Part shown: positions 1 to 64,000 of the stretch, piece after piece
How positions within the stretch are numbered: the first letter of the stretch is position 1
Layout of the letters: the number at the start of each line of letters is the position of its first letter
Source: Nitrosopumilus zosterae
GTDB taxonomy: Archaea; Thermoproteota; Nitrososphaeria; Nitrososphaerales; Nitrosopumilaceae
NCBI RefSeq assembly: GCF_025998175.1
Contig: NZ_AP026695.1
Location: 798,038-862,037, forward strand
Reading direction: 5' to 3'
DNA length: 64,000 nucleotides
Notes under the pieces: model-generated
Database searches by the model: none
Seen by the model: only the letters and a program-made list of their open reading frames with translations
What the model was told of the DNA's origin: nothing
Made by a program: the position numbers and the translations under genes

Positions 1-401
1 CTGTCATATAGGTAATTTTCATAATATTTGATGTCTGACTCCCATGTCTCAATAATGTTTCTGATACTTTTGTCTCCTGTAGTTCCACCAATTGCTAATG
101 GATCTGCAACTGTAATTTTTGACATATTGATTTCTTTATCTGTTATTAGATCATGTCGCTGAACAGTCTTGATTTCAATAACGTCTTCTCTTTCTTGAAG
201 AAAGTCTAACTCATCTGGAGCTAATCGTGAATAGCAGTATGGTTTATGCCCTGTCTCGTCCTTCCATAAAATTAATTTTTGCGACTCTGGATTGTAGAAT
301 TTTAAAATTGCTGATTTTGAATTATTGTCATATGTTGCAGATACTAACATAGATGGAGACATTGATTCAACCTCATCGGTCTTTGTAACATTTACTTGCA
401 T
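1..401 (-). CDS. polB: DNA polymerase family B, N-terminal part (cut by window edge)
   Basis: Reading leftward from an ATG at 401 gives about 133 codons with no stop before the window edge, so only the N-terminus is present. The protein begins MQVNVTKTDEVESMSPSM and contains FYNPESQK and ETGHKPYCYSRLAP, which I recognise as the N-terminal region of thaumarchaeal replicative family B DNA polymerase. The exonuclease and polymerase motifs lie outside the window. The gene starts 4 bp after the stop of the dCMP deaminase gene and is almost certainly co-transcribed with it. This pairs a DNA polymerase with an enzyme of dTTP precursor supply. The family call rests on remembered similarity of the N-terminus and was not checked against a database. 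Confidence 0.85.
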   Translation of the reverse strand, partial: MQVNVTKTDEVESMSPSMLVSATYDNNSKSAILKFYNPESQKLILWKDETGHKPYCYSRLAPDELDFLQEREDVIEIKTVQRHDLITDKEINMSKITVADPLAIGGTTGDKSIRNIIETWESDIKYYENYLYD

Positions 402-405
402 TTTC

Positions 406-933
406 TTACACAGATTTCTCGTATTTGTTTACTAGTTGGCTTGCCCATTTTACAATTTTATTTTTTTCTAGTTGAATAACTTCCACTCCTGCTTCTTTTA
501 GTAAATCATAATCTGTTTCAGGATAGGAGTCAAGACAAACAAATTTTCTAATTCCAATAGTAATTGCCATTTTTGTGCATTCTAAACATGGAACAAACGT
601 TGTGTATAGAACTGCCCCTTCAATGCCTGCCTCTATTCCTAAAATTGCACAATGCATTATCGCATTTGCTTCTGCATGATTGCAAAGACATCTGTCGAGT
701 GATGCGCCCGATTCAATTTTTCCCTCCATTCTCAGTGTGCATCTTTTACATCCTCCTTCAAAACAATTTTTGATTCCAGGAGGCGTACCGTTATATCCTG
801 TTGCTATTTGTCTGTGGTTTCTTACAATAACCGCACCAACTTGTCGTGTCATACAATTTGAACGAAGTTTTGCCAATTCTGCTTGAAGCATAAAGTATTC
901 ATCCCATCCGGGTCTGTCAAAAGTATTATTCAC
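406..933 (-). CDS. deoxycytidylate (dCMP) deaminase
   Basis: A 175-residue protein of the zinc-dependent cytidine/deoxycytidylate deaminase family, which converts dCMP to dUMP for thymidylate synthesis in the cytoplasm. The catalytic HAE motif is at residues 86-88 (HAEANAI) and the second zinc motif PCLEC at 115-119. An extra Cys cluster at about 57-84 (C57, C62, C65, C82, C84) resembles the structural zinc site of dCMP deaminases of the ComEB type. Length is normal for the family. The gene is the first of a leftward pair with DNA polymerase B, 4 bp apart. A bifunctional dCTP deaminase is unlikely because that family has a different fold and motifs. Confidence 0.92.
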   Translation of the reverse strand: MNNTFDRPGWDEYFMLQAELAKLRSNCMTRQVGAVIVRNHRQIATGYNGTPPGIKNCFEGGCKRCTLRMEGKIESGASLDRCLCNHAEANAIMHCAILGIEAGIEGAVLYTTFVPCLECTKMAITIGIRKFVCLDSYPETDYDLLKEAGVEVIQLEKNKIVKWASQLVNKYEKSV

Positions 934-1057
934 ACAAATTATGTTTAACTGCTCAATATATGGATCACGTTAACTGATGATTGATTTGCGATCAATTCTG
1001 AAATGATTCAATTCCAGCATCACAAACTTCTTTAGTCTTGTTTGGTATGTCGATTCA

Positions 1058-1246
1058 ATGGCAAGCTATTCGTCTCAAGTAAATGTCATTCACAAAAAAT
1101 TTCAAAATGCAGTCAAAAGAGCAAAGACAAAACAGGCTCTCAACAAAGCATACAGCGCACACAAAAAAGATCATGAACGCTTATTGAAAAAACATCTTCG
1201 TGAAGAGACGTTAATGATTATCAAAGCCAAGAAAAAACTGGAATGA
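1058..1246 (+). CDS. small basic conserved protein, function unknown
   Basis: A 62-residue, strongly basic, helix-forming protein (15 Lys, many Ala and Gln) with no Cys, signal peptide or membrane segment. It starts with ATG, diverges from the dCMP deaminase gene and has its own 124-bp upstream region. Composition (HKKFQNAVKRAKTKQ) suggests an RNA- or DNA-binding helical hairpin, but I do not recognise a family. Coding character is supported by a full-length ORF without biased repeats. It is probably a lineage-restricted thaumarchaeal protein. Confidence 0.65.
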   Translation: MASYSSQVNVIHKKFQNAVKRAKTKQALNKAYSAHKKDHERLLKKHLREETLMIIKAKKKLE

Positions 1247-1455
1247 TCCAGTTTTTCCAATCTTCTTTTTTCCATATCGTCCAAAAACCCGACTTTTTTT
1301 CTTAGAAAATTATGGTGTTTTATGCCTCAAAAATGGCTGAAATTACGTATGAATTGTGCCTGTGGCTTGCTCTCAAATAAACAAGAAAGTATGCAATAGC
1401 TAATACTTTACTACACGAAAGCATAAAATCAATAAATTCTGATTCTTATTTTAGA

Positions 1456-2964
1456 TTGAATCAATATCTTGAGAAAAAGTATGTGCAAAAAAATTCTATT
1501 GAAAAACGTGATTACCAAGTAAATCTTGCAAATCAAGCAATAGAGGAAAACTGTATTGTGGTTTTACCTACTGGCCTAGGAAAAACTGCGATTGCATTAC
1601 AAGTTATTGCAGAATATTTGTCAAGAGGTTCTGGTGGAATCTTGTTTCTTGCACCAACACGAGTTTTGGTAAACCAGCATTTTGAATTCCTAAAAGATAA
1701 TCTTACTCTGGATGATATTTCGTTAATTACTGGTGAAGATCCAATATCAAAAAGAACCAAACTCTGGAATAATAGCGTGATTTGCGCCACTCCTGAAATT
1801 GCACGCAATGATTTAGTTCGTGGAATCATCACTCCTGATCAATTCAGTCTGGTGATTTTTGATGAAGTACATAGAACTGCTGGTGATTATGCGTATTCTG
1901 GAATAGCCGAAAGTTTTGAAAATTCTACTGCAAGAATTCTTGGAATGACTGCAACTCTTCCTAGTGAGAAAGAAAAAGCAACAGAGATTCTAACTAAGCT
2001 TCGAATTTCTAGCGTAGCTGAACGAAGAGAGGATAGTCCTGATGTAAAACCATACACACAAGAAACTCATACAGAATGGATTAACGTAGAACTTCCGCCT
2101 GAATTAAAATCGATTCAGAAATTACTGAAATTGGCATTGGATGAAAGATATGAAACTTTGAGAAAAAATGGAATTCGGATGGCAGAACAGCAATCTCTTT
2201 CTGTGCTTCTTAGAATTAGACAATTTGTATTAAATCAGAACAGACGTTCTGCAAAACCCCTCTTTACAGGAATTAGAATTCATTATGCATTGAACATATT
2301 GGAGGCTCATGGGATCACTCCTTTCCTGAAATTTTGTGAGCGTGTACAGGCAAAAAAAGGTGTGGGAATCAAGGAACTCTTTGAGGTTGATCCTAATTTT
2401 ACAAGGGCAATCCATCTTGCAAAAGAAGCGCAATCACGAGGAATTGAACATTCAAAAATTCCAAAACTCAAAGAAATTCTTGAATCTGTTCCAGGAAAGG
2501 CTCTAATTTTTACCAGTTATCGTGATTCCGTTGATTTGATTTTCAATAAATTGACTGAGATGGGAATCTCTGCAGGAATATTAATTGGAAAAGCAGGTGA
2601 TGCTGGGTTGAAACAAAAAAAGCAGATTGAGACTGTACAAAAATTCCGAGATGGTATTTTTCAAGTATTGGTTGCAACTCGTGTTGGTGAGGAGGGATTG
2701 GATATTGCAGAAGTAAATCAAGTGATTTTTTATGACAATGTTCCAAGCTCTATTAGATTCATTCAAAGAAGGGGTAGAACCGGAAGAAAAGACATTGGAA
2801 AACTAGTGGTGTTAATTGCAAAAAACACTATTGATGAAACATACTATTGGATAGGAAAAAGAAAAATGACTGCAGCAAAATCTATGGGGGATAAAATGAC
2901 CAAATTGTTAGAAAAAAATCATGAAATTGAATCCCAGAAAACAGGACTTGATGCATTTCTTTAG
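1456..2964 (+). CDS. Hef/FANCM-type superfamily 2 DNA helicase
   Basis: A 502-residue DEAD/DEAH-type helicase. Walker A is PTGLGKT at residues 38-44, the DEVH box lies at about 136-139, motif III is GMTATLP near 160, and motif VI QRRGRTGR is near 435. The arrangement matches the helicase half of archaeal Hef (FANCM family), which remodels stalled replication forks and Holliday junctions. The XPF-like nuclease and HhH domains found at the C-terminus of euryarchaeal Hef are absent, so this is a helicase-only form. The start is TTG, a few residues before the conserved RDYQ Q-motif-like segment, and no in-frame ATG lies near. Its stop overlaps the convergent gene at 2961 by 4 bp. Confidence 0.88.
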   Translation: MNQYLEKKYVQKNSIEKRDYQVNLANQAIEENCIVVLPTGLGKTAIALQVIAEYLSRGSGGILFLAPTRVLVNQHFEFLKDNLTLDDISLITGEDPISKRTKLWNNSVICATPEIARNDLVRGIITPDQFSLVIFDEVHRTAGDYAYSGIAESFENSTARILGMTATLPSEKEKATEILTKLRISSVAERREDSPDVKPYTQETHTEWINVELPPELKSIQKLLKLALDERYETLRKNGIRMAEQQSLSVLLRIRQFVLNQNRRSAKPLFTGIRIHYALNILEAHGITPFLKFCERVQAKKGVGIKELFEVDPNFTRAIHLAKEAQSRGIEHSKIPKLKEILESVPGKALIFTSYRDSVDLIFNKLTEMGISAGILIGKAGDAGLKQKKQIETVQKFRDGIFQVLVATRVGEEGLDIAEVNQVIFYDNVPSSIRFIQRRGRTGRKDIGKLVVLIAKNTIDETYYWIGKRKMTAAKSMGDKMTKLLEKNHEIESQKTGLDAFL

Positions 2965-3242
2965 ATTCTATATTGTTTAGAAATTTTTTCAAAAATCTTT
3001 TGCTTTCTTTGGATGATTCTATTCTTCATTCCTGATTCTAAATGATGTGTACTGCTATTTTTTGCGATAAGCAGATTTTCCAACCTTATTTCAAATTGGT
3101 TTTCTAGAAATTTTCTTGTATCTTGAAATTCACCTCCAGTCTCGAAATTCTCTAATGTTTGTTTTGTCAGATTCATAATTGATTTTTCTAAATATGTGAT
3201 AATTTCTTCTATGTCTTTCTCAGATATGGTTACCATGAACAT
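2961..3242 (-). CDS. hypothetical helical protein
   Basis: A 93-residue protein predicted to be almost entirely helical, rich in Glu, Lys and Ile, without Cys clusters or membrane segments. Two possible starts exist, ATG at 3242 or ATG at 3236; the second gives MVTISEKDIEEI. It converges with the helicase gene, the two stops overlapping by 4 bp. I do not recognise a family, and nothing in the neighbourhood assigns a role. Confidence 0.55.
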   Translation of the reverse strand: MFMVTISEKDIEEIITYLEKSIMNLTKQTLENFETGGEFQDTRKFLENQFEIRLENLLIAKNSSTHHLESGMKNRIIQRKQKIFEKISKQYRI

Positions 3243-3490
3243 CTTTTCTATTTTGGTTCAAAAAATGTTGTGTATTTTATTTTAGTTTTTTAGACATGGA
3301 AATTAATACGCCACACTAATCTTTTTTTGGTAATCATATTGATATGTTCTAATAAACAAAAATCAAAAGAATTACCGAATTGATTCAAAAAGAGAAAAAA
3401 TCACCTGCATAAATTAAAGCAAATTTTAAGAAAATTAGTCCGAAAATTGATTATGATGTGGTGATCAAATCAAAACCCATGCAATAAAAT

Positions 3491-3769
3491 TCACTCTAAT
3501 CTTTTGATGATGTGGTATCCAAACTCTGTTTTTATTGGCTCTGAAATCTCTCCGTTTTGAAGCTTGAATGCTGCCTCTTCAAATGGTTTTACCATCATTC
3601 CTTTAGTGAAGTAGCCTAAACTTCCGTCTTTCTTTGCACTCCCTGAATCGATTGACAATTCTTTTGCCAATTTTCCAAATTTTTCTCCTTTTTTGATCCT
3701 CTCTAAAATTGCAAGTGCCTCACTTTGTTTTGATACAAGAATATGTGAGCATTTTATCTTAATTGCCAT
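3491..3769 (-). CDS. single-domain parvulin peptidyl-prolyl cis/trans isomerase
   Basis: A 92-residue protein that is just one PpiC/rotamase domain, without signal peptide or WW domain. It begins with the canonical CSHILV segment (residues 7-12), has the GDxG-like stretch [13 protein letters not shown] and ends GYHIIKRLE. It catalyses cis/trans isomerisation of peptidyl-proline bonds. It closely resembles the minimal parvulin known from Nitrosopumilus maritimus (NmPin), whose structure has been described. It has no secretion signal, so action in the cytoplasm or at the inner membrane face is likely. It is transcribed alone, with AT-rich spacers on both sides. Confidence 0.93.
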
Positions 3770-3893
3770 GAAGTTTTCATATTTTTCTATTTCTTAATTG
3801 TTTCTTATTTTATGATGGATTTAACTTGGATTCCAAAAGTTGTTTTTATATTGTGACAGAACTCTTTTTATTATATTCATAAACTATGATTGT

Positions 3894-4127
3894 ATGGATG
3901 ATGAATCTCCCTCACTGCTGGTAAAGTTCATGTTTAAGGGTGATAAAAAGTCAGAAATTGCATTGCTTACATTTGAACAATATTCTAACATCAAAGATTT
4001 GCCAATTACTAAAGAATGCAGAATTGTCAAGAATGAAAAACCTACATTATCAAAAAATGACGTTGCGGCAATAAATAAAAAAATTGCAAAACTATCTAAA
4101 ACTCATACTCAATCTCTTTCTGAATAA
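3894..4127 (+). CDS. small conserved protein, function unknown
   Basis: A 77-residue protein starting at ATG 3894 (MDDESPSLLVKF). The frame is open further upstream to 3840, but a T/A-rich TATA-like element at about 3862-3875 lies some 25 bp before 3894, which favours a leaderless transcript starting at this ATG. The N-terminal half looks like a small beta domain (LLVKFMFKGDKKSEIALLTF) and the C-terminal half like a helix. No family is recognised. Confidence 0.6.
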   Translation: MDDESPSLLVKFMFKGDKKSEIALLTFEQYSNIKDLPITKECRIVKNEKPTLSKNDVAAINKKIAKLSKTHTQSLSE

Positions 4128-4220
4128 AATTTATGATTTTTATTACAATAATTTCTATGGATCATTTAAAATTATTATATTTCTAAGACCTGTCTTGAAT
4201 TTAATATCCTTCAAATCATA

Positions 4221-4997
4221 CTAAATAGTTTTTTTATGTTTGTATAATGCATAAATGATTATCCATGCTCCACCGTACCAAAAAAGATTTACTGGATCAC
4301 TAAGATCATATTCGTCTATTAGTTCTAGGTAGTAATACCATATATCGCCAATAGTGATTGTCAAAATTCCAATTACTAGTATCATCCATGCTTTTCCTAA
4401 TAATCCCTCTCTGAATATGGTGGCTCCCAAAATTGAAAATGCCAAAAGTGTTCCTGCAGATGAAACAAAAATTAATCCATAATAGAAATCAAATCCTGCT
4501 TCTCCGTATTCATTTAATGCATTGATTGAATAAATGGTCAAAATTATCGAAGGTAGTAAAATAACCCATGCTTTGTATTTGTTTGAAAATGATGAGAAAA
4601 ACCTAATGTTCAAAATTACATATGTCAATGTTAGCGGATATTGCAAGAAAAAGAAAACATCTGCAATCGAAGGATAAGGATCAATATCTAAAAATAAATC
4701 ATAAATGAGATAAGTTAATTCTCCCAGAAATACCATCAAATATGCAAAACCCAATGAAATGTTTGCTTTTCTGTATATGCCTGCATCGATATATTTGATA
4801 GCTACAATAAATGATGCTATTGATACAGCTAATGGATTCATAAATGAAAAAATTGAAATTATTGAATCTGAATCTTCAGGATTGGAAAAATAATTTACAT
4901 AAACATGAAAAACTATTACTGCAAAAATAATTCCTGCAATAACTTTGTAATTTATGTTGGTACGCAATTTTGAAGGGACTGTGTTTGGTTCTGCCAA
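4221..4997 (-). CDS. integral membrane protein with about seven TM segments, function unknown
   Basis: A 258-residue hydrophobic protein. About seven or eight transmembrane helices are visible, the first at about residues 19-37 and the last near 238-252 (FWYGGAWIIIYALY). Conserved acidic/aromatic residues sit in loops (DIDPYPSIADVFFF, GDIWYYYLELIDEYD). The layout resembles a 7TM sensor-like module without any attached kinase or regulator domain. It is a single-gene leftward unit. No transporter motif was recognised, so I leave the function open. Confidence 0.65.
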   Translation of the reverse strand: MAEPNTVPSKLRTNINYKVIAGIIFAVIVFHVYVNYFSNPEDSDSIISIFSFMNPLAVSIASFIVAIKYIDAGIYRKANISLGFAYLMVFLGELTYLIYDLFLDIDPYPSIADVFFFLQYPLTLTYVILNIRFFSSFSNKYKAWVILLPSIILTIYSINALNEYGEAGFDFYYGLIFVSSAGTLLAFSILGATIFREGLLGKAWMILVIGILTITIGDIWYYYLELIDEYDLSDPVNLFWYGGAWIIIYALYKHKKTI

Positions 4998-5065
4998 ATT
5001 GAATAATCATCTCATGTTTGATTATTAATTAACCGTTTGGAACGATTTTTTGATTTCATCTTAAG

Positions 5066-5563
5066 TTACAGAATCGTGGATGGTGTATATTCTCCAGAAT
5101 TTCGTAATCTTTCAAATCTTTTGAGAATGAATTCTGCAGTCTCTCTTACGTCTATGCTGGGATCATTGCGTAATAACTTGATCTTTTCTTCAACTTCAAA
5201 AGCTCTCATTAATCCTAATGATTCAATTGCCTCATGTTTTGACAATACACTCTTATCATTAAATGAGATTTCTACAAGTAGAGGAATTTTATCTCTCAAG
5301 TTTCTTGCAGCAATTTGAAAACTAGCTTCGTGCTTTACTACTCCATTTGTGTCATTTCTTAATACCCATTCCATGAGATCTGCAACTTTTTTGCGCATTC
5401 TATCATTATTGTTTGTGTTCTCGGCTAATTCTCCAGCTAGCCAAACTGCATCCCATCGTTTAGATTCGTCTTGTTCCTGTTTCAATACATTTTCGCAAAA
5501 ATTGAATCTTTCTTCACTGGGCATATCTCTAATGTTTTCCTCATCAAAAATCTGAATGGCCAT
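5066..5563 (-). CDS. HEAT-repeat-like protein
   Basis: A 165-residue soluble protein built of helical hairpins with the spacing and residues of HEAT/PBS-lyase repeats, e.g. KHEAIESLGLMRAFEVEEKI followed by NDPSIDVRETAEFILKRFE. Such proteins act as protein-protein interaction scaffolds; no catalytic motif is present. It diverges from the winged-helix regulator gene at 5637, separated by 73 bp. The partner is unknown. Confidence 0.7.
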   Translation of the reverse strand: MAIQIFDEENIRDMPSEERFNFCENVLKQEQDESKRWDAVWLAGELAENTNNNDRMRKKVADLMEWVLRNDTNGVVKHEASFQIAARNLRDKIPLLVEISFNDKSVLSKHEAIESLGLMRAFEVEEKIKLLRNDPSIDVRETAEFILKRFERLRNSGEYTPSTIL

Positions 5564-5636
5564 ATCCCAAATCTGGGAATCACTATCTATTAAAAATTCC
5601 TGTTATTCCCATGAAAAAAAACTAATAAACTAGATA

Positions 5637-6257
5637 ATGTATGAATATGTGATGTCTGGACTAGATCATTTGTTGGCAAAATCACTTAACGAAATCATTG
5701 AAAAAAATCTGGGTGCAAAAACTGTAAAAAAAATAGATGACCGTCTATTTGAAAAATTTGGACTTTCGATTACTCAGGCTATAGAAGAATTTGATAAACT
5801 AGATCTTGTGTTGAGGGAATTTTTTGGAAAAGGTGCTGATGGAATAGAGAAAAAAATATTTGAAAATATTTTTCACACAAAATCCAACAAATCAAAAGAT
5901 CATTGGTATACTTTGTCCGATTCATACGTAAACTCTGTAATTTTACAGGCGTTTGGTGATTTGGAAAAGAAGAAAATAATCGAGTCAGTTTCAAGTTCTC
6001 CAAAAATAATTAATGATATTTTGAAGGACTGTCAACTACCGAGAACTTCTGGATATCGAAAAATAAACAGTCTCATTGATGACGGACTGATATATCAAAC
6101 AGAACAAATCGTTGTTGACAATAAAAAAATCAACAAATATGCTTGCGCATTTAGTAACTTGAAAATTAACATTGAAAAAGACAAGTTGACTGTTGATGTT
6201 CAATTATCTGATTCTGATATTCTCAAAAGCTCGATCTTTCAAACAATCCAAATTTAA
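5637..6257 (+). CDS. winged-helix transcriptional regulator with N-terminal helical domain
   Basis: A 206-residue protein in two parts. Residues about 1-75 form a helical module (GLDHLLAKSLNEIIEKNLGA) that resembles the thaumarchaeal output domain NitrOD5 from memory. Residues about 95-165 look like a winged helix, with SSPKIINDILKDCQLPRTSG leading to a recognition helix and a wing. It is probably a DNA-binding regulator that senses its signal through the N-terminal domain. It starts at ATG 5637 and diverges from the HEAT-repeat gene. Targets are unknown. Confidence 0.65.
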   Translation: MYEYVMSGLDHLLAKSLNEIIEKNLGAKTVKKIDDRLFEKFGLSITQAIEEFDKLDLVLREFFGKGADGIEKKIFENIFHTKSNKSKDHWYTLSDSYVNSVILQAFGDLEKKKIIESVSSSPKIINDILKDCQLPRTSGYRKINSLIDDGLIYQTEQIVVDNKKINKYACAFSNLKINIEKDKLTVDVQLSDSDILKSSIFQTIQI

Positions 6258-6317
6258 TTTATTAAACAATAAGATCACACTATTAAAGCATGACATTGAT
6301 CCCAGATATGGGATTAA

Positions 6318-7352
6318 TTGAAAATTAAACTCTGCAGCAAAAAGTCACAATATGGATATTATTTTATCATACTTGCAGCTGTGCTTTCATCCCTTGTACA
6401 TGTGTTGTCAAAACCCATGTTGGATATGGGGGTAAATACAATGGAAATTAATCCTATTTTTATGACCTTTTTAATTTACATGATTTGTACGGCTTTTTTT
6501 ACGCCTATAGCACGTAAAACTGATGCAATTAGCAAATTCTCTCAAAAAGACATTTTGTTTATGGCTTTAATTGGATTGTCTGAGGTAGCTGCACTTTCAA
6601 CATATTTTTTTGGTTTGCAAAACTCATCTGCAGTAAACGCATCTATTTTTAGTAATAGTGAAATCATTTTTTCATTAGTTCTTGCAATGGTCATTTTCAA
6701 AGAACGAATTAACATAAAAGAATGCATTCCTTTTTCTATGATCATTATTGGAATGATGATAATTCCAATCGGAAATAATATTTATCAAAATGGAATGAAT
6801 TTTGAGCATCTAGCTACAGGTGATCTTTTGATTATTCTTTCTGGATTTCTTTATGCTGCGGATATCACAATTTGCAAGTATGTAGGCGATAAATATGATG
6901 CTAGAAGAGTGACACAGATTACTTCGTTTTTTTGTGCCATAATTGCACTGTCATTTTTATTCTTACTTCAAATTCCGATGGATTTCAAGTTAGAATACAT
7001 CCCGAACATTATGCTTATTTCTATATTTGGTACAGGTATGTCTACACTGTTATTTTTGGCAGGACTAAAATTAATTGGTGCTGTGAGAACTGTTTTGTTA
7101 TATTCTACAACTTCGGTATTTGGAATTATCTTTGCAGGCGTGTTTCTATCTGAACAAATTACTATCATTGATTTAATTTCTTTGGGAATTACTCTTATCG
7201 GTATATTCTTTTTGAGAAATAAACTGGCAGAATCTGAATCTGCAGATCCTGAGTTAGAAGGTAGTTCTGTTCCAAATAATGGTGATGAATTTGAGCATAA
7301 ATTTAATGAAAACTTTACAAAAAACAATCCAAAAACTGTGATTTCTTTGTAG
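6318..7352 (+). CDS. EamA/DMT-family transporter
   Basis: A 344-residue membrane protein with ten predicted helices arranged as two EamA repeats of five, followed by an acidic Ser/Asn-rich cytoplasmic tail of about 40 residues. This is the drug/metabolite transporter superfamily; members export or import amino acids, sugars or nucleotides, and the substrate cannot be told here. Family signatures include GLSEVAALSTYFFGLQNSSA in the first repeat and SEQITIIDLISLGITLIGI in the second. The start is TTG at 6318, with an in-frame stop immediately upstream. Confidence 0.85.
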   Translation: MKIKLCSKKSQYGYYFIILAAVLSSLVHVLSKPMLDMGVNTMEINPIFMTFLIYMICTAFFTPIARKTDAISKFSQKDILFMALIGLSEVAALSTYFFGLQNSSAVNASIFSNSEIIFSLVLAMVIFKERINIKECIPFSMIIIGMMIIPIGNNIYQNGMNFEHLATGDLLIILSGFLYAADITICKYVGDKYDARRVTQITSFFCAIIALSFLFLLQIPMDFKLEYIPNIMLISIFGTGMSTLLFLAGLKLIGAVRTVLLYSTTSVFGIIFAGVFLSEQITIIDLISLGITLIGIFFLRNKLAESESADPELEGSSVPNNGDEFEHKFNENFTKNNPKTVISL

Positions 7353-7421
7353 CCTCTGTATGAGGTCGTTTTGTTATATATAATAAAAGATTAACTTAAT
7401 ACTTAGTTATCAATACCAAAT

Positions 7422-7811
7422 ATGGGATTGATAACCAAAAAATGCGTAATTATAGATGACGATGTTCAAATCACTGAACTTTTCTCTGAATTATTGGCAC
7501 TTCTTGGTTTGAAAATTTTGGCAATAGGCCATAACGGATTGGATGCAATAGACCTTTTTTCAAAACACCAGCCAGATATTTTATTTATGGATGTTGAAAT
7601 GCCAAAATTAAACGGAATCGAAGCATTAAAAGAAATTAAAAAAATCAACCCGTCTGCAAAAGTGATAATTATTACTGGAAATACGTCTAGTGATTGTGAA
7701 AGAATTTTACAAGATAATGGGGTTACTGCAATTATTTACAAACCATTTGATATTCAAAAAATCAAACAATTAATTGAGCACTTTGATAATCCTGTCTCAA
7801 TGTATACTTGA
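7422..7811 (+). CDS. stand-alone CheY-like response regulator receiver
   Basis: A 129-residue single REC domain. The acidic pocket IDDD is at residues 11-14, the phospho-acceptor is D57 (LFMDVEMP), the switch Thr is T85 (IITGNT) and the conserved Lys is K107 (YKPFD). There is no output domain, so it would pass a signal by protein contact, for example in a phosphorelay. No histidine kinase is encoded nearby. It starts at ATG 7422, 69 bp after the EamA gene. Confidence 0.93.
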   Translation: MGLITKKCVIIDDDVQITELFSELLALLGLKILAIGHNGLDAIDLFSKHQPDILFMDVEMPKLNGIEALKEIKKINPSAKVIIITGNTSSDCERILQDNGVTAIIYKPFDIQKIKQLIEHFDNPVSMYT

Positions 7812-7828
7812 TCCTATTTTAAAACATT

Positions 7829-8227
7829 TTATTTTAATCCCCAACTTACTTTGTTGCTTGGAATGATTTTCAGAAATGGTGCTTCATTCTCAGTCCATGG
7901 ATCTCTTCGCACCCATTCAAATTTTTTATAAAACACATCATAATATTTTTTAAATTCAGGACCACTTTCAATAATTTGTGTTTTTCCTTGAATGCAAACA
8001 GCTTTGTGATTTCCTGATTTGTATATGTCTACAACTATTCCTGTGTTCGGATTTGATTTTATGTTCGAAAATGTTCGTGTATTGTAATCTGTTGCAACTA
8101 AAATGACGTTGTCTTTGAGTACATATGATACAGGTTTTACATGTGGTATGTCGTTATGAGATGTAGCAATTCTTGCCTCTTCTAGAGATTCTAGAAAAAC
8201 TATTTCATTTTTACTAAATTCTATCAA
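7829..8227 (-). CDS. pyridoxamine 5'-phosphate oxidase-like FMN-binding protein
   Basis: A 132-residue split-barrel protein. Typical segments are EEARIATSHNDIPHVKPVSY, TRTFSNIKSNPNTGIVVDIY and GNHKAVCIQGKTQII. Members bind FMN or F420 and carry out small redox or oxidative-stress reactions; the exact substrate is unknown. Its start overlaps the stop of the upstream gene (8224-8502) by 4 bp (ATGA), so the two are co-translated. Confidence 0.82.
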   Translation of the reverse strand: MIEFSKNEIVFLESLEEARIATSHNDIPHVKPVSYVLKDNVILVATDYNTRTFSNIKSNPNTGIVVDIYKSGNHKAVCIQGKTQIIESGPEFKKYYDVFYKKFEWVRRDPWTENEAPFLKIIPSNKVSWGLK

Positions 8228-8502
8228 CTGAATATTCGTTCTCTTATGTCTGGAATATGTTTGTATACTATGTCTCTGATTTTCATCTGATCTTCTGTGG
8301 TGGGAATCTCTTTTTGTGAACTGAGTATTGCCCCACCCATCCCAAGTGCCATACCCATTACAATGCCATAAACAAATTCTTGGGGGTTTTCTACTTTGAG
8401 TATATCCTTGTTTTCTTTAATGTCTTGCAAATAAGCCGGAATAGTTGATACTGCGCCATTAATTACTTGAATAATGATTTCTTCTAAAGGATCTTCACTC
8501 AT
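8224..8502 (-). CDS. small protein coupled to FMN-binding protein, function unknown
   Basis: A 92-residue protein starting MSEDPLEEIIIQ at ATG 8502. The frame is open upstream to 8574, but that would overlap the divergent DUF2203 gene, so I chose 8502. A central Gly/Ala-rich helix (GIVMGMALGMGGAILSS) could be membrane-associated or buried. It precedes and overlaps the FMN-binding gene by 4 bp, which suggests a shared role. Confidence 0.65.
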   Translation of the reverse strand: MSEDPLEEIIIQVINGAVSTIPAYLQDIKENKDILKVENPQEFVYGIVMGMALGMGGAILSSQKEIPTTEDQMKIRDIVYKHIPDIRERIFS

Positions 8503-8574
8503 ATGGCATTTTCGATATGAATTATTAATAAATTTGTGCCTAAGATTTTTAATCCCTCCTTCCTGAGAAAACAT

Positions 8575-8976
8575 ATGTTCTCTTTTTTTACTACAAATGA
8601 GGCTAATGTTGCTCTTCCAGATGTGATAAAAAAATTCGAGTATGCGTTATCGAAAAAGAATGAAGTATCAAAATTAGAACAACAACTGCAAATGTGCATT
8701 TCAACTACCAATTCTTTTGAAGAATTCATCACTCTGAAACAGAAATTAAATTCGGCAGTGACTAAATTCTATGAGGCAGTTGAGATTCTAGAAAATACTG
8801 GCGTATCTGTCAAAAGTATTGAGCAGGGTCTGCTTGATTTTCCTTCTAAGAGATTTGATGAAGAGGTTTGGCTGTGCTGGAAATATGGGGAAACAGAAAT
8901 AAAATTTTGGCATGAGAAAGACTCTGGTTTTATGGGCCGAAAACCAATAGAAGTCAATGATGAATCTTTAGTGTGA
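8575..8976 (+). CDS. DUF2203 family protein
   Basis: A 133-residue protein with the DUF2203 hallmark at its C-terminus (FPSKRFDEEVWLCWKYGE then EIKFWHEKDSGFMGRKPI) and a helical coiled N-terminal part. The function of the family is unknown. I take ATG 8575 (MFSFFTTNEANVALPDV) rather than the upstream ATG at 8536, because it clears the promoter region shared with the divergent gene starting at 8502. Its stop overlaps the convergent TrmB gene by 9 bp. Confidence 0.82.
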   Translation: MFSFFTTNEANVALPDVIKKFEYALSKKNEVSKLEQQLQMCISTTNSFEEFITLKQKLNSAVTKFYEAVEILENTGVSVKSIEQGLLDFPSKRFDEEVWLCWKYGETEIKFWHEKDSGFMGRKPIEVNDESLV

Positions 8977-9825
8977 CTGGTCTTCACTTGTCTTTTTGAT
9001 AAAATTTTTGACATCTATGGTTTTGAGTGGTTTTGATGAATCCCATAGAAATGAACATAATGTGAAAATGTTGTCAACCATTTCATTTGAATTTGTACAT
9101 AATGAAAAGTCTGAATCTGAACCTGAATATTGAGAGGATGCGGCATGATCTGACATTATCATTTTTTTGTCTTTCTGCACTACTATTCTTCCCTTTGATG
9201 GCATCTTGCCAATTTTTGTTTCAGTAGCATTGAATCTTTTAACAAACGGCGCAAGTTTTGGATCATTCATGTCTACAAGCAATCTCACTTTGCCACCATT
9301 TTTTTCACAAATGCTGATTTTTTCTGGAATTGTGCTGTGATACATTCTGGAGACATCGTCAAGTGTTGTGGCAATGTATATTGTATCAACCGAATTTTCG
9401 ATTAGCTGCGCAATATCCGCGTAGATGTTCTGACGTCCTTGAACCACTCTAAATGTTGGAACTGTGTTGATTTGGTTTGATGTGATCTCCTCATTGATTT
9501 TGTCAATGATTGCCTCACCTAATTTCTTGATTTTATTTACTTCGTCTTCTTTTTTACTCAGGGCAATTTTCAGTGCATCATGAGGGTCTGACGCAATACA
9601 TAATTTGGGACTGGATAATGTTGTTGAGATAATATTTCTATTAACTAGCCTGTCTACTGTCCTGTACATTCTGGCTCTATCGATATCAAGCTCTTTTGCA
9701 AGCGCACTTGCAGTAATTGGACCTGCTCTGAGTAAATTTAGATACACTTTAGCTTCCAGGTCATCAAGATCTAAAATCTCTTCTAACTCTGTTGCTATTC
9801 TACTTACTTGATCTTGGTAAGACAT
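8968..9825 (-). CDS. TrmB-family transcriptional regulator (paralogue 1)
   Basis: A 285-residue regulator. The N-terminal winged helix spans about residues 20-75 (ITASALAKELDIDRARMYRT), followed by a helical linker and a C-terminal phospholipase D-like/TrmB regulatory domain with RMYHSTIPEKISICEKNGGK. TrmB proteins bind DNA and respond to small effectors, often sugars. It has the same length as the second TrmB in this window (37901-38758) and is similar along its length. It lies next to the surface-filament locus, and a 290-bp upstream region contains a dyad also found before the pilin gene, so it may regulate that locus (inference). Confidence 0.88.
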   Translation of the reverse strand: MSYQDQVSRIATELEEILDLDDLEAKVYLNLLRAGPITASALAKELDIDRARMYRTVDRLVNRNIISTTLSSPKLCIASDPHDALKIALSKKEDEVNKIKKLGEAIIDKINEEITSNQINTVPTFRVVQGRQNIYADIAQLIENSVDTIYIATTLDDVSRMYHSTIPEKISICEKNGGKVRLLVDMNDPKLAPFVKRFNATETKIGKMPSKGRIVVQKDKKMIMSDHAASSQYSGSDSDFSLCTNSNEMVDNIFTLCSFLWDSSKPLKTIDVKNFIKKTSEDQSH

Positions 9826-9997
9826 TCTTTTTCTCTCATCCTTTTTAACCTAGACTCGTTTTGTTTAATGGCATTTAGTATTTTCGCAGAATTTACCAGT
9901 TTCACAAAACATAATTTTTCCATCATCGATGCAAAATTTAGATCAAAATAGAACTAAAGGTTCTGTTTGTACGATAGCACACACAAAAAACAAAATA

Positions 9998-10018
9998 TGT
10001 TGTTTTTTAATCACAACA
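9998..10018. promoter_or_regulatory. dyad TGTTGT-N9-ACAACA upstream of TrmB gene
   Basis: A perfect 6-bp inverted repeat with a 9-bp spacer, in the 290-bp gap between the TrmB start (9825) and the end of the filament membrane protein gene (10116). The same arms and spacing recur at 19389-19409 before the major pilin. It could be an operator for the adjacent TrmB. The gap otherwise holds AT-rich sequence with no convincing gene. Confidence 0.35.
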
Positions 10019-10115
10019 AAATGTTTTACTAAGATGAACAAAAATCCTCTCTACATTCTTTGATGTTTTCCTTTATTCACACTGATATTTTTTTAAAAAA
10101 TGTCCAAATTGCGAA

Positions 10116-11033
10116 CTAGACTATGTTAAATGCAATTACTGATATTATGATCATCACAACAACATGTTTTGTACCTGCAACATATGATCCTGACCCAATC
10201 TTTCCTGCAGCTAGTCCGCCAAAGACTGCCTCAATGATTGCCATGTTGAATAATCCTGATTCTAATTGGGCAATATCCATGTTGGCTAGCGAGCCAAACA
10301 ATCCTTCGGTACCACTACCTGATTCAAGTAATCCGTCCTGAACTTTTTCAATTTCAGTGAAAAAGCTAGTTGTTAGCAAAACTGCTACTGCTAAAAACAC
10401 CGCAAATGAAATGTATATTGTGTATGTATATGGTTGCAGTGCAGATTTTCTACTCTTTTCTATATTTTGCATGTCTGAAACGTGTTTTTGAATCATTTCG
10501 AGGTTTTCAGATACGTCTCCTCCAATTTTCATTGCCATCTCTAGCAGAACTGTAACCCTCCTTGCAACTCTAGTACCTGTCCTTTCTGCAAAGTTCTCAA
10601 AAGCATCTTCAATTGGTGTTCCCCAACTAATGTTGGCCCTAAGATTTCTCAATTCTGGTGTTAATGCTCCTAGATTTCTTTCACCTGCTTGCTCTATTGC
10701 TTTGATCAGGTTTGCACCACTCTGAACGGAACTTAGCAATGCAAGCAAAAAAACTGGGAGATTCCTGTCTATGCTGTCTCTTCTTTGTACTTCTTTTAGT
10801 TGGTGGATGGTTAATGGAATGACTCCTACAAGTATCCCAAAGATTAATCCTATGTCTCTGATTGTTGTAGATTCAGAAAATCCTGAAAAATAGAAACTCA
10901 TTGAAATTACACTAGTAGCTGCAATGATAGAAAATGATGCTGTTTTTAGAATTTCATTTTTTAGTATTGATTTTCTAGGTTCAATTACTGCGATTCTTCT
11001 TCTTTTAATTTTTCTTTTTTGTTTGCTTTCCAT
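10116..11033 (-). CDS. type II/IV secretion (TadC/ArlJ-like) membrane protein, second copy
   Basis: A 305-residue T2SF-domain membrane protein, the platform component of archaeal type IV filament machines. After a highly basic N-terminus (KQKRKIKRRRIAV) there are two membrane helices, a cytoplasmic T2SF domain (RNLGALTPELRNLRANISWG, then VLLEMAMKIGGDVSENLEMI), and membrane helices near residues 205-225, 260-280 and 285-305. It follows the first T2SF gene by 4 bp and is the last gene of the leftward ATPase operon. Paired T2SF proteins of about 300 residues recall TadB/TadC rather than a single ArlJ. Confidence 0.87.
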   Translation of the reverse strand: MESKQKRKIKRRRIAVIEPRKSILKNEILKTASFSIIAATSVISMSFYFSGFSESTTIRDIGLIFGILVGVIPLTIHQLKEVQRRDSIDRNLPVFLLALLSSVQSGANLIKAIEQAGERNLGALTPELRNLRANISWGTPIEDAFENFAERTGTRVARRVTVLLEMAMKIGGDVSENLEMIQKHVSDMQNIEKSRKSALQPYTYTIYISFAVFLAVAVLLTTSFFTEIEKVQDGLLESGSGTEGLFGSLANMDIAQLESGLFNMAIIEAVFGGLAAGKIGSGSYVAGTKHVVVMIIISVIAFNIV

Positions 11034-11037
11034 TTTT

Positions 11038-11958
11038 TTACCTCTTTGGAACCATGGTGTCCATCATGACTAACATCAATACCCCACTAAGTGGAATTAC
11101 TGCAAATGTTAGAATATTCATCAATGTGATCAAATCAAATCCTGCAAGGCTGGGACTCATTATGCCCATAATTGATAACATGATTACCGCTAATAACGGA
11201 AATACAATTAGCAGAATGGTGTAAATTTCTGCAACACTTCCCAGAGATTCTGTAGTTTTTTGCATCAACATCTTTTTTTCTTCGAGCTGAACTTTTGCTG
11301 TTGCATTGAAATATTCTTTGAGATCTCCTCCAGACTGAACTGTAACTACTGCACCTTCTAGCAATTCCGAATATGGTCCTGTTGGTGTCCTATGTATCAA
11401 ATCCTTAATTGCACTAATCAAATCCATGCCTAAAATGTCGATATTTCTTACAATGTATCTGGCATCCTTTACGATGTCTTCCTCTGTTTCTTCTTTTGCT
11501 ATTGCTTTGAAAATTCCTTCCAGTGTAAGGCCACTGGTTGCAAGAGTTGACATGTATCCTATGAAATGAGGGATTTCTTCTATGAGTTTTGAGGACCTAT
11601 TTGTCACCCTAACTTTTGGAATTATTTGTAAAATCCCAAATGTTATTCCAAATAACACCAGTCCTCCTAATACTGGAAGTAAAATCTCTAAACTTGCTGG
11701 TTGAATATTGATAAATTGTGCTGTCACAAATCCTAAAACTGCGCCACATGCACCTGCAATCATACTAAAGAAAATCATACTTGAAACATAGACCTCAAAT
11801 GGAATTGGCATCATTGCCTGTTTGATTGATTTATCCAATGATTTTAATTTTGGATGCAAAAATTTTACATGCTCATTTAGTAATTTGTAACTATACACAT
11901 GAATTTGCCCAACTGATTCTTCTTCGCTCTTTTTTTGTTTCTTTTCAGTTACATTCAT
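11038..11958 (-). CDS. type II/IV secretion (TadB/ArlJ-like) membrane protein, first copy
   Basis: A 306-residue T2SF-domain protein with two membrane helices at about residues 55-80 and 90-112, a cytoplasmic domain (EIPHFIGYMSTLATSGLTLE; AVVTVQSGGDLKEYFNATAK) and two helices near the C-terminus. It would form, with its neighbour, the membrane platform on which the ATPase assembles filament subunits. It lies 2 bp after the ATPase gene and 4 bp before the second T2SF gene, so the three are one operon. Confidence 0.88.
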   Translation of the reverse strand: MNVTEKKQKKSEEESVGQIHVYSYKLLNEHVKFLHPKLKSLDKSIKQAMMPIPFEVYVSSMIFFSMIAGACGAVLGFVTAQFINIQPASLEILLPVLGGLVLFGITFGILQIIPKVRVTNRSSKLIEEIPHFIGYMSTLATSGLTLEGIFKAIAKEETEEDIVKDARYIVRNIDILGMDLISAIKDLIHRTPTGPYSELLEGAVVTVQSGGDLKEYFNATAKVQLEEKKMLMQKTTESLGSVAEIYTILLIVFPLLAVIMLSIMGIMSPSLAGFDLITLMNILTFAVIPLSGVLMLVMMDTMVPKR

Positions 11959-11960
11959 GA

Positions 11961-13622
11961 TTATACCTCTAGTCTTTTTCTTTCGTAGAACCTTTCTGGA
12001 TCAGCATAATACTCCATAACGTTTGAAGTAACTTCTTTATGATCACGGATGTCGTTTTTAACCATCCATTCCAGAGCTAATCTCCTTTTTGTTAATTCGT
12101 AATTGATTTTTTCTTCACTGTCTCCGTCTCTTTCTTTGAGTTTTCTAAAAATTACACTATTTCCCATATAGTCATGAGTGTCTGTTTTTGGGTTCCATTT
12201 GAAAATTTCATGCGTTCTGATTTCTCCAGTTGTTTCATGAATTCCATCAATCTCTGATACCTGAATGATTCTTCTAGCTGATTTGTTGCCTACTCTGATT
12301 TTTAGTTGAAGTGTGATTAAATCAAGGCTGTTTGCGATTAACGCTTTTGGCACGTCCATTGGAGATGATGTTAATCTGGTAAGTGTCGCCTCTACTGAAT
12401 CTGCGTGTATGGATGAAAATCCTCCGTGACCCGTGGCCATTGCCTGAAACAAGGTGTATGCTTCTCTGCCTCTTGTTTCACCAACAATAATGATGTCTGG
12501 TCTTTGCCTGAGGGCAGCTCTTAGAAGATCAAATTGGTTAATTTCCCCAATTTGTGTATCTGTAAAGTTCTGTCGAGATACTGCAGGAATCCAATTCTCA
12601 TGAGGCAGGTTTAGTTCCTGGGTATCCTCTATGCTTACTACTTTTTCACCTGGCTTGATAAATGAGGCTAGGGCATTTAGGGCTGTAGTTTTGCCACTTG
12701 CAGTTCCTCCTGCAATGAGCATTGTTGATTTTTTTTCAGCCAAATACCACATGAATGCTGCAATGTCTACTGAGATTGTTCCAAATTTTATCAAATCAAT
12801 TATTGTTATTGGGTCTGCCCTGAATCTTCTAATTGTAAATGTACTGCCTCTTTTAGTAATTTCATGGCCCAATGTCAAATTGATTCTACTTCCATTTGGA
12901 AGCGACGCATCAATTATTGGGTCTGCCATTGAAACATGCTTTCCACAAACGTATGCCATTTTTCTTGAAAAATTATTTAATTCTGCATCTTTTTCAAAGA
13001 TGATGTTTGTTGGCATGGATTCGTGTTCTCTATGCCAAATGTAGATTGGTATGTTTGTACCATCACAACTGATCTCTTCAATCATATGGTCTCTCATCAA
13101 TGGCTCTATTTTTCCGAGATGAACGAAATCTCTAATTGCGTAATAATTTATTTTTGCTATGTTTTTTTTGGGAATGTTCAATCTGTATTTTTTAACCATA
13201 GATGCAATCTTCTTTTTTAGTCGTCTTTCAGCATCTTTCTTTGATTTGATATCTTGGAGTGATACTGTAAGTTCTGTCATGAGCAATTTTTTGATAATCT
13301 CAAAAGCTTTTTGATCTCTTTCTGATAGAACAGGTTCTATCACCTGATATCTCAGCCCTCCTTTTGCTGTTGGATCTTTTATTATTCCTGCATGAATTTC
13401 ATTACTGTCCCATTCTAATTTTGACAATGTCATAAACTGAGGAATTTTTGTATTGTTTTCTGCATTATTTGAAACAGTTTCTGGTTGATTTTTGATTGAT
13501 TTTGCAACCTCCTTAGTTTCCACACGTAATTTTTGCAGTTCTGATAACTTTTCTTTGAATATGTTTAGCCTCATTTTCAGGTTTAATACATCTCTGATGC
13601 GTTTTAACGCATGTTCGTCCAT
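11961..13622 (-). CDS. type II/IV secretion system ATPase (TadA/ArlI family)
   Basis: A 553-residue hexameric secretion ATPase that powers assembly of type IV-like filaments at the cytoplasmic side of the membrane. Walker A GGTASGKTT lies at about residues 304-312, the Asp box near 330 (EDTQELNLPH), and Walker B with the following Arg motif at about 376-386 (IIIVGETRGREA), followed by the His box (ATGHGGFSSIHAD). The N-terminal 110 residues are coiled and poorly conserved. It is the first gene of the leftward operon, starting at ATG 13622, with a 72-bp divergent promoter region shared with the zinc-binding gene at 13695. It resembles pilus/Tad ATPases as much as archaellum ArlI; no arlCDE/FGH genes are in the window. 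Confidence 0.93.
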   Translation of the reverse strand: MDEHALKRIRDVLNLKMRLNIFKEKLSELQKLRVETKEVAKSIKNQPETVSNNAENNTKIPQFMTLSKLEWDSNEIHAGIIKDPTAKGGLRYQVIEPVLSERDQKAFEIIKKLLMTELTVSLQDIKSKKDAERRLKKKIASMVKKYRLNIPKKNIAKINYYAIRDFVHLGKIEPLMRDHMIEEISCDGTNIPIYIWHREHESMPTNIIFEKDAELNNFSRKMAYVCGKHVSMADPIIDASLPNGSRINLTLGHEITKRGSTFTIRRFRADPITIIDLIKFGTISVDIAAFMWYLAEKKSTMLIAGGTASGKTTALNALASFIKPGEKVVSIEDTQELNLPHENWIPAVSRQNFTDTQIGEINQFDLLRAALRQRPDIIIVGETRGREAYTLFQAMATGHGGFSSIHADSVEATLTRLTSSPMDVPKALIANSLDLITLQLKIRVGNKSARRIIQVSEIDGIHETTGEIRTHEIFKWNPKTDTHDYMGNSVIFRKLKERDGDSEEKINYELTKRRLALEWMVKNDIRDHKEVTSNVMEYYADPERFYERKRLEV

Positions 13623-13694
13623 ATGAACAGCATTTGCCTTTTACTGTTCTTTTTCCTAATAAAACAACTGCAATGATAGATATGTTCATACTTT

Positions 13695-14864
13695 ATGAGG
13701 TGGAAAATATTGTTTAGAAAGAAAAATAATAATTCTAAATTTGAATCAAAACCTCCCCATAAAATAGGTGGCTTTGACAACCTGTCTTCTATTTTTAAGG
13801 GAAACTCAAATGAGCATAAAATTGACACTAATGATGAGGAATTATCTGTAAATAACCCTGTCTCAGTTGATGAATCTGACTCTCTAAAACCATCTACTAG
13901 TAAAGCGGTAAAATTAATCCAAGAAGTTCAAAATCTCAAAGATAGAACAATTATCCCATTCGTAGACTACAATGAAGGAAAATTATTCTATCCGATTCTT
14001 TCAAAAATAGGTGAGGTTCAAGATAACATTGCATGTCTTGATGATCTTGTCTCTGACGGTATTTTAGAGAAAAAAATTTATGAAAAATTAATTGTTTGTC
14101 CAATTCATCCTGACACTCATTCATCCAGCGTGCGCCTTTATTGCCCAAAATGCCATTCAATGAATGTTGAAAAATTAAATCTATTTGAACATAAGATGTG
14201 TGGCTATATCACCGAAAGTACGAATTTTGATTTTACAGACCCTGAAAATTCGCGCTGTCCTTCATGCAAGAAACAGATAAAAATTTTTGAAAAAGAAATA
14301 CGTGTTCCAGCAATGTGGTATCAGTGTATTGACTGTGTTGAAAAATTTGATAATGCTGTAATCAAATTACATTGCAGAAAATATGAGCATGATTTTGATA
14401 CAAACTCTGGACAATTCATTCCAACATATTGTTATAAATTAAAAAATTCTGAAACATCAATTAATTCTGATACCAATCAGATTAAAGATGATTTGCTAAA
14501 ACTATTGCAGGGATTTAATTTTGATGCAAAACTCAATATTTCAATAAAAGGAAAAAGTAATAACGTACATGAAATTCCAATTTACGGAAAGAGCAACATT
14601 ACTAATGAATCGATACTGATCTTTATAAAAAATCATCCCGATGGAATCAATCAATCAGATATGAATTATGTTTTAGTCCCGAAATTAGACATTGATCCTG
14701 AAAAGACCTTGCTTCTAACTATATCTGGAATTAATGAGGGCGTGGAAAATCTGGCAAATCATTATGGGATTCATTTAATCTCCGAATCTGATTTCTCGCA
14801 AATTATTGCACGTGTTGAAAAATTTGTTTCTGAATGGTATTCTGAGAATGGTGGAAAAAAGTGA
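13695..14864 (+). CDS. TackOD1-like metal-binding protein of the filament locus
   Basis: A 389-residue soluble protein. After a low-complexity N-terminus it has a Cys/His-rich central region from about residue 133 to 235, with CPIHPDTH, YCPKCHS, CPSCKKQ, and WYQCIDCVEKF, which suggests two or three zinc sites. This matches my memory of the thaumarchaeal TackOD1 output domain. The C-terminal third (IFIKNHPDGINQSDMNYVL to the end) looks like a separate alpha/beta domain. It heads the rightward operon, and its TGA overlaps the GTG of the next pilin-like gene (GTGA), so it is co-translated with filament subunits. A regulatory or assembly role at the filament is likely but unproven. Confidence 0.6.
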   Translation: MRWKILFRKKNNNSKFESKPPHKIGGFDNLSSIFKGNSNEHKIDTNDEELSVNNPVSVDESDSLKPSTSKAVKLIQEVQNLKDRTIIPFVDYNEGKLFYPILSKIGEVQDNIACLDDLVSDGILEKKIYEKLIVCPIHPDTHSSSVRLYCPKCHSMNVEKLNLFEHKMCGYITESTNFDFTDPENSRCPSCKKQIKIFEKEIRVPAMWYQCIDCVEKFDNAVIKLHCRKYEHDFDTNSGQFIPTYCYKLKNSETSINSDTNQIKDDLLKLLQGFNFDAKLNISIKGKSNNVHEIPIYGKSNITNESILIFIKNHPDGINQSDMNYVLVPKLDIDPEKTLLLTISGINEGVENLANHYGIHLISESDFSQIIARVEKFVSEWYSENGGKK

Positions 14865-15391
14865 AAAATGCCTTTTCTCACCCATTTCTAAAAAATCGCC
14901 GTGCTGTCAGCCAAGTAATGGGCAGTGTTGTAATTTTGGGAATTGTCAGCTCTGTTGGGTCTGTAATTTTATTTAACGGGATGAACAGTATTAGCGCATT
15001 TACATATGATTTGTCGTTTCATGAGGCATCCAAAAATCAAATTCATAGAGAAGATATTATATTTGAACACGTTCGATTTGAGCCTAATACAGACAATTTG
15101 ATAATCGATTTGGCAAATATTGGCACTGTTGAATCCACTATTGTTAGTATCACCATATTGAATATTGATAATCAGGAAATCATTTCAAATTGGGTTGATC
15201 TGGATCAAACTATACAGCTAAAAGATAATCGCCAACTAGTGTTGGATTTACTAGATGATGCACAAATAATATTGGTTCAAGGGTCTGGAACTTGGAATGA
15301 TCCTGCATATGTCAACTCTGAATATCGCATTTCATTAACCACTGCTAAGGGGAATTTCTTCACTACTGTAGCTAGTCCGTTTAACACATAA
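14861..15391 (+). CDS. pilin-like secreted protein 1 (class III signal peptide)
   Basis: A 176-residue protein with an archaellin/pilin-type N-terminus: a basic stretch KNRRAVS at residues 11-17 followed by a 20-residue hydrophobic helix. The prepilin peptidase would cut just after the Arg-Arg-Ala. The remainder is a beta-rich, outward-facing domain without Cys. The start is GTG 14861, overlapping the TGA of the upstream gene by 4 bp. Its position suggests a minor pilin or tip component. Confidence 0.8.
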   Translation: MKNAFSHPFLKNRRAVSQVMGSVVILGIVSSVGSVILFNGMNSISAFTYDLSFHEASKNQIHREDIIFEHVRFEPNTDNLIIDLANIGTVESTIVSITILNIDNQEIISNWVDLDQTIQLKDNRQLVLDLLDDAQIILVQGSGTWNDPAYVNSEYRISLTTAKGNFFTTVASPFNT

Positions 15392-15396
15392 TTGCA

Positions 15397-16104
15397 ATGA
15401 AATCAAAAAATATTGTTGACACATATGAGATGAGAAAAAACTCTCGTTTAAAACACCGAAGAGGTGTCACGGACATAATCAGTACAATGATGCTGATGGC
15501 AGTAACTGTTACTGGTGCAAGCACTCTAACTTATTTTATGAATGATGCATTTCTTTCAGGAAATTTGGGAACGACTTCTACACTTGAAGCATCATCTCTG
15601 AACATTCTGCTTTTAGCGTATGATACACGAGATTCTTCTAGGTTGTTGACATTGAATGATGTTGATAACAAATATGATTCGGTTTTGTGTCGCTCTAGCT
15701 GTAGTGGTAATCCAAATGACCTTCCTCTAAATGGTGGCACAGAATTTATTGTATTTCAAATACAAAACAATAATCTAAATTCAATTTTCCTGGAAAGAAT
15801 TTCCATTAACGGCATCTATTATTCTTGGGATGCTGCCACTTCTGGTGTAGTGTTGGATACTACTGTCCCATTAACTAACGGTAAATATCCTGCAGATGGG
15901 ATGTTCTCAATTTTACCTATTAGTGCAGGTTCAATTATTCAAAATGAAGATACTCAAATTCAAAGTGGGCAAACAGTAAATATTCTGGTCAAGTTGGATT
16001 CTGTTGATCCTGACATTCAACTCAACAAAGGAATTCGGTTGCTGCTAAATTCTGGACAGATTCAACCTGCAGAGTTTTTGATTGAAAGCGGTGGTGCACA
16101 ATAA
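15397..16104 (+). CDS. pilin-like secreted protein 2 (class III signal peptide)
   Basis: A 235-residue protein with a longer basic leader ending HRRGVTDI at about residues 22-29, then a hydrophobic helix (ISTMMLMAVTVTGASTLTYF). The mature part is beta-rich and contains a close Cys pair (CRSSC, around residues 93-97) that could form a disulfide. It begins 5 bp after the previous gene. It is probably a minor filament subunit processed by prepilin peptidase. Confidence 0.8.
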   Translation: MKSKNIVDTYEMRKNSRLKHRRGVTDIISTMMLMAVTVTGASTLTYFMNDAFLSGNLGTTSTLEASSLNILLLAYDTRDSSRLLTLNDVDNKYDSVLCRSSCSGNPNDLPLNGGTEFIVFQIQNNNLNSIFLERISINGIYYSWDAATSGVVLDTTVPLTNGKYPADGMFSILPISAGSIIQNEDTQIQSGQTVNILVKLDSVDPDIQLNKGIRLLLNSGQIQPAEFLIESGGAQ

Positions 16105-17888
16105 AATTTCAATCAAAGAATTTTGCCCAAAACAGACGAGGCTTGTCCTCTGTTGTGGGAGCACTATTCTTCACTGTATTGATGGTTGCAGGTTTTTCTG
16201 TTTTGAGTCTGGCTCTTGATGCTCAAACTGATATTGTTACCACTCAAAGAATTATCTCTGATGTAGAACTAAAAAAACAACAAGAACGATTTGGAATTGC
16301 AGTTTCAACCGATTCTAGCAATAAACTGGATATTTCTGTGACTAATTTCGGTCAAAATCCAGTAGAAATTTCCAGTTTTTGGATTATTAACAAGACATTA
16401 TCTTCTCAGCCTGCTACACGATATTCTGTAGATTATGATGATTCTTTTATCACTGGTGGTATTCCTTCTTCAATACTTGCATCTCAATCTCTTTACATGG
16501 TTCCTGATTCATATGACATCAAAGTAGTATCGTCATTGGGAACAATTGAAATTGCAGAATTAGTGGTAGGATCAGGTGGCTCTTCTATCAATAATCTGCG
16601 TTCAGTTCTTGTAACTGATCCTCCTGATGTGATTCTGGGACAAAACGTGACGATAGGGATGGTCGTTACAAACACTGGACAATTAAAAATCAACGATGTT
16701 GCTCCTTCTACCATTTCTGTAAATCCTCCTGGTGTTGTCGTTGGTTATTCTGGACCTAATCTGTCTTCAGTAGATTTGATTCCGGGTGAATCCATTTTGT
16801 TTTTGTGGGATTATACAATTGATGGAACTGCAGATACAAATGTTGATTTTTCAAATTTTGTAACTGGGTTGGATGCAAACAACAACTTGGTTCAAAGTAA
16901 TGTTGCATCTGACCAAAGTATTTTACGTGATCCGGCAAATTCAACTTCAGGCTCTGACGAATTAATTGTTTTGACACAAGATCTTTTGGCAAAACCTGAA
17001 CTGTTTATTGTGATGCCTGCTCCTTTTGGTGAATCTGGACAGCAAGGCATTTGGGGAATTAATGTTGTCAATCCTGTTGAAAAAGATCTCGAAGTAAGTA
17101 AGATTGTAATTACTGCAACATCTACAAGATATACTGGTGGTGACGAAATTTTTACTGATAATAATGGCAACGCCTGTCAAGCTCAACATGTTGATCCATC
17201 ATTGGGTGGAACATGGAGTTGTCCAATGCCCAATCAACTGATGTGGAAGAATCTTAACAATCCTGTATCTGTTCCTGGTTTATCAAATGTATCTTTCTTG
17301 GCATTAGTGGAACCTGGATTCATAGGGAGTAGTGGAGATTTTCTTGAAACTGTTCCTGTTGATGTGAGTGTGTATACTACTCTGGGGCAATTTGGCAAAT
17401 CTGGCTATGGTACGTCATATAACGAGGGCGCTACAACATTGCCAAATGTGTATCTGACGGATGTGCCTGGTTCTACATCTAATGCAAATATTCTTTCAAG
17501 CATTAATGGAATCTCTAGTGGAAATACAATCAAACTTAACGCAACTTTGACTGATTTTGATACTAATCTTAGTCACGTAATTCAGGCGACTGATTCTAGA
17601 TTAATCATTAACATTCCTAAAGGATGGAGTAATCCTTCAATACTAAATGCCCCTGGATTCACCATGGATCCTATTGAGATTTTTGCTGATGGGTCTTCAC
17701 AAATTGTAGGTGTTCTTAATTCTGATATTGCAAGTCCATTGGATACACAGACCATAGAATTTCAAGTCACTGCACCTACTGTTACATCAACTCAGCTTTA
17801 TGTAATGTATATTCTAGCCGATGGAATTAGTAGCGGCGATGTAGCCATTGGCCCATTGGCTGAAATTATTTTACAAGTAGTACCTTAG
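16101..17888 (+). CDS. large pilin-like surface protein 3, apparent ATA start
   Basis: A beta-rich surface protein of about 595 residues. Its N-terminus reads KFQSKNFAQNRRGLSSVVGA followed by a hydrophobic helix, the same class III signal pattern as the two preceding genes. Keeping that signal requires a start upstream of TTG 16143, but the frame from the upstream stop (16083) to there contains no ATG, GTG or TTG. The only start-like codon is ATA at 16101, which overlaps the previous TAA as ATAA, exactly as ATGA overlaps do elsewhere. With this start the leader is as long as that of pilin-like 1. The long ectodomain has CARDB/DUF11-like repeats (VTNTGQLKINDVAPSTISV). The alternative TTG start would remove the cleavage site. 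Confidence 0.7.
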   Translation: MKFQSKNFAQNRRGLSSVVGALFFTVLMVAGFSVLSLALDAQTDIVTTQRIISDVELKKQQERFGIAVSTDSSNKLDISVTNFGQNPVEISSFWIINKTLSSQPATRYSVDYDDSFITGGIPSSILASQSLYMVPDSYDIKVVSSLGTIEIAELVVGSGGSSINNLRSVLVTDPPDVILGQNVTIGMVVTNTGQLKINDVAPSTISVNPPGVVVGYSGPNLSSVDLIPGESILFLWDYTIDGTADTNVDFSNFVTGLDANNNLVQSNVASDQSILRDPANSTSGSDELIVLTQDLLAKPELFIVMPAPFGESGQQGIWGINVVNPVEKDLEVSKIVITATSTRYTGGDEIFTDNNGNACQAQHVDPSLGGTWSCPMPNQLMWKNLNNPVSVPGLSNVSFLALVEPGFIGSSGDFLETVPVDVSVYTTLGQFGKSGYGTSYNEGATTLPNVYLTDVPGSTSNANILSSINGISSGNTIKLNATLTDFDTNLSHVIQATDSRLIINIPKGWSNPSILNAPGFTMDPIEIFADGSSQIVGVLNSDIASPLDTQTIEFQVTAPTVTSTQLYVMYILADGISSGDVAIGPLAEIILQVVP

Positions 17889-17961
17889 ATTAATTGCTCA
17901 AGTGATTTCAATTCATTAAATGTTTGGTATTAATTTTATAATTAAAAAAATAAAATTGGTG

Positions 17962-19353
17962 TTATGATCCCATGGTTGGGTCAATCATAACATAGTTTAT
18001 TTTGTAGACTTTGCCCGAATCAATTCCTGAACATCCAAGAAACACCATAAGGTTATCTGTTGGATTCATTGGCAGGTTTCCGTCATTGTCTCTTAGGAAA
18101 TCTGATGTACTGTCATGGGCAATTATTCTCTCAAGTCTACAATCTGCATTTGTTGCACCTTCATCTGGATCAATTGTTTTTTCAACTACGCTGAATAGAA
18201 CAATTGTATTTGTCGAAGATAATTCAGAATCAACAATTCCTATGTTTCCACTGTCTCCGATTATCTGTATGCATGGATCTGTTTTGATTCCATTGACATA
18301 ATGATCACAACTGTCTAGAGTATCTATGGCTGTCTCTTCAATGTTTATTTCCATTGAGTTATTTTGGAAAACAATTCCTCCTGGTCCTCCAGAACCGTCA
18401 CCATTGTCGTCATTGTATATTGTACATGTGATGCTTTTGCCTTTTTTAATGGTAAATTCTTCTTCAACCATTGTTGGACATTGATTGTCTCCTGTGATTA
18501 GAACAGTAGTGTATGTGGCGGTGACTGTATCGGCAATTGATTCGGAAATCTTGTACGTGCCAACAGGGACTTTGTTTAGATTAACTAGTGGGTCTGATGA
18601 TTCGTCCTGATCATGATTCAAGATGATCTCTTCATTTGTTTCCACGTTAGTTAACATAATTGTAAAGTCTGCTGGAGCGGCATCTCCGCCATTATCGTTT
18701 GTGATGGCTTTTCTTATTGTGATGCTGCCCATTTTAACAGGGTCGTCTTCACAAGTAAGAGGATCTGATTCTGAAATTGATGTTTCACTATTTTTCAAAC
18801 CATCTGTGATTTCTACTGCATAACCGCTATTAATCACTGTCAATCCTTTGTAAAGTGGCTGCGAACATGATGTATGTATTTCCATTGAAGAAACTAACAC
18901 GTCATCCTGGTTTTCTACAATTTTATAAATCGCAATAACCGTGTTTGAATTTAATTTATCTTTTCCAAAGTTAGATGATTCGATTTGATAATCTCCTAAA
19001 TTTGTAACACCTACAATACTCATCAATTTTTTATCCTTATTACCTATGTCGTTTAGTTTTTTGTAAACTTCAATTTTGAATTCACTGTCTATTTCTCCAC
19101 TTGGTGTAGAAAAGATGAACTTGAGCGTGTCTGGTTTTTCACAATCACATGGATCTTTTGGTTCATTATCACAGTCATCATGTCTATTCTTATCATGATG
19201 TCTATCATCACAATCATCATAGTGGTAATTATCATGATTATCATGGTTACCTCCATATGTTGAAAATGCATTTGGAGTTTCTGACACAAATCCGCCAATA
19301 ATCAATATTGCCGCAATTGTTGAAATTGTCAAAGTCGTCTTTAATTTTGTCAT
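17962..19353 (-). CDS. secreted His/Asp-rich protein with SpaA/prealbumin-like domain
   Basis: A 463-residue protein with an N-terminal signal peptide or anchor (LTISTIAAILIIGGFVS). Residues about 34-72 are extremely rich in His, Asp and Asn (DDRHHDKNRHDD) and end in a Cys-Asp-Cys cluster, a likely metal-binding segment. A domain at about 210-320 (GSITIRKAITNDNGGDAAPA ... VPVGTYKISES) resembles the prealbumin/SpaA-like folds of bacterial surface proteins. The C-terminal part has several Cys residues. It is convergent with pilin-like 3 and divergent from the major pilin, so it sits inside the filament locus. Role as a surface metal-binding or adhesive protein is inference. Confidence 0.65.
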   Translation of the reverse strand: MTKLKTTLTISTIAAILIIGGFVSETPNAFSTYGGNHDNHDNYHYDDCDDRHHDKNRHDDCDNEPKDPCDCEKPDTLKFIFSTPSGEIDSEFKIEVYKKLNDIGNKDKKLMSIVGVTNLGDYQIESSNFGKDKLNSNTVIAIYKIVENQDDVLVSSMEIHTSCSQPLYKGLTVINSGYAVEITDGLKNSETSISESDPLTCEDDPVKMGSITIRKAITNDNGGDAAPADFTIMLTNVETNEEIILNHDQDESSDPLVNLNKVPVGTYKISESIADTVTATYTTVLITGDNQCPTMVEEEFTIKKGKSITCTIYNDDNGDGSGGPGGIVFQNNSMEINIEETAIDTLDSCDHYVNGIKTDPCIQIIGDSGNIGIVDSELSSTNTIVLFSVVEKTIDPDEGATNADCRLERIIAHDSTSDFLRDNDGNLPMNPTDNLMVFLGCSGIDSGKVYKINYVMIDPTMGS

Positions 19354-19388
19354 TACATCATTGCATTTTCATGAGTAAAAATGAACTG

Positions 19389-19437
19389 TGTTGTAATGTT
19401 TGAACAACATTTGAAGTTGCTGTGTTGTTTGAACACA
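19389..19437. promoter_or_regulatory. tandem dyad operators upstream of the major pilin gene
   Basis: Two dyads with 6-bp arms and 5-bp spacers lie between the divergent genes at 19353 and 19477: AATGTT-N5-AACATT at 19396-19412 and TGTGTT-N5-AACACA at 19421-19437. Their centres are 25 bp apart and both contain GTTTGAACA or its close variant. Overlapping the first is TGTTGT-N9-ACAACA at 19389-19409, identical in arms and spacing to a dyad before the TrmB gene. The sites sit 40-88 bp before the pilin start, a plausible activator or repressor position. Confidence 0.45.
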
Positions 19438-19476
19438 AATTACTTTAACATCTGTTTTGATTTTATTAACTCTAGA

Positions 19477-20064
19477 ATGACAAAACTACAGTCAAAACAA
19501 AACAAGTTGACTTCGAGAAGAGCAGTTGCTCCAGTAATTGCAACACTTCTTTTGGTAGCAATAGCAGTAGTTGGTGGAAGTATTGTCTTTGTGTTCTCAC
19601 AAGGATTCTTTAGTTCTGCCCAAATCAGCGGTTCACCAAACATTGAATCGTTGAAATTCACTGGTTATGATGCCACAGATGGTACTACTCTGTTAAATCA
19701 TGATGGAACAACATTTGCTGCAGGAAACACTGCAGGTAACGGTCTAATCATAGGTGAATCTGTATCTGTATATATACAGAGTAACAGTGTAGGTAAGGTA
19801 ACTCTTGGTGAGGTGAGATTTGGTGGAGCAGTATACAACTATACTACATCTTCGCCCGGATCTGGTGATTATCAGGTTCTTACAACCGGACCTGGAACCT
19901 TTTTGGCTACATCGTCTGCAGAACTTCAACCTGGCCAACAAGCAACAATAATAATGAATCTTGGTGAAAATATCAAATCTGGTAGAGACACCCAATTCAA
20001 GTTAACAACTGCTAATGGTGCCGTGTTTGTAGGAACAATAATTGCAGGTCAACAAAGTGGTTAA
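19477..20064 (+). CDS. major pilin/archaellin-like protein
   Basis: A 195-residue filament subunit. The leader MTKLQSKQNKLTSRRAVAP carries Arg-Arg-Ala at residues 14-16, where the prepilin/prearchaellin peptidase would cut, followed by the classic archaellin-like hydrophobic helix (VIATLLLVAIAVVGGSIVFV). The mature protein is Gly/Ser/Thr-rich and beta-stranded, without Cys. The frame is open upstream to 19381, but ATG 19477 gives a normal short leader. Its stand-alone promoter region with tandem dyads suggests high, regulated expression. The archaellin and adhesion-pilin alternatives cannot be separated here. Confidence 0.85.
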   Translation: MTKLQSKQNKLTSRRAVAPVIATLLLVAIAVVGGSIVFVFSQGFFSSAQISGSPNIESLKFTGYDATDGTTLLNHDGTTFAAGNTAGNGLIIGESVSVYIQSNSVGKVTLGEVRFGGAVYNYTTSSPGSGDYQVLTTGPGTFLATSSAELQPGQQATIIMNLGENIKSGRDTQFKLTTANGAVFVGTIIAGQQSG

Positions 20065-20127
20065 CTCCACATTTTTTCATTTTTATGAAAAACGATGGAG
20101 CGAAAAAATGAAAAATGGAGAAAAACT

Positions 20128-22842
20128 ATGATCAAAAAAATCCCCCTGGCATTCTTTTTAGCAATCACATTACTGTTTGGTGGAAATATTCAATTATCCT
20201 CTGCCCAAAATTTAGAAGCATTATCAGAATATTCAATAAAACTAGCAATTTCTCCTTCGCATCTAGAAAGCGGCGTGGCTGAACATCAAGTTGGCTATCT
20301 TTTTGTTCTTAGCAAGCATGGTGTACCTATTACATCATCATATGACGTTCCAGTTAGTTTGAGTTCTGATGATCCAACGATTGCATCTGTTCCTACAAAA
20401 ACTGTCTTAAAGGCAAATGAAGAATTTGTATCATTTCCAATAATTACAGGTGACAAATCGGGAAAGACCACAATTACTGCATCGCTAAATGGGAAAACAA
20501 CGTTCCAGAAAATAGAAGTCGGTACAGATGAAACTTATCTTCCAGATGATTTGACTTTGGAATTAAACATGCCTACAACTGAAATGCATGTGAATTCTCA
20601 GATGCCTTTCACTGTTTTCTTTAAGACCTTTGATGACACTATAGTTCGTGCGCCCAATGACATTGAAATTGTTCTTGAACACAATGATCTTTTGGCATCT
20701 CCAGATTCTGACACATTGATAATTAAAAAAGGCAGTTACTATGCATGGGGAGTTTTAACTTCTCATGAAAAAACAGGAAACACGTTTGTTCGTGCGATTC
20801 ATGAAGAATCTGGGCTTGATGTTGCAAAAAGCATCAAAATTTCATCTACTTTGCCTGCGAGTTTAAAATTATCTGTACATCCAAAGTTAATTCCTGCCGA
20901 ATTTGATAGAGCGTTGGATATTTTTGTCACTGTAGTTGATTCTGATGGCAATCCTACGAAAACACCTGAAGACATTCCTTTGGAATTTTTTTCTAATGAA
21001 CAATTTCCAATAGGGGATGTTTTAGTTGGTATTTCAAAGTCAGAAAAACCAATGATAAAAAAAGGTGAATTTGGTTATTTGTTACAAGAAAAATTTAGCT
21101 TACAAAACTTGTTAAAAAATGATATTTTGATAGGGGTGAGTTCTAAGGGATATGGTACTGCAACTGATACATTTCGTACAGTTGGTGAATCCATTGAAGA
21201 AGGAAACAAGTTAAAACGAACCATGAAAAATGTATTTAATTTTGGTTTTGATGTCAAAGATTATGGAAACACCGTTAATGTATTTGGAATAGAAAATGTA
21301 CCAAGTAACGCAACAGCGTTTTTTACTTATCAATTATCAATGATTGAAGATGATGAAGATGATGATGGGGTTAGGCCCAATGGCTCTCTAGTTGAAATTA
21401 ATCCCGAATGTGCAGAGCAATCGGATGATGCAACTGATACTGATTCAAGTGATGTCACTCACAATACTGAATTGGATTCTGATAAAATCATTCTTTATTC
21501 AATTGATTGTCTAGGAGAAGGTGAACTCTATCCGATGCAATCTATTGAGAATCTTTACACTGATGGGTTTGTTCACAAAATCAATGTGATTTCCAGTGAT
21601 GAAAAACTGGCCAAAATTGTGGATGGTGGAAAAATTCTCACTTCATACTCTTTTGGTACTGCAAAAGTATCAACAGGTCAAAAAACAGGACCTGTTACCA
21701 TATCTACTTCGATAAATGGTGTGGGAACAGGCTCTTTTACTACAAACGTTGTTAATGCGTTAGAACAAAAAGAAGTCCGATTATTTTCTCCAACTGGGGA
21801 AGGCAGTTTAATTTTTGATCGTGATGGATATTTTGATATATTTTTAATTGCACTTGATGGACAGCAACGCCCCAAAGTTATGACTGAAACTGGGAAATAC
21901 CTAGTTACACCAACCAATGGTTTAGTTGAAATAAACAAAGGTACTGCTTTTACTTTTACACAATTAAGAAGTGACTCTTTTGACATATCTGTGGCTGAGA
22001 CTCAAATCCTTCTCACCGTAGAACCAATCGGTGAAAACGCAGATTTGAAGTTGGGTGGAAGCAAAGTTTTCACTACTCAGCCATCTTCTCAAATTCAGGT
22101 AACTTTACCACTTAGTAAAATCAACACAAACCATCAGGAAAATTTAGGAATAATCCAGTTAGTTGATTTGCAAGGCAATCCTGTGATTCCAAAATTCAAT
22201 GTAAAATCAAAAATTGTATCATCTCAGAACTCGATTGTTCAAATAATCGACGATTCAGTAATTCCTGCAGGTTCGTCATACACAACATTCCCGATTAAAA
22301 CCACCGGTTCTGTTGGAAATGCGATAATTTCTGCCAGTGCAAAGGGCGTTAATGGAACTTCTACAATGATTAGCACCGCTTCTTCTCAACTACAGTTACA
22401 AATTTCCACTGGTAATTTGGTAGATGTGATAAAAGTAGATGATCCTGTAGAATTTAGATTATTTGTAGATGATGAAAATTTGGATTCTGTACCGGGTGCT
22501 TCATTAAAAATAGTCACCAAAGGTGATGGAATTATTACCCCTGAAGTTGTACGAACAAGTTCTGATGGCAGCGCGATTGTAAGCCTAACTGCGTTTGAAG
22601 GTCCAAACTTATCTTTTGACATTATTGCCACTGCAGAAGGATACGCAGAAGGGAAGGACACATTTACAGTCAATGTGGATTCTCCAGAAAACACAATCGG
22701 CGCAATTGATTTGGAGTTACCTGAATGGATCGTCTATATTGTAATCGGAGGAATTTTGATGATAGGAATAGTCGTGTTCCTTTTCTTAAAGAAATCAAAA
22801 GCAGATTTGGAAGAAGATTGGGAAGATGAAGAAGAGATATGA
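20128..22842 (+). CDS. large surface protein with Ig-like repeats and C-terminal anchor
   Basis: A 904-residue exported protein. MIKKIPLAFFLAITLLFGGN at the start is a Sec signal peptide; an ATG at 20095 would add eleven basic residues and is also possible. The ectodomain consists of repeated beta-sandwich-like modules resembling bacterial Ig-like (BIG2) domains, for example SSDDPTIASVP near residue 80 and SSQNSIVQIIDDSVIPAGSS near 710, and contains an acidic patch EDDEDDDG. A transmembrane helix (WIVYIVIGGILMIGIVVFLF) and an acidic tail end the protein. It follows the pilin gene by 63 bp and probably shares its transcript. An S-layer-associated or adhesin role is likely. Confidence 0.75.
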   Translation: MIKKIPLAFFLAITLLFGGNIQLSSAQNLEALSEYSIKLAISPSHLESGVAEHQVGYLFVLSKHGVPITSSYDVPVSLSSDDPTIASVPTKTVLKANEEFVSFPIITGDKSGKTTITASLNGKTTFQKIEVGTDETYLPDDLTLELNMPTTEMHVNSQMPFTVFFKTFDDTIVRAPNDIEIVLEHNDLLASPDSDTLIIKKGSYYAWGVLTSHEKTGNTFVRAIHEESGLDVAKSIKISSTLPASLKLSVHPKLIPAEFDRALDIFVTVVDSDGNPTKTPEDIPLEFFSNEQFPIGDVLVGISKSEKPMIKKGEFGYLLQEKFSLQNLLKNDILIGVSSKGYGTATDTFRTVGESIEEGNKLKRTMKNVFNFGFDVKDYGNTVNVFGIENVPSNATAFFTYQLSMIEDDEDDDGVRPNGSLVEINPECAEQSDDATDTDSSDVTHNTELDSDKIILYSIDCLGEGELYPMQSIENLYTDGFVHKINVISSDEKLAKIVDGGKILTSYSFGTAKVSTGQKTGPVTISTSINGVGTGSFTTNVVNALEQKEVRLFSPTGEGSLIFDRDGYFDIFLIALDGQQRPKVMTETGKYLVTPTNGLVEINKGTAFTFTQLRSDSFDISVAETQILLTVEPIGENADLKLGGSKVFTTQPSSQIQVTLPLSKINTNHQENLGIIQLVDLQGNPVIPKFNVKSKIVSSQNSIVQIIDDSVIPAGSSYTTFPIKTTGSVGNAIISASAKGVNGTSTMISTASSQLQLQISTGNLVDVIKVDDPVEFRLFVDDENLDSVPGASLKIVTKGDGIITPEVVRTSSDGSAIVSLTAFEGPNLSFDIIATAEGYAEGKDTFTVNVDSPENTIGAIDLELPEWIVYIVIGGILMIGIVVFLFLKKSKADLEEDWEDEEEI

Positions 22843-22846
22843 TTTT

Positions 22847-23053
22847 CTATTTTTTAGATCTATCTACATCTCTGCAAATTCCACATAGGTAATTTTGCTT
22901 AAACTCTTCTAATTCTGTTTTAAAGCCATCTGTTTGATAATATGATTCCCCAGTTTGCAATCCTCCTGGAACTAATTTACCACAAACATTGCAATGAATT
23001 TCAACGCTGAATTTCACTCTTTTCTCGCCATCTAATATTTTACCAATAATCAT
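22847..23053 (-). CDS. small zinc-ribbon protein
   Basis: A 68-residue protein with two Cys pairs, CNVCGK at about residues 21-26 and CGIC at about 57-60, separated by 33 residues, which together can bind one zinc. It has no other recognisable domain. It converges with the surface protein gene (gap 4 bp). One of a dozen small Cys-rich proteins in this window. Confidence 0.7.
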   Translation of the reverse strand: MIIGKILDGEKRVKFSVEIHCNVCGKLVPGGLQTGESYYQTDGFKTELEEFKQNYLCGICRDVDRSKK

Positions 23054-23136
23054 AATCTCAACTATTAATCTGATTTGTTATAAACAATATGTGCTCAATC
23101 TCATGAATATTATACCGAAAAATTACTGGTATTCTT

Positions 23137-24027
23137 ATGCTTGCTGTTTGGTTTCGTGTGATAAGGATAAGGTTCCTTCTTGCATCTGTGATTGCCGTTT
23201 CTGTTGGACTGGCACTAAATGGATGGCAAAACTCATCAATTGATTTATTTGACACAGTACTGATCTTTGCAGGAGTATTGTCTCTTCATGCAAGTGTTGA
23301 CTTGTTAAATGACTTTTGGGATTTTAAGCGAGGAATTGACACTAAAACAAAACGAACCAAGATGAGCGGTGGAACTGGAGTGTTGCCTGAAGGGCTACTC
23401 AAACCATCTGCAGTATACCGTGCAGGAATTGCATTTTTGATTATTGGTTCTTTGATTGGTGCATATTTTGTAATGACTGATGGAATAATCATTGCTATAA
23501 TTTTGGGGTTTGCAATTTTATCTATCTATTTTTATTCCACAAAAATTGTTGATTCTGGTCTAGGTGAATTCTTTGTTGCAGTAAAAGGTTCTATGATTGT
23601 AATTGGCACTTTTTTTATCCAGTCAGGACAAATCAACATGGAATCAATTCTTGGCGGTATTGTTGTTGGTTCCTTATCATCATTAGTGCTTTTCATTGCA
23701 TCCTTTCCAGATCATGATGCAGACAAATCAAAAGGCAGAAAAACTCTAGTAATTGCAGTTGGAAAAGAAAAAGCATCCAAATTGTTTTGGATCTTTCCAA
23801 TAGTATCTTACAGTGCAATTGTTGCCGGCGTGTTTGCAGATTTCTTTCCGTTATTATCTTTGATTTGTCTACTGAGTGTACCCCTAATGATAAAATCTGG
23901 CTTGGGATTGCAGAAAAACTATGACTCTGTTGAGAATTTGGTACCTTCGATGTCCTCGACATTATTATTTAGCAGAATAACTGGTGCATTGTTTGTTGCT
24001 AGTTTTTTAATTGATCTATTGCTTTAG
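23137..24027 (+). CDS. UbiA-family prenyltransferase
   Basis: A 296-residue membrane protein with about eight or nine helices. The first Asp-rich motif NDFWDFKRGID is at residues 58-68 and the second, DHDADKSKGRKTL, near 190; both bind Mg-prenyl diphosphate. The family transfers prenyl chains to aromatic or polar acceptors. Sequence style is closest to MenA-like enzymes, which would fit menaquinone synthesis, but archaeal lipid or heme enzymes share these motifs. The start is ATG 23137. Confidence 0.85.
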   Translation: MLAVWFRVIRIRFLLASVIAVSVGLALNGWQNSSIDLFDTVLIFAGVLSLHASVDLLNDFWDFKRGIDTKTKRTKMSGGTGVLPEGLLKPSAVYRAGIAFLIIGSLIGAYFVMTDGIIIAIILGFAILSIYFYSTKIVDSGLGEFFVAVKGSMIVIGTFFIQSGQINMESILGGIVVGSLSSLVLFIASFPDHDADKSKGRKTLVIAVGKEKASKLFWIFPIVSYSAIVAGVFADFFPLLSLICLLSVPLMIKSGLGLQKNYDSVENLVPSMSSTLLFSRITGALFVASFLIDLLL

Positions 24028-24057
24028 ACATAAATTTAGTAAATACCCACAAATAAC

Positions 24058-25158
24058 ATGATTTCAGGTTTTGCAACTTCTGATGGAACCAAAAAATTTG
24101 CTCAATCTTCAGGTACAAATCAAGACAATTTCAAGAATTTTGCAAATCTGACTCTCTCAAATGTTGGAATTGGAACCTATCTTGGTAATCCAGATTCTCG
24201 AACTGACGAACTAGTAAAGAATGCTGTAAAACAATCCATTCTATCTGGAATCAATGTTGTTGACACTGCGATAAATTACAGGGCGCAAAAAGCAGAACGC
24301 TCTGTTGGAAAAGCCATCTCTGAATTGATTGACGAAGAAAAAATATCTCGTGATCAATTATTTCTAAGTACTAAAAATGGATATGTTACAAATGATGCAG
24401 ATGTCAAATTAGGATTTTGGGAATATGTTAAAGAAGAATATTCTCAAAAAGGCGTGATCAAAGAAGGTGATGTGACATCTGGTTATCATTGTATGACTCC
24501 AACATACCTTTCTGATCAACTGGATCGTAGTTTAAAAAATCTAAACATGGATTGTATTGATTTGATGTATCTTCACAATGCAGTTGAGGGACAAATTAAT
24601 GATGTTTCTAAAGAACAATTTTTAGAAAATTTAAAATCTGTTTTTGAATTATACGAACAAAAACGTGATGAAGGAAAAATTAAATTCTACGGGATGGCAA
24701 CCTGGGAGTGTTTCAGAGTGCCACATGATAGTCCACAATATCTTTCACTTGAGGACACAGTTAATCTAGCTAAAAAAATTGGAGGTGAAGACAACGGTTT
24801 TCGATTTATACAATTACCTTTTAACATGCATTATGATCAGGCATTACTTGGGAAAAACCAATTATTGAAATCTAAACAAGTTTCAATTTTAGAGGCAGCT
24901 GCATCGATGGGGATAGGTGTTTTTACAAGCGTTCCTTTCATGCAAGGTAGATTGTTGACTCCTGGCGTGATGCCTGAATTTAATGAACTAAAACCATCTC
25001 TTCGTGCTTTACAATTCATTCGTTCATCTCCTGGGGTTTTGGCGCCATTGGTTGGGCAGAAATCTGTTGAACATGTATCTGAGAATCTTGAAATCATGAA
25101 AATTCCTCCTATTCCTGAAGATGATTTTTTGGCTCTCGTCAAAAAACTCACTTCGTAA
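24058..25158 (+). CDS. aldo/keto reductase
   Basis: A 366-residue TIM-barrel NAD(P)H-dependent oxidoreductase. The catalytic Asp is in NVVDTAINYRAQKAERSVG (about residues 61-79), followed by the Lys in LFLSTKNGY and the segment DLMYLHN. The C-terminus shows SPGVLAPLVGQKS, the cofactor phosphate-binding region. It is slightly longer than usual, with an insertion after the catalytic Lys (about residues 117-145). It starts 30 bp after the UbiA gene in the same direction. The substrate is unknown. Confidence 0.9.
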   Translation: MISGFATSDGTKKFAQSSGTNQDNFKNFANLTLSNVGIGTYLGNPDSRTDELVKNAVKQSILSGINVVDTAINYRAQKAERSVGKAISELIDEEKISRDQLFLSTKNGYVTNDADVKLGFWEYVKEEYSQKGVIKEGDVTSGYHCMTPTYLSDQLDRSLKNLNMDCIDLMYLHNAVEGQINDVSKEQFLENLKSVFELYEQKRDEGKIKFYGMATWECFRVPHDSPQYLSLEDTVNLAKKIGGEDNGFRFIQLPFNMHYDQALLGKNQLLKSKQVSILEAAASMGIGVFTSVPFMQGRLLTPGVMPEFNELKPSLRALQFIRSSPGVLAPLVGQKSVEHVSENLEIMKIPPIPEDDFLALVKKLTS

Positions 25159-25227
25159 ATCCTTTTTTGACATATTTGAAATTTTGATGGAAAAATAATA
25201 AATGAGCCGTCTTTATGAAGTAAGTAC

Positions 25228-25599
25228 TTGTCAGCAAAGATTTATGATTATGGAAAAATTTGCAAATCTGTCTTATCGATAGATCCTAAAATTCGATTTG
25301 CAGGGGTGATTAATGAAAGGGGACGATTAGTAGCTGGTGGGATGAGGGAAAATGTTGAACCACTAGAAAGTGAAAAAGACGATGAGATGATATTCATGGA
25401 ATTGGCATTGCGTGTTAAAATGAGAAAAGAATTTGATAAACAACTAGGCCCTGTAAATTTTGCAATGGCATCAAGAGAGCGTGCTCTTGCCATAAGTGTA
25501 CTGATCAACGAAGACATTCTTTATGTCGTATCTGAACCTGATTCAGATTATGGTGTTTTGCCTAAAAAAATTATTGAAATAATCCATTCTCAACATTAA
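25228..25599 (+). CDS. conserved thaumarchaeal protein (DUF6659-like), paralogue 1
   Basis: A 123-residue protein with the conserved core RFAGVINERGRLVAGG and later FDKQLGPVNF and a VVSEPDSD segment. The protein at 52190-52582 has the same core (RHVGIINEHGRLIAGG; DDVLGPIDY; SAEPDAD), so the window contains two copies. From memory this corresponds to DUF6659, known mainly in ammonia-oxidising archaea. The fold looks like a PAS/roadblock-size alpha/beta sensor domain, which is a guess. The start is TTG 25228. Confidence 0.68.
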   Translation: MSAKIYDYGKICKSVLSIDPKIRFAGVINERGRLVAGGMRENVEPLESEKDDEMIFMELALRVKMRKEFDKQLGPVNFAMASRERALAISVLINEDILYVVSEPDSDYGVLPKKIIEIIHSQH

Positions 25600-25661
25600 T
25601 TCTAATTCCATTTTTGGGAATTTGGGATCTTCTTAATTAGCAATTGACGCACAAATTTTTC

Positions 25662-25850
25662 ATGGATGCAAAATTGGATTCTACTTATTTAGCAATAACA
25701 GAATTAACCTCCGAAATCAATTCCATTGTTAGAAAGTCTTTTGAAAAGGGTAATGAGGAATTACCGTCATCTGATGTAGAACACATTTTAAAAATTACTT
25801 CTGATGTTGCCTGTAAAATTAGGCCCCAACTCAAAGAATTAACTGTATGA
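25662..25850 (+). CDS. small hypothetical protein
   Basis: A 62-residue acidic, helical protein beginning MDAKLDSTYLAI. The frame extends to TTG 25644, but a TATA-like TCTTAATTA at 25631-25639 lies about 27 bp before ATG 25662, which favours the ATG. One Cys and no recognised motif. Confidence 0.5.
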   Translation: MDAKLDSTYLAITELTSEINSIVRKSFEKGNEELPSSDVEHILKITSDVACKIRPQLKELTV

Positions 25851-25947
25851 TTTACTGGATGTTATTTTCTGAAAAATTGCTCCTTTATTCATCATAACAA
25901 TGATTTTCTAACTGTATCTATAAATAGAAATCAAAAGACAAAAATTT

Positions 25948-26094
25948 GTGCCAGTAGATCCTGTATGCGGAATAGAACTTGATGAAGAACTAGCATTACT
26001 TCATGAGCATGATGGAAAAAAATTTCATTTTTGCTGTAATGGATGCAGACGTATCTTTATCAAAAAACCTAGAAAATATAAAAATAATATCTAG
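25948..26094 (+). CDS. YHS-domain mini-protein
   Basis: A 48-residue protein read directly from the sequence, starting GTG 25948. It begins VPVDPVCGIELDEE and continues HEHDGKKFHFCCNGCRR, which is the YHS domain: the DPVCG segment and the FCCNGC cluster are its metal-site residues. Such domains bind heavy metals and occur as free proteins or appended to copper transporters. Its stop overlaps the convergent asparagine synthase-like gene by 4 bp. Free YHS proteins may act as copper carriers; that role is inferred. Confidence 0.8.
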   Translation: MPVDPVCGIELDEELALLHEHDGKKFHFCCNGCRRIFIKKPRKYKNNI

Positions 26095-27035
26095 ATTGGA
26101 AAAGCCCCGCACATTCTACAGAATTTGGAATTCTTTACTTCGCATTTGCAGTACGGACATGCATTATCTGGGCTTTTTTGAGGAACGCCAAACAATCTCT
26201 TAAAAATTTCATAGTAATGCATTGACTCTCTGCTTCTAATTATTACCCCGTCTTCTTTCTCTGTGGTTAATTTTTTTTCAACATATTTTTCCTCATTGAT
26301 TATTGATTCGAACAAATTAGTCAGCCCTGCAGTTCCTGATCCATCTTGCATTGGTGATTTCTCCCTCCATATGATCTGCTGCGGTAGATACTTTTCAAAC
26401 GTCTTACGAAGTATCCATTTTCCATATCTTTGTTCTTTTTCATTTCTCACTTTCATGTCTGCCGGAATTTTTTTGGCCAATTCTATAACTGTGTCTTTTA
26501 GGAATGGTGCTTCTACCTCTATTCCTAATTCCTTTCCTATCTTTTGTGTTGGAAAATGCATTACTGAACAAACTCTGCTTATCTCTGCTTCTAATTCATT
26601 TTCAGGTTTATGAATTAGAAAACTATATCCTGCAAATAATTCGTCTGCACCATCCCCTGTTATGATGGATTTTTCCCCATTGTCCTTTGCCCATTTTATT
26701 GCAAGATACATTACAACATTGTTTCGAATCTCTATGTCGTTGAAATTTTTTAAAATTTTTACTGTATCCTCCACCGCTTCTAAAATCTCTGCAGTTTTAA
26801 CATAGTAAATTGTAAGAGATAATCCTAATTCTTTTGCTACTCTTTGGCAATATGTTAGGTCTGTTGAAACAAAATCTTCCGCAATAACTGCAACGGTCCT
26901 TGGTTTTTTTTGTCTTAAGAAATATGCTATGATTGAACTATCTAGTCCGCCAGATAATGCTATCAAATTAGATTTGCATGAATTGCAGGATTCCTCTAAG
27001 ACATCGTAGAGTTCCTTGGAAACATTATCCAACAC
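26091..27035 (-). CDS. asparagine synthase-type ATP pyrophosphatase with C-terminal zinc ribbon
   Basis: A 314-residue protein comprising only the synthetase half of asparagine synthase B. The PP-loop SGGLDSS is at residues 28-34 and GDGADELFAGYSF follows at about 127-139. There is no N-terminal Cys glutaminase domain. The last 25 residues add a zinc ribbon (CPYCKCEVK ... FCRMCG). It may use free ammonia, or another amine donor and acceptor; members of this family also make other amide bonds. In an ammonia oxidiser an ammonia-dependent reaction is plausible. Confidence 0.78.
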   Translation of the reverse strand: MLDNVSKELYDVLEESCNSCKSNLIALSGGLDSSIIAYFLRQKKPRTVAVIAEDFVSTDLTYCQRVAKELGLSLTIYYVKTAEILEAVEDTVKILKNFNDIEIRNNVVMYLAIKWAKDNGEKSIITGDGADELFAGYSFLIHKPENELEAEISRVCSVMHFPTQKIGKELGIEVEAPFLKDTVIELAKKIPADMKVRNEKEQRYGKWILRKTFEKYLPQQIIWREKSPMQDGSGTAGLTNLFESIINEEKYVEKKLTTEKEDGVIIRSRESMHYYEIFKRLFGVPQKSPDNACPYCKCEVKNSKFCRMCGAFPI

Positions 27036-27140
27036 AACTATGTTTGCTCTGAAATTAAAATATCTATGCCTGACTTTATCTGTGACTTTTCCTCACCATT
27101 ATTGCAAACTTTAAATTTGTTATAGCATTCTTGAAGATTA

Positions 27141-27557
27141 ATGCTTCTTCCGGCTGAAATTGAATCTAAAACTCTAATTCCAGCATTGCGTGCAATTCTT
27201 GCAAAGAAACTCGCAGAGGATCATAACATTAGAGAAGATGAAATTTCTAAAATGCTAGGTGTCACCCAAGCAGCAATTAGCAATTACATTCGAGGAACAC
27301 GAGGTGATCCCTCTCTCATCGCAAAACTTTTAGCTGAAAAACAAGTTGCGATTATGATTGATGATCTAAGTGACAATCTTTCATCTGATCTGGCATATAC
27401 TCCGTCTAGCCTTTCAAAGTTTATCGGTCTTTGTAATTATATTAAATCTAGTCTGCTTATTTGTGAGATACATCACAACTTGGAATCAAACATTGATGAA
27501 CAGGTATGTAAAGAATGTGAAAATATGCTTCTAAAGGGCCCTGGAAGCGTCTACTAA
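27141..27557 (+). CDS. HTH transcriptional regulator with C-terminal Cys/His cluster
   Basis: A 138-residue protein. Residues about 20-60 form a Cro/XRE-like helix-turn-helix (ISKMLGVTQAAISNYIRGTR). The C-terminus carries CEIHHNL and CKECEN, giving a C-x2-H and C-x2-C set that could bind zinc. It diverges from the asparagine synthase gene and its stop overlaps the convergent Alba gene by 4 bp. Targets are unknown. Confidence 0.8.
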   Translation: MLLPAEIESKTLIPALRAILAKKLAEDHNIREDEISKMLGVTQAAISNYIRGTRGDPSLIAKLLAEKQVAIMIDDLSDNLSSDLAYTPSSLSKFIGLCNYIKSSLLICEIHHNLESNIDEQVCKECENMLLKGPGSVY

Positions 27558-27862
27558 ATTTTATTTATTATTATCTCGATTGTTGATGTCATGCTCCCTA
27601 TTCCTGGAGCTGCAACTGTGTCTAAATTGATTTTTTGAATTTTGGAATTACCCTTTAACATTTTTTCAGTGATTATGTTTGCAACAGCTACTGCATTTGG
27701 AATTGAATTTCCTCTTGATTTTAAGATGACTTTGTGTTTACTTCCCAATGTAGATAGCACATCAATAGCTGATTGCATTACAGGATCATTTCCAATGTTT
27801 ATGATGGTATACTCAGACTTTTCGGTCTGCTCGTGACCATACTGTTCAGTCGTCTCTTCCAT
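27554..27862 (-). CDS. albA: DNA/RNA-binding protein Alba
   Basis: A 102-residue chromatin protein. The central part carries the Alba fold signatures: a beta strand with IINIGNDPVMQSAIDVLS, the loop VILKSRGNSIPNAVAVANII, and a final strand ISTIEIIINKI-like end. The loop lysine (K in LKSRGNSI) is the DNA-contact and acetylation site region in Sulfolobus Alba. An acidic N-terminal tail of about 17 residues precedes the fold. ATG 27862 is chosen; an ATG two codons upstream (27868) is also possible. It converges with the HTH gene by 4 bp. Confidence 0.88.
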   Translation of the reverse strand: MEETTEQYGHEQTEKSEYTIINIGNDPVMQSAIDVLSTLGSKHKVILKSRGNSIPNAVAVANIITEKMLKGNSKIQKINLDTVAAPGIGSMTSTIEIIINKI

Positions 27863-27919
27863 GAGCATTATTCAACAATCAGCAATTTTTTGTTCTTTTA
27901 AGTTTTATCGACCATTGAT

Positions 27920-28441
27920 TCATTTTTCAAAGTAATCAATTGGGATATTTTGAAAATCTCCGTTTGGGAGTACTCTTCGAATTGTAATTGGAATCACTCT
28001 CTGTTCAAGTTCCTCCATTGCAATATCTAATGAAATTCTAGCTGTCTTTGGAATTGGGATGAATGGTGGTGCGCCTAGTGATAATTGCAAAGCTCTTGCA
28101 CCCATAATTCTTGCTTTTTCAAATCTTGTAAGCGTTGGAGGGCCGATTGTAATTTTGCCTTTTTCGCATGGAATTTCTGTTGCTTCGTGTTCTTCTACTG
28201 TTTCTACAACTTCTCTGCTTTCTATTTCTTTGATTCTCTTTTCAAGATTCTCTTGTTCTTTTTCGCTTAGTGGTTCAAGGCCACCTTTTTTCTCAATTAA
28301 TTTTCGATAAGTGTCAAGCGCTTTGTTTAATCCAGTATTTTCTTCTGGTGATACTTCAATTTCTTCAGATTCCGTTGATTCTAAAAATGGTTCTTCAGAT
28401 TCAGGTGACTCTAACAGTGGTGCTTCTTCGACATCAGACAA
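27920..28441 (-). CDS. rpoK: RNA polymerase subunit K (Rpo6) with acidic N-terminal extension
   Basis: About 173 residues. The C-terminal 70 are the Rpb6/RpoK core (LTRFEKARIMGARALQLSLG ... ITIRRVLPNG), which anchors the polymerase assembly. The N-terminal 100 residues are acidic and partly repeated (LESPESEEPFLESTESEE), then a charged helix. This extension is absent from the roughly 55- to 90-residue RpoK of most archaea. The frame is open to 28546, but TTG 28441 is chosen because a TATA-like TTATATAA lies 26 bp upstream and longer starts would run into the divergent gene at 28485. Confidence 0.85.
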   Translation of the reverse strand: MSDVEEAPLLESPESEEPFLESTESEEIEVSPEENTGLNKALDTYRKLIEKKGGLEPLSEKEQENLEKRIKEIESREVVETVEEHEATEIPCEKGKITIGPPTLTRFEKARIMGARALQLSLGAPPFIPIPKTARISLDIAMEELEQRVIPITIRRVLPNGDFQNIPIDYFEK

Positions 28442-28463
28442 GTAACAAAATTTTCTTAAAACG

Positions 28464-28471
28464 TTATATAA
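28464..28471 (-). promoter_or_regulatory. TATA box for rpoK
   Basis: TTATATAA, centred about 26 bp upstream of TTG 28441. The spacing is that expected for a leaderless archaeal transcript, and it decides the rpoK start. It lies in the 43-bp gap to the divergent gene at 28485. Confidence 0.55.
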
Positions 28472-28484
28472 TCTAATCATTTTA

Positions 28485-28880
28485 ATGTACGAATTGAGTT
28501 CACCTTCAGTTTCAAAAAAACAACTTATTTTAGAAATTCGAGGCAAAGGAAAAATTTCATGTGATCTTAAACGTCACTTGTCCCCTAGAACTGTCGGAAC
28601 CATAATGAGATCCTTACCGTTGGAGGGGAATGCTCATCTCATGGGACAAAGTATTTTGTATTTTGAAACTAGTGTGGATTCTGGAATTGAGAGAGCAAGA
28701 TCTGAATTCAAAAAAGGCGATGTTGCATTTTTGCCATCCTCTGGAAGTGTCTGCTTTTTCATTAATGATGTATCTTCTGGAAAAACAATGACTCCTATTG
28801 GAAAATTAGGTGATGATGTTGATGTATTAAAGACTGCAAAATCTGGAGATGTGCTTTGTATCTATGAAGACACTGCTTGA
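28485..28880 (+). CDS. cyclophilin-like fold protein
   Basis: A 131-residue protein of the archaeal/bacterial cyclophilin-like family (TM1367 type). Signature segments are LKRHLSPRTVGTIMRSLPL, HLMGQSILYFET and FKKGDVAFLPSSGSVCFFIN. The fold is that of cyclophilin, but isomerase activity has not been established in the family. It diverges from rpoK and its end overlaps the convergent S25e gene by 19 bp. Confidence 0.78.
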   Translation: MYELSSPSVSKKQLILEIRGKGKISCDLKRHLSPRTVGTIMRSLPLEGNAHLMGQSILYFETSVDSGIERARSEFKKGDVAFLPSSGSVCFFINDVSSGKTMTPIGKLGDDVDVLKTAKSGDVLCIYEDTA

Positions 28881-29173
28881 TACAAATGATGGCCTGAATA
28901 ACCGCCAACCCTTTTTACAGTTCCTTTGATTGCTGAATTTTTTAGAAATGCATTAGCTGCAGATATTTTGACTCCTGTTTGTCTTGCAAGATCTTGAACT
29001 GTGACCACCTTGGAGCTTTGAATAATTTTCATTGCTTGTTGTTCATTAACCATAACAATAATTTCTGCTTTTTTTGGGCCACTTTCGCCTTTGTCTTTTT
29101 TACTTTTTTTAGTATCTTTGGTTGCTGTTGATTTGTCTTTGCTAGCAGCTGTTGGCTTTTTTGCTCCGCCCAT
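28862..29173 (-). CDS. rps25e: 30S ribosomal protein S25e
   Basis: A 103-residue protein. The N-terminal 35 residues are Lys/Ala/Ser/Thr-rich (KKSKKDKGESGPKK), followed by a winged-helix domain (VTVQDLARQTGVKISAANAF) and a C-terminus KRVGGYSGHHLYQ typical of S25e. It is found in eukaryotes and some archaea, including Thaumarchaeota. It is part of the small-subunit head. Its stop overlaps the end of the cyclophilin-like gene. Confidence 0.92.
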   Translation of the reverse strand: MGGAKKPTAASKDKSTATKDTKKSKKDKGESGPKKAEIIVMVNEQQAMKIIQSSKVVTVQDLARQTGVKISAANAFLKNSAIKGTVKRVGGYSGHHLYQAVSS

Positions 29174-29288
29174 AAAACTAGAAAAAAATATTCCTCTTAT
29201 AAACGATGAAGAAAATTGTTCTCTTTTAGCTATTAGAAAAATCTTAAACTTTTTTCAAGTATAAATAACATCTTGATTATCATAATCT

Positions 29289-29501
29289 ATGGGTATTGTA
29301 TCGAAAGGTGCAAAATGCAATGTTGAAGGGTGTGACAAAGATGGTGCCCGTTCACTTAATACTACCAAAGTAGAAAATGCAGGTCTAAGAGTAAATTCCA
29401 CAGGTAAAAAAACCGTCCTTTGTAAAGAACACTACAAAGAATGGAAAAAAGAATCTAAAGACGATCGTGATCTTGAAAGAGCACGATTTGATAAATTTTA
29501 A
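29289..29501 (+). CDS. small zinc-binding-like protein
   Basis: A 70-residue basic protein with CNVEGCDKDGARS near the N-terminus and LCKEHYKEWKKE near residue 45, giving a C-x4-C ... C-x2-H pattern for one zinc. The C-terminus is a charged helix. It has its own TATA-like element (TATAAATAA near 29260). Function unknown. Confidence 0.72.
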   Translation: MGIVSKGAKCNVEGCDKDGARSLNTTKVENAGLRVNSTGKKTVLCKEHYKEWKKESKDDRDLERARFDKF

Positions 29502-29510
29502 TTTTCTTTG

Positions 29511-30590
29511 TTAGTTTGTAGGATTTTTTGAATAGTCGTCTTTGAGTTTCTCATACAATTTATTTAATTTCTTATAGAGTCTTTTTGGCTCTCTTGTTTT
29601 TTGGTTACTCAAAACATACAATGCAAGAATTGGAAACGCGATTGTTACATCTGCATATACTGTGACCATTCCATGATGTGCGTCTTGAACCTTTCCCCAA
29701 CTCTTTCCTTCTTGAAGTGTTGCCCCTGATAATCCTCCTGTATCTGGTCGTGCATCTGTGATTTGAATTACGTAGTCTTGTCCTCCGTCATTTCTTCTGA
29801 GAATTTGATCTAAAAGTGGTCCTGTTTGCTGAGCTGTGTTTTTGGGAACACCTCCGCCCAATTCTAAAATTCCTGATTTCTTTGAATCATAAAGAATTGC
29901 AGCTTGCTCTATAATCTCTCTTACAAAATCTAGATTGTAAATTTTATCTCTGAGTCTGTGAACTGCTAAATTCAAGGCAAGTGAAGAATCCTTTATTGTA
30001 GATATGTATACTGGAACATCATAATCATATGCAGTTGTAATGAAACTTTTTTCAGGGTGTTTTGCTTTTTCTTTACTGATTTTTCCCATTAAATTGCAAA
30101 ACTCTGCAGTTGTGAATGGTTTGTCTGGAAAATCATCTCCAAACATTTTTTGAATTAGTTCGTCTTCTGCCTCCAATGTTTCATGAAATTTAATATATAC
30201 ATCTCTGATTCTAACAATTTCATTCTCATACAATTTCATATCATCTACATCGAAACTTCCTTGTTTTACTGGTAGACCCCATGCAAAATGATCTTCATGG
30301 TATACATTTGCACCCGTTGTTATAATCCAGTCTACAAATCCTCGCTCAATTAGTGTTTTAATAATCCCGCCAAAACCTACTGGTGTCATAGCTCCTGATA
30401 CTGTGAGACAAATCGTTGCATCTTCTTCAATCATTCTAGCATAAAGTTTGGCTGCATCTCCAAGTTGCCTTCCGTTATATCCTGAACTTGCAAAGACATC
30501 CACCAAATCTTCTATGGTCATATTTGGATCTAGTTTGATGTGAGGTATGTCCTTGCCATGAAATTTATGCGGGTCCACTTTAACAAACAA
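29511..30590 (-). CDS. dys: deoxyhypusine synthase
   Basis: A 359-residue enzyme that uses spermidine and NAD to modify a Lys of translation factor aIF5A, the first step of hypusine formation. Recognisable parts are GYNGRQLGDAAKLYARM, ICLTVSGAMTPVGFG, GILELGGGVPKNTAQQ and EGKSWGKVQDAHHG; the Lys in SWGK corresponds to the catalytic lysine. It is a little longer than typical archaeal forms (about 310-340). It converges with the small zinc-binding gene 10 bp away. aIF5A is not in the window. Confidence 0.88.
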   Translation of the reverse strand: MFVKVDPHKFHGKDIPHIKLDPNMTIEDLVDVFASSGYNGRQLGDAAKLYARMIEEDATICLTVSGAMTPVGFGGIIKTLIERGFVDWIITTGANVYHEDHFAWGLPVKQGSFDVDDMKLYENEIVRIRDVYIKFHETLEAEDELIQKMFGDDFPDKPFTTAEFCNLMGKISKEKAKHPEKSFITTAYDYDVPVYISTIKDSSLALNLAVHRLRDKIYNLDFVREIIEQAAILYDSKKSGILELGGGVPKNTAQQTGPLLDQILRRNDGGQDYVIQITDARPDTGGLSGATLQEGKSWGKVQDAHHGMVTVYADVTIAFPILALYVLSNQKTREPKRLYKKLNKLYEKLKDDYSKNPTN

Positions 30591-30688
30591 TTTTTAATTC
30601 TAAATAATACTTGCGGAAGGATATTTTGAATAATTTTGATTTTAGATCAAAATATTACTTAATTAGGAATGAACCCAAATAAAGCCAA

Positions 30689-31024
30689 ATGAAAATAATT
30701 GATTTACATGATCCTAAAAGAGTAAATAGACCTCCTGATGATGTTGAAATTTTACTATCTGCGGGTAATTTTGTGCATGATGAATTTCTCATCTCTAAAG
30801 TTGAATTACGACTTTACAACGAGCGATTAGATTCTAAATTGGGAGTTTTTTCTCTAATTACATCTTTTGTAGAAACTAACAAAGGTTCTGTTGAAATGAT
30901 TTATGATGAAGGATTTAGAGGGGAGAATCCACTAAAACGAGCTACGGAATTTCTAATTTCTAATTTAGGAATATCTGGTTTAATCTTACGCTCAATTATT
31001 TCCCTACGAGAAAAAATTACCTGA
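30689..31024 (+). CDS. conserved hypothetical protein
   Basis: A 111-residue soluble protein (MKIIDLHDPKRVNRPPDDVE), alpha/beta, with no Cys and no recognised family. It diverges from the deoxyhypusine synthase gene across about 100 bp. The ATG start at 30689 is the first in frame. Confidence 0.6.
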   Translation: MKIIDLHDPKRVNRPPDDVEILLSAGNFVHDEFLISKVELRLYNERLDSKLGVFSLITSFVETNKGSVEMIYDEGFRGENPLKRATEFLISNLGISGLILRSIISLREKIT

Positions 31025-31113
31025 TTCTTAATTTCATTGCTTTTGATTTACTAGAATTCTTACTGATAAGTTCCTGCTTGTTCCTTAAGTAGAAATTTCT
31101 ATTTTCTACTCAT

Positions 31114-31233
31114 ATGAAATAAAATACCAAAAAACATTCTTTGTTGTTAACACTATCTATGCTGACAGTGTTTGTTTTTGGAACTTTGGGAATCACTAGT
31201 GCTTTTGCAGAAGATACCAGCATTGGATTCTAA
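31114..31233 (+). pseudogene. signal-peptide ORF with stop at codon 3 (remnant or mini-secreted peptide)
   Basis: ATG at 31114 is followed by AAA and then an in-frame TAA, after which the frame continues as NTKKHSLLLTLSMLTVF and GTLGITSAFAEDTSIGF to a TAA at 31231. The text is a near-perfect thaumarchaeal signal peptide with an AFA cleavage site and only seven residues after it. One base change (TAA from AAA) would account for the interruption. It may be a decayed exported protein gene. Initiation at the downstream TTG codons would lose the basic N-terminal region. Confidence 0.5.
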
Positions 31234-31292
31234 TTATTTTGCACTAACCACTGAGGGGTGTCCTTCTTTTTATTTTTCAAATATGTTATGTG

Positions 31293-31481
31293 TTATTTTA
31301 TACAGTGCTTGCAAGGGGTGAATTTTTCTTTTATTGCTTGCTCAAGTACGTCTGGAACAAAGTATGTCCTATCTTCTTTTTTGATATAGTATATTTCACA
31401 ATCAGGAATCATGGCTGCTAAATGATGAACTTTCATGTCTGATTTATTTCCTAGATATCCTGCTATAGTTTGTTCACCCAT
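31293..31481 (-). CDS. small Ada-like zinc-binding domain protein
   Basis: A 62-residue protein. The pattern YLGNKSDMKVHHLAAM, then C28, and CKHC at the C-terminus resembles the short Cys/His zinc domains related to the metal-binding domain of Ada and to small nuclease tails (G-N-x-x-S-x-x-x-H ... C ... C-x2-C). The role is unknown. It stands alone. Confidence 0.6.
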   Translation of the reverse strand: MGEQTIAGYLGNKSDMKVHHLAAMIPDCEIYYIKKEDRTYFVPDVLEQAIKEKFTPCKHCIK

Positions 31482-31671
31482 CTGAAAAATTCATGATGTG
31501 TATTAACAACTCCAAAACAAATCATTCTATTGGAATTTGAACTCTTTGTCCTATAAACTAGATGCAGGTAACCAAGAATACCTATAATTGAATTTGTGTT
31601 GACTATGTGTCATCGTATAACAAAAGAGATCACTAATTTAGAATTATTTTCTATGATTAACAGAATCACAG

Positions 31672-32082
31672 ATGAATGAAATGACACAAACTCAGATCAA
31701 CTTGGGTGATTATAACAAGCCACAAGAACAAACCAAAGCTGTGGGGATTGGAAAGATTTTAGGAAAAATCATCAATATCAAGGATTTCCGAACCAATAGG
31801 GGCAAGCCTTCTCCTTACACACCAAGGGATGCAATTGGAGAAGATGGACTGACAGACTATAATGTTATAGATACTTTGGAAACCTTTGAGGTTGACAATC
31901 ATCTGATTAGTTCCTTTTTTGTAACGCCTGCAATAGTAAAACAAATTCAAAGAGTTCCTAACTATCAATCAGAATTGGCTTCAGGGAAAGTATTTGGGCC
32001 CTGCAAGATTGGTCAGAAAAAATCCACAAAAACCAACGCAAACTATTGGTGTCTTCTTTTCCCAGGAGAAGAGGGTTACTGA
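31672..32082 (+). CDS. conserved hypothetical protein
   Basis: A 136-residue soluble protein with no recognised domain; it contains two Cys, at about residues 108 and 127, and a Gly/Pro-rich end (LLFPGEEGY). Starts at 31672 or 31681 are possible. A 24-codon ORF (31605-31679) behind a TATA-like CTATAAT at about 31582 overlaps its start and may be a leader. No neighbour suggests a role. Confidence 0.55.
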   Translation: MNEMTQTQINLGDYNKPQEQTKAVGIGKILGKIINIKDFRTNRGKPSPYTPRDAIGEDGLTDYNVIDTLETFEVDNHLISSFFVTPAIVKQIQRVPNYQSELASGKVFGPCKIGQKKSTKTNANYWCLLFPGEEGY

Positions 32083-32215
32083 CATTTTTTAAAACTAAAA
32101 ATTATTTTTATTAATCCCGTTTACATTTATGAATTAAAAAAATTCTAGCGTATGAACAATCAAGAAAATATGCAAACATGATAATGTTCATTAACTTTGG
32201 AGTTTAGCCGATTAA

Positions 32216-33367
32216 TTGTTGTCAAAAAACTCTCTCTTGTTACATGAAAAACTAAAGGGAAAAATCCTCGTAGATAGTAAAATTTCAAATTTTAAATCAA
32301 AAGATTTGAAATTAATCTACACACCAGGTGTAGCTTCTGTATGTGATGAAATCATTAAGAATCCTAATTCCAAATTTACTCTTACATCAAAGGGAAACAA
32401 TATTGCAATAGTTACTGATGGTACTAGATTATTGGGATTAGGTAATGTTGGTGCTGATGCTGCATTGCCTGTAATGGAAGGAAAATCTGTCATATACCGC
32501 GAGTATGGAAAAATTAGCGCATTTCCAATTTGTCTTAACACAACTGACAAAAAGAAGATAATTGATACTATACTGGCAATAGAACCTGTTTTTGGTGCAA
32601 TAAACCTTGAAGATATTGAATCACCAAAAGTGTTGGAAATATACAAAGAATTAGAAAAACGATTAGCAATTCCAGTGTTTCATGACGATGGACAAGGAAC
32701 AGCCATAGTTACATTGGCAGGATTGATCAACGCTGTTAAAGTAGTAAAAAAGAACTTTTCAGAAATCAAAATTGTCCTTGTTGGTGCAGGTTCTGCGGGA
32801 TATTACATTGGAAAATTATTACACTTTGCAGGATGTAAAAATATCATTTTGTTAGATTCTGGTGGCGTGGTGTCTCAAAATAGAAAATCCAATATGACTA
32901 GATACAAAAAAGAAATTGCAAAATTGACAAACCCAAAAGAAAAAGGAAATTTGTCTGATGTGATTAAAAACGCAGATGTCTTTATTGGCGTGTCTGGAAT
33001 TAAGGATTTGCTCAAACCAGAAATGATTAAAACTATGAATAAAAACCCAATAATCTTTGCTCTTACTAATCCTAATCCTGAAATAACTCCGTCTATCGCA
33101 AAAAATGCTGGAGCTAAAATTATTGCCACTGGTAGTTTTACATACAAAAACAAAATAAACAATGCAATAGTTTTTCCATATCTGATGCGAGCAATACTGG
33201 ATTTGAAAATACAAAAAATAACTATGAATATTCTTTATCGTACTGCATTGGCTATTGCAAAAACTATTCCAGACAAGAAACTGTCTTCCATAAACATAAT
33301 TCCAACAATAGAAAACAAAGCATTGCAGAAAAACATCATGAATTCTCTGAAAAATTTAAAATCCTAA
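32216..33367 (+). CDS. malic enzyme (malate dehydrogenase, decarboxylating)
   Basis: A 383-residue enzyme that oxidatively decarboxylates malate to pyruvate with NAD(P). Key parts are YTPGVASVCDEI, DGTRLLGLGNVGADAALPVM, the catalytic and metal-site region VFHDDGQGTAIVTLAGLINA and the dinucleotide site VLVGAGSAGYYIGKLL. The usual HDDQHGTA reads HDDGQGTA here, an uncommon change next to the metal ligands. Length matches the short bacterial/archaeal form without a phosphotransacetylase domain. The start is TTG, two in tandem at 32216 and 32219. Confidence 0.88.
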   Translation: MLSKNSLLLHEKLKGKILVDSKISNFKSKDLKLIYTPGVASVCDEIIKNPNSKFTLTSKGNNIAIVTDGTRLLGLGNVGADAALPVMEGKSVIYREYGKISAFPICLNTTDKKKIIDTILAIEPVFGAINLEDIESPKVLEIYKELEKRLAIPVFHDDGQGTAIVTLAGLINAVKVVKKNFSEIKIVLVGAGSAGYYIGKLLHFAGCKNIILLDSGGVVSQNRKSNMTRYKKEIAKLTNPKEKGNLSDVIKNADVFIGVSGIKDLLKPEMIKTMNKNPIIFALTNPNPEITPSIAKNAGAKIIATGSFTYKNKINNAIVFPYLMRAILDLKIQKITMNILYRTALAIAKTIPDKKLSSINIIPTIENKALQKNIMNSLKNLKS

Positions 33368-33388
33368 ATTCTTGTTATTTTTTCATAA

Positions 33389-33847
33389 CTAATTATTTTT
33401 GTTAACATTGGAAAATTTTGTAAATTTGTTTATTTCAAATAATGTTTTTGAATATGAATCCATTAGAATTTTCATGTATTCTTCATAGGATTCGATTGCG
33501 GATATGTGCATTTGAACATAGGATTTTAGAAAATTAGTTGATATGTCTATTTGTGTATTGTAGTTTTCTGACATGGTTTTCCAGAAATTATTGATTGTTT
33601 TTAGTGTACTTTGATCCAGGCCTAATTTATCAAAAAACTGTTTTTCCGAAATATAGCACGTTCCAAACAGATTGTCAAACATTTCAAGATATTTTGTATA
33701 TACATCCGAATAAAGTTGCATGTATGTGGGAACTTCGGTTTCCATTTTGTGAATCATCATAGATGTATTATTTTTCATGATGTCGCATACTGAAACTTTT
33801 GGAGTCTCATTGGTAGATTCTTGTTTTGTACTATTTTGGGTGATCAT
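33389..33847 (-). CDS. helical protein, phasin-like in appearance
   Basis: A 152-residue all-helical protein of long amphipathic helices (YMQLYSDVYTKYLEMFDNLF; TLKTINNFWKTMSENYN). It resembles in size and layout the protein at 62206-62634, with a shared aromatic-Trp helix in the middle. Phasins and PhaE-like proteins, which coat polyhydroxyalkanoate granules, look like this, but no granule genes are in the window. The function is open. It converges with the malic enzyme gene. Confidence 0.5.
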   Translation of the reverse strand: MITQNSTKQESTNETPKVSVCDIMKNNTSMMIHKMETEVPTYMQLYSDVYTKYLEMFDNLFGTCYISEKQFFDKLGLDQSTLKTINNFWKTMSENYNTQIDISTNFLKSYVQMHISAIESYEEYMKILMDSYSKTLFEINKFTKFSNVNKNN

Positions 33848-34012
33848 AACATCTGCCTTGCTCTTCTGTGATTTTCTTTCTTTGAACCATGGAATTATCT
33901 CCTTTCGTATATGTGATATTTAAGATACTGTGTACTTTTTTAACATCGACTGGATGTATGGGTTCTTTCTCACATGCTAAGGATTTTAAAGTGAACCTAT
34001 CATCTCCCAACT

Positions 34013-35875
34013 ATGCGTATATTGCAACTACATTGTGATAGCATTGAGTATACTCCAACGAAAAAGGAGATAAAATCAGCTGAAGACATTGAAAATCCTC
34101 AAACTCAAAGACTAGAAGAATTGGTAGTTGCTTTTGTTGCAATCGAAGATGGTGATGATTCTTCTGTTGCCCTAGATGCTATCTCTCAGATTAAAAATTC
34201 TATGGAAAAAATTGGATGCAAAAAATTACTGCTATACCCATATGCTCATTTGAGCTCCAATCTTGCAAAACCATCTGTTGCCATTTCATTATTGCAAGAA
34301 ATGGAAGACACTGCATCTGATCTTGATGTATCTCATTCTCCTTTTGGATGGACAAAATCTTACAAGCTGCAGGTCAAGGGACACCCATTAGCTGAAAGTT
34401 CCAAAGTCATAACAAAAGATTCTTCATCAAAAACTGAAGAACTAACTTCAGATGCACTGAAAGGTGAATCAAAAATTCGTTCAATATGGAAGATAATGTC
34501 TCCTGATGGAACAATGTCTAACATAGGAGATTTTGACTTTTCAAATTATAAAAAACTAGAATCTCTTGCTAAATACGAATCTGCAAAGCAGCGTAATGTG
34601 GATGAACCTCCACCACATGTTGCATTGATGAAGAAAATGGGCATTGCAGATTATGAACCAGCGTCTGACTCTGGCAACATGAGATTTTATCCAAATGGCA
34701 GGTTGATAAAATCTTTGATTGAACGCTATGTTACTGACAGAGTTAAAGAATATGGAGGTTATGAAGTTGAAACGCCAATCATGTATGATTCTGAGCATCC
34801 AAGTATGGTTAGCTACTTTAATCGATTTCCTGCAAGACAATACAATATTGATTCTGAGGGCAAAAAATTATTTTTAAGATTCGCCGCTTGCTTCGGACAA
34901 TTTCTTATGGCAAATCAATTTCAACTGTCTTACAAGAACCTACCTTACAGACTTTACGAGCTTACTAGATACAGCTTCAGAAGAGAGCAATCAGGAGAAC
35001 TTGTAGGTCTTAGACGTCTTAGGGCATTTACTATGCCTGATTGCCACGCATTTTGTAAAGACATGGAACAAGCAGTTGATGAAATTAAGGCCCGATTTGA
35101 TTTGTCACAAAGTGTTCTGTCTGAACTTGGAATTAATGAATCTGATTATGATATGGCAATTAGATTTACTGAAGACTTTTACAATGAAAATAAATCTTCC
35201 ATCGAGGAATTAGTCAAGAAACATGGAAAACCAGTTCTAGTTGAAATGTGGAAAGAAAAGTTCTTTTATTTTGTTCTAAAGTGGGAGTTTAACTTTGTTG
35301 ATGGACTTGGAAAGGCATCTGCTCTGTCTACAGATCAAATTGATGTGGAAAATGGTGAAAGATATGGCATTGAGTTTATTGATGAAAACAACACTGCGCA
35401 GCATCCTATTATTTTACATAATTCCCCTAGTGGTGCAATTGAGCGAATCATCTATTCATTACTGGAAAAGGCTGCAAAAGATTCCAAGGAAGGGAGAAAA
35501 CCCCAATTTCCACTGTGGTTGGCCCCCACACAAGTAAGAATAATCCCATTAAATGCAGAATTTAATGACTATTGTAAATCACTAACAGAAAAAATATCAA
35601 TTAATAATGTTCGAGTGGATATTGATGATAGAAATGAAAGTATTGGAAAAAGAATTCGTGAAGCAGAAAAAGAATGGATTAGATACATTTTGGTAATTGG
35701 TGAAAAAGAGACAAATTCTCAAAATCTAAGTATTCGTGATAGACAGACAGGCGCTGTTAGAGAATTGTCATTTGATGATTTCTTAAACGAAATAAATGAG
35801 CAAACTAGAGGAAAACCTTTTACAGGTTTGAATTTGCCAAAATACCTCTCAAAGAGACCGCAACTGATGGTGTAA
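34013..35875 (+). CDS. thrS: threonyl-tRNA synthetase, archaeal type
   Basis: A 620-residue class II synthetase. The N-terminus MRILQLHCDSIEYTPTKKEI is the archaeal D-aminoacyl-tRNA deacylase-like editing domain. The catalytic core has YELTRYSFRREQSG (motif 2) and RRLRAFTMPDCHAF, with motif 3 near FPLWLAPTQVRI at the junction to the anticodon-binding domain. It charges tRNA-Thr. It is followed after 3 bp by the agmatinase gene, so the two are likely co-transcribed. Confidence 0.95.
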   Translation: MRILQLHCDSIEYTPTKKEIKSAEDIENPQTQRLEELVVAFVAIEDGDDSSVALDAISQIKNSMEKIGCKKLLLYPYAHLSSNLAKPSVAISLLQEMEDTASDLDVSHSPFGWTKSYKLQVKGHPLAESSKVITKDSSSKTEELTSDALKGESKIRSIWKIMSPDGTMSNIGDFDFSNYKKLESLAKYESAKQRNVDEPPPHVALMKKMGIADYEPASDSGNMRFYPNGRLIKSLIERYVTDRVKEYGGYEVETPIMYDSEHPSMVSYFNRFPARQYNIDSEGKKLFLRFAACFGQFLMANQFQLSYKNLPYRLYELTRYSFRREQSGELVGLRRLRAFTMPDCHAFCKDMEQAVDEIKARFDLSQSVLSELGINESDYDMAIRFTEDFYNENKSSIEELVKKHGKPVLVEMWKEKFFYFVLKWEFNFVDGLGKASALSTDQIDVENGERYGIEFIDENNTAQHPIILHNSPSGAIERIIYSLLEKAAKDSKEGRKPQFPLWLAPTQVRIIPLNAEFNDYCKSLTEKISINNVRVDIDDRNESIGKRIREAEKEWIRYILVIGEKETNSQNLSIRDRQTGAVRELSFDDFLNEINEQTRGKPFTGLNLPKYLSKRPQLMV

Positions 35876-35878
35876 AAA

Positions 35879-36751
35879 ATGAGTTTTTTTGATTTATACA
35901 TGAATAGGAATCCGTTGATTACGTCGTCTGATGATGACACTGAACCTGTAGCCACTGTCTTTGGCGTTCCGTTCGACTCGACTCACTCTTACAAACCTGG
36001 TTGTAGATTTGGACCTGATGCAATTCGTGATTCTTTTAACAACATTGAGATATTTCATCCTGATTTAGGAGTTAACTTAGAAACTGTAAACATTGAAGAT
36101 CTTGGCAACACACGTCATACTGTTGTCGCCTCTGAAATGATCGACATGGTCAAGAAAATTACCACAGAACTTGTTGCAAAACAACGTCAACTCTTCATTC
36201 TGGGTGGTGAGCATTCTATCACTTATGGTACTTACACAAGTTTTCCAAAAGAGACAGGATATATTGTATTTGATGCTCATTATGATTTACGTGATGAGTT
36301 TGCTGATATCAAATTAAGCCATGCATCATATCTTAGACGAGTAGTTGAGGAGAGAGGCTCTGAAAACATTTTGCATGTTGGTGCTAGAGCTTTTGTAAAA
36401 GAAGAACTGGAGTTTCTTAAAGAAAATAACATCAAAACAATTTCTGACAGGGAAATTAGAGATGGAAAAGGCCCTCAACTACTAAAAGATCATGTGTCTA
36501 CTTTTGATACTATATATTCTAGTTTTGATCTTGACGTACTTGATCCTGCATTTGCCCCAGGTGTAGGAAATCCTGAAGCCGTTGGCATTACATCTAGGGA
36601 GTTGTTTGATATGATTCATTCATTTTCAGAAACAAAGGTAATTGGTGTGGATGTTGTAGAACTAAATCCATATCATGATAATGGATCAACTGCATCACTT
36701 GCTGCAAAAATAATCTCTACATTAATTGCCATGAATCTTTCACCTAATTAA
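35879..36751 (+). CDS. speB: agmatinase/arginase family ureohydrolase
   Basis: A 290-residue binuclear manganese enzyme. Metal motifs are GGEHSITYG, FDAHYDL and SSFDLDVLDPAFAPGVGNPE; the final VDVVELNP completes the family pattern. It hydrolyses agmatine to putrescine and urea, which would supply polyamines and possibly urea nitrogen; polyamines also feed deoxyhypusine synthase, which is encoded in this window. Agmatinase is favoured over arginase on archaeal precedent. It starts 3 bp after thrS. Confidence 0.87.
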   Translation: MSFFDLYMNRNPLITSSDDDTEPVATVFGVPFDSTHSYKPGCRFGPDAIRDSFNNIEIFHPDLGVNLETVNIEDLGNTRHTVVASEMIDMVKKITTELVAKQRQLFILGGEHSITYGTYTSFPKETGYIVFDAHYDLRDEFADIKLSHASYLRRVVEERGSENILHVGARAFVKEELEFLKENNIKTISDREIRDGKGPQLLKDHVSTFDTIYSSFDLDVLDPAFAPGVGNPEAVGITSRELFDMIHSFSETKVIGVDVVELNPYHDNGSTASLAAKIISTLIAMNLSPN

Positions 36752-36848
36752 CAAAATATTATTTTTCATGAATTCATTAAATTTGACTCTAGATTGCTTC
36801 ATTTTTGGTGCTGTTGCCTTTATTAGCTAGTGGTGTTGGGATTATCAC

Positions 36849-37421
36849 GTGCTAAATAATCTTCGTGAAACACTTCGACCAACACTTGAAAAAATCGGAA
36901 AAGGATTTGCATCTACAGGACTGTCTCCAAATTTTTGGACTGTTATTGGTCTTGCATTTGCATTGATCTCTGCTATAGTTTACGGTATTGGAATTGAATA
37001 CGGATTAATTCTAGGTGGAGTGCTGCTACTTGTTTCAGGATTTTTTGATATGGTGGATGGCCAGGTAGCAAGGGTTACTGGCAAGACATCAAAAAAAGGA
37101 TCTTATCTTGATTCTATGTTTGATAAAATATCTGAAGTTGCAATATTCTTGGGAATTTTAATTGGAGGATATGCAGAACCTTATCTCGTTTTACTTGCAA
37201 TCACTCTGTCATTATTGGTAAGCTATGCTAGAGCAAAATCTGATGCTATAAACATAAAACTTCAAGGAATAGGGATTGGTGAAAGAGCTGAGCGGTTACT
37301 AGTAATTTCAATTGTAGGAATTATTGGTTTTATGGATATTGCAGTTGTGATTGTAGTGATTATTGCTGGTATAACTTTAATCCAGAGAATGATTGTTACT
37401 GCTAAAAACATCGATGAATGA
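36849..37421 (+). CDS. CDP-alcohol phosphatidyltransferase (archaetidylinositol phosphate synthase-like)
   Basis: A 190-residue membrane enzyme with six helices. The catalytic signature D-x2-D-G-x2-A-R-x8-G-x3-D-x3-D is complete at residues 67-92 (D67, D70, G71, A74, R75, G84, D88, D92). It transfers a CDP-activated lipid to an alcohol; the archaeal enzymes of this type make archaetidylinositol phosphate. The start is GTG 36849. Its stop is 2 bp from the convergent S26e gene. Confidence 0.85.
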   Translation: MLNNLRETLRPTLEKIGKGFASTGLSPNFWTVIGLAFALISAIVYGIGIEYGLILGGVLLLVSGFFDMVDGQVARVTGKTSKKGSYLDSMFDKISEVAIFLGILIGGYAEPYLVLLAITLSLLVSYARAKSDAINIKLQGIGIGERAERLLVISIVGIIGFMDIAVVIVVIIAGITLIQRMIVTAKNIDE

Positions 37422-37423
37422 TA

Positions 37424-37711
37424 CTAACGTAGTTTTCCACGTTTTCTTCTACTGTCTTCTGATCTAATTTTAAGAATTTTAAAATGAATTGCACATGAAA
37501 TACAATACCATTTCAAGACTGTTGGAGATGCAATATAAGCTCCCTGTGCTCGTAATTCTTTAGCTAATGTATGTTCCACCAAATTTAATCTGGATGTGAC
37601 TTTTTTTGCTTTGTCTTTTGGAACTGTTTGACCGCAGTTTGTACATTGTACTGTACCTGATGATCCTTTTCCTCCTTTGGTACGTCCTCTACTTGCACGC
37701 TTAAGTGGCAT
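37424..37711 (-). CDS. rps26e: 30S ribosomal protein S26e
   Basis: A 95-residue basic protein with Cys pairs CTNCGQ and CISCAIH for one zinc, and Arg/Gly-rich N-terminus MPLKRASRGRTKGG. It matches S26e, found in eukaryotes and in TACK-group archaea. It sits near the mRNA exit channel of the small subunit. An ATG 12 bp upstream (37723) would add four hydrophobic residues; the MPLKRAS start is preferred. Confidence 0.9.
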   Translation of the reverse strand: MPLKRASRGRTKGGKGSSGTVQCTNCGQTVPKDKAKKVTSRLNLVEHTLAKELRAQGAYIASPTVLKWYCISCAIHFKILKIRSEDSRRKRGKLR

Positions 37712-37900
37712 GAGAATAAACAATTTTGCCTACTTATAATCTTGTGGACAAAAGGTTCCGTTGGGTTGTCAAATTCAATCCGTATCTCTCTCACGAATAC
37801 TGATTTTGTACCTGTTTCCTAGATTTCACATGGCAGAAATCCACGATTGATCATTTTGATCACCTTGATTGGTATTAATACAAAAATCATACTAGAATCA

Positions 37901-38758
37901 ATGCAACAACAAGATTTAGATCCTAAAAATTTTAGAAAGAGTGAACTTGGAATAATTGAGCATGTAAATGATGTCAGTTTGGAATTTTCATCAATGTTGG
38001 GGTTGGAGTTTCAAGCAGGACAAATTTACATGACTTTGTTGAGGGTGGGACCCACTACGACTGGAGCATTGGCAAAAGAGATGAAAATTGACCGAAACAA
38101 AATCTATCGTGTCATCGAAGACCTTGTGAGTGCTGGTTTTGTTTCAATGACAATATCTAGCCCAAAATTATGTATTCCGACAGATCCTGAAAATGCGATT
38201 GAACTGGTCTTAAATAAAAAGAAAAAAGAGATAGACAAAATTAACAAATTCAAAAAAGAGATGATTCAAAAAATTGACGGTGTAATAACTGCGCCATTTG
38301 GTACTTCAATTCCTACATTTCGCGTGATTCAAGGATTAAACAATGTTTATTCTAGTATTGGTATTTCGATTGAAAATTCTAGTGATGTAGTCTACATTGT
38401 TACCTCTATCAAAGACATTATTCGAATGTATCATAGTGACATCCCCGAAAAAATCAAAATATGTACAAAAAATGGCGGCAAAGTTTTTGTAATTACAAAC
38501 TCTGATGAGAAAAAAATGTTGCCATACATTAAACGTCTTAATGCAACTGAAGTAAAAATTGGCAAACTTCCATCAAATGGAAGAATATTGGCATTTGAAA
38601 ATAAACAAATGTTTATGTCTGATTCTACTAATGTTAATGACTTTATGGATGAAAGCTCAGATATCTCATTATGCACTGATGCAACTGAAATGACTCATAA
38701 TATTACGAAACTATGTCAATTTTTATGGGAAGTCTCAACACCAATAAATTTGAAATAA
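37901..38758 (+). CDS. TrmB-family transcriptional regulator (paralogue 2)
   Basis: A 285-residue regulator from ATG 37901; an upstream in-frame extension to 37847 is unlikely because a TATA-like GGTATTAATAC lies at about 37870. The N-terminal winged helix contains TTGALAKEMKIDRNKIYRVI and the C-terminal domain RMYHSDIPEKIKICTKNGGK, both closely matching the regulator at 8968-9825, including shared SSPKLCI and FNATE/LNATE segments. The two arose by duplication. The effector and targets are unknown. Confidence 0.85.
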   Translation: MQQQDLDPKNFRKSELGIIEHVNDVSLEFSSMLGLEFQAGQIYMTLLRVGPTTTGALAKEMKIDRNKIYRVIEDLVSAGFVSMTISSPKLCIPTDPENAIELVLNKKKKEIDKINKFKKEMIQKIDGVITAPFGTSIPTFRVIQGLNNVYSSIGISIENSSDVVYIVTSIKDIIRMYHSDIPEKIKICTKNGGKVFVITNSDEKKMLPYIKRLNATEVKIGKLPSNGRILAFENKQMFMSDSTNVNDFMDESSDISLCTDATEMTHNITKLCQFLWEVSTPINLK

Positions 38759-38798
38759 TTCTTCATATGAAAGTAAGACTAACTTTAATTCGATGATT

Positions 38799-39242
38799 TT
38801 ATGTTAGCTCTTCAACTGACACACTGATGTTAAGTAAATCTGAGATTGCAGTTGCATTTGTGGTGGAAATTAATTGATTTGTAATAATTCCGTTGGCTGG
38901 AATGGATGACGTAGTTGTACATGCTGGAGTGCCACCTGCAGATGGATTGAATATTCCTATCGGACCTTCAATTACTAGACATACTTCATACGAATGTGAA
39001 TTAAGCGGGTCTTCATTTCCAACTGAAAAATTTATCGCATCTGTCTCTATCACTCCGTTTCCTGCAACTTCTTGAATGAAATCAATTGACGTAATATTTA
39101 CACTAGGGGCGGGAACTTCTACATTATCACTAGCGCCAATTAGATTGAATGAAAGAGGTGTTGAAATAGTAGCTCCAAAAGCCAAAGTCGATGTTGTTAA
39201 AATGGCAATTCCTATAATTGCGGTTATTGCTGTGCTATTCAT
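38799..39242 (-). CDS. small secreted protein
   Basis: A 147-residue exported protein. MNSTAITAIIGIAILTTSTL then AFGA is a signal peptide, so the start is ATG 39242 although the frame is open to 39383. The mature part is a beta-rich Ser/Thr/Asn domain with two Cys (SYEVCLVIEG and GTPACTTT) that may form a disulfide. Its start overlaps the stop of the zinc-ribbon gene upstream by 8 bp. No family is recognised. Confidence 0.65.
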   Translation of the reverse strand: MNSTAITAIIGIAILTTSTLAFGATISTPLSFNLIGASDNVEVPAPSVNITSIDFIQEVAGNGVIETDAINFSVGNEDPLNSHSYEVCLVIEGPIGIFNPSAGGTPACTTTSSIPANGIITNQLISTTNATAISDLLNISVSVEELT

Positions 39243-39417
39243 GATTTCTCCTAAAAATTTTTCTTGACTTGCCGTCTCTGTTATTTTTGATATTTTCAAA
39301 TTTGTTCCAATAGGGAGTCTTGCAGCTAGCACATCGTAATGGTTTATCATCGAACCTGGACAACCATTCATGTTCACAAACATCGCATTTCCACACCGGT
39401 TTTGTACCGAGCCCCAT
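39235..39417 (-). CDS. small zinc-ribbon protein
   Basis: A 60-residue protein with WKCDVCEHEW at about residue 9 and LRCASCKTPYW at about 28, a compact rubredoxin/zinc-ribbon-like C-x2-C ... C-x2-C arrangement, then a basic tail. It overlaps the next gene by 8 bp. Many archaeal proteins of this size act as zinc-ribbon adaptors; the partner is unknown. Confidence 0.68.
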   Translation of the reverse strand: MGLGTKPVWKCDVCEHEWLSRFDDKPLRCASCKTPYWNKFENIKNNRDGKSRKIFRRNHE

Positions 39418-39640
39418 TACTAATGGTGTACACTATTTGAAATTAAACCGTGTTCTGCTTAAATTGAGCATATCTTTTTTCTCCATTTGATGTTGGTCGT
39501 TAGTATTGAATCTAAATTGATTCCAAAATATGGGTTTTGTATAATGTGAATGGGGAAAAATGCGGAATTGCTAAATTTTACTATAATTCAACCAAAAAAG
39601 ATCTTGTTTTAATTCTAGTTGATTACTTTAAAATGTAATA

Positions 39641-39748
39641 ATGCGTGGGCTTTGTCATAGTTGCTTTCGGTCTGGTGTTGACCTTGTGATAGAAAAGGGC
39701 ACCATTCTTTGTAAAGATTGCAATGACAAAAAAAATGCAAAAAACTAA
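39641..39748 (+). CDS. 35-residue CxxC mini-protein
   Basis: Read directly from sequence: ATG 39641 to TAA 39748. The peptide MRGLCHSCFRSGVDLVIEKG has CHSC, and ILCKDCND completes a C-x2-C ... C-x2-C zinc set within 27 residues. It lies immediately before, and overlaps the open frame of, the PfkB gene, which starts at 39774. Small size makes it uncertain. Confidence 0.5.
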   Translation: MRGLCHSCFRSGVDLVIEKGTILCKDCNDKKNAKN

Positions 39749-39773
39749 ATCTCTAGTCTCTAAAATAAAAAAA

Positions 39774-40643
39774 ATGAAACTAGCCATATTTGCTCATTGT
39801 GCAATTGATACAATATCTATTGATGACTCCAAATACGAACAGATTGGAGGTTCATCATGTTACTGTGGAATCACTGCAAGGCAATTGAAATTTGATGTTG
39901 ATCTTTTTACAAAATTTGGTCCTGACTTTCCTAAACAATATCTTGCTGAAAACAAAATAAATTTTATAAATTCTGAATCAGAAAAGAATACCACTAAATT
40001 TCTTATTTCCATTAATGGCTCCAATAGAACGCTGAAACTTGAAAATGAGTGTGATCCTGTAGATTATTCCAAAATAGATGCTGATGGGCATATTGTCAGT
40101 CCTATATTCCATGAAGTTTCTCAAGATGTTTTCAAGAAAATTAAAGACGACTCAAATTTTCTTTTTGTTGATCCTCAGGGATTTTTGAGACAAAAAGATG
40201 CTCAAAATAATATCTTCTTACAAAAAACTGAACTTGATTTGTCAAATGTGAATGCAATTAAAATTAATCCTGAGGAAGGTGAATGTCTTGTTAATGGGTC
40301 TCATGATGAAATGATGTTGTCTTTACAAAAAAAAGGAGTTCAATATGTTCTTCTTACAAATAAGACCGATGTGTCTCTTTTGGTAAAAGATAAAATTTAT
40401 TCAATCACACTTCCAAACAAGAACATTCATGACACAACTGGAATCGGAGATATCTTTTGCTCTGCATTCACATGTACGATGTTAAAGGAAAAGGATTTTT
40501 TGTGGGCCCTCTCTTTTGCCGGTGGAGCAGCTCAGGCTGCACTTGATTCAAAAAATATAGGATTGCAGAAAATCCCTCAAAAGGGGACAATTCAAAATAA
40601 CGCATCGTATTTTTACAATTTAATAAAATTCAGAGATTTATAG
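39774..40643 (+). CDS. PfkB-family sugar kinase
   Basis: A 289-residue ribokinase-fold kinase. The C-terminal signature NIHDTTGIGDIFCSAFTC carries the catalytic Asp (the D of GIGD) and anion hole; the N-terminal GGSSCYCG is the sugar-contact region. The substrate could be ribose, myo-inositol or a nucleoside. ATG 39774 (MKLAIFAHC) is preferred over ATG 39723, which overlaps the preceding mini-ORF. Confidence 0.83.
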   Translation: MKLAIFAHCAIDTISIDDSKYEQIGGSSCYCGITARQLKFDVDLFTKFGPDFPKQYLAENKINFINSESEKNTTKFLISINGSNRTLKLENECDPVDYSKIDADGHIVSPIFHEVSQDVFKKIKDDSNFLFVDPQGFLRQKDAQNNIFLQKTELDLSNVNAIKINPEEGECLVNGSHDEMMLSLQKKGVQYVLLTNKTDVSLLVKDKIYSITLPNKNIHDTTGIGDIFCSAFTCTMLKEKDFLWALSFAGGAAQAALDSKNIGLQKIPQKGTIQNNASYFYNLIKFRDL

Positions 40644-40688
40644 TTCTCCTAATTTTTTAAAAACTATTCTTTTTGTACAATTCCGTTT

Positions 40689-40898
40689 TTACGGATTTAG
40701 ATTTTTAAAATCTAGGCATTTGGAATCATATTCGCCCAAGTATCGTGGTTTTTTAGTTAAACTGTCTTCAACCCAGATTTCACACGTTTCAACATCTATG
40801 AATTTTTTATCTGAATCATTGCTGACAAATTGTACTATTAAAATTCCTAAAAGTATGACAATCAAAATCATCGGTAATTTTTTTGAAGAAATATCCAT
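40689..40898 (-). CDS. small single-pass membrane protein
   Basis: A 69-residue protein with an N-terminal membrane helix (LPMILIVILLGILIVQFV, about residues 8-25) and a small outward domain with two Cys (ETCEIWVED and DSKCLDF). It may be an anchored extracytoplasmic peptide with one disulfide. Function unknown. Confidence 0.5.
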   Translation of the reverse strand: MDISSKKLPMILIVILLGILIVQFVSNDSDKKFIDVETCEIWVEDSLTKKPRYLGEYDSKCLDFKNLNP

Positions 40899-41020
40899 AA
40901 ATCTGATTTGAAAATTTTCAAACTTAAGCCTATTGTTTTGTCTTGTAGGAAATTATTTTTACAATGAAACTTAAAATCAACAAAGACAAATATTCAACAA
41001 CCCTTTAATTTATTCAAAGC

Positions 41021-41221
41021 ATGGATGGTCCATCAGAAATCAATTCTGTATACTGGGATGAACATACCAAGTCTTGGCAATACAAGATTGTCAAAGTTGA
41101 GGAATATCATGGATTTGTAGAATGCCAACATTGTAGAAAACCTATGTCTCATAATGTGAAATCTGATGGAGAATTCAAAGTAATCTATGTCAAATGTGGG
41201 TGCACTAGAAATGGCAGATAA
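41021..41221 (+). CDS. small Cys-rich protein
   Basis: A 66-residue protein with ECQHCRKPMSHNV and VKCGCTRNGR, giving C-x2-C ... C-x-C, a likely zinc site. The N-terminus (SVYWDEHTKSWQYKIVKVEE) is a small beta hairpin. It has its own promoter region. Function unknown. Confidence 0.68.
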   Translation: MDGPSEINSVYWDEHTKSWQYKIVKVEEYHGFVECQHCRKPMSHNVKSDGEFKVIYVKCGCTRNGR

Positions 41222-41299
41222 ACAGTAAATCTCAATTGACTGTTTCTAACATACAAAATTTTACGCACAAAATACCAAATATTCTTTTATTATACTGAA

Positions 41300-42313
41300 T
41301 TGATTGTTTCTTCTGTGCAAATAGGAATATACGGTTCTGGGACTGCAGAAAATGCAGCAAAGATAATCAAAAAAATTTTAGACGAAAATGCCATTAAATC
41401 ATTTCCTATAACAAAATCAAAAACAAAACCAGCGGACTGCGTTATTGTTTTGGGGGGAGACAAAGGTGTTAGAAATTATTTTCACAGGACATTTGATTCC
41501 ACTTCGCCTGTGTTGGGTATTAGTGAAGGAGAAGCAAGCGGATTCTTGGCACAGATTGAACTTAGGGAATTTTCATCATTTGTTGGTATTTTAAAAAAAC
41601 AAAATTATACAGTTGAGGAAGTTCCGCGGCTTGGAGTCAAAATTGATGGAAAAAGCGTATATCCGGTTCTAAATGATGTTGCTGTGTTTTCATCAAAGAG
41701 TGCCATGCTAATGGAGCATTCGTTGAGAGTGAATGGTGAAGAGGTGTGGCATGATAACAGTGATGGAATTATTGTATCAACGCCAATCGGTTCTTCTGCA
41801 TATTCGATGTCTGCAGGTGGACCCGTTCTATTTCAAGATTCAGCAGTGTTTGAAATAATTTCTGTCAATTCACTTGACGTCACAAGAAGACCCATCATTG
41901 TATCTAATGAAAGCCTGATTGAAATTGACGATGTCTCTGCAAGAATACACTGTGAAGCTATACTTGATGGTCTAGATAGATTCAAGGTGAACAAAACTGT
42001 AGAATGTACTCAATTTTTCCCTCCGGCTAAAATTATTCGTCTAAAAAAAGATTCTACGGCAATCTCTGCGCTTGCTAAGAAAGTTCATTTGGCAGAAGAA
42101 TTACTCAGCATGCCACCAAGCTCAAAATTACTGTTGAAAACATTGGAATATGAAGGCGCATTAACCCAAAAGGATCTTGTAAACAAGACCTTACTTCCTG
42201 ATAGAACTGTTCGATTGGCATTAAGCCATCTGTTGAAAAAAGGATACGTGAAAAAGAAAGTCTCTATTCGAGATGCTAGACAGAAAATTTACCAAATATC
42301 CAAAATTGAATAA
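41300..42313 (+). CDS. nadK: NAD kinase fused to a C-terminal winged helix
   Basis: A 337-residue protein. Residues 1-255 are NAD kinase, which makes NADP: VLGGDKGVRN at 50-59, LNDVAVFS at about 124, and SDGIIVSTPIGSSAYSMSAG at about 148-167. The usual GGDGT reads GGDKG at 52-56; the catalytic Asp is kept but the phosphate-contacting Gly is a Lys. Residues about 270-337 form a MarR-like winged helix (LTQKDLVNKTLLPDRTVRLA), absent from most NAD kinases. The fusion suggests self-regulated or DNA-linked control of NADP supply. The start is TTG, behind a TATA-like TTTTATTATACT. Confidence 0.83.
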   Translation: MIVSSVQIGIYGSGTAENAAKIIKKILDENAIKSFPITKSKTKPADCVIVLGGDKGVRNYFHRTFDSTSPVLGISEGEASGFLAQIELREFSSFVGILKKQNYTVEEVPRLGVKIDGKSVYPVLNDVAVFSSKSAMLMEHSLRVNGEEVWHDNSDGIIVSTPIGSSAYSMSAGGPVLFQDSAVFEIISVNSLDVTRRPIIVSNESLIEIDDVSARIHCEAILDGLDRFKVNKTVECTQFFPPAKIIRLKKDSTAISALAKKVHLAEELLSMPPSSKLLLKTLEYEGALTQKDLVNKTLLPDRTVRLALSHLLKKGYVKKKVSIRDARQKIYQISKIE

Positions 42314-42317
42314 TCTT

Positions 42318-42473
42318 TCAAGACTCTTCTCTGGAAATTTTTTTTGTATGTGAAGTGTCATTTTCTACTGCTTCATCAATTCGTTTCTGAATATTTTTCC
42401 TAAAACAGTCCTCAGAACAACAACCTTTCACACCTGTTTCGTATACTCTGCCACATTCCTTACATTCTGTCAA
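42318..42473 (-). CDS. small zinc-binding protein
   Basis: Read from sequence: TTG 42473 to TGA 42318, 51 residues. The peptide MTECKECGRVYETG then KGCCSEDCFRK has C-x2-C and C-x4-C pairs. This resembles small zinc-binding proteins that recognise nucleic acids or proteins. It converges with nadK, 4 bp apart, and precedes pyrG's stop by 70 bp. Confidence 0.55.
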   Translation of the reverse strand: MTECKECGRVYETGVKGCCSEDCFRKNIQKRIDEAVENDTSHTKKISREES

Positions 42474-42543
42474 AACTTACAAAAACTTGATTTTTTAAGT
42501 ATATAGTGAAAACTGTCATTTCCCATAATTGGGATTCAATTCC

Positions 42544-44145
42544 TTATTTCTCCGACGCTGCCTTTACAAACGCTGCAAAAACTTCTTCTGGAAATCCTGG
42601 CCTACTGTTGAATTCTGGATGGAATTGAACTCCAATATAGAATCTATGTGATGGGATTTCTAACATTTCCATTCTTTTTCCTCCGTCACTTTCTGCAGAA
42701 AATATCAGTCCGTTTTTCTCAAATTCTGGTATGTATTTTTTGTTTATTTCATATCTGTGTCTGTGTCTTTTATTTATGGAATCTGCGTTGTAAATTTTAT
42801 GTGCCTTTGTGTTTTCTTTGATTATTATTTCATTTGCTCCTAATCTGAGTGATCCTCCCATATCTGAAACATCTTTTTGTTCTGGAAGCAAATCAACTAT
42901 TGGATTTTTTGCATCCGTCTTTATCTCAGTAGAATTTGCATCATCTAATTTCAAAACATTTCTGCCAAATGCAACTGCTGCTAATTGAAATCCAAAACAA
43001 ATACCGAGATATGGAATGTTTTTTTCTCGTGCAAAGTTTGCAGTATTAATTATTTCTTCAGAGCCTCTTGTACCAAACCCTCCTGGAACCAAAATCCCAT
43101 CATATTTTGTTAGTATGTTATAGTCTGAAATTGACTCAGAATCTATCCAGTCTATATCTACTGATTTTCCAATTTTTGCACCTGCATGCTTTAATGCATG
43201 ATTTACGCTAACATAACTATCTGTAAGCGTAACATATTTTCCCACCATTGCAATCTTTACTTTTTGGTCTTCGTGATTTACCATGTTCTGGGCAATCTCA
43301 TTCCATTTATCCCAGTTGGCTGAAGCGTTAACCATTCCAACCTTGCCAAATTTGGTAAATATGGAATCCATAATTCCTTGATCATACAGCATTTGTGGAA
43401 CTTCGAATATTGAATTTGCATCATGACATGATAAAACATCATTTGGTGTTACATTTGTAAACATTGCAATTTTCTTCTTTGTTTTTTCTTCTAACGGTAA
43501 TGTGCATCTGACTGCTAAAAAATCCGGCTGAATACCAATTCTTCTGAGTTCTTGTACGCTGTGTTGCGTAGGTTTTGTTTTTTGTTCTCCTACAACATCT
43601 AATGATGGTGCTAATGTTACATGAACAAAGATTACTCCTTGTGGCCCTTCCTCCACTCTTAACTGTCTGAGTGCTTCCAAAAATGGTAGAGATTCAATAT
43701 CTCCTACGGTTCCGCCACATTCTACAATCAAAAAATCAAGTTTTTCTTCTTCAGCAATCTTTCTGATTCTATTTTTTATCTCATCCGTTACATGAGGAAT
43801 TATTTGTACGCATGCTCCTAGATATTCTCCCCTTCTTTCTGCCTCGATTACTGAAGAGTATACTTGCGCAGTAGTGATATTGTGACTTTTTGGAATATTC
43901 TGATTTAGGAATCTTTCATAATTTCCAATGTCCATATCGCATTCCCCTCCGTCTTCTGTTACAAAGACTTCTCCATGTGCAATTGGATTCATTGTCCCTG
44001 CATCATAGTTGAGATACGGATCTATCTTGATACATGATACTTTCTGGTCAGCTAATTGTAATAATTTTGCAATTGAGGAGGTAGTTACGCCCTTTCCCAG
44101 ACCCGACATCACACCGCCTGTAACAAAAATGAACTTTGCCTGCAC
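42544..44145 (-). CDS. pyrG: CTP synthase
   Basis: A 533-residue enzyme that makes CTP from UTP, ATP and glutamine. The N-terminal synthetase domain has [20 protein letters not shown] and [15 protein letters not shown]; the C-terminal glutaminase has the nucleophile Cys in GICFGFQLA and the catalytic HPE in VQFHPEF. Length and all motifs are complete. It diverges from the cupredoxin gene with an 80-bp gap. Confidence 0.97.
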
Positions 44146-44224
44146 ATTAATGAAACGAGCATCTGGTTTTTGTATGTTTTGTCGATCAAAACAGTTGAAA
44201 TATGAGTTTGTATTTTGTTATTCT

Positions 44225-45037
44225 ATGAGGATCACTCTTGTTTTACCGGTGTTGTTTGTACTGGTTCTTGGTTCCTCTACTCTTGCTTTTGCTGCATCTA
44301 CATATGAAATCAAGATTCCTTCTGGTGCATCTGATCCTGGAGCTCCGTTCTTTTGGTCAGAAAAATCTACTGGTGTGACAACTGGTGTAATTACAATCTA
44401 TCCTGGAGACTCTGTTACGTGGAAAAACGCTGATACTGCGTTTCATACAATTACCTCTGTAACTCAGTCGGGTGAAGAAAATGGTCTTTTTGATAGTGGC
44501 CTTTTTACTGCAGGTGATTCATACACTAAGGAATTTACAGATCTGGGTGATTTTTATTATTATTGCAGTCTTCATCCTTGGATGAATGGAGTAGTTCACG
44601 TAGTAAAGAATCCTGGTAGTGTACAATCTGTTTCTCGTGTGGCCTCTGGATACAGTGATGATGGATTGGGATTTGAAGTAAAATACATTTTAGACACTAA
44701 TCTTGCAAATGCTGTACACGTTGATCCTAATGGGCGTTCTTTGACATTCACTATTGCAGGCGATACTGAAAATGAACAAATAACTATAATTTTGCCACCA
44801 ACATTAATTGAAAATCCTGACACTGTTTGGGTGGATGGAGACTTGGCAGAAATTCAAATTGAAGAAACTGCAACAGGTTCTAAATTAATCATCCCGATAA
44901 AACCTCATTCAAAGGAAATCAAAGTTATGGGCTCTTATGTTATTCCGGAATTTGGAATTTTGACAATGGCTATTCTGAGTATTGGTGTTTTTTCAACTTT
45001 GTTTGTTGTTCGATCAAGATTGTCAATTGCTAGGTAA
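44225..45037 (+). CDS. secreted cupredoxin with PEFG-type C-terminal sorting tail
   Basis: A 270-residue blue-copper protein. A signal peptide ends LAFAAS near residue 25. Type 1 copper ligands are H74 (AFHTI), C114, H117 and M120 (YYCSLHPWM). A second domain of about 120 residues follows. The C-terminus has YVIPEFG, a hydrophobic helix and a basic end (VVRSRLSIAR), the pattern of a PEFG-CTERM sorting signal recognised by an archaeosortase. It would be an electron carrier on the outer surface, as expected where ammonia oxidation uses copper carriers. Start ATG 44225 chosen for the signal peptide. Confidence 0.85.
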   Translation: MRITLVLPVLFVLVLGSSTLAFAASTYEIKIPSGASDPGAPFFWSEKSTGVTTGVITIYPGDSVTWKNADTAFHTITSVTQSGEENGLFDSGLFTAGDSYTKEFTDLGDFYYYCSLHPWMNGVVHVVKNPGSVQSVSRVASGYSDDGLGFEVKYILDTNLANAVHVDPNGRSLTFTIAGDTENEQITIILPPTLIENPDTVWVDGDLAEIQIEETATGSKLIIPIKPHSKEIKVMGSYVIPEFGILTMAILSIGVFSTLFVVRSRLSIAR

Positions 45038-45067
45038 TTACACAATCGTACAGAAATTATTCTTTTT

Positions 45068-45202
45068 TTAAACAAGTTTTAGAAATTCTTGTCGAACTTT
45101 TTTTATTTTTCTTTGTGTGTATGTTATTGAAGACATTCTAGTTTGGTGGTCATAACTGAAATCAAGTTCCCCCTCCATGCATGTAAAATACTTGACCACC
45201 AT
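45068..45202 (-). CDS. candidate 44-residue protein after trpA
   Basis: Read from sequence: ATG 45202 to TAA 45068, starting 17 bp downstream of the trpA stop in the same direction. The peptide MVVKYFTCMEGELDFSYDHQ then a basic helical end (RKIKKVRQEF) has one Cys. The close spacing suggests co-transcription with trpA, but no family is recognised and the ORF may be chance. Confidence 0.35.
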   Translation of the reverse strand: MVVKYFTCMEGELDFSYDHQTRMSSITYTQRKIKKVRQEFLKLV

Positions 45203-45219
45203 CTTTGACGGTTTGATAA

Positions 45220-46023
45220 TTATTTGGGAATTGTTTGTTTTTTGAGCTTTTTTGTAAATGCTGCTATCTTTGATTCTAATTTGTTTTGAGGAGTATTTTC
45301 AATTAATTTCAAATATGCACTACCAACAATTACTGCGTCTGCACCTGCGTCGATGTATTTTCTCACATCATCTGGTGTTGAAACTCCAAATCCAACCCCT
45401 ATGGGAATTTTACCGCCTGTTTGTTTTTTAACATCTTTAATTGCTTTTAGTGTATAATTTTTTATCCCTGTTTTGATACCCGTTGTACCATAAACTGCTA
45501 CAAGATACAAAAATCCTGTAGATGCTTTTGAAATCTTTTCTATTCTTTTTTTTGTAGTGTTTGGAGAAATCAAAAATACTGTGTCTGCATTGTTTTTGGC
45601 AGCATGTGTGTATTCTTTTGATTCTTCAATTGACATGTCCGGAAGAATGAATCCGTCAATTCCTGCATTTTTTGCATCTTTGATAAATTTTGAATATCCT
45701 TTATGATACAAAATATTTGTATATGTCATTAGCACTAGTGGTATGTTTGTCTCTTTTCTTATTTTTTTAACAAGTGTAAAAAATTTATTTATTTTAGCTC
45801 CTTTTTGAAGCGATACAGTACTTGCATTCTGAATGACGGGCCCGTCAGCTAGAGGATCTGAAAACGGAAATCCTAACTCTATGATGTCTGCTCCACCTTT
45901 GACAAGGCCTCTTACTGTTGAAATTGTGGCCTTTTCATCAGGAAATCCTGCCATAATATATGACACCAAGGCTTTCTGATTTTTCTTCTCTAATTCCGCA
46001 AATTTTTCTTTAATCTTTGACAT
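45220..46023 (-). CDS. trpA: tryptophan synthase alpha subunit
   Basis: A 267-residue TIM-barrel protein that cleaves indole-3-glycerol phosphate to indole, which passes to TrpB. The catalytic Glu is in IIELGFPFSDPLADGP and the Asp in GFILPDMSIEES; the phosphate loop is GVGFGVSTPDDVRKY. It is the last trp gene, 319 bp after trpB, with a small Lys/Ala-rich ORF in between, so it may also have its own promoter. Confidence 0.96.
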   Translation of the reverse strand: MSKIKEKFAELEKKNQKALVSYIMAGFPDEKATISTVRGLVKGGADIIELGFPFSDPLADGPVIQNASTVSLQKGAKINKFFTLVKKIRKETNIPLVLMTYTNILYHKGYSKFIKDAKNAGIDGFILPDMSIEESKEYTHAAKNNADTVFLISPNTTKKRIEKISKASTGFLYLVAVYGTTGIKTGIKNYTLKAIKDVKKQTGGKIPIGVGFGVSTPDDVRKYIDAGADAVIVGSAYLKLIENTPQNKLESKIAAFTKKLKKQTIPK

Positions 46024-46192
46024 TTAACCTTGCTTGGTTTGATTATCTCATTTAATAAAAACTGTTTTGAACTATTCAATAATTTTGTTTTCAAATCTGA
46101 TGAGATGCAGTTTAAAATTAAGAGAAATCTCATTTACGTGATTAGTGGCTGAAAATAAAATTATTAAAAATAAAAAACAAGGGTTCAAAAGA

Positions 46193-46279
46193 TTATTTCT
46201 TTTTTGAAGCCTTTGTTGTTTTTTTTGCTGCTGGTTTTTTTGCTGTTGTTTTTTTAGTTGCTGCTTTTTTAGCTGCCAT
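46193..46279 (-). CDS. 28-residue Lys/Ala-rich peptide between trpB and trpA
   Basis: Read from sequence: ATG 46279 to TAA 46193. The peptide MAAKKAATKKTTAKK continues in the same Lys/Ala/Thr pattern and ends ASKKK, resembling a histone H1 or Hc1 tail. It has the same character as the larger repeat protein at 54958-55173. It lies in the 319-bp gap between trpB and trpA. It is either a small nucleic-acid-binding peptide or a chance low-complexity ORF. Confidence 0.45.
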   Translation of the reverse strand: MAAKKAATKKTTAKKPAAKKTTKASKKK

Positions 46280-46342
46280 GTTTAGATGATTATTTGGATG
46301 AATTTCTACAGATGAAATTAAAAAAAATACACTAAATAGGTA

Positions 46343-47542
46343 TTATTTGGTATGCGTTTTTTTATTTTTATTTAGATATTTTTGCACTTCTTCTACGTCT
46401 TTATCGCCTCTTCCAGAAAGTGTCACTACGATTGATTCTGATCTCTTTCCTTTTCTAGCTACTTTGATTGCCTCAGCTATGGCATGAGCTGATTCAAGAG
46501 CTGGGATTATCCCTTCTGTTCTTGTAAGCGTTAAGAATGCATCAATTACTTCGACATCTGTTGCTGAATGATATTTTATTCTCTTGGTATCTTTATAGTA
46601 TGAATGCTCAGGTCCAACACCCGGATAATCTAGTCCTGCTGAAATACTGTGTGTCTCAGTAATCTGCCCCTCTTCATCTTGAAGTAGATATGTCATCATA
46701 CCATGTAGTACTCCTTTCGAACCTGCTGATAGTGTTGCTGAATGCATTTTTGATTTTAGTCCATGACCTGCTGCCTCAACACCGATGATCTCTGCATTTG
46801 TATCTACAAGTGGATAAAAGGTTCCTATTGCATTGGAGCCTCCTCCAACACATGCAATTACACTGTCTGGTGTTTTGTTGCTGATTTTTTTCATTTGGGT
46901 TTTGATTTCTGTACCAATCACACTTTGAAAGTCTCTTACCATTACCGGATATGGGTGTGGGCCAACAGCTGAGCCAAGAAGATAATATGTTGTCTCTACG
47001 TTCGTAATCCAGTCGCGAATTGCCTCATTGATGGCATCTTTGAGTGTCTTTGATCCAGATTTTACAGGATGTACCTTTGCACCTAACAAATCCATTCTAA
47101 ACACATTAAGCTTTTGACGTATGGTGTCCTTGTATCCCATGTACACTTCTGCATTCATTCCCAAAGCCGCACAAGCCATAGCTGTTGCGACACCGTGTTG
47201 TCCCGCCCCCGTTTCGGCAATGATTCTTTTTTTGTTCATTTTTTTTGCTAGTAGTGCTTGACCCAAAGTGTTATTGATCTTGTGGGCTCCTCCGTGCAAC
47301 AAGTCTTCTCTTTTTAGATAGATTTTTGCACCTCCTAGTTTTTCTGATAAATTTTTTGCATAGTATAATGGCGTTGGACGTCCTGCATACACTTTTAGAT
47401 AATAGTCTAATTCTTTTTTGAAATTTTTATCATTTTTGAATTTGAGATAGTTTTCTTCTAATTCCTCAATTGCTGGAACAAGTGTCTCTGGGATGTATTT
47501 CCCACCAAATTCTCCAAATTTGCCATTTTTAGGATATTTCAA
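46343..47542 (-). CDS. trpB: tryptophan synthase beta subunit
   Basis: A 399-residue PLP enzyme that condenses indole with serine. The PLP Lys is in [15 protein letters not shown], the phosphate site in [14 protein letters not shown] and the substrate segment in [14 protein letters not shown] 47542 is the start: it overlaps the trpC TGA as TTGA and directly precedes the conserved [14 protein letters not shown] longer frame runs to 47629 inside trpC but is not needed. It is the ordinary TrpB1 type rather than TrpB2. Confidence 0.95.
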
Positions 47543-48315
47543 TATGCATTCACCAATTTTTTTACCTGTTCTTGAATGTTGTCGCTTTTCATTATGCTTG
47601 AACCGATTAGAAATGCATCTGCACCGCATTTTTTGAGATAATTGATATCTTCTGGTGTTTCAATTCCACTTTCAGATAGAATTATTCTTGATTTCTCGTA
47701 TCCTTTTAGGACATATTCTGTAGTTTTGATATCGATCTCCAATGTGTCTAGATTTCTATTATTAATTCCAATGATGTCTGCATCTGTCTTTAGGGCATTT
47801 TCAAATTCATCCTTTGTGTGGACTTCGAGTAAAATTTCCAATCCTTGTTTGTGCCCATAACTGATGAACTCATCAATATCTTTGAGGAATTTCTGATCAA
47901 ATAATGATTGAATCACTAGCATGTAGTCTGCACCTATCTTTTTTGCTGCGTCAATCTGAATTTTATCAATCATGATGTCTTTCATTAATAATGGCACATC
48001 AAATGCTTGTCTCACTTTCATGAAAAATTCAGGGGAGCCATTGAATAGGTGGGGTTGAGTTAAAATTGACAATGCTTTGGCGCCTCCTGCAATCATCTGG
48101 TTTGCAATGCTTACAGGATCTGATGTTGTTCTAATCTTTCCAAGTGACGGTGATGCAAATTTAATTTCAGTTAGGAGTGTAGCATGAGGATTTGTTTTAA
48201 TTATGTGCACGAAATCTTTACTTGATTTTTGCAGTTTTGCATCAATATCGTATATTCCATCATCGATTGCCATCTGAGAATTATTTACTAATTTTCTAAG
48301 GATGTTTTCTGCCAT
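47539..48315 (-). CDS. trpC: indole-3-glycerol phosphate synthase
   Basis: A 258-residue TIM-barrel enzyme that closes the indole ring. Characteristic stretches are [60 protein letters not shown] and the end [14 protein letters not shown]. It overlaps trpD by 1 bp and trpB by 4 bp, so the three are translationally coupled. No phosphoribosylanthranilate isomerase is fused to it. Confidence 0.95.
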
Positions 48316-49355
48316 TATACCAACTCATTTAATTTTGAAATGTCTCCTGTATCTGCAACAAATTTCTCTAGCAATGAAAATGCTTTGCCGTCTTTAATTG
48401 TATTTAATGCAATGTCTACTCCTTCCTCGAAATTATTGGCAATATCAGCAACGATTAACCCGCCAGCTGCATTTAATGCCGTAGTCTCAATCATAGCTTG
48501 GGTTGCTGTATTGTTGAGAACCCCCACAAATGATTTTATGGCTTCTTCCTTTGTCTTGATTTGTATGTCTTCAAGTCTTGATTTGTGCAGTCCCACCACC
48601 ACTGGATCAATTACATTCATCAACACTTTGTTATTTCTCAAAATACATACTCTGTTGGCAGCACTTGTGGAAAATTCGTCCATTCCATCATCGGAACGTA
48701 CTGTCATGATGTTTTGTGACCCCTTTCTTTTCAAAATTGCAGGTAGTCTGTCAAGATATTCTATTGATGATACTCCTATTAGTTGATTTTTAACTCCTGC
48801 AGGATTTGATAGCGGTCCTAGCAAATTAAATGCAGTTCTTCTTCCTAGTTGTTTTCTTACTTTGGACACATGCTTCATTGCAGGGTGAAATTTTTGTGCA
48901 AACATAAAACAAATGTTGTGCTTTAGCAAAATTTCTGAAATTTGTGCAGGTTCTAGGTTCAAATCATATCCAAAATATTCAAAAATGTCTGCACTTCCTG
49001 AAATTCCGGAGCTTGAACGATTTCCATGTTTTGCAACGATTCCGCCTGCAGCTGCTACAACAAACGATGCGGTAGTTGACACGTTAAACGTCCGAATCTT
49101 ATCTCCTCCAGTGCCACACATGTCGATTATTGTTCCTCTGTTTTTTGTTTGGACCTTGAGTGAAAACTCTTGCATTTTATCGAGCATCCCTAATAACTCA
49201 TCATCTGTCTCTCCTTTTTCTGCAAGACATGATAAAAATTCTGTATTTTGTTCATCATCTGTTTTTCCTGATAGAATATCTGTCATGACCGAATTCATCT
49301 CATCATAATTTAGATCAGTTTTTTGTTGAAGTTTTGCAATGATCTCTGAAATCAT
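48315..49355 (-). CDS. trpD: anthranilate phosphoribosyltransferase
   Basis: A 346-residue enzyme that joins anthranilate to PRPP. Motifs are IDMCGTGGDKIRTFNVSTTA (PRPP site), VAKHGNRSSSGISGSADIFE and GRRTAFNLLGPLSNPAG. It overlaps the unknown gene upstream by 4 bp (ATGA) and trpC downstream by 1 bp. Confidence 0.96.
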   Translation of the reverse strand: MISEIIAKLQQKTDLNYDEMNSVMTDILSGKTDDEQNTEFLSCLAEKGETDDELLGMLDKMQEFSLKVQTKNRGTIIDMCGTGGDKIRTFNVSTTASFVVAAAGGIVAKHGNRSSSGISGSADIFEYFGYDLNLEPAQISEILLKHNICFMFAQKFHPAMKHVSKVRKQLGRRTAFNLLGPLSNPAGVKNQLIGVSSIEYLDRLPAILKRKGSQNIMTVRSDDGMDEFSTSAANRVCILRNNKVLMNVIDPVVVGLHKSRLEDIQIKTKEEAIKSFVGVLNNTATQAMIETTALNAAGGLIVADIANNFEEGVDIALNTIKDGKAFSLLEKFVADTGDISKLNELV

Positions 49356-49888
49356 TCTCTCTCTCCTGATTCCGGCTTTCGTTTGATCTCATCAGTGACT
49401 GTATTTAGAAACCTTAGTGTGTGTTTGGGAATCTCTTCAAACTCTTTATCTGAAAAACTCTCATAAAATACCCAGTCATCAAATTTTTTTATATAGTTTT
49501 GAAAATCAAATGGAACGTTGCTCTCTTTTGATGCGTCCTCGATTCCTTTTCCTACTGAATATACAAAAATTAATGCCTCTCTTGCATTTTTTTTGAGATA
49601 ATCTCCCACTGTGAATGGCTTTGGAATATCTGAAATTATTCTTTTATACAAAACTGATTTTTCAATATTTTGCATTGTAGATTCTATTGTAAATGTCAAA
49701 AAATTATCTAATCCTTCTATCTCTTTTTTCAGATCAACTGTTTCTAGGTTTGTGTTTTTTTTAACGCATTGCTCCACTAACATGTGAATAAAATCATCTG
49801 GAATATTTTCATCTGAATAGTATTTTGTGAATCCATAGACTGAAACAAGTTTTTCTCTATCAGTAAGCATTTCTGTCATGGAAACCAT
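49352..49888 (-). CDS. unknown helical protein embedded in the trp operon
   Basis: A 178-residue, predicted all-helical soluble protein (YGFTKYYSDENIPDDFIHML; DWVFYESFSDKEFEEIPKHT). It lies between trpG (8 bp) and trpD (4-bp overlap), so it is transcribed and probably translated with tryptophan genes. It has no TIM-barrel features and so is not TrpF by similarity. It may be a regulator, a scaffold of the anthranilate enzymes or an unrelated passenger. I do not recognise a family. Confidence 0.65.
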   Translation of the reverse strand: MVSMTEMLTDREKLVSVYGFTKYYSDENIPDDFIHMLVEQCVKKNTNLETVDLKKEIEGLDNFLTFTIESTMQNIEKSVLYKRIISDIPKPFTVGDYLKKNAREALIFVYSVGKGIEDASKESNVPFDFQNYIKKFDDWVFYESFSDKEFEEIPKHTLRFLNTVTDEIKRKPESGERE

Positions 49889-49896
49889 CTCCTGTT

Positions 49897-50502
49897 CTAT
49901 TTTGAACGTGATTTTTTCTCCTTCACTTGACTTATAAAATTCTCTAGAATCTTTTTGCCATTCTCCGTCATAATTGATTCTGGATGAAATTGTACGCCTT
50001 GGATTAGGTATTTTTTATGTGTAATTGCCATTACTTCTCCATCATCGTCAGCTGTGGCAGTTACCTCTAGATCATCTGGAATTTTTGTTTTATCTCCAAC
50101 CAAACTGTGGTATCGTGTTGCTCTAAATGGATTTTTTACATTTAGAAACAATCCTGAATTTGTATGCTTTACTGGACTTGTCTTGCCATGTCTAACACAT
50201 CCTGCATTAGTTACTTTGCCACCAAATGCATGAATAATTCCCTGATGCCCTAAACAAACTCCCAGAATTGGTGTGGTTGGACCAATATTTTTAATGACAT
50301 CTGAGCAAACACCAAAATATTTTTTATCTTCAGGTGTTCCTGGACCTGGAGAAATTATTATTCCATCATAATTATTTTGTTTAATCTGATCTAGTGTAAT
50401 CTTGTCATTTCGTATGACTTCACAGTCAACTCCTAATTCTCCTAGATACTGTGCAATGTTATATACAAATGAATCATAGTTGTCAATGATTAGAAATTTC
50501 AT
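49897..50502 (-). CDS. trpG: anthranilate synthase component II (glutaminase)
   Basis: A 201-residue class I glutamine amidotransferase that supplies ammonia to TrpE. The start MKFLIIDNYDSFVYNIAQYL, the nucleophile Cys in GVCLGHQGI, and VQFHPESI with the catalytic His and Glu are all present. It overlaps trpE by 4 bp (ATGA). The paralogue PabA cannot be excluded, but the operon decides. Confidence 0.95.
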   Translation of the reverse strand: MKFLIIDNYDSFVYNIAQYLGELGVDCEVIRNDKITLDQIKQNNYDGIIISPGPGTPEDKKYFGVCSDVIKNIGPTTPILGVCLGHQGIIHAFGGKVTNAGCVRHGKTSPVKHTNSGLFLNVKNPFRATRYHSLVGDKTKIPDDLEVTATADDDGEVMAITHKKYLIQGVQFHPESIMTENGKKILENFISQVKEKKSRSK

Positions 50503-51848
50503 TTTGATGCCTCTCTTAGTGCTTGAAGCATGGCTCCTGCTTTATGTTCTGTTTCTCTGAATTCGTTTTCAGCAATTGAATCTGAAACAATTCCTGCCCC
50601 TGATTGTATGAATCCTTCATTATCTTCAATGAAAATACTTCTAATTGCAATTGCAAAATCACAACAACCATTGTATGAGAAATATCCTACTGCACCAGCA
50701 TATGGGCCTCTTGCTTCAGGTTCTAATTCATCAATAATTTCCATGGCTCTGACCTTTGGTGCTCCCGAAACTGTTCCTGCGGGAAAAACTGCTTGAAACG
50801 CATCAAACATATCGTTTTTAGGATCTAAATTGCCTATAACATGACTCACTATGTGCTGAACATGACTGAATCGTTTTATCTGCATCAATGATTCTGGATG
50901 GACTGTGCCATATTTGCAAACCCTTCCGATATCGTTTCTGCCCAAATCTACTAACATTGTATGTTCTGCCAGTTCTTTTTCATCATGAATTAATTCGTCT
51001 GCCAACTTTTTGTTTTCTTTCTCATCATTGGTAATCTTTCTAGTTCCTGCAATCGGGAATGTTTCTACTTTGTCTTTTGTGATTCTAACTAACATTTCTG
51101 GTGATGCGCCGATGATGGTTTTTCTACCTTGTTTTAAATGATACATGTATGGGGATGGATTTAGTTTTCGTAGTGTTTTGTACAATGTTAAATGGTCTCC
51201 ATTGTTTTTGAATGCAAATTTTCTAGACAATACAACCTGAAAAATATCTCCATCATGAATGTATTTTTTTGCTTTATTCACAATTTCAGAAAACTTTTCT
51301 TTGTCCATGTTTGGAGTCACTTCACTTGAATGAAATTCTTCAAAAACATCTTCTCCCATTATTAATTTGTCAAATCTATTTTCATCATGATAGAAATAGA
51401 ATAACTTTTTGTGTACGTTATCATAAAGTATTCCATCGTCATAAATTCCAAACTCCATTAGTGGTTGTTTTGAATCATGTGAATCCGCAATATTTTCTAC
51501 TAGTCTGATTGCATCATAGTTCACAACTCCTACTGCCCCTCCCAAGTATCTGTAACTCTGATCATCTGATTTTCCTAATATTTTTTTTAGTTCTAAAAAT
51601 GGGTCTGTGGTTTGAATCGTTTGTGTTTTTCCATCCGAAATTATTTCAACTTTGTCTGAATATCCTTTGAGAACTATTTTTGGATCAAACCCCATCACTG
51701 AGGTTTCTGCCAAAACCTCAGGACCTGTTAATGACTCAAACAGGAATGAATGTGAGTAATTTCTTGAGATTTTATTATAAATTTGAAATTGGTTTTCAGA
51801 TAAATCTAGGGGTATTATTTTTGCTTGAGCATTTCCAAAGATGTCCAC
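50499..51848 (-). CDS. trpE: anthranilate synthase component I
   Basis: A 449-residue chorismate-binding enzyme. It carries FQVVLSRKFAFK, GASPEMLVRI, the segment PIAGTRKI, HTMLVDLGRNDIGRVCKYGT, FPAGTVSGAPKVRAMEII and RSIFIEDNEGFIQSGAGIV, the full chorismate domain. The start is GTG 51848, first gene of the trp operon. Its upstream region also borders the divergent Cys-rich gene and its operator-like repeats. Confidence 0.95.
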   Translation of the reverse strand: MDIFGNAQAKIIPLDLSENQFQIYNKISRNYSHSFLFESLTGPEVLAETSVMGFDPKIVLKGYSDKVEIISDGKTQTIQTTDPFLELKKILGKSDDQSYRYLGGAVGVVNYDAIRLVENIADSHDSKQPLMEFGIYDDGILYDNVHKKLFYFYHDENRFDKLIMGEDVFEEFHSSEVTPNMDKEKFSEIVNKAKKYIHDGDIFQVVLSRKFAFKNNGDHLTLYKTLRKLNPSPYMYHLKQGRKTIIGASPEMLVRITKDKVETFPIAGTRKITNDEKENKKLADELIHDEKELAEHTMLVDLGRNDIGRVCKYGTVHPESLMQIKRFSHVQHIVSHVIGNLDPKNDMFDAFQAVFPAGTVSGAPKVRAMEIIDELEPEARGPYAGAVGYFSYNGCCDFAIAIRSIFIEDNEGFIQSGAGIVSDSIAENEFRETEHKAGAMLQALREASK

Positions 51849-51945
51849 CCATGTACAAAATTTTGATGTATTATTATTTAAATTGATGAGTAGGGGCAGA
51901 CGATGCCGTTTTTGTTTAAAATACTCGCTTTAGGCATGATAAAGT

Positions 51946-51998
51946 TACGGTATAGTACGGTACCTTTATATCGTATCTGAACGTATGGTAATTACCAT
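51946..51998. promoter_or_regulatory. promoter with TACGGTA direct repeats and ATGGTAATTACCAT palindrome
   Basis: TACGGTA occurs at 51946-51952 and 51956-51962, one helical turn apart. A TATA-like TTTATAT follows at 51965-51971, then the perfect 14-bp palindrome ATGGTAATTACCAT at 51985-51998. The repeats flank the promoter of the Cys-rich gene at 51997 and the divergent trpE region. The layout looks like a repressor or metalloregulator operator pair. Confidence 0.45.
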
Positions 51999-52179
51999 GC
52001 AGGGGGTTAATCAAACGATTATGCACAAAATGCATAATCCTGAAAAATCACATTCTTCAGTTTCTAAGGTTGAATGCTATGTTTGTGGCAAAGGATTAGA
52101 AGACGGACGTTGTATTACAGCAAAAACATTGCCTAATGGAACTGTTTTGTTCTGTGATGTACACTATTCATTACAATGA
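51997..52179 (+). CDS. small Cys-rich protein behind operator-like repeats
   Basis: A 60-residue protein (MQGVNQTIMHKM) with CYVCGKGLEDGRC and FCDVHYS, a C-x2-C ... C ... C-x2-H cluster. ATG 51997 is preferred over ATG 51985 because the TATA-like element at 51965-51971 is 26-30 bp before it; the upstream ATG lies inside a palindrome. It may be a zinc-binding regulator of the neighbourhood. Confidence 0.65.
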   Translation: MQGVNQTIMHKMHNPEKSHSSVSKVECYVCGKGLEDGRCITAKTLPNGTVLFCDVHYSLQ

Positions 52180-52189
52180 ACAACGTATT

Positions 52190-52582
52190 TTAAATTGTGG
52201 AAATTGTTATGTCGTCAAACAATTCTTCCGCCTTTTTTATGATTTGCTTATCGTCTGCATCCGGTTCTGCTGAAATGAGTATCAAATTATCTCCAATTGG
52301 GACACTTATGATCAATTGTTTTGTTCTTCTAGATGCAATATAGTCAATTGGTCCAAGAACATCGTCAAGCTCTTTTCTCATTTTAAAATCTAACTGCATT
52401 TGCATGTATGTCATGGATATTTTCTCATCTTTGATCAACGGTGACTTTCCTTTTTTGAATCCTCCTGCAATCAATCTCCCATGTTCGTTGATTATCCCTA
52501 CGTGCCTTACTTTTTCATCTTTAGATAGTTCTAAACACGCATCATCTAATTTTTTAATTTCTTTAGCAGTAAGCAATGCCAT
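52190..52582 (-). CDS. conserved thaumarchaeal protein (DUF6659-like), paralogue 2
   Basis: A 130-residue protein from ATG 52582 (MALLTAKEIKKLDD); an ATG at 52591 adds three residues. It shares with the protein at 25228-25599 the core HVGIINEHGRLIAGG, the later DDVLGPIDY and ISAEPDAD, so the two are paralogues of one conserved thaumarchaeal family. The function is unknown. It converges with the small Cys-rich gene 10 bp away. Confidence 0.68.
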   Translation of the reverse strand: MALLTAKEIKKLDDACLELSKDEKVRHVGIINEHGRLIAGGFKKGKSPLIKDEKISMTYMQMQLDFKMRKELDDVLGPIDYIASRRTKQLIISVPIGDNLILISAEPDADDKQIIKKAEELFDDITISTI

Positions 52583-52769
52583 TATGATCATGTGCTGCAG
52601 CCGTTATTTTTAATATACTTTTCAAAATCTTAGACCTGCTTTTATTCTCTGAAAATAGATTTGTTTTAAAATCTCTCCCATTATGCCTTTTACTGTCTAT
52701 TTTAACGTGAGAATGTTGGTCATCTACTTGTCTTGGTACTCATAAATAGTCAAATGATCTTGAAAACAT

Positions 52770-54068
52770 GTGGGACTTTCAAATCAAAATCTATTGGGGC
52801 TGAAATTGTTTTCCCCAAGTTCAATTAACGATAAATCTTTGGAATTTTTTGAATTTTTAAAATATGAAACAAAAATATTTCGTAACGATTCCACCATTTT
52901 AAAAAAGAATTTAATCAATGAAATACCTAAAAGTCTCAAAATCAAACAAACTTCAAGAAAACAGCAAACACTAAAAAAATTTGAAAAATTTCTACAAAAT
53001 CTTGATAACATACTATTCATCAAAATCTCTGATGATGAAATATCTGAGATTAAATGGGATGACATTGATGATTTTTGTGGTTTATTGCGTTTAATTGAAA
53101 GAAGTGATGAAAGAAAGGTCAGGTGGGCACTATATCATTTATTTGCAAAGGGCCATCTTGAAATTTCTAAAACCCAATTAGCTGAATCATTAAAAGAGTT
53201 CAAAATTAAACACTTTGACAAGATTCTTGCCAAAATCATCAAGACGGAAACCCTTTCTGGCCTGGATGCTGAATTTAATGGAACTACATTCATAATTAAT
53301 CATGATGCTGGGGACAAATTGGTATCTCATTATTTGGCTGATGCCATCGAAGAACAGTCAAGGCGATCTCCAGGTGAACTAGAAGAAGAGATTTTAAAAT
53401 TAATTGATGAGGGTTCATATTCTAATCAAGAAATTTCCCGATCTCTTTTAATTGATGAAGGCCTTGTATCTAGAACAATTAGTAAATTACGTGATCAAGA
53501 TAAAATCATCTTGTCTAGCTTTGGTCAACGTGGTGCCAGATACTTTACTACAAATTGTGATAACTGTCCTTTTGGAACAACAAAAACATCCTGTAGAAAA
53601 GAAGCATTGTCTTTCATCATTTCTTCATTTATGAAAGATTTTGAAGTGAATCTTTCTGCAAACGATTTTGATTCGGTTGAATCAAATCAGGCATTACTTA
53701 AAATTAAACGAATTATCATGATGGCACGAAAAGAAAAGAATACAAAACTTGAACGTAATCTAAGTAAGAACCTCGACGATATACTTTCAAAAGTAGTTGA
53801 GAAATTCATAAAAATTGAATTTCCAGATAAATCTTCTGGTGGTTCTAAAATAAATTTTGGTGTATCTTCGGCCATATCCAATCTTCCAATATTATATCAA
53901 TTAGGGCTTAGAAAAGGAGCGCATGAAGGAATTCGACTCATGAATGAACTGCTACTAGAATCCAAAACCATACAAAAAGAAGACCGTGTGAAAATACAAA
54001 AACATGCTATGAAGGAAGCTAACAAATTTCTCAAAAATCTGGGCTTGGAATATAATAAATCTATTTGA
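52770..54068 (+). CDS. large winged-helix regulator with Cys cluster
   Basis: A 432-residue protein. A winged helix of MarR type lies at about residues 205-255 (YSNQEISRSLLIDEGLVSRT), immediately followed by a Cys cluster CDNCPFGTTKTSCRKEA (C-x2-C-x8-C) that could hold a metal or iron-sulfur centre. The N-terminal 200 and C-terminal 150 residues are helical and unfamiliar. It starts with GTG 52770, 25-30 bp behind a TATA-like CATAAATAG. It may be a redox- or metal-sensing regulator. Confidence 0.6.
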   Translation: MGLSNQNLLGLKLFSPSSINDKSLEFFEFLKYETKIFRNDSTILKKNLINEIPKSLKIKQTSRKQQTLKKFEKFLQNLDNILFIKISDDEISEIKWDDIDDFCGLLRLIERSDERKVRWALYHLFAKGHLEISKTQLAESLKEFKIKHFDKILAKIIKTETLSGLDAEFNGTTFIINHDAGDKLVSHYLADAIEEQSRRSPGELEEEILKLIDEGSYSNQEISRSLLIDEGLVSRTISKLRDQDKIILSSFGQRGARYFTTNCDNCPFGTTKTSCRKEALSFIISSFMKDFEVNLSANDFDSVESNQALLKIKRIIMMARKEKNTKLERNLSKNLDDILSKVVEKFIKIEFPDKSSGGSKINFGVSSAISNLPILYQLGLRKGAHEGIRLMNELLLESKTIQKEDRVKIQKHAMKEANKFLKNLGLEYNKSI

Positions 54069-54223
54069 TTTTGTTAATTTCTTGTATTGCTTTATTATCC
54101 TATTTTTAACGGCGTCATTTGTAACATTTTGGTGTGTTGTCTAGCTCACCTCAAATCCAGTTATTTAAACTGCAAATGAATTGATTTCATTTTAAATGAA
54201 CTCAATTATCTGATATTTTTTAA

Positions 54224-54391
54224 ATGATACTCTTGTATTGCCAACAATTGCTAAATTATCGTGAACCTGCATTGGATACCAAATCATATGATCCATCTAT
54301 TCATTGTAATTACTGTGGTGAAAAATTAGATAATAAGATGGAATATTGTTCTGATTTGTGTAAAGAAAAAGATTCAATTTGGCACAACTAG
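54224..54391 (+). CDS. small Cys-rich protein
   Basis: Read from sequence: ATG 54224 to TAG 54391, 55 residues. It contains HCNYCGEKLDNKMEYCSDLC, a C-x2-C ... C-x3-C zinc pattern seen in other short thaumarchaeal proteins. It precedes a charged small ORF by 16 bp. Function unknown. Confidence 0.55.
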   Translation: MILLYCQQLLNYREPALDTKSYDPSIHCNYCGEKLDNKMEYCSDLCKEKDSIWHN

Positions 54392-54407
54392 ACGTGGTGT
54401 TACTTTA

Positions 54408-54551
54408 ATGGATTATTCAAACCCAAATGCTGAGGAAGATGGAGTTGAAAGTAGGTTTGACAAATTATATCCTGAATACGACTACTCTTTAAAATCCTCT
54501 TCTAAAGAAAAAGATCAAAGAAAAAAGAAAAGAATGAAAACCATGTATTGA
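54408..54551 (+). CDS. small charged protein
   Basis: Read from sequence: ATG 54408 to TGA 54551, 47 residues. An acidic N-terminal half (MDYSNPNAEEDGVESRFDKL) is followed by a very basic tail (KEKDQRKKKRMKTMY). It follows the Cys-rich gene after 16 bp and may share its transcript. No family recognised. Confidence 0.45.
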   Translation: MDYSNPNAEEDGVESRFDKLYPEYDYSLKSSSKEKDQRKKKRMKTMY

Positions 54552-54957
54552 AATTGTATTTCTTAATTCGTTGATTATCTTTAGAATTATGATTTACATG
54601 TCTGTAATTATCTGGTTATTGTAATTTGTAGAAATTAGAGTAAAAAGCATTTTTCTTAACTACAAAACATGATAATCTAAAAAGTATCTTTTTAATCTAC
54701 AACATAACAGAATCGAAAAAAGATGTATCAAAAGAATAAATTGTCCATCGTGTTTATATTGATGAATAATTTCGTAGAAATGCCGTCACAAGGTTTGTAG
54801 GCAAAACCTAATTGACTAAAATCATACGGAAAGAAAAACCTTCAATAAAAATTTTAGAAATTAATTACTTCTAAGATGCATAGTTTTCACTGCTTAATTT
54901 TAGAAAAATGGAAAACAATTCGCCATCTTGATGACGATTGTTAGTTTGTTGACGTTG
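54552..54957. other. gene-poor AT-rich spacer
   Basis: About 400 bp with only very short ORFs and no tRNA-like fold. An inverted repeat AGGTTT-N7-AAACCT lies near 54794-54812. Nothing else supports a feature. Confidence 0.5.
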
Positions 54958-55173
54958 TTATCGTCTTTTAGCTGCTGCCTTTCTTTTAGGAGCTGCTTTT
55001 TTAGCTGCTGCCTTTCTTTTAGGAGCTGCTTTTTTAGCTGCTGCCTTTCTTTTAGGAGCTGCTTTTTTAGCTGCTGCCTTTCTTTTAGGAGCTGCTTTGG
55101 ATGCAGCATTTCTTTTTCTAGTTATAGCTGCTTTTTTAGCTGCTGCACTTCTTTGTGCTTTAGTTTGTACCAT
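54958..55173 (-). CDS. Lys/Ala-rich histone H1-like repeat protein
   Basis: A 71-residue protein that is almost entirely Lys, Ala, Arg and Pro. After MVQTKAQRSAAAKKAAITRK it consists of an 11-residue repeat, KRKAAAKKAAP, about four times, ending AAAKRR. Such tails bind DNA or RNA without a fold and occur in linker histone H1, chlamydial Hc1 and bacterial AlgP-type proteins. It is likely a chromatin-condensing or nucleic-acid-coating protein. The opposite strand is also open here but is a Cys/Ser/Phe shadow of the same repeat. Confidence 0.7.
   Translation of the reverse strand: MVQTKAQRSAAAKKAAITRKRNAASKAAPKRKAAAKKAAPKRKAAAKKAAPKRKAAAKKAAPKRKAAAKRR
54970..55101. repeat. 33-bp tandem repeat, about four copies
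   Basis: The 33-bp unit starting AGCTGCTGCCTTTCTTTTAG is repeated head to tail from 54970; copies start at 54970, 55003, 55036 and 55069, nearly identical at the base level, with the last diverging at its end. It encodes the 11-residue unit of the Lys/Ala protein. Near-identity suggests recent expansion and copy-number instability. Confidence 0.9.
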
Positions 55174-55362
55174 TTCTAAATTTTTAATAATTCACTATAT
55201 CTTATACTACAGCAGTGAAATTTTTTTATCCAAAAATACCTTTTTTGTAATTTTTTATCTTTATCCAGATCAGTATTTGTAGTGGTATGTCTTTCAATTA
55301 TTGATGCAAATAATATTCGTATTAAACAAAATTTCTTCTAAATCAAAGGGTATCACACAAAA

Positions 55363-56994
55363 TTGAATCTTGAAAAGATAGAAAATTCTTTTAGATCCAC
55401 TACCAACAAAAAATCATCTTTTGCAAAAAAAGGCATGGTATCTTCCGCCTTTCCTGATGCTACAAAAGCTGGAGTAGAAATGCTAAAAAAAGGCGGAAAT
55501 GCCATTGATGCGGCATGTGCTACGGCACTTGCATTGGGAGTATGTGAACCCCAAGCTTCTGGACTTGGAGGTCAGTCCATGGGAATCGTCTATTTCAATG
55601 GAAAATCATATGCGATAGATGGTTCTAGCCGATCTCCTTCTCTGGCACATTCATCATTTTATGCTAAAAAGAAAAACCGTCGTTTAGGATACAAATCTAC
55701 AACAATTCCGAGCACTTTGTCTATGATAGGATTTTTACATGAAAGATATGGTCGTTTAGAATGGCAAAAGATTGTTTCTCCTTCGATCCACATTGCCAAA
55801 AAAGGATATAAAATTACACAACTTCAACATAGTTTACAGCAAAGAGAGTTGGATAATTTTCATTCAATTAAATCAAAATCTGGCGCAAAATATTTTCTAA
55901 AAGACGGGCTTGTTCCATATGATGTAGGGGATAGATTCATTCAGGATGATCTTTCTGAAACATTATCGTCTATAGCCGAATATGGATATCGTATTTTTTA
56001 TCACGGAAAAATTGCAAAAAAAATTGCAGCAGATATGAAAAAAAATCATGGTTTAATTCAAGAAGAAGATTTAGCGTATATTCCAGAACCATTAATTCGA
56101 AAACCCATTAGTAGAAAATATCGTCATGTTACAGTTGCAACTTTACCTCCACCTGCAGCAGGTAGAACTTTACTTCTTACATTGATGATGTTGAATCACC
56201 TTCCTTCAAAATTTCTTAGAAGTTCAAAACCTAGCTCATACCACTTTGTTGCTGAGACATTCAGAAAAGCATTCTTGCATCGATTACAACGGCCATTTAA
56301 TCGTCATACATATGATCAAATTCAGGATAAATTACATTTACAAAGAACTTTTGCAAAACAAATGGCTGATTCCATTCATAATTCTATGGATGCTACTTTG
56401 CCTATGGAAGATCCTGATTTTGGAGGCGAAGATACTACGCATTTTTCGACTATGGATGATGAAGGCAATGCCGTTGGCATAACACAATCAATAGAACTTG
56501 CATATGGCTCAAAAACTGCAGCTGAAGGTTTGGGATTTCTATATAATAATTACATGTCAGCGTTTGAATTTAACAATCCTAATCATCCTTATTTCATTAG
56601 ACCAAATGCAATACCTTGGACATCTGTGTCTCCTGCATTGATTTTTAACAATTCTAAACTGTGGATGGTTGTGGGAAGTCCTGGAAGTCAGAGAATATTT
56701 TCTACAATAACTCAATTTCTGTCTAGAATCATTGATGGTGATTTATCAATGGATCAGGCAATTGAGCGACCAAGATTTCATTGTTCTATTGGTGGCACTA
56801 TTAGTATAGAGGATGGGGGATTTAGAACTGAAATTATCGATTATCTTAAAGAGATGGGCTATGACATTTCTGTTAAAGAACGATATTCATTTTATCATGG
56901 TGCAATTCATGCAACAATGAGGCTGCAGACACAAGATGGATTTCAAGGAGTGGCAGAAGTAAGACGTGATGGGATCGCCGAGGGATTAAATTAG
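55363..56994 (+). CDS. ggt: gamma-glutamyltransferase family protein
   Basis: A 543-residue Ntn-hydrolase precursor. It has SAFPDATKAGVEMLKKGGNA and QASGLGGQSMG at the N-terminal end and the autocleavage/nucleophile Thr in GGEDTTHFSTMDDEGNAV at about residue 357. It cleaves gamma-glutamyl bonds. There is no obvious signal peptide, so it is likely cytoplasmic. Start is TTG 55363. The next gene is N-formylglutamate amidohydrolase, suggesting a role in glutamyl compound metabolism. Confidence 0.87.
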   Translation: MNLEKIENSFRSTTNKKSSFAKKGMVSSAFPDATKAGVEMLKKGGNAIDAACATALALGVCEPQASGLGGQSMGIVYFNGKSYAIDGSSRSPSLAHSSFYAKKKNRRLGYKSTTIPSTLSMIGFLHERYGRLEWQKIVSPSIHIAKKGYKITQLQHSLQQRELDNFHSIKSKSGAKYFLKDGLVPYDVGDRFIQDDLSETLSSIAEYGYRIFYHGKIAKKIAADMKKNHGLIQEEDLAYIPEPLIRKPISRKYRHVTVATLPPPAAGRTLLLTLMMLNHLPSKFLRSSKPSSYHFVAETFRKAFLHRLQRPFNRHTYDQIQDKLHLQRTFAKQMADSIHNSMDATLPMEDPDFGGEDTTHFSTMDDEGNAVGITQSIELAYGSKTAAEGLGFLYNNYMSAFEFNNPNHPYFIRPNAIPWTSVSPALIFNNSKLWMVVGSPGSQRIFSTITQFLSRIIDGDLSMDQAIERPRFHCSIGGTISIEDGGFRTEIIDYLKEMGYDISVKERYSFYHGAIHATMRLQTQDGFQGVAEVRRDGIAEGLN

Positions 56995-57008
56995 AACAAC
57001 TGCCTGTT

Positions 57009-57776
57009 TTGTTATCTATTCCACATGGTGGAAGAAAGAAACCTATAGAACTTGATGGGCATTTATGCATTACAAATAAAGATCTTTTTGATGATTCTGA
57101 TCCTTTTGTTATTGAAATATTTGATTTGGGAGATAAAGTTCAACGTGTAATTAAGACAAATATTGCTAGAGCGTTCATTGATCTTAATCGTTCACAAGAC
57201 GATTTACCACCAAAAAATCCTGATGGTTTAATTAAAAGTTCTACTTGCTACGCAAAACCGATTTATCTTGATAGAAAGGAACCTGATCCTTCTCTGAGAA
57301 CTTTGCTAATTGAATTATACTATCTTCCATATCATAATTCCATACAGAAAAATCTCGATGAGTTGAAATTACAATTATGTTTAGATTGCCATTCAATGGC
57401 ATCATTTGCACCCAGCATTTCTCCAGATGGCAAGAATAACAAAAGACCGAAATTTTGTCTGTCAAATAATGATGGGCAAACCGCATCTGAAGAAATGCTG
57501 GAGTTATTGGCTTCGTGTATTTCTAAGTCTTATGAAATTGATAGAAATGAAATCTCCTTAAATGATCCATTTCATGGTGGTTATATTACAAAAACATATG
57601 GAAATAATCCTGTTCCGTGGATTCAAATTGAGATGAATAGAGATTTGTATTTATCCGATCCTTGGTTTGATCAAGAAACACTTACTGTAGATTTGACACG
57701 TTTACAAAAACTAAATGAACAATTTGAAAATTCGTTAAATCTATTCTTTAAAGAATTTGATGGAGTGGATTCTTGA
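57009..57776 (+). CDS. N-formylglutamate amidohydrolase-like protein
   Basis: A 255-residue zinc hydrolase of the N-formylglutamate amidohydrolase family. Family landmarks are LSIPHGGRKKP at the N-terminus, NIARAFIDLNRSQDD, CLDCHSMASFAP with metal-ligand His, and GGYITKTYG ... WIQIEMNRDLY. The start is TTG 57009, since no better start exists between the upstream stop and the IPHGG motif. It lies 14 bp after ggt, and the pair may degrade or salvage glutamyl derivatives. Confidence 0.8.
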   Translation: MLSIPHGGRKKPIELDGHLCITNKDLFDDSDPFVIEIFDLGDKVQRVIKTNIARAFIDLNRSQDDLPPKNPDGLIKSSTCYAKPIYLDRKEPDPSLRTLLIELYYLPYHNSIQKNLDELKLQLCLDCHSMASFAPSISPDGKNNKRPKFCLSNNDGQTASEEMLELLASCISKSYEIDRNEISLNDPFHGGYITKTYGNNPVPWIQIEMNRDLYLSDPWFDQETLTVDLTRLQKLNEQFENSLNLFFKEFDGVDS

Positions 57777-57901
57777 AAGTCACACAATTTCTTGCACTAA
57801 TTGATTACTTTAACGGTGATATTGTAAACATAATTTCTACACTTAAAATTCCACTTCCAATGGGTCTGAATAATCCATTTCTGACTAATTCTCAAGGTTG
57901 A
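57773..57901 (+). CDS. candidate 42-residue protein coupled to the amidohydrolase gene
   Basis: Read from sequence: TTG 57773 to TGA 57901, overlapping the upstream stop as TTGA. The peptide MKVTQFLALIDYFNGDIVN then IISTLKIPLPMGL looks like genuine protein sequence. The TTGA overlap matches that used between trpC and trpB. No family known. Confidence 0.4.
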   Translation: MKVTQFLALIDYFNGDIVNIISTLKIPLPMGLNNPFLTNSQG

Positions 57902-57965
57902 TTTTCCCAAAAACACTGATATTACAATAATCCTTATGTATTATAATCTTAGATTCTGATATTCC

Positions 57966-58430
57966 ATGGTGACTGAAAACAAAAAATCTGAAAGTTCTGA
58001 TAAGATGATTAAGAAAAAACAAGAAAAGGTAATGGATACTATAGCAAAAAACTATGTCCAAACTTTAGAACATACAAAAAACTTGGGAAAAGAATCTTTG
58101 GGAAAAATATCTGAAGTAGGTTTAACAGGAACAGCATTTCTAAAATCAAAACCTTACTGGGAATCTCTGAAACACAACTCACAAAAAATTAAAGAAAAAA
58201 CTTTGGAACATGGTGCAGAATTTAAAAAAAATAGCCCTAAATTTTACAAGAAAATTAGTAGTGGATTTTTTTATTTCTTCGAGTCAATAATAGGAAGAAT
58301 CAAAATCGGTACCCAATATGGAACTCCTAGTCTTGAAATATTAGAAAGGCTGGCCAAACTCAAAGAACTTGGAATCCTTACAGAAGAAGAGTTTACAAAT
58401 AAAAAGAAAAAAATCCTAGATAGAATCTGA
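57966..58430 (+). CDS. SHOCT-domain protein
   Basis: A 154-residue basic helical protein. The last 32 residues fit the SHOCT (short C-terminal) domain: LEILERLAKLKELGILTEEE then FTNKKKKILDRI. SHOCT domains mediate oligomerisation and occur at the end of varied membrane and regulatory proteins. It is followed after 2 bp by a two-helix membrane protein, so it probably works at the membrane with it. Confidence 0.75.
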   Translation: MVTENKKSESSDKMIKKKQEKVMDTIAKNYVQTLEHTKNLGKESLGKISEVGLTGTAFLKSKPYWESLKHNSQKIKEKTLEHGAEFKKNSPKFYKKISSGFFYFFESIIGRIKIGTQYGTPSLEILERLAKLKELGILTEEEFTNKKKKILDRI

Positions 58431-58432
58431 TA

Positions 58433-58606
58433 ATGGCAAAAAATCTAATAATTTCTACGCTTGTTATCATCATTGCGGTATTAGTTGGTTTTATAATTAT
58501 GACAAATCATGATTGGTTTTCTCAAGAATGGTTAATTGGGTTGAGTGTTATCGTTGGTGGTGTAATTGCTGAGGGAATTATGCTTTATTTGAAAATTAAA
58601 AAATGA
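58433..58606 (+). CDS. small two-helix membrane protein
   Basis: Read from sequence: ATG 58433 to TGA 58606, 57 residues. Two membrane helices are clear (LIISTLVIIIAVLVGFIIM and WLIGLSVIVGGVIAEGIMLY), with a short exposed loop between. It starts 2 bp after the SHOCT gene and is probably co-translated. It could be an anchor for its neighbour. Confidence 0.65.
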   Translation: MAKNLIISTLVIIIAVLVGFIIMTNHDWFSQEWLIGLSVIVGGVIAEGIMLYLKIKK

Positions 58607-58677
58607 CTCATTCAGTATGCCTTATGTCAATTATCATTGATTTGAGTTGTGATTAGGAAAATTTTCTAGTTTAGTTT

Positions 58678-58773
58678 ATGAATATAATTAAAACATACGG
58701 ACATTGTGGAAATGATTTTTATGATCTGAATGGAGTTTGTTGCTCTGTAAAATGTGCTTGGGAGATTTTATAA
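58678..58773 (+). CDS. candidate 31-residue Cys-rich peptide
   Basis: Read from sequence: ATG 58678 to TAA 58773. The peptide has GHCGNDFYDLNGVCCSVKC, four Cys in 17 residues. It ends 7 bp before the PRC-barrel gene and may be its leader gene. Small size keeps confidence low. Confidence 0.35.
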   Translation: MNIIKTYGHCGNDFYDLNGVCCSVKCAWEIL

Positions 58774-58780
58774 TATAAAG

Positions 58781-59203
58781 ATGGCTGACGAGAATACGCA
58801 CTTTTCAAAATATTTTTCCCTTCCACAATTTATTGGAAAATCTGTCTTTGATAGTAAAGGGCGTGATTGTGGAAAGATAAAATCTGTATTGGTTGATCCA
58901 CAAAAATTTTCAATATCTGGAGTAATAGTGAAAAAAAGATTGTCAAAAGAATATTTTTTATCTCGAGACTATTTTGAAGAAATCAATGATTCTGGACTCA
59001 GTTTAAACACGGTTCCGATAAAACCTGGAGATAAAGTTGCAGACATTGATGGAAAAAATATCGGCAAGATAATTCAAATCAATCTTAATCCTGATACGAA
59101 CAAACTGGAATCTCTGGAGATAAAATCTCGATTCAGATCAGAAATAATCTCTTCTGATAGAATTGTTGCAGTTGGTGAAAAAATCAAAATTAAATCCCTT
59201 TAA
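58781..59203 (+). CDS. PRC-barrel domain protein
   Basis: A 140-residue protein with two PRC-barrel-like units, the first around LPQFIGKSVFDSKGRDCGKI and the second around IKPGDKVADIDGKNIGKIIQ. PRC-barrels occur in RNA-processing (RimM) and photosynthetic proteins and as free proteins in archaea, where they may interact with the cell-division CdvB/ESCRT-like machinery. ATG 58781 (MADENTHF) is the start. Confidence 0.82.
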   Translation: MADENTHFSKYFSLPQFIGKSVFDSKGRDCGKIKSVLVDPQKFSISGVIVKKRLSKEYFLSRDYFEEINDSGLSLNTVPIKPGDKVADIDGKNIGKIIQINLNPDTNKLESLEIKSRFRSEIISSDRIVAVGEKIKIKSL

Positions 59204-59299
59204 ACAGTTTTTACGACAAAAACACTACCCCTTTCTTTACCTTTTTCAGGTCTCGATAACCAGACAGACCCTTTTTCATTATCTTTATTTACTTTAAAC

Positions 59300-59563
59300 A
59301 TGATGCAGAGTATGCAAGCATACGTTCTGATAAATTGTAATACTGGTAGTGAAACTACACTAATTTCTGAACTTAAAGAATTACCTGAAATAATTGAAAT
59401 TAATGGGGTGTGGGGGAAGTATGATATTTTTATAAAAATATCTACTGCAGATCCTAATGGAGTAGAGCAGATTGTCAAAAGACTTCGAAATCATCCTGAT
59501 ATTGTAGATACCTATACCATGCATGTTTTATATGGACAAGGCGGTACAATCGACAATGAATAA
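59300..59563 (+). CDS. Lrp/AsnC ligand-binding (RAM) domain protein without HTH
   Basis: An 87-residue protein matching only the effector-binding RAM domain of Lrp/AsnC regulators: AYVLINCNTGSETTLISELK, IIEINGVWGKYDIFIKIS and HPDIVDTYTMHVLYG. It has no DNA-binding domain, so it probably acts as an effector subunit that assembles with full-length Lrp proteins or senses amino acids by itself. ATG starts at 59300, 59303 and 59312 are all possible. Confidence 0.87.
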   Translation: MMQSMQAYVLINCNTGSETTLISELKELPEIIEINGVWGKYDIFIKISTADPNGVEQIVKRLRNHPDIVDTYTMHVLYGQGGTIDNE

Positions 59564-59853
59564 AAATTCAACACAGTGAATAATTAATTTCGTTCCTTTT
59601 CTGTTTGATGATCAATTTACTGTTCTATACAATTTGTAATGAAAAAATCAAAAATTAAATTCTGTCGTGCGGATGAATTATTTTTAATTTTAAAGTATTA
59701 CAAGATAAAAAATTAAACTTCTAAAATGGATTTTATCGATATTACACGGTCTGGTTCTGGGCAGGCATTTGTACAAAAAGCATTTTAGTCAATAAGTACT
59801 TGTAAGGGAATTGAACATAAGTTTTTAAAATTAATAGGAGATCTGTTTGAGAA

Positions 59854-61461
59854 TTGGCTTTTGAATCTATTTTGTATATAGGGATCTTGCTCTTAGCTGC
59901 CAAACTGTTTGGTGAAATCATGCATCGAATAAATCAGCCAACAATCTTGGGAAACGTTCTTGCGGGAATTATTGTCGGTCCTGCACTTTTTGCCCTTGTT
60001 CAGCCAATTGACGAAATTGAACTGTTCATTTCCATTGGGGTATTTTTCCTATTCTTTTTGATAGGCCTTGAAGAAATTGATCTTGCAGGCTTATTCCGTG
60101 TAATGCGAGGAAGGATTTTTGCTGGTTCTGCAGTTGCATTTTTAATTCCTTTTGTTATTGCAGGTATTTTTGGACTTGCTTTAGATATGGATTTTGTAAA
60201 ATCATTTGCAATTGCCAGTGTAATTGCGGCATCTAGCTTGGGTGTTACTGCCAAAGTTCTAAGTGATCTTGGAAAATTAAAATCCACAATAGGCCTTGAA
60301 ATTTTTACTGTTGCAGCAATAGTAGAATTTATTGCAATTATTGTTACAAGCATAATGATTCAAATCAATACCAGTGAAACACCTGAATTTTCTGAATTTG
60401 TTTGGTTATTTGTTAAAATGATCATATTTTTTACTGTAGCTGGACTTGTTTCAGTCTTTATTTTGCCACGTTTTTTCCGTTTCATAAAAAAACATCTGCG
60501 TGTTACCCAAGTATATTTTGGAGTTGTAATTGGGGTAATCTTACTTGTTGCATATTTTGCCGAGATTAGTGGGGTTCATGGTGCTATTGGTGCCCTGCTT
60601 TTAGGAATTGCTGTTTCCAGAATGAGTAAAGAGGATTATAATGAAATTTCAAAAAATGTCCATGCAGTAGGATATGGTATTTTTATTCCAATATTTTTTG
60701 CGGGAATCGGACTTCATTTTAGCACTGCATTTCTTGATTTAGAATTATGGATTATTGCTGGATTTCTTGTAATAATGATTGGGGTAAAATTTTTGGGCTC
60801 GTACATTGCAGTACGTATAGCTCAAATGCGTCCTGCGACAACTGTAGCGTATGGTGTAATGTCAAAAGGTGCAGTTGATTTGGCATTAATGTTATCTTTA
60901 CTACAAGTAAATATTTTGAACAATAGCTTGTTTTCCCTTTTGGTTCTCGGAACTTTAATGACCATGATAATTTCTAGCGTTGAACTTCAACGTAAATTAA
61001 AGAAAATCATCCACTTTAAAGTAGGTACGATTGAAATGGGCTTGGTCCCTGGTTATTTTAGAAGAGTTGTTTCGGATATGACTGCTGTGTCTGTAATTAA
61101 CACAGCGTTTCTAAAAACAAAAAAGAATATCACGATTAAAGAATTTCTTAAAAATAATGATCTTGACAAAAGACCATTTTTGGTTTTTGATGAAAATGAT
61201 GTTCTAGTGGGAATCATTTCAAAACGTGAAATCGAAAAATCACACAAGAAAACCCGTGATATTACTACTGTTGGAGATATAATGTATGAAAAATTCCTAA
61301 CCGTATTGCCTGATGATTATCTGTATTCAGTAATTCAAAAGATGAATTCTTACCCATTTGATATGATCCCCGTAGTGAATCCTGAAGAAAATAAAAAAGT
61401 TATCGGGATTATTTCCAATCAAGATATTATGAATTTACTCGTGGAACCCAAGAAATCCTAA
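59854..61461 (+). CDS. CPA2-type cation:proton antiporter with C-terminal CBS domains
   Basis: A 535-residue membrane protein. The first 390 residues are a Kef/NhaS-like antiporter with about 12 helices (INQPTILGNVLAGIIVGPAL; ISGVHGAIGALLLGIAVSRM). The last 130 residues form a CBS pair (DVLVGIISKREIE; IIGISNQDIM-like end), which would sense adenine nucleotides or ionic state. It exchanges Na+ or K+ for H+. Start is TTG 59854 behind a TATA-like TTTTTAAAATTA. It is followed by a universal stress protein gene. Confidence 0.9.
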   Translation: MAFESILYIGILLLAAKLFGEIMHRINQPTILGNVLAGIIVGPALFALVQPIDEIELFISIGVFFLFFLIGLEEIDLAGLFRVMRGRIFAGSAVAFLIPFVIAGIFGLALDMDFVKSFAIASVIAASSLGVTAKVLSDLGKLKSTIGLEIFTVAAIVEFIAIIVTSIMIQINTSETPEFSEFVWLFVKMIIFFTVAGLVSVFILPRFFRFIKKHLRVTQVYFGVVIGVILLVAYFAEISGVHGAIGALLLGIAVSRMSKEDYNEISKNVHAVGYGIFIPIFFAGIGLHFSTAFLDLELWIIAGFLVIMIGVKFLGSYIAVRIAQMRPATTVAYGVMSKGAVDLALMLSLLQVNILNNSLFSLLVLGTLMTMIISSVELQRKLKKIIHFKVGTIEMGLVPGYFRRVVSDMTAVSVINTAFLKTKKNITIKEFLKNNDLDKRPFLVFDENDVLVGIISKREIEKSHKKTRDITTVGDIMYEKFLTVLPDDYLYSVIQKMNSYPFDMIPVVNPEENKKVIGIISNQDIMNLLVEPKKS

Positions 61462-61547
61462 TTTTATAGGTTATCATCATAATCGTTAAAATTTCAATTG
61501 CTTGTAATAATTGAAAATTCTATATGTGTGAATGCTTTCTTATAATT

Positions 61548-61994
61548 ATGATCCAAAACAGAATTAAAAAAATTGTAATTCCCTTTGATGGTTCAATTCA
61601 CTCTAAACATGCCTTTAACATGGCATTAAATCTTGCACAAAAATACAATTCAAAATTAATTCTAGTAACATGTGTTGAAAAGATTAATGGAAGTTGGTAT
61701 GGTAAAGAATTTGCACCCTCCTACAATAAAGACGTAAAACGATACAAGGAAAAAATTCTTCGAGAAACATCAAAATTAGAAGAAATTTCAAAAAAGAAGA
61801 AGATTAAAACCATGACAAAAATTTTTGTTACTGATTCAATTGTAGAGCAAATTCTGTCATTTTCAAAATCAAATAATGCGGATGTGATTGTAATGGGCTC
61901 TCATGGAAGATCGGGAATTGATAAACTAATTCTAGGCAGTGTTGCTAATGGTGTTGTTCAAAGATCAAAAATCCCTGTTTTGGTAGTACGATAG
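61548..61994 (+). CDS. universal stress protein (UspA family)
   Basis: A 148-residue Usp domain with the ATP-binding loop MGSHGRSGIDKLILGSVANG at the C-terminal third and the N-terminal IKKIVIPFDGSIHSKHAF. Usp proteins bind ATP and often regulate transporters. The neighbouring CBS-domain antiporter is a plausible partner. The frame is open to 61524, but ATG 61548 is the likely start. Confidence 0.92.
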   Translation: MIQNRIKKIVIPFDGSIHSKHAFNMALNLAQKYNSKLILVTCVEKINGSWYGKEFAPSYNKDVKRYKEKILRETSKLEEISKKKKIKTMTKIFVTDSIVEQILSFSKSNNADVIVMGSHGRSGIDKLILGSVANGVVQRSKIPVLVVR

Positions 61995-62205
61995 AATACA
62001 AATCCCTAATTTTGATGACCTATTGTTTATTTCCAATTTTGAAATTCTAAATATCATTTTTCAAAAAACAATGATTGTTTAAATGGAATTTGTTGAACTT
62101 GAGATTATTATTGTGATGCTTGTTGGACTATGCTCTTTTTAACGGACTTGAAATTGCAATATTTTTTATCTAATTATTTAAATTCCTCAAAAAAACTAAT
62201 CATAT

Positions 62206-62634
62206 ATGCCTGAAATACGTGAAAAACAACATGATGATTTTGAAGTATTTGACAAAATTAACCAAAGATATTTTTCTGAAATAGAACATTCTGTTCCTCA
62301 TTTTCAGCAAACATTGTTTGATTTACAAAATGAGTGTTACAAGTTATGGAAAAACACTATCAATGCAAATGTACAATTGCAAAAAGAACTTTTAGGCAAA
62401 TCTGGATTTAATTTTGTTTTGCCTAAAATTACTCAAAAAATAATTGACAATGTTGGTGCGGAAATTGTAAAGTATCGACTAGCCTGTATAAAAATAGCAA
62501 TAACAACAATAGAATCGGGCACAAAAAATGTTAAAACCTGGAATGACAGTGCAAATACGTTTCTTGATTTGAATAGAAAAATAATACACAGTTGGTTTTT
62601 ACCGTTTATGCCCAAACCAGACACTGAAAAATGA
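62206..62634 (+). CDS. helical protein, phasin-like in appearance (second copy)
   Basis: A 142-residue all-helical protein (FDKINQRYFSEIEHSVPHFQ; LQNECYKLWKNTINANVQLQ). It matches the one at 33389-33847 in size and helix layout but only weakly in sequence. Its TGA overlaps the ATG of a 28-residue membrane peptide, so they are coupled. Function unknown; a granule- or surface-coating role is a guess. Confidence 0.5.
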   Translation: MPEIREKQHDDFEVFDKINQRYFSEIEHSVPHFQQTLFDLQNECYKLWKNTINANVQLQKELLGKSGFNFVLPKITQKIIDNVGAEIVKYRLACIKIAITTIESGTKNVKTWNDSANTFLDLNRKIIHSWFLPFMPKPDTEK

Positions 62635-62717
62635 AAAAATCCACCATTGGCATTATCGCTATTGCAATCTCTGTTGCAGTATTTTATGGCATAATGAGTT
62701 TATTATGGCAACTTTAA
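62631..62717 (+). CDS. 28-residue single-pass membrane peptide, translationally coupled
   Basis: Read from sequence: ATG 62631 to TAA 62717, overlapping the previous stop as ATGA. The peptide MKKSTIGIIAIAISVAVFY continues to SLLWQL. It is a basic start plus one membrane helix. The overlap supports real translation. Function unknown. Confidence 0.55.
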   Translation: MKKSTIGIIAIAISVAVFYGIMSLLWQL

Positions 62718-62788
62718 AAATACAAGTATCTTTAACAAATGAAACATGTTTTTTACAAAATTAAATCTATTTTCACCAAAAATGATTT

Positions 62789-62869
62789 TTATTCTTCATC
62801 AGGCTCGCCCGCTTTATCTCTGACTTTTTTGAGAATACAAAATTTACTTAATTTTTTGAGAAATCCCAT
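62789..62869 (-). CDS. candidate 26-residue basic/acidic peptide
   Basis: Read from sequence: ATG 62869 to TAA 62789, MGFLKKLSKFCILKKVRDKA and acidic end. It is an amphipathic peptide in an otherwise empty gap. It may be chance. Confidence 0.25.
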   Translation of the reverse strand: MGFLKKLSKFCILKKVRDKAGEPDEE

Positions 62870-62921
62870 TAGTGTAGTTACAAACTAGATCTTTATGTGT
62901 GTTGAAATTTTTGCTTGATCT

Positions 62922-63122
62922 CTACTCTTCATCGATTTTTTTGTTATATTCGTCCACTTTGTAATTGTATTCTTCAATCTCTTTGTTCTCATTATTGATG
63001 TCCTCTTCAAATAGTTCGGGATTTTCTTCTTGGGCTCGTTTCATTAGTTTCTTGAATGTGTCAGGATCATCTTTTTGAAGTTCGAGTAGAATTTTTCCTA
63101 TTGATTCATCTAGATTGCTCAT
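62922..63122 (-). CDS. small acidic protein
   Basis: A 66-residue acidic helical protein (MSNLDESIGKILLELQKDDP ... NKKIDEE) with about one-third Glu and Asp. ATG 63122 is taken; ATG 63125 is equally possible. It lies 62 bp downstream of the gene at 63185 in the same direction. No family recognised. Confidence 0.5.
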   Translation of the reverse strand: MSNLDESIGKILLELQKDDPDTFKKLMKRAQEENPELFEEDINNENKEIEEYNYKVDEYNKKIDEE

Positions 63123-63184
63123 CATTATTTATGATTCAAATCTCATATTTTTATCATTCCTAAAATCAAGACAAAGTCGCGTTT

Positions 63185-63610
63185 CTATTTTTTTCCATTT
63201 GTTGAATAGTCATATAGCATTCTTGCTTCTTTCCATTGATACCACACAAAATCCCATACTAGATCATCTATTGACTGACGTTCTTCTTCTTTGATTTGCC
63301 TATCTCTCAGATTGTAATTTATTTTACTTCTAATTGTCCCTAGTCGTAATCCTAGCATTACGCATTCTCTATTGTTACTGGGAAGTTCTTTTCCTCTAAA
63401 ACTGTTTGATTTTGAATCAAAAATATCAAAATGTTCCTTGTGCCACCTGAATTTTGACTTGTCAAATATCTCAAGAATTAAAGTGATTATGTCATAATCT
63501 AGTTTTTTCTGATCAAGTTTTTCTTTGATTATCTGCTCTACTTTTTCTTTTCTTTGCTTGTCGAGTTTTCTCTCTAAATCTTTTAGTTCTTTTGATATTT
63601 TCGCTTGCAT
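63185..63610 (-). CDS. hypothetical charged protein
   Basis: A 141-residue soluble protein. Residues 1-40 form a charged coiled coil (KELKDLERKLDKQRKEKVEQ); the rest is helical with Trp-rich ends (DLVWDFVWYQWKEARMLYD). It precedes the small acidic gene in a leftward pair and diverges from the gene at 63702. No family recognised. Confidence 0.55.
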   Translation of the reverse strand: MQAKISKELKDLERKLDKQRKEKVEQIIKEKLDQKKLDYDIITLILEIFDKSKFRWHKEHFDIFDSKSNSFRGKELPSNNRECVMLGLRLGTIRSKINYNLRDRQIKEEERQSIDDLVWDFVWYQWKEARMLYDYSTNGKK

Positions 63611-63701
63611 TAATTCAACACTGTGTAGAGTGGTAAATTGTCTCTTAATAACTATGAAATCAAGTTAAAAAATTATTAATCAAATCACACCCATTTCAAT
63701 T

Positions 63702-64000
63702 ATGCCGTTAGATAAAATGCCTGATGTTGAGCAATACGTGCCAACTCACAAATCTACAGTTCTACATGTAAAAGGTAAACCCGTAGCATGTATAATTGAT
63801 GACATAAGTAATGAATTGCGATTTAAATCTGTATCAAAAAATAATTCATTAAAAGCTAGTTTGATTGGTTTTCTAAACAAACATGATGATTTAGGTCTTC
63901 TATTGGGATTCAAATTAAAGATTCAAACTGATTTGGAGAATTTTGAATATACCGTATATCCAAATGATGAATTCATTGAAACGGTAATCTTTGATGAATC
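63702..64000 (+). CDS. hypothetical protein, N-terminal part (cut by window edge)
   Basis: From ATG 63702 the frame is open to the window end (99 codons). It starts MPLDKMPDVEQYVPTHKSTV and is alpha/beta with one Cys. I recognise no family, and the missing C-terminus prevents more. Confidence 0.55.
   Translation, partial: MPLDKMPDVEQYVPTHKSTVLHVKGKPVACIIDDISNELRFKSVSKNNSLKASLIGFLNKHDDLGLLLGFKLKIQTDLENFEYTVYPNDEFIETVIFDE

Follow-up and report, generated by a model that had tools for sequence, protein, structure and literature searches.

A recurrent AUA at a stop/start overlap as the likely start codon of a pilin-like gene in Nitrosopumilus, and further apparent near-cognate starts in Nitrosopumilaceae

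Where does translation begin in a reading frame that encodes a pilin-type signal and has no ATG, GTG or TTG in front of it? A pilin-like gene of Nitrosopumilus zosterae raises this question. The gene lies in a window of 64,000 nucleotides, to which positions refer unless marked otherwise. The genome carrying the window is a single contig of 1,775,052 bases. The features at the gene junction are the following.

16101-17888, plus strand: gene for the pilin-like surface protein; counted from the AUA, 595 codons and a stop
15397-16104, plus strand: pilin-like 2, the upstream, putatively coupled gene
16083-16085, plus strand: in-frame TGA that bounds the possible start region on the upstream side
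16090-16096, plus strand: Shine-Dalgarno-like GGTGGTG with a perfect GGTG core, ending 4 nt before the AUA
16101-16103, plus strand: candidate AUA start codon; nothing else that resembles an initiation codon occurs from the in-frame TGA to the cleavage motif
16102-16104, plus strand: TAA stop of pilin-like 2, sharing bases with the AUA as ATAA
16134-16142, plus strand: RRG, the predicted prepilin-peptidase motif, kept in orthologues
16143-16145, plus strand: TTG, encoding the first residue past the predicted cut and not a start

From the TGA at 16083 to position 16101, the frame of the pilin-like gene reads AAG CGG TGG TGC ACA ATA, and the codons that follow the ATA are AAA TTT CAA TCA AAG AAT TTT GCC CAA AAC AGA CGA GGC and then the TTG at 16143. 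An earlier, sequence-only reading had stated that this region lacks a canonical start, and reading it codon by codon agrees: no ATG, GTG or TTG occurs in frame between the TGA at 16083-16085 and TTG 16143. The class III signal that had been placed just before this TTG is also present. The RRG at 16134-16142 (LSSVVGALFFTVLMVAG) lies between the TGA and the TTG, is directly followed by LSSVVGALFFTVLMVAGFSVLSLAL, and constitutes the basic-basic-G motif with a hydrophobic helix next to it that is expected of an archaeal type IV pilin. The proposed overlap with the previous gene holds as well, given that the upstream reading frame (15397-16104) ends in the TAA at 16102-16104. The stop and start codons thus overlap as ATAA, in the manner of a termination-reinitiation pair.

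Two comparisons made within the operon stand only in part. The overlap had been likened to GTGA and ATGA overlaps elsewhere in the operon; pilin-like 1 does have such a GTGA (14861), whereas the ATG of pilin-like 2 (15397) lies 5 nt after the preceding stop. The leader had been described as equal in length to that of pilin-like 1. It is nearly so, but there are 14 residues up to the G of RRG here, compared with 15 in pilin-like 1.

A family-wide search yielded about 50 orthologues of full or nearly full length, and we read the start regions of those for which they were available. A four-base overlap with the upstream stop is common to nearly all of them, the start being an N-T-G/A triplet placed on the stop. 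The leaders are 4-15 codons long and in frame in all close orthologues, and every close orthologue keeps both the RRG and the frame running from the overlap. At the position of ATA 16101, relatives have ATG, GTG or TTG, and other lineages have ATA. Among the tree rows counted, the start codon is ATG in 29, ATA in 13, GTG in 4 and TTG in 1.

These orthologues bear directly on a start at TTG 16143, with the codons before it left untranslated. This TTG is the first canonical codon of the open frame, but a protein beginning there would have no signal peptide, since the residue follows the cleavage motif. Two sister species, G119 and G083 (L003 and L004), have CTT here, which refutes such a start, and others have TTA, CTG, ATT or ATA; the next canonical codons fall within the membrane helix. 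A homologue starting at the TTG, which would have spoken against the proposed AUA, was sought among the relatives and none was found. We regard initiation at this TTG as scarcely credible. Comparison with relatives thus indicates that a start at the overlap is necessary.

Given that ATA is one base away from ATG, a sequencing or assembly error that hides a true ATG has to be considered. However, the three closest species (G138, G119 and G083) carry ATA at the identical stop/start overlap, as do unrelated lineages, and several of these genomes are single contigs. The same-locus comparison that had been proposed as a check therefore finds ATA in four separately sequenced close species, and an error is so improbable as to be almost negligible. 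The recurrence in independent genomes and lineages confirms, at the level of sequence comparison, that the ATA at the overlap is real and goes beyond chance.

In nine genomes (G000, G138, G119, G083, G137, G131, G115, G221 and G216) the ATA is obligate, as no ATG, GTG or TTG precedes the cleavage motif. The leader is only four codons long in G221 (ATA AAA CGC GCA) and in G216 (ATA ACG CGG GGA). In six other genomes the start is ambiguous because an in-frame ATG follows the ATA: a later one in G089, G102 and G136, and one only 1-2 codons further on in G086, G037 and G229. In G115 (L026) the overlap reads ATAG and a TGA lies inside the gene; this copy of the pilin-like gene is likely decaying.

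On a maximum-likelihood tree built from the mature protein, the codon must have switched between ATA and a canonical start at least six times. In f8, which belongs to the same order and serves as outgroup family, the codon is ATG or GTG where it is readable. The step from ATGA to ATAA is a single G-to-A change that turns ATG into ATA and retains the upstream stop (TGA becomes TAA), and the reverse change restores ATG. The sequence-only reading had offered two possibilities, genuine initiation at AUA and loss of an ATG by a mutation that left the gene with weak initiation. Both fit, given ATG, GTG or TTG in most relatives and outgroups; ATA arose on several occasions and has persisted in genes that function.

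That these genes are functional is the point on which a further explanation, in which the start was lost and the gene is a decaying pseudogene in the ATA lineages, can be judged. The internal TGA of the G115 copy is in line with decay, as is the absence of the gene from many genomes of the genus. The frame nevertheless stays open for about 595 codons, and the four closest species share 90-97% amino-acid identity at a fourfold-site divergence of 18-52%. G221 and G216 likewise show 80% amino-acid identity at 55% fourfold-site divergence. Because amino-acid identity is high while fourfold sites diverge, the ATA genes are under strong purifying selection, and decay is a very improbable account of them. 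This selection on the protein does not extend to a demonstration of selection on the start codon. At comparable synonymous sites, an A-to-G change is seen in only about 4-17% among the four closest species. Since such changes are few, retention of ATA in these four species is not proof of selection; its conservation among them does not exceed the neutral expectation and is compatible with neutral drift.

The 3′ end of the 16S rRNA is GGATCACCTCCT (genome position 741320). A GGTG core lies 3-14 nt upstream of the start in all 18 of the non-ATG rows, compared with 6 of the 29 ATG rows. For ATA rows alone the proportion is 13/13 against the same 6/29 (Fisher p 1e-6, relatedness ignored). When relatedness is considered, independent pairs of non-ATG versus ATG divide about 5.5 to 0 (median p 0.03), and those of ATA alone versus ATG about 3 to 0, which is too few to test. 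Shine-Dalgarno duplex energy does not differ significantly between ATA and ATG rows (p 0.11). Because of this result, and because the GGTG measure was picked after the sequences had been seen, we take the association of GGTG with weak starts as supporting and not decisive.

We also looked for specialized initiation components. A special initiator tRNA was sought, but the initiator has the ordinary CAU anticodon, and no tRNA with a UAU anticodon was found. AUA would therefore be read by this same initiator, mismatched at the third base, and the product would be expected to begin with methionine. A weak start on the gene for aIF1 was sought by analogy with infC autoregulation; the genome does contain an aIF1 gene, but its start is ATG.

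Ribosomes could conceivably also enter the frame by slipping back one base (a −1 frameshift) as they finish pilin-like 2, which would give a fusion protein. Both frames do meet at the stop, one base apart. The codons before the stop, however, vary (CAA, CGA, AGA) and are not slippery, and the signal peptide would be buried in the fusion. We find a frameshift hardly believable here.

The surroundings of the gene are those of a pilus system, with these further features.

13695-14864, plus strand: gene for a TackOD1-domain protein, which opens the set (Pfam PF18551, E 2e-21)
14861-15391, plus strand: pilin-like 1, whose GTG start shares bases with the stop before it (GTGA)
10116-13622, minus strand: divergent pilus assembly genes (Pfam PF00482 twice, PF00437)
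10116-11033 and 11038-11958, minus strand: two T2SSF/TadC-like membrane proteins (PF00482)
11961-13622, minus strand: T2SSE ATPase (PF00437)

The operon thus runs from the TackOD1 protein through pilin-like 1 and pilin-like 2 to the AUA gene, divergently from the secretion ATPase and the two TadC-like genes. The adjacent T2SSE gene and two T2SSF genes supply the linkage to assembly genes that is expected for archaeal type IV pilins. The protein itself has a class III type signal peptide, a long N-terminal helix and several beta-rich Ig-like domains. In an AlphaFold model (mean pLDDT 77), a helix of about 50 residues (12-61) is followed by beta strands, and a fold search of the PDB returned only generic multi-Ig proteins (TM about 0.17). 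A Pfam profile search gave no match to Pilin_N, and we therefore call the protein pilin-like only. The product of the AUA gene is large and pilin-like, and may serve as a minor or tip pilin. Directly downstream, on the minus strand (17962-19353), is a convergent surface-protein gene with a SpaA-like prealbumin fold and DUF7467.

The class III motif, N-terminal helix, beta-rich body and location beside T2SSE and T2SSF genes are shared with archaeal type IV pilin-like proteins, minor pilins and adhesins and their systems (PMC4858521). Unlike typical archaeal pilins, the protein is large, at about 600 aa, and lacks the Pilin_N match. The junction resembles the ATGA-overlap termination-reinitiation pairs of archaea and bacteria in its four-base overlap and in the Shine-Dalgarno site inside the upstream gene. 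The survey of such pairs covers ATGA and TGATG overlaps and makes no mention of ATAA, which is the form found here (PMC6728339).

We consider it very likely that the gene is translated from the AUA at 16101, probably by termination-reinitiation assisted by the Shine-Dalgarno site. Ribosomes ending pilin-like 2 would stop at the UAA that shares two bases with the AUA, and the Shine-Dalgarno site inside pilin-like 2 would hold the small subunit at the junction. The initiator tRNA-Met (anticodon CAU) would then read AUA weakly because of the third-base mismatch. The G-to-A change from ATGA to ATAA would leave a valid upstream stop and weaken the downstream start. The result would be a low, fixed ratio of the large pilin-like protein to the upstream pilins, which would suit a tip or minor pilin. 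In this scheme, the coupling, the reduced yield and the usefulness of a low yield are what we infer beyond the comparative evidence.

Near-cognate starts are established in bacteria: infC begins with AUU in E. coli and with AUA in S. aureus, ccpN with AUA and cvfC1 with AUU (PMC13009471, PMC5472188). The AUA starts of S. aureus infC, ccpN and citZ have extended Shine-Dalgarno sequences, and in S. aureus reporters the tested non-canonical starts with a strong Shine-Dalgarno sequence, AUA included, gave about 10-30% of the AUG level (PMC13009471). The GUC start of Streptomyces sigR is an example of weak initiation fixing the proportion between coupled products (PMC5472188). The pilin-like gene resembles these bacterial genes in that a one-base departure is kept across species in a functional gene, with a Shine-Dalgarno site that may likewise be strong. 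It differs in its archaeal host, which has aIF1 in place of IF3 as fidelity factor, in the overlap of its start with the upstream stop and in the many flips between the ATA and ATG states.

We then asked whether the gene stands alone. The genome was scanned in stretches, with coding potential scored and all stop/start overlaps examined, and the pilin-like gene emerged as the clearest ATAA case. The strongest other ATAA candidate with a long leader, a DsbA-like gene (genome position 938376), was rejected: many relatives have upstream stops, and nearly all keep a TTG or ATG downstream. The failure of this candidate indicates that comparison with relatives can reject a proposed start, and it served as a negative control.

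A broader scan sought genes with a coding signal upstream of the first ATG, GTG or TTG, which were then checked in relatives. There were five positives, located on contig C1.

80592, plus strand: lolD-like ABC ATPase (L227-L256)
165410, minus strand: Lrp/AsnC-type regulator (L257-L286, L371-L390)
About 420475, plus strand: ATP-cone/nuclease-like gene (L317-L340)
About 676492, plus strand: carA (L287-L316)
1364156, minus strand: pckA, PEP carboxykinase (L341-L370)

In the lolD-like gene, CTG is found 9 nt after GGAGG in 30 of the 30 genomes read, although its conservation is partly constrained because this CTG also lies within the end of the upstream gene. For the Lrp/AsnC-type regulator, the codon is ACG in each of the 30 Nitrosopumilus genomes read, with a stop codon immediately before it and GGTG as its Shine-Dalgarno sequence. 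Across genera, its start is ACG in g1, g5, g11, g13 and g16, TTG in g15, g17 and family f3, GTG in g4, and ATG in g2, g3, g9, g14, g18, g21 and families f2 and f8. For carA, the start position, which follows GAGGGT, is ATT in 25 genomes and ATA in 5. No ATG, GTG or TTG occurs near the conserved N-terminus, the first ATG in G000 being about 43 codons further on, and in several genomes an indel of a single base, located a few bases upstream, prevents translation from beginning earlier in that frame. The start of pckA is CTG in 26/30 genomes, TTG in 3/30 and ATG in 1/30, and upstream of it is TGGAGG or TGGAGA, a GGAGG-type Shine-Dalgarno sequence. Of the 22 copies of the ATP-cone/nuclease-like gene that could be read, 17 have ATA, 2 have GTG and 3 have ATG; the gene shows neither a consistent Shine-Dalgarno sequence nor an evident overlap with the stop of an upstream gene.

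The exchange with canonical codons at a fixed position, as seen in lrp/asnC, pckA, the ATP-cone gene and the pilin-like gene, would be the behaviour of a start codon. By sequence comparison, at least six genes of this organism, the pilin-like gene among them, seem to begin with near-cognate codons. It is probable that Nitrosopumilaceae routinely use AUA, AUU, ACG and CUG as conserved, mostly Shine-Dalgarno-assisted weak starts, in a gene set that includes the pilin-like protein, the Lrp-type regulator, carA, pckA and the ABC ATPase.

Some other observations were made along the way. At about 49888 on the minus strand of the window, a gene of 178 codons has a coding signal that extends 42 codons upstream of its first ATG, and possibly a near-cognate start. 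In G103, G104 and G106, carA lies within an open frame of 1472 aa, which suggests a carA-carB fusion. In carB (C1, about 677800, plus strand; L288, L298 and L300), the conserved motif IGEAGEFDYSGS is interrupted by a 21-nt in-frame insertion, GAGTCGCTAAAACGACCGTCA, that contains an in-frame TAA and a GTCG/CGAC hairpin. The insertion is present in four genomes and absent from nine others read, and could be a mini-intron cut by the tRNA-splicing endonuclease, or reflect another recoding.

The additional genes matter for the purpose of the AUA in the pilin-like gene. The codon could be in use and merely tolerated, as a product of mutation bias and a preference for UAA stops, with no regulatory benefit. 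This account accepts the AUA start and departs from the favoured explanation on purpose alone. The genome is AT-rich (34% GC), TAA is its commonest stop and the rate of A-to-G reversal is low, all of which agree with tolerance. Against it are the genus-wide near-cognate starts at which no overlap is involved (ACG in lrp, AUU/AUA in carA and CUG in pckA), which indicate that weak starts can be kept. Mere tolerance is, in our estimation, a serious possibility but somewhat doubtful, and a weak start held by the Shine-Dalgarno site and setting a low pilin ratio is the explanation that we favour.

Given the bacterial precedents, conserved near-cognate starts, AUA among them, are not new in themselves; the archaeal instances may be. 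A 2020 review gives AUG, GUG and UUG as archaeal starts (PMC7531240), and a 2021 review describes archaeal non-canonical translation events as demonstrated only at elongation and termination (PMC8211752). We found no report of an archaeal AUA start within the limited literature that we searched. We rate the set of six genes as more important than the single AUA gene. These evolutionarily supported near-cognate starts occur in abundant marine archaea, some of which are in culture, so that start fidelity can be tested on natural genes and the fidelity factors aIF1, aIF2 and Shine-Dalgarno strength become open to testing in archaea. Gene models of lrp, carA, pckA and other genes may be wrong at the N-terminus. 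If the weak starts are real, they would amount to a layer of archaeal translational control that has been missed by gene finders restricted to ATG, GTG and TTG.
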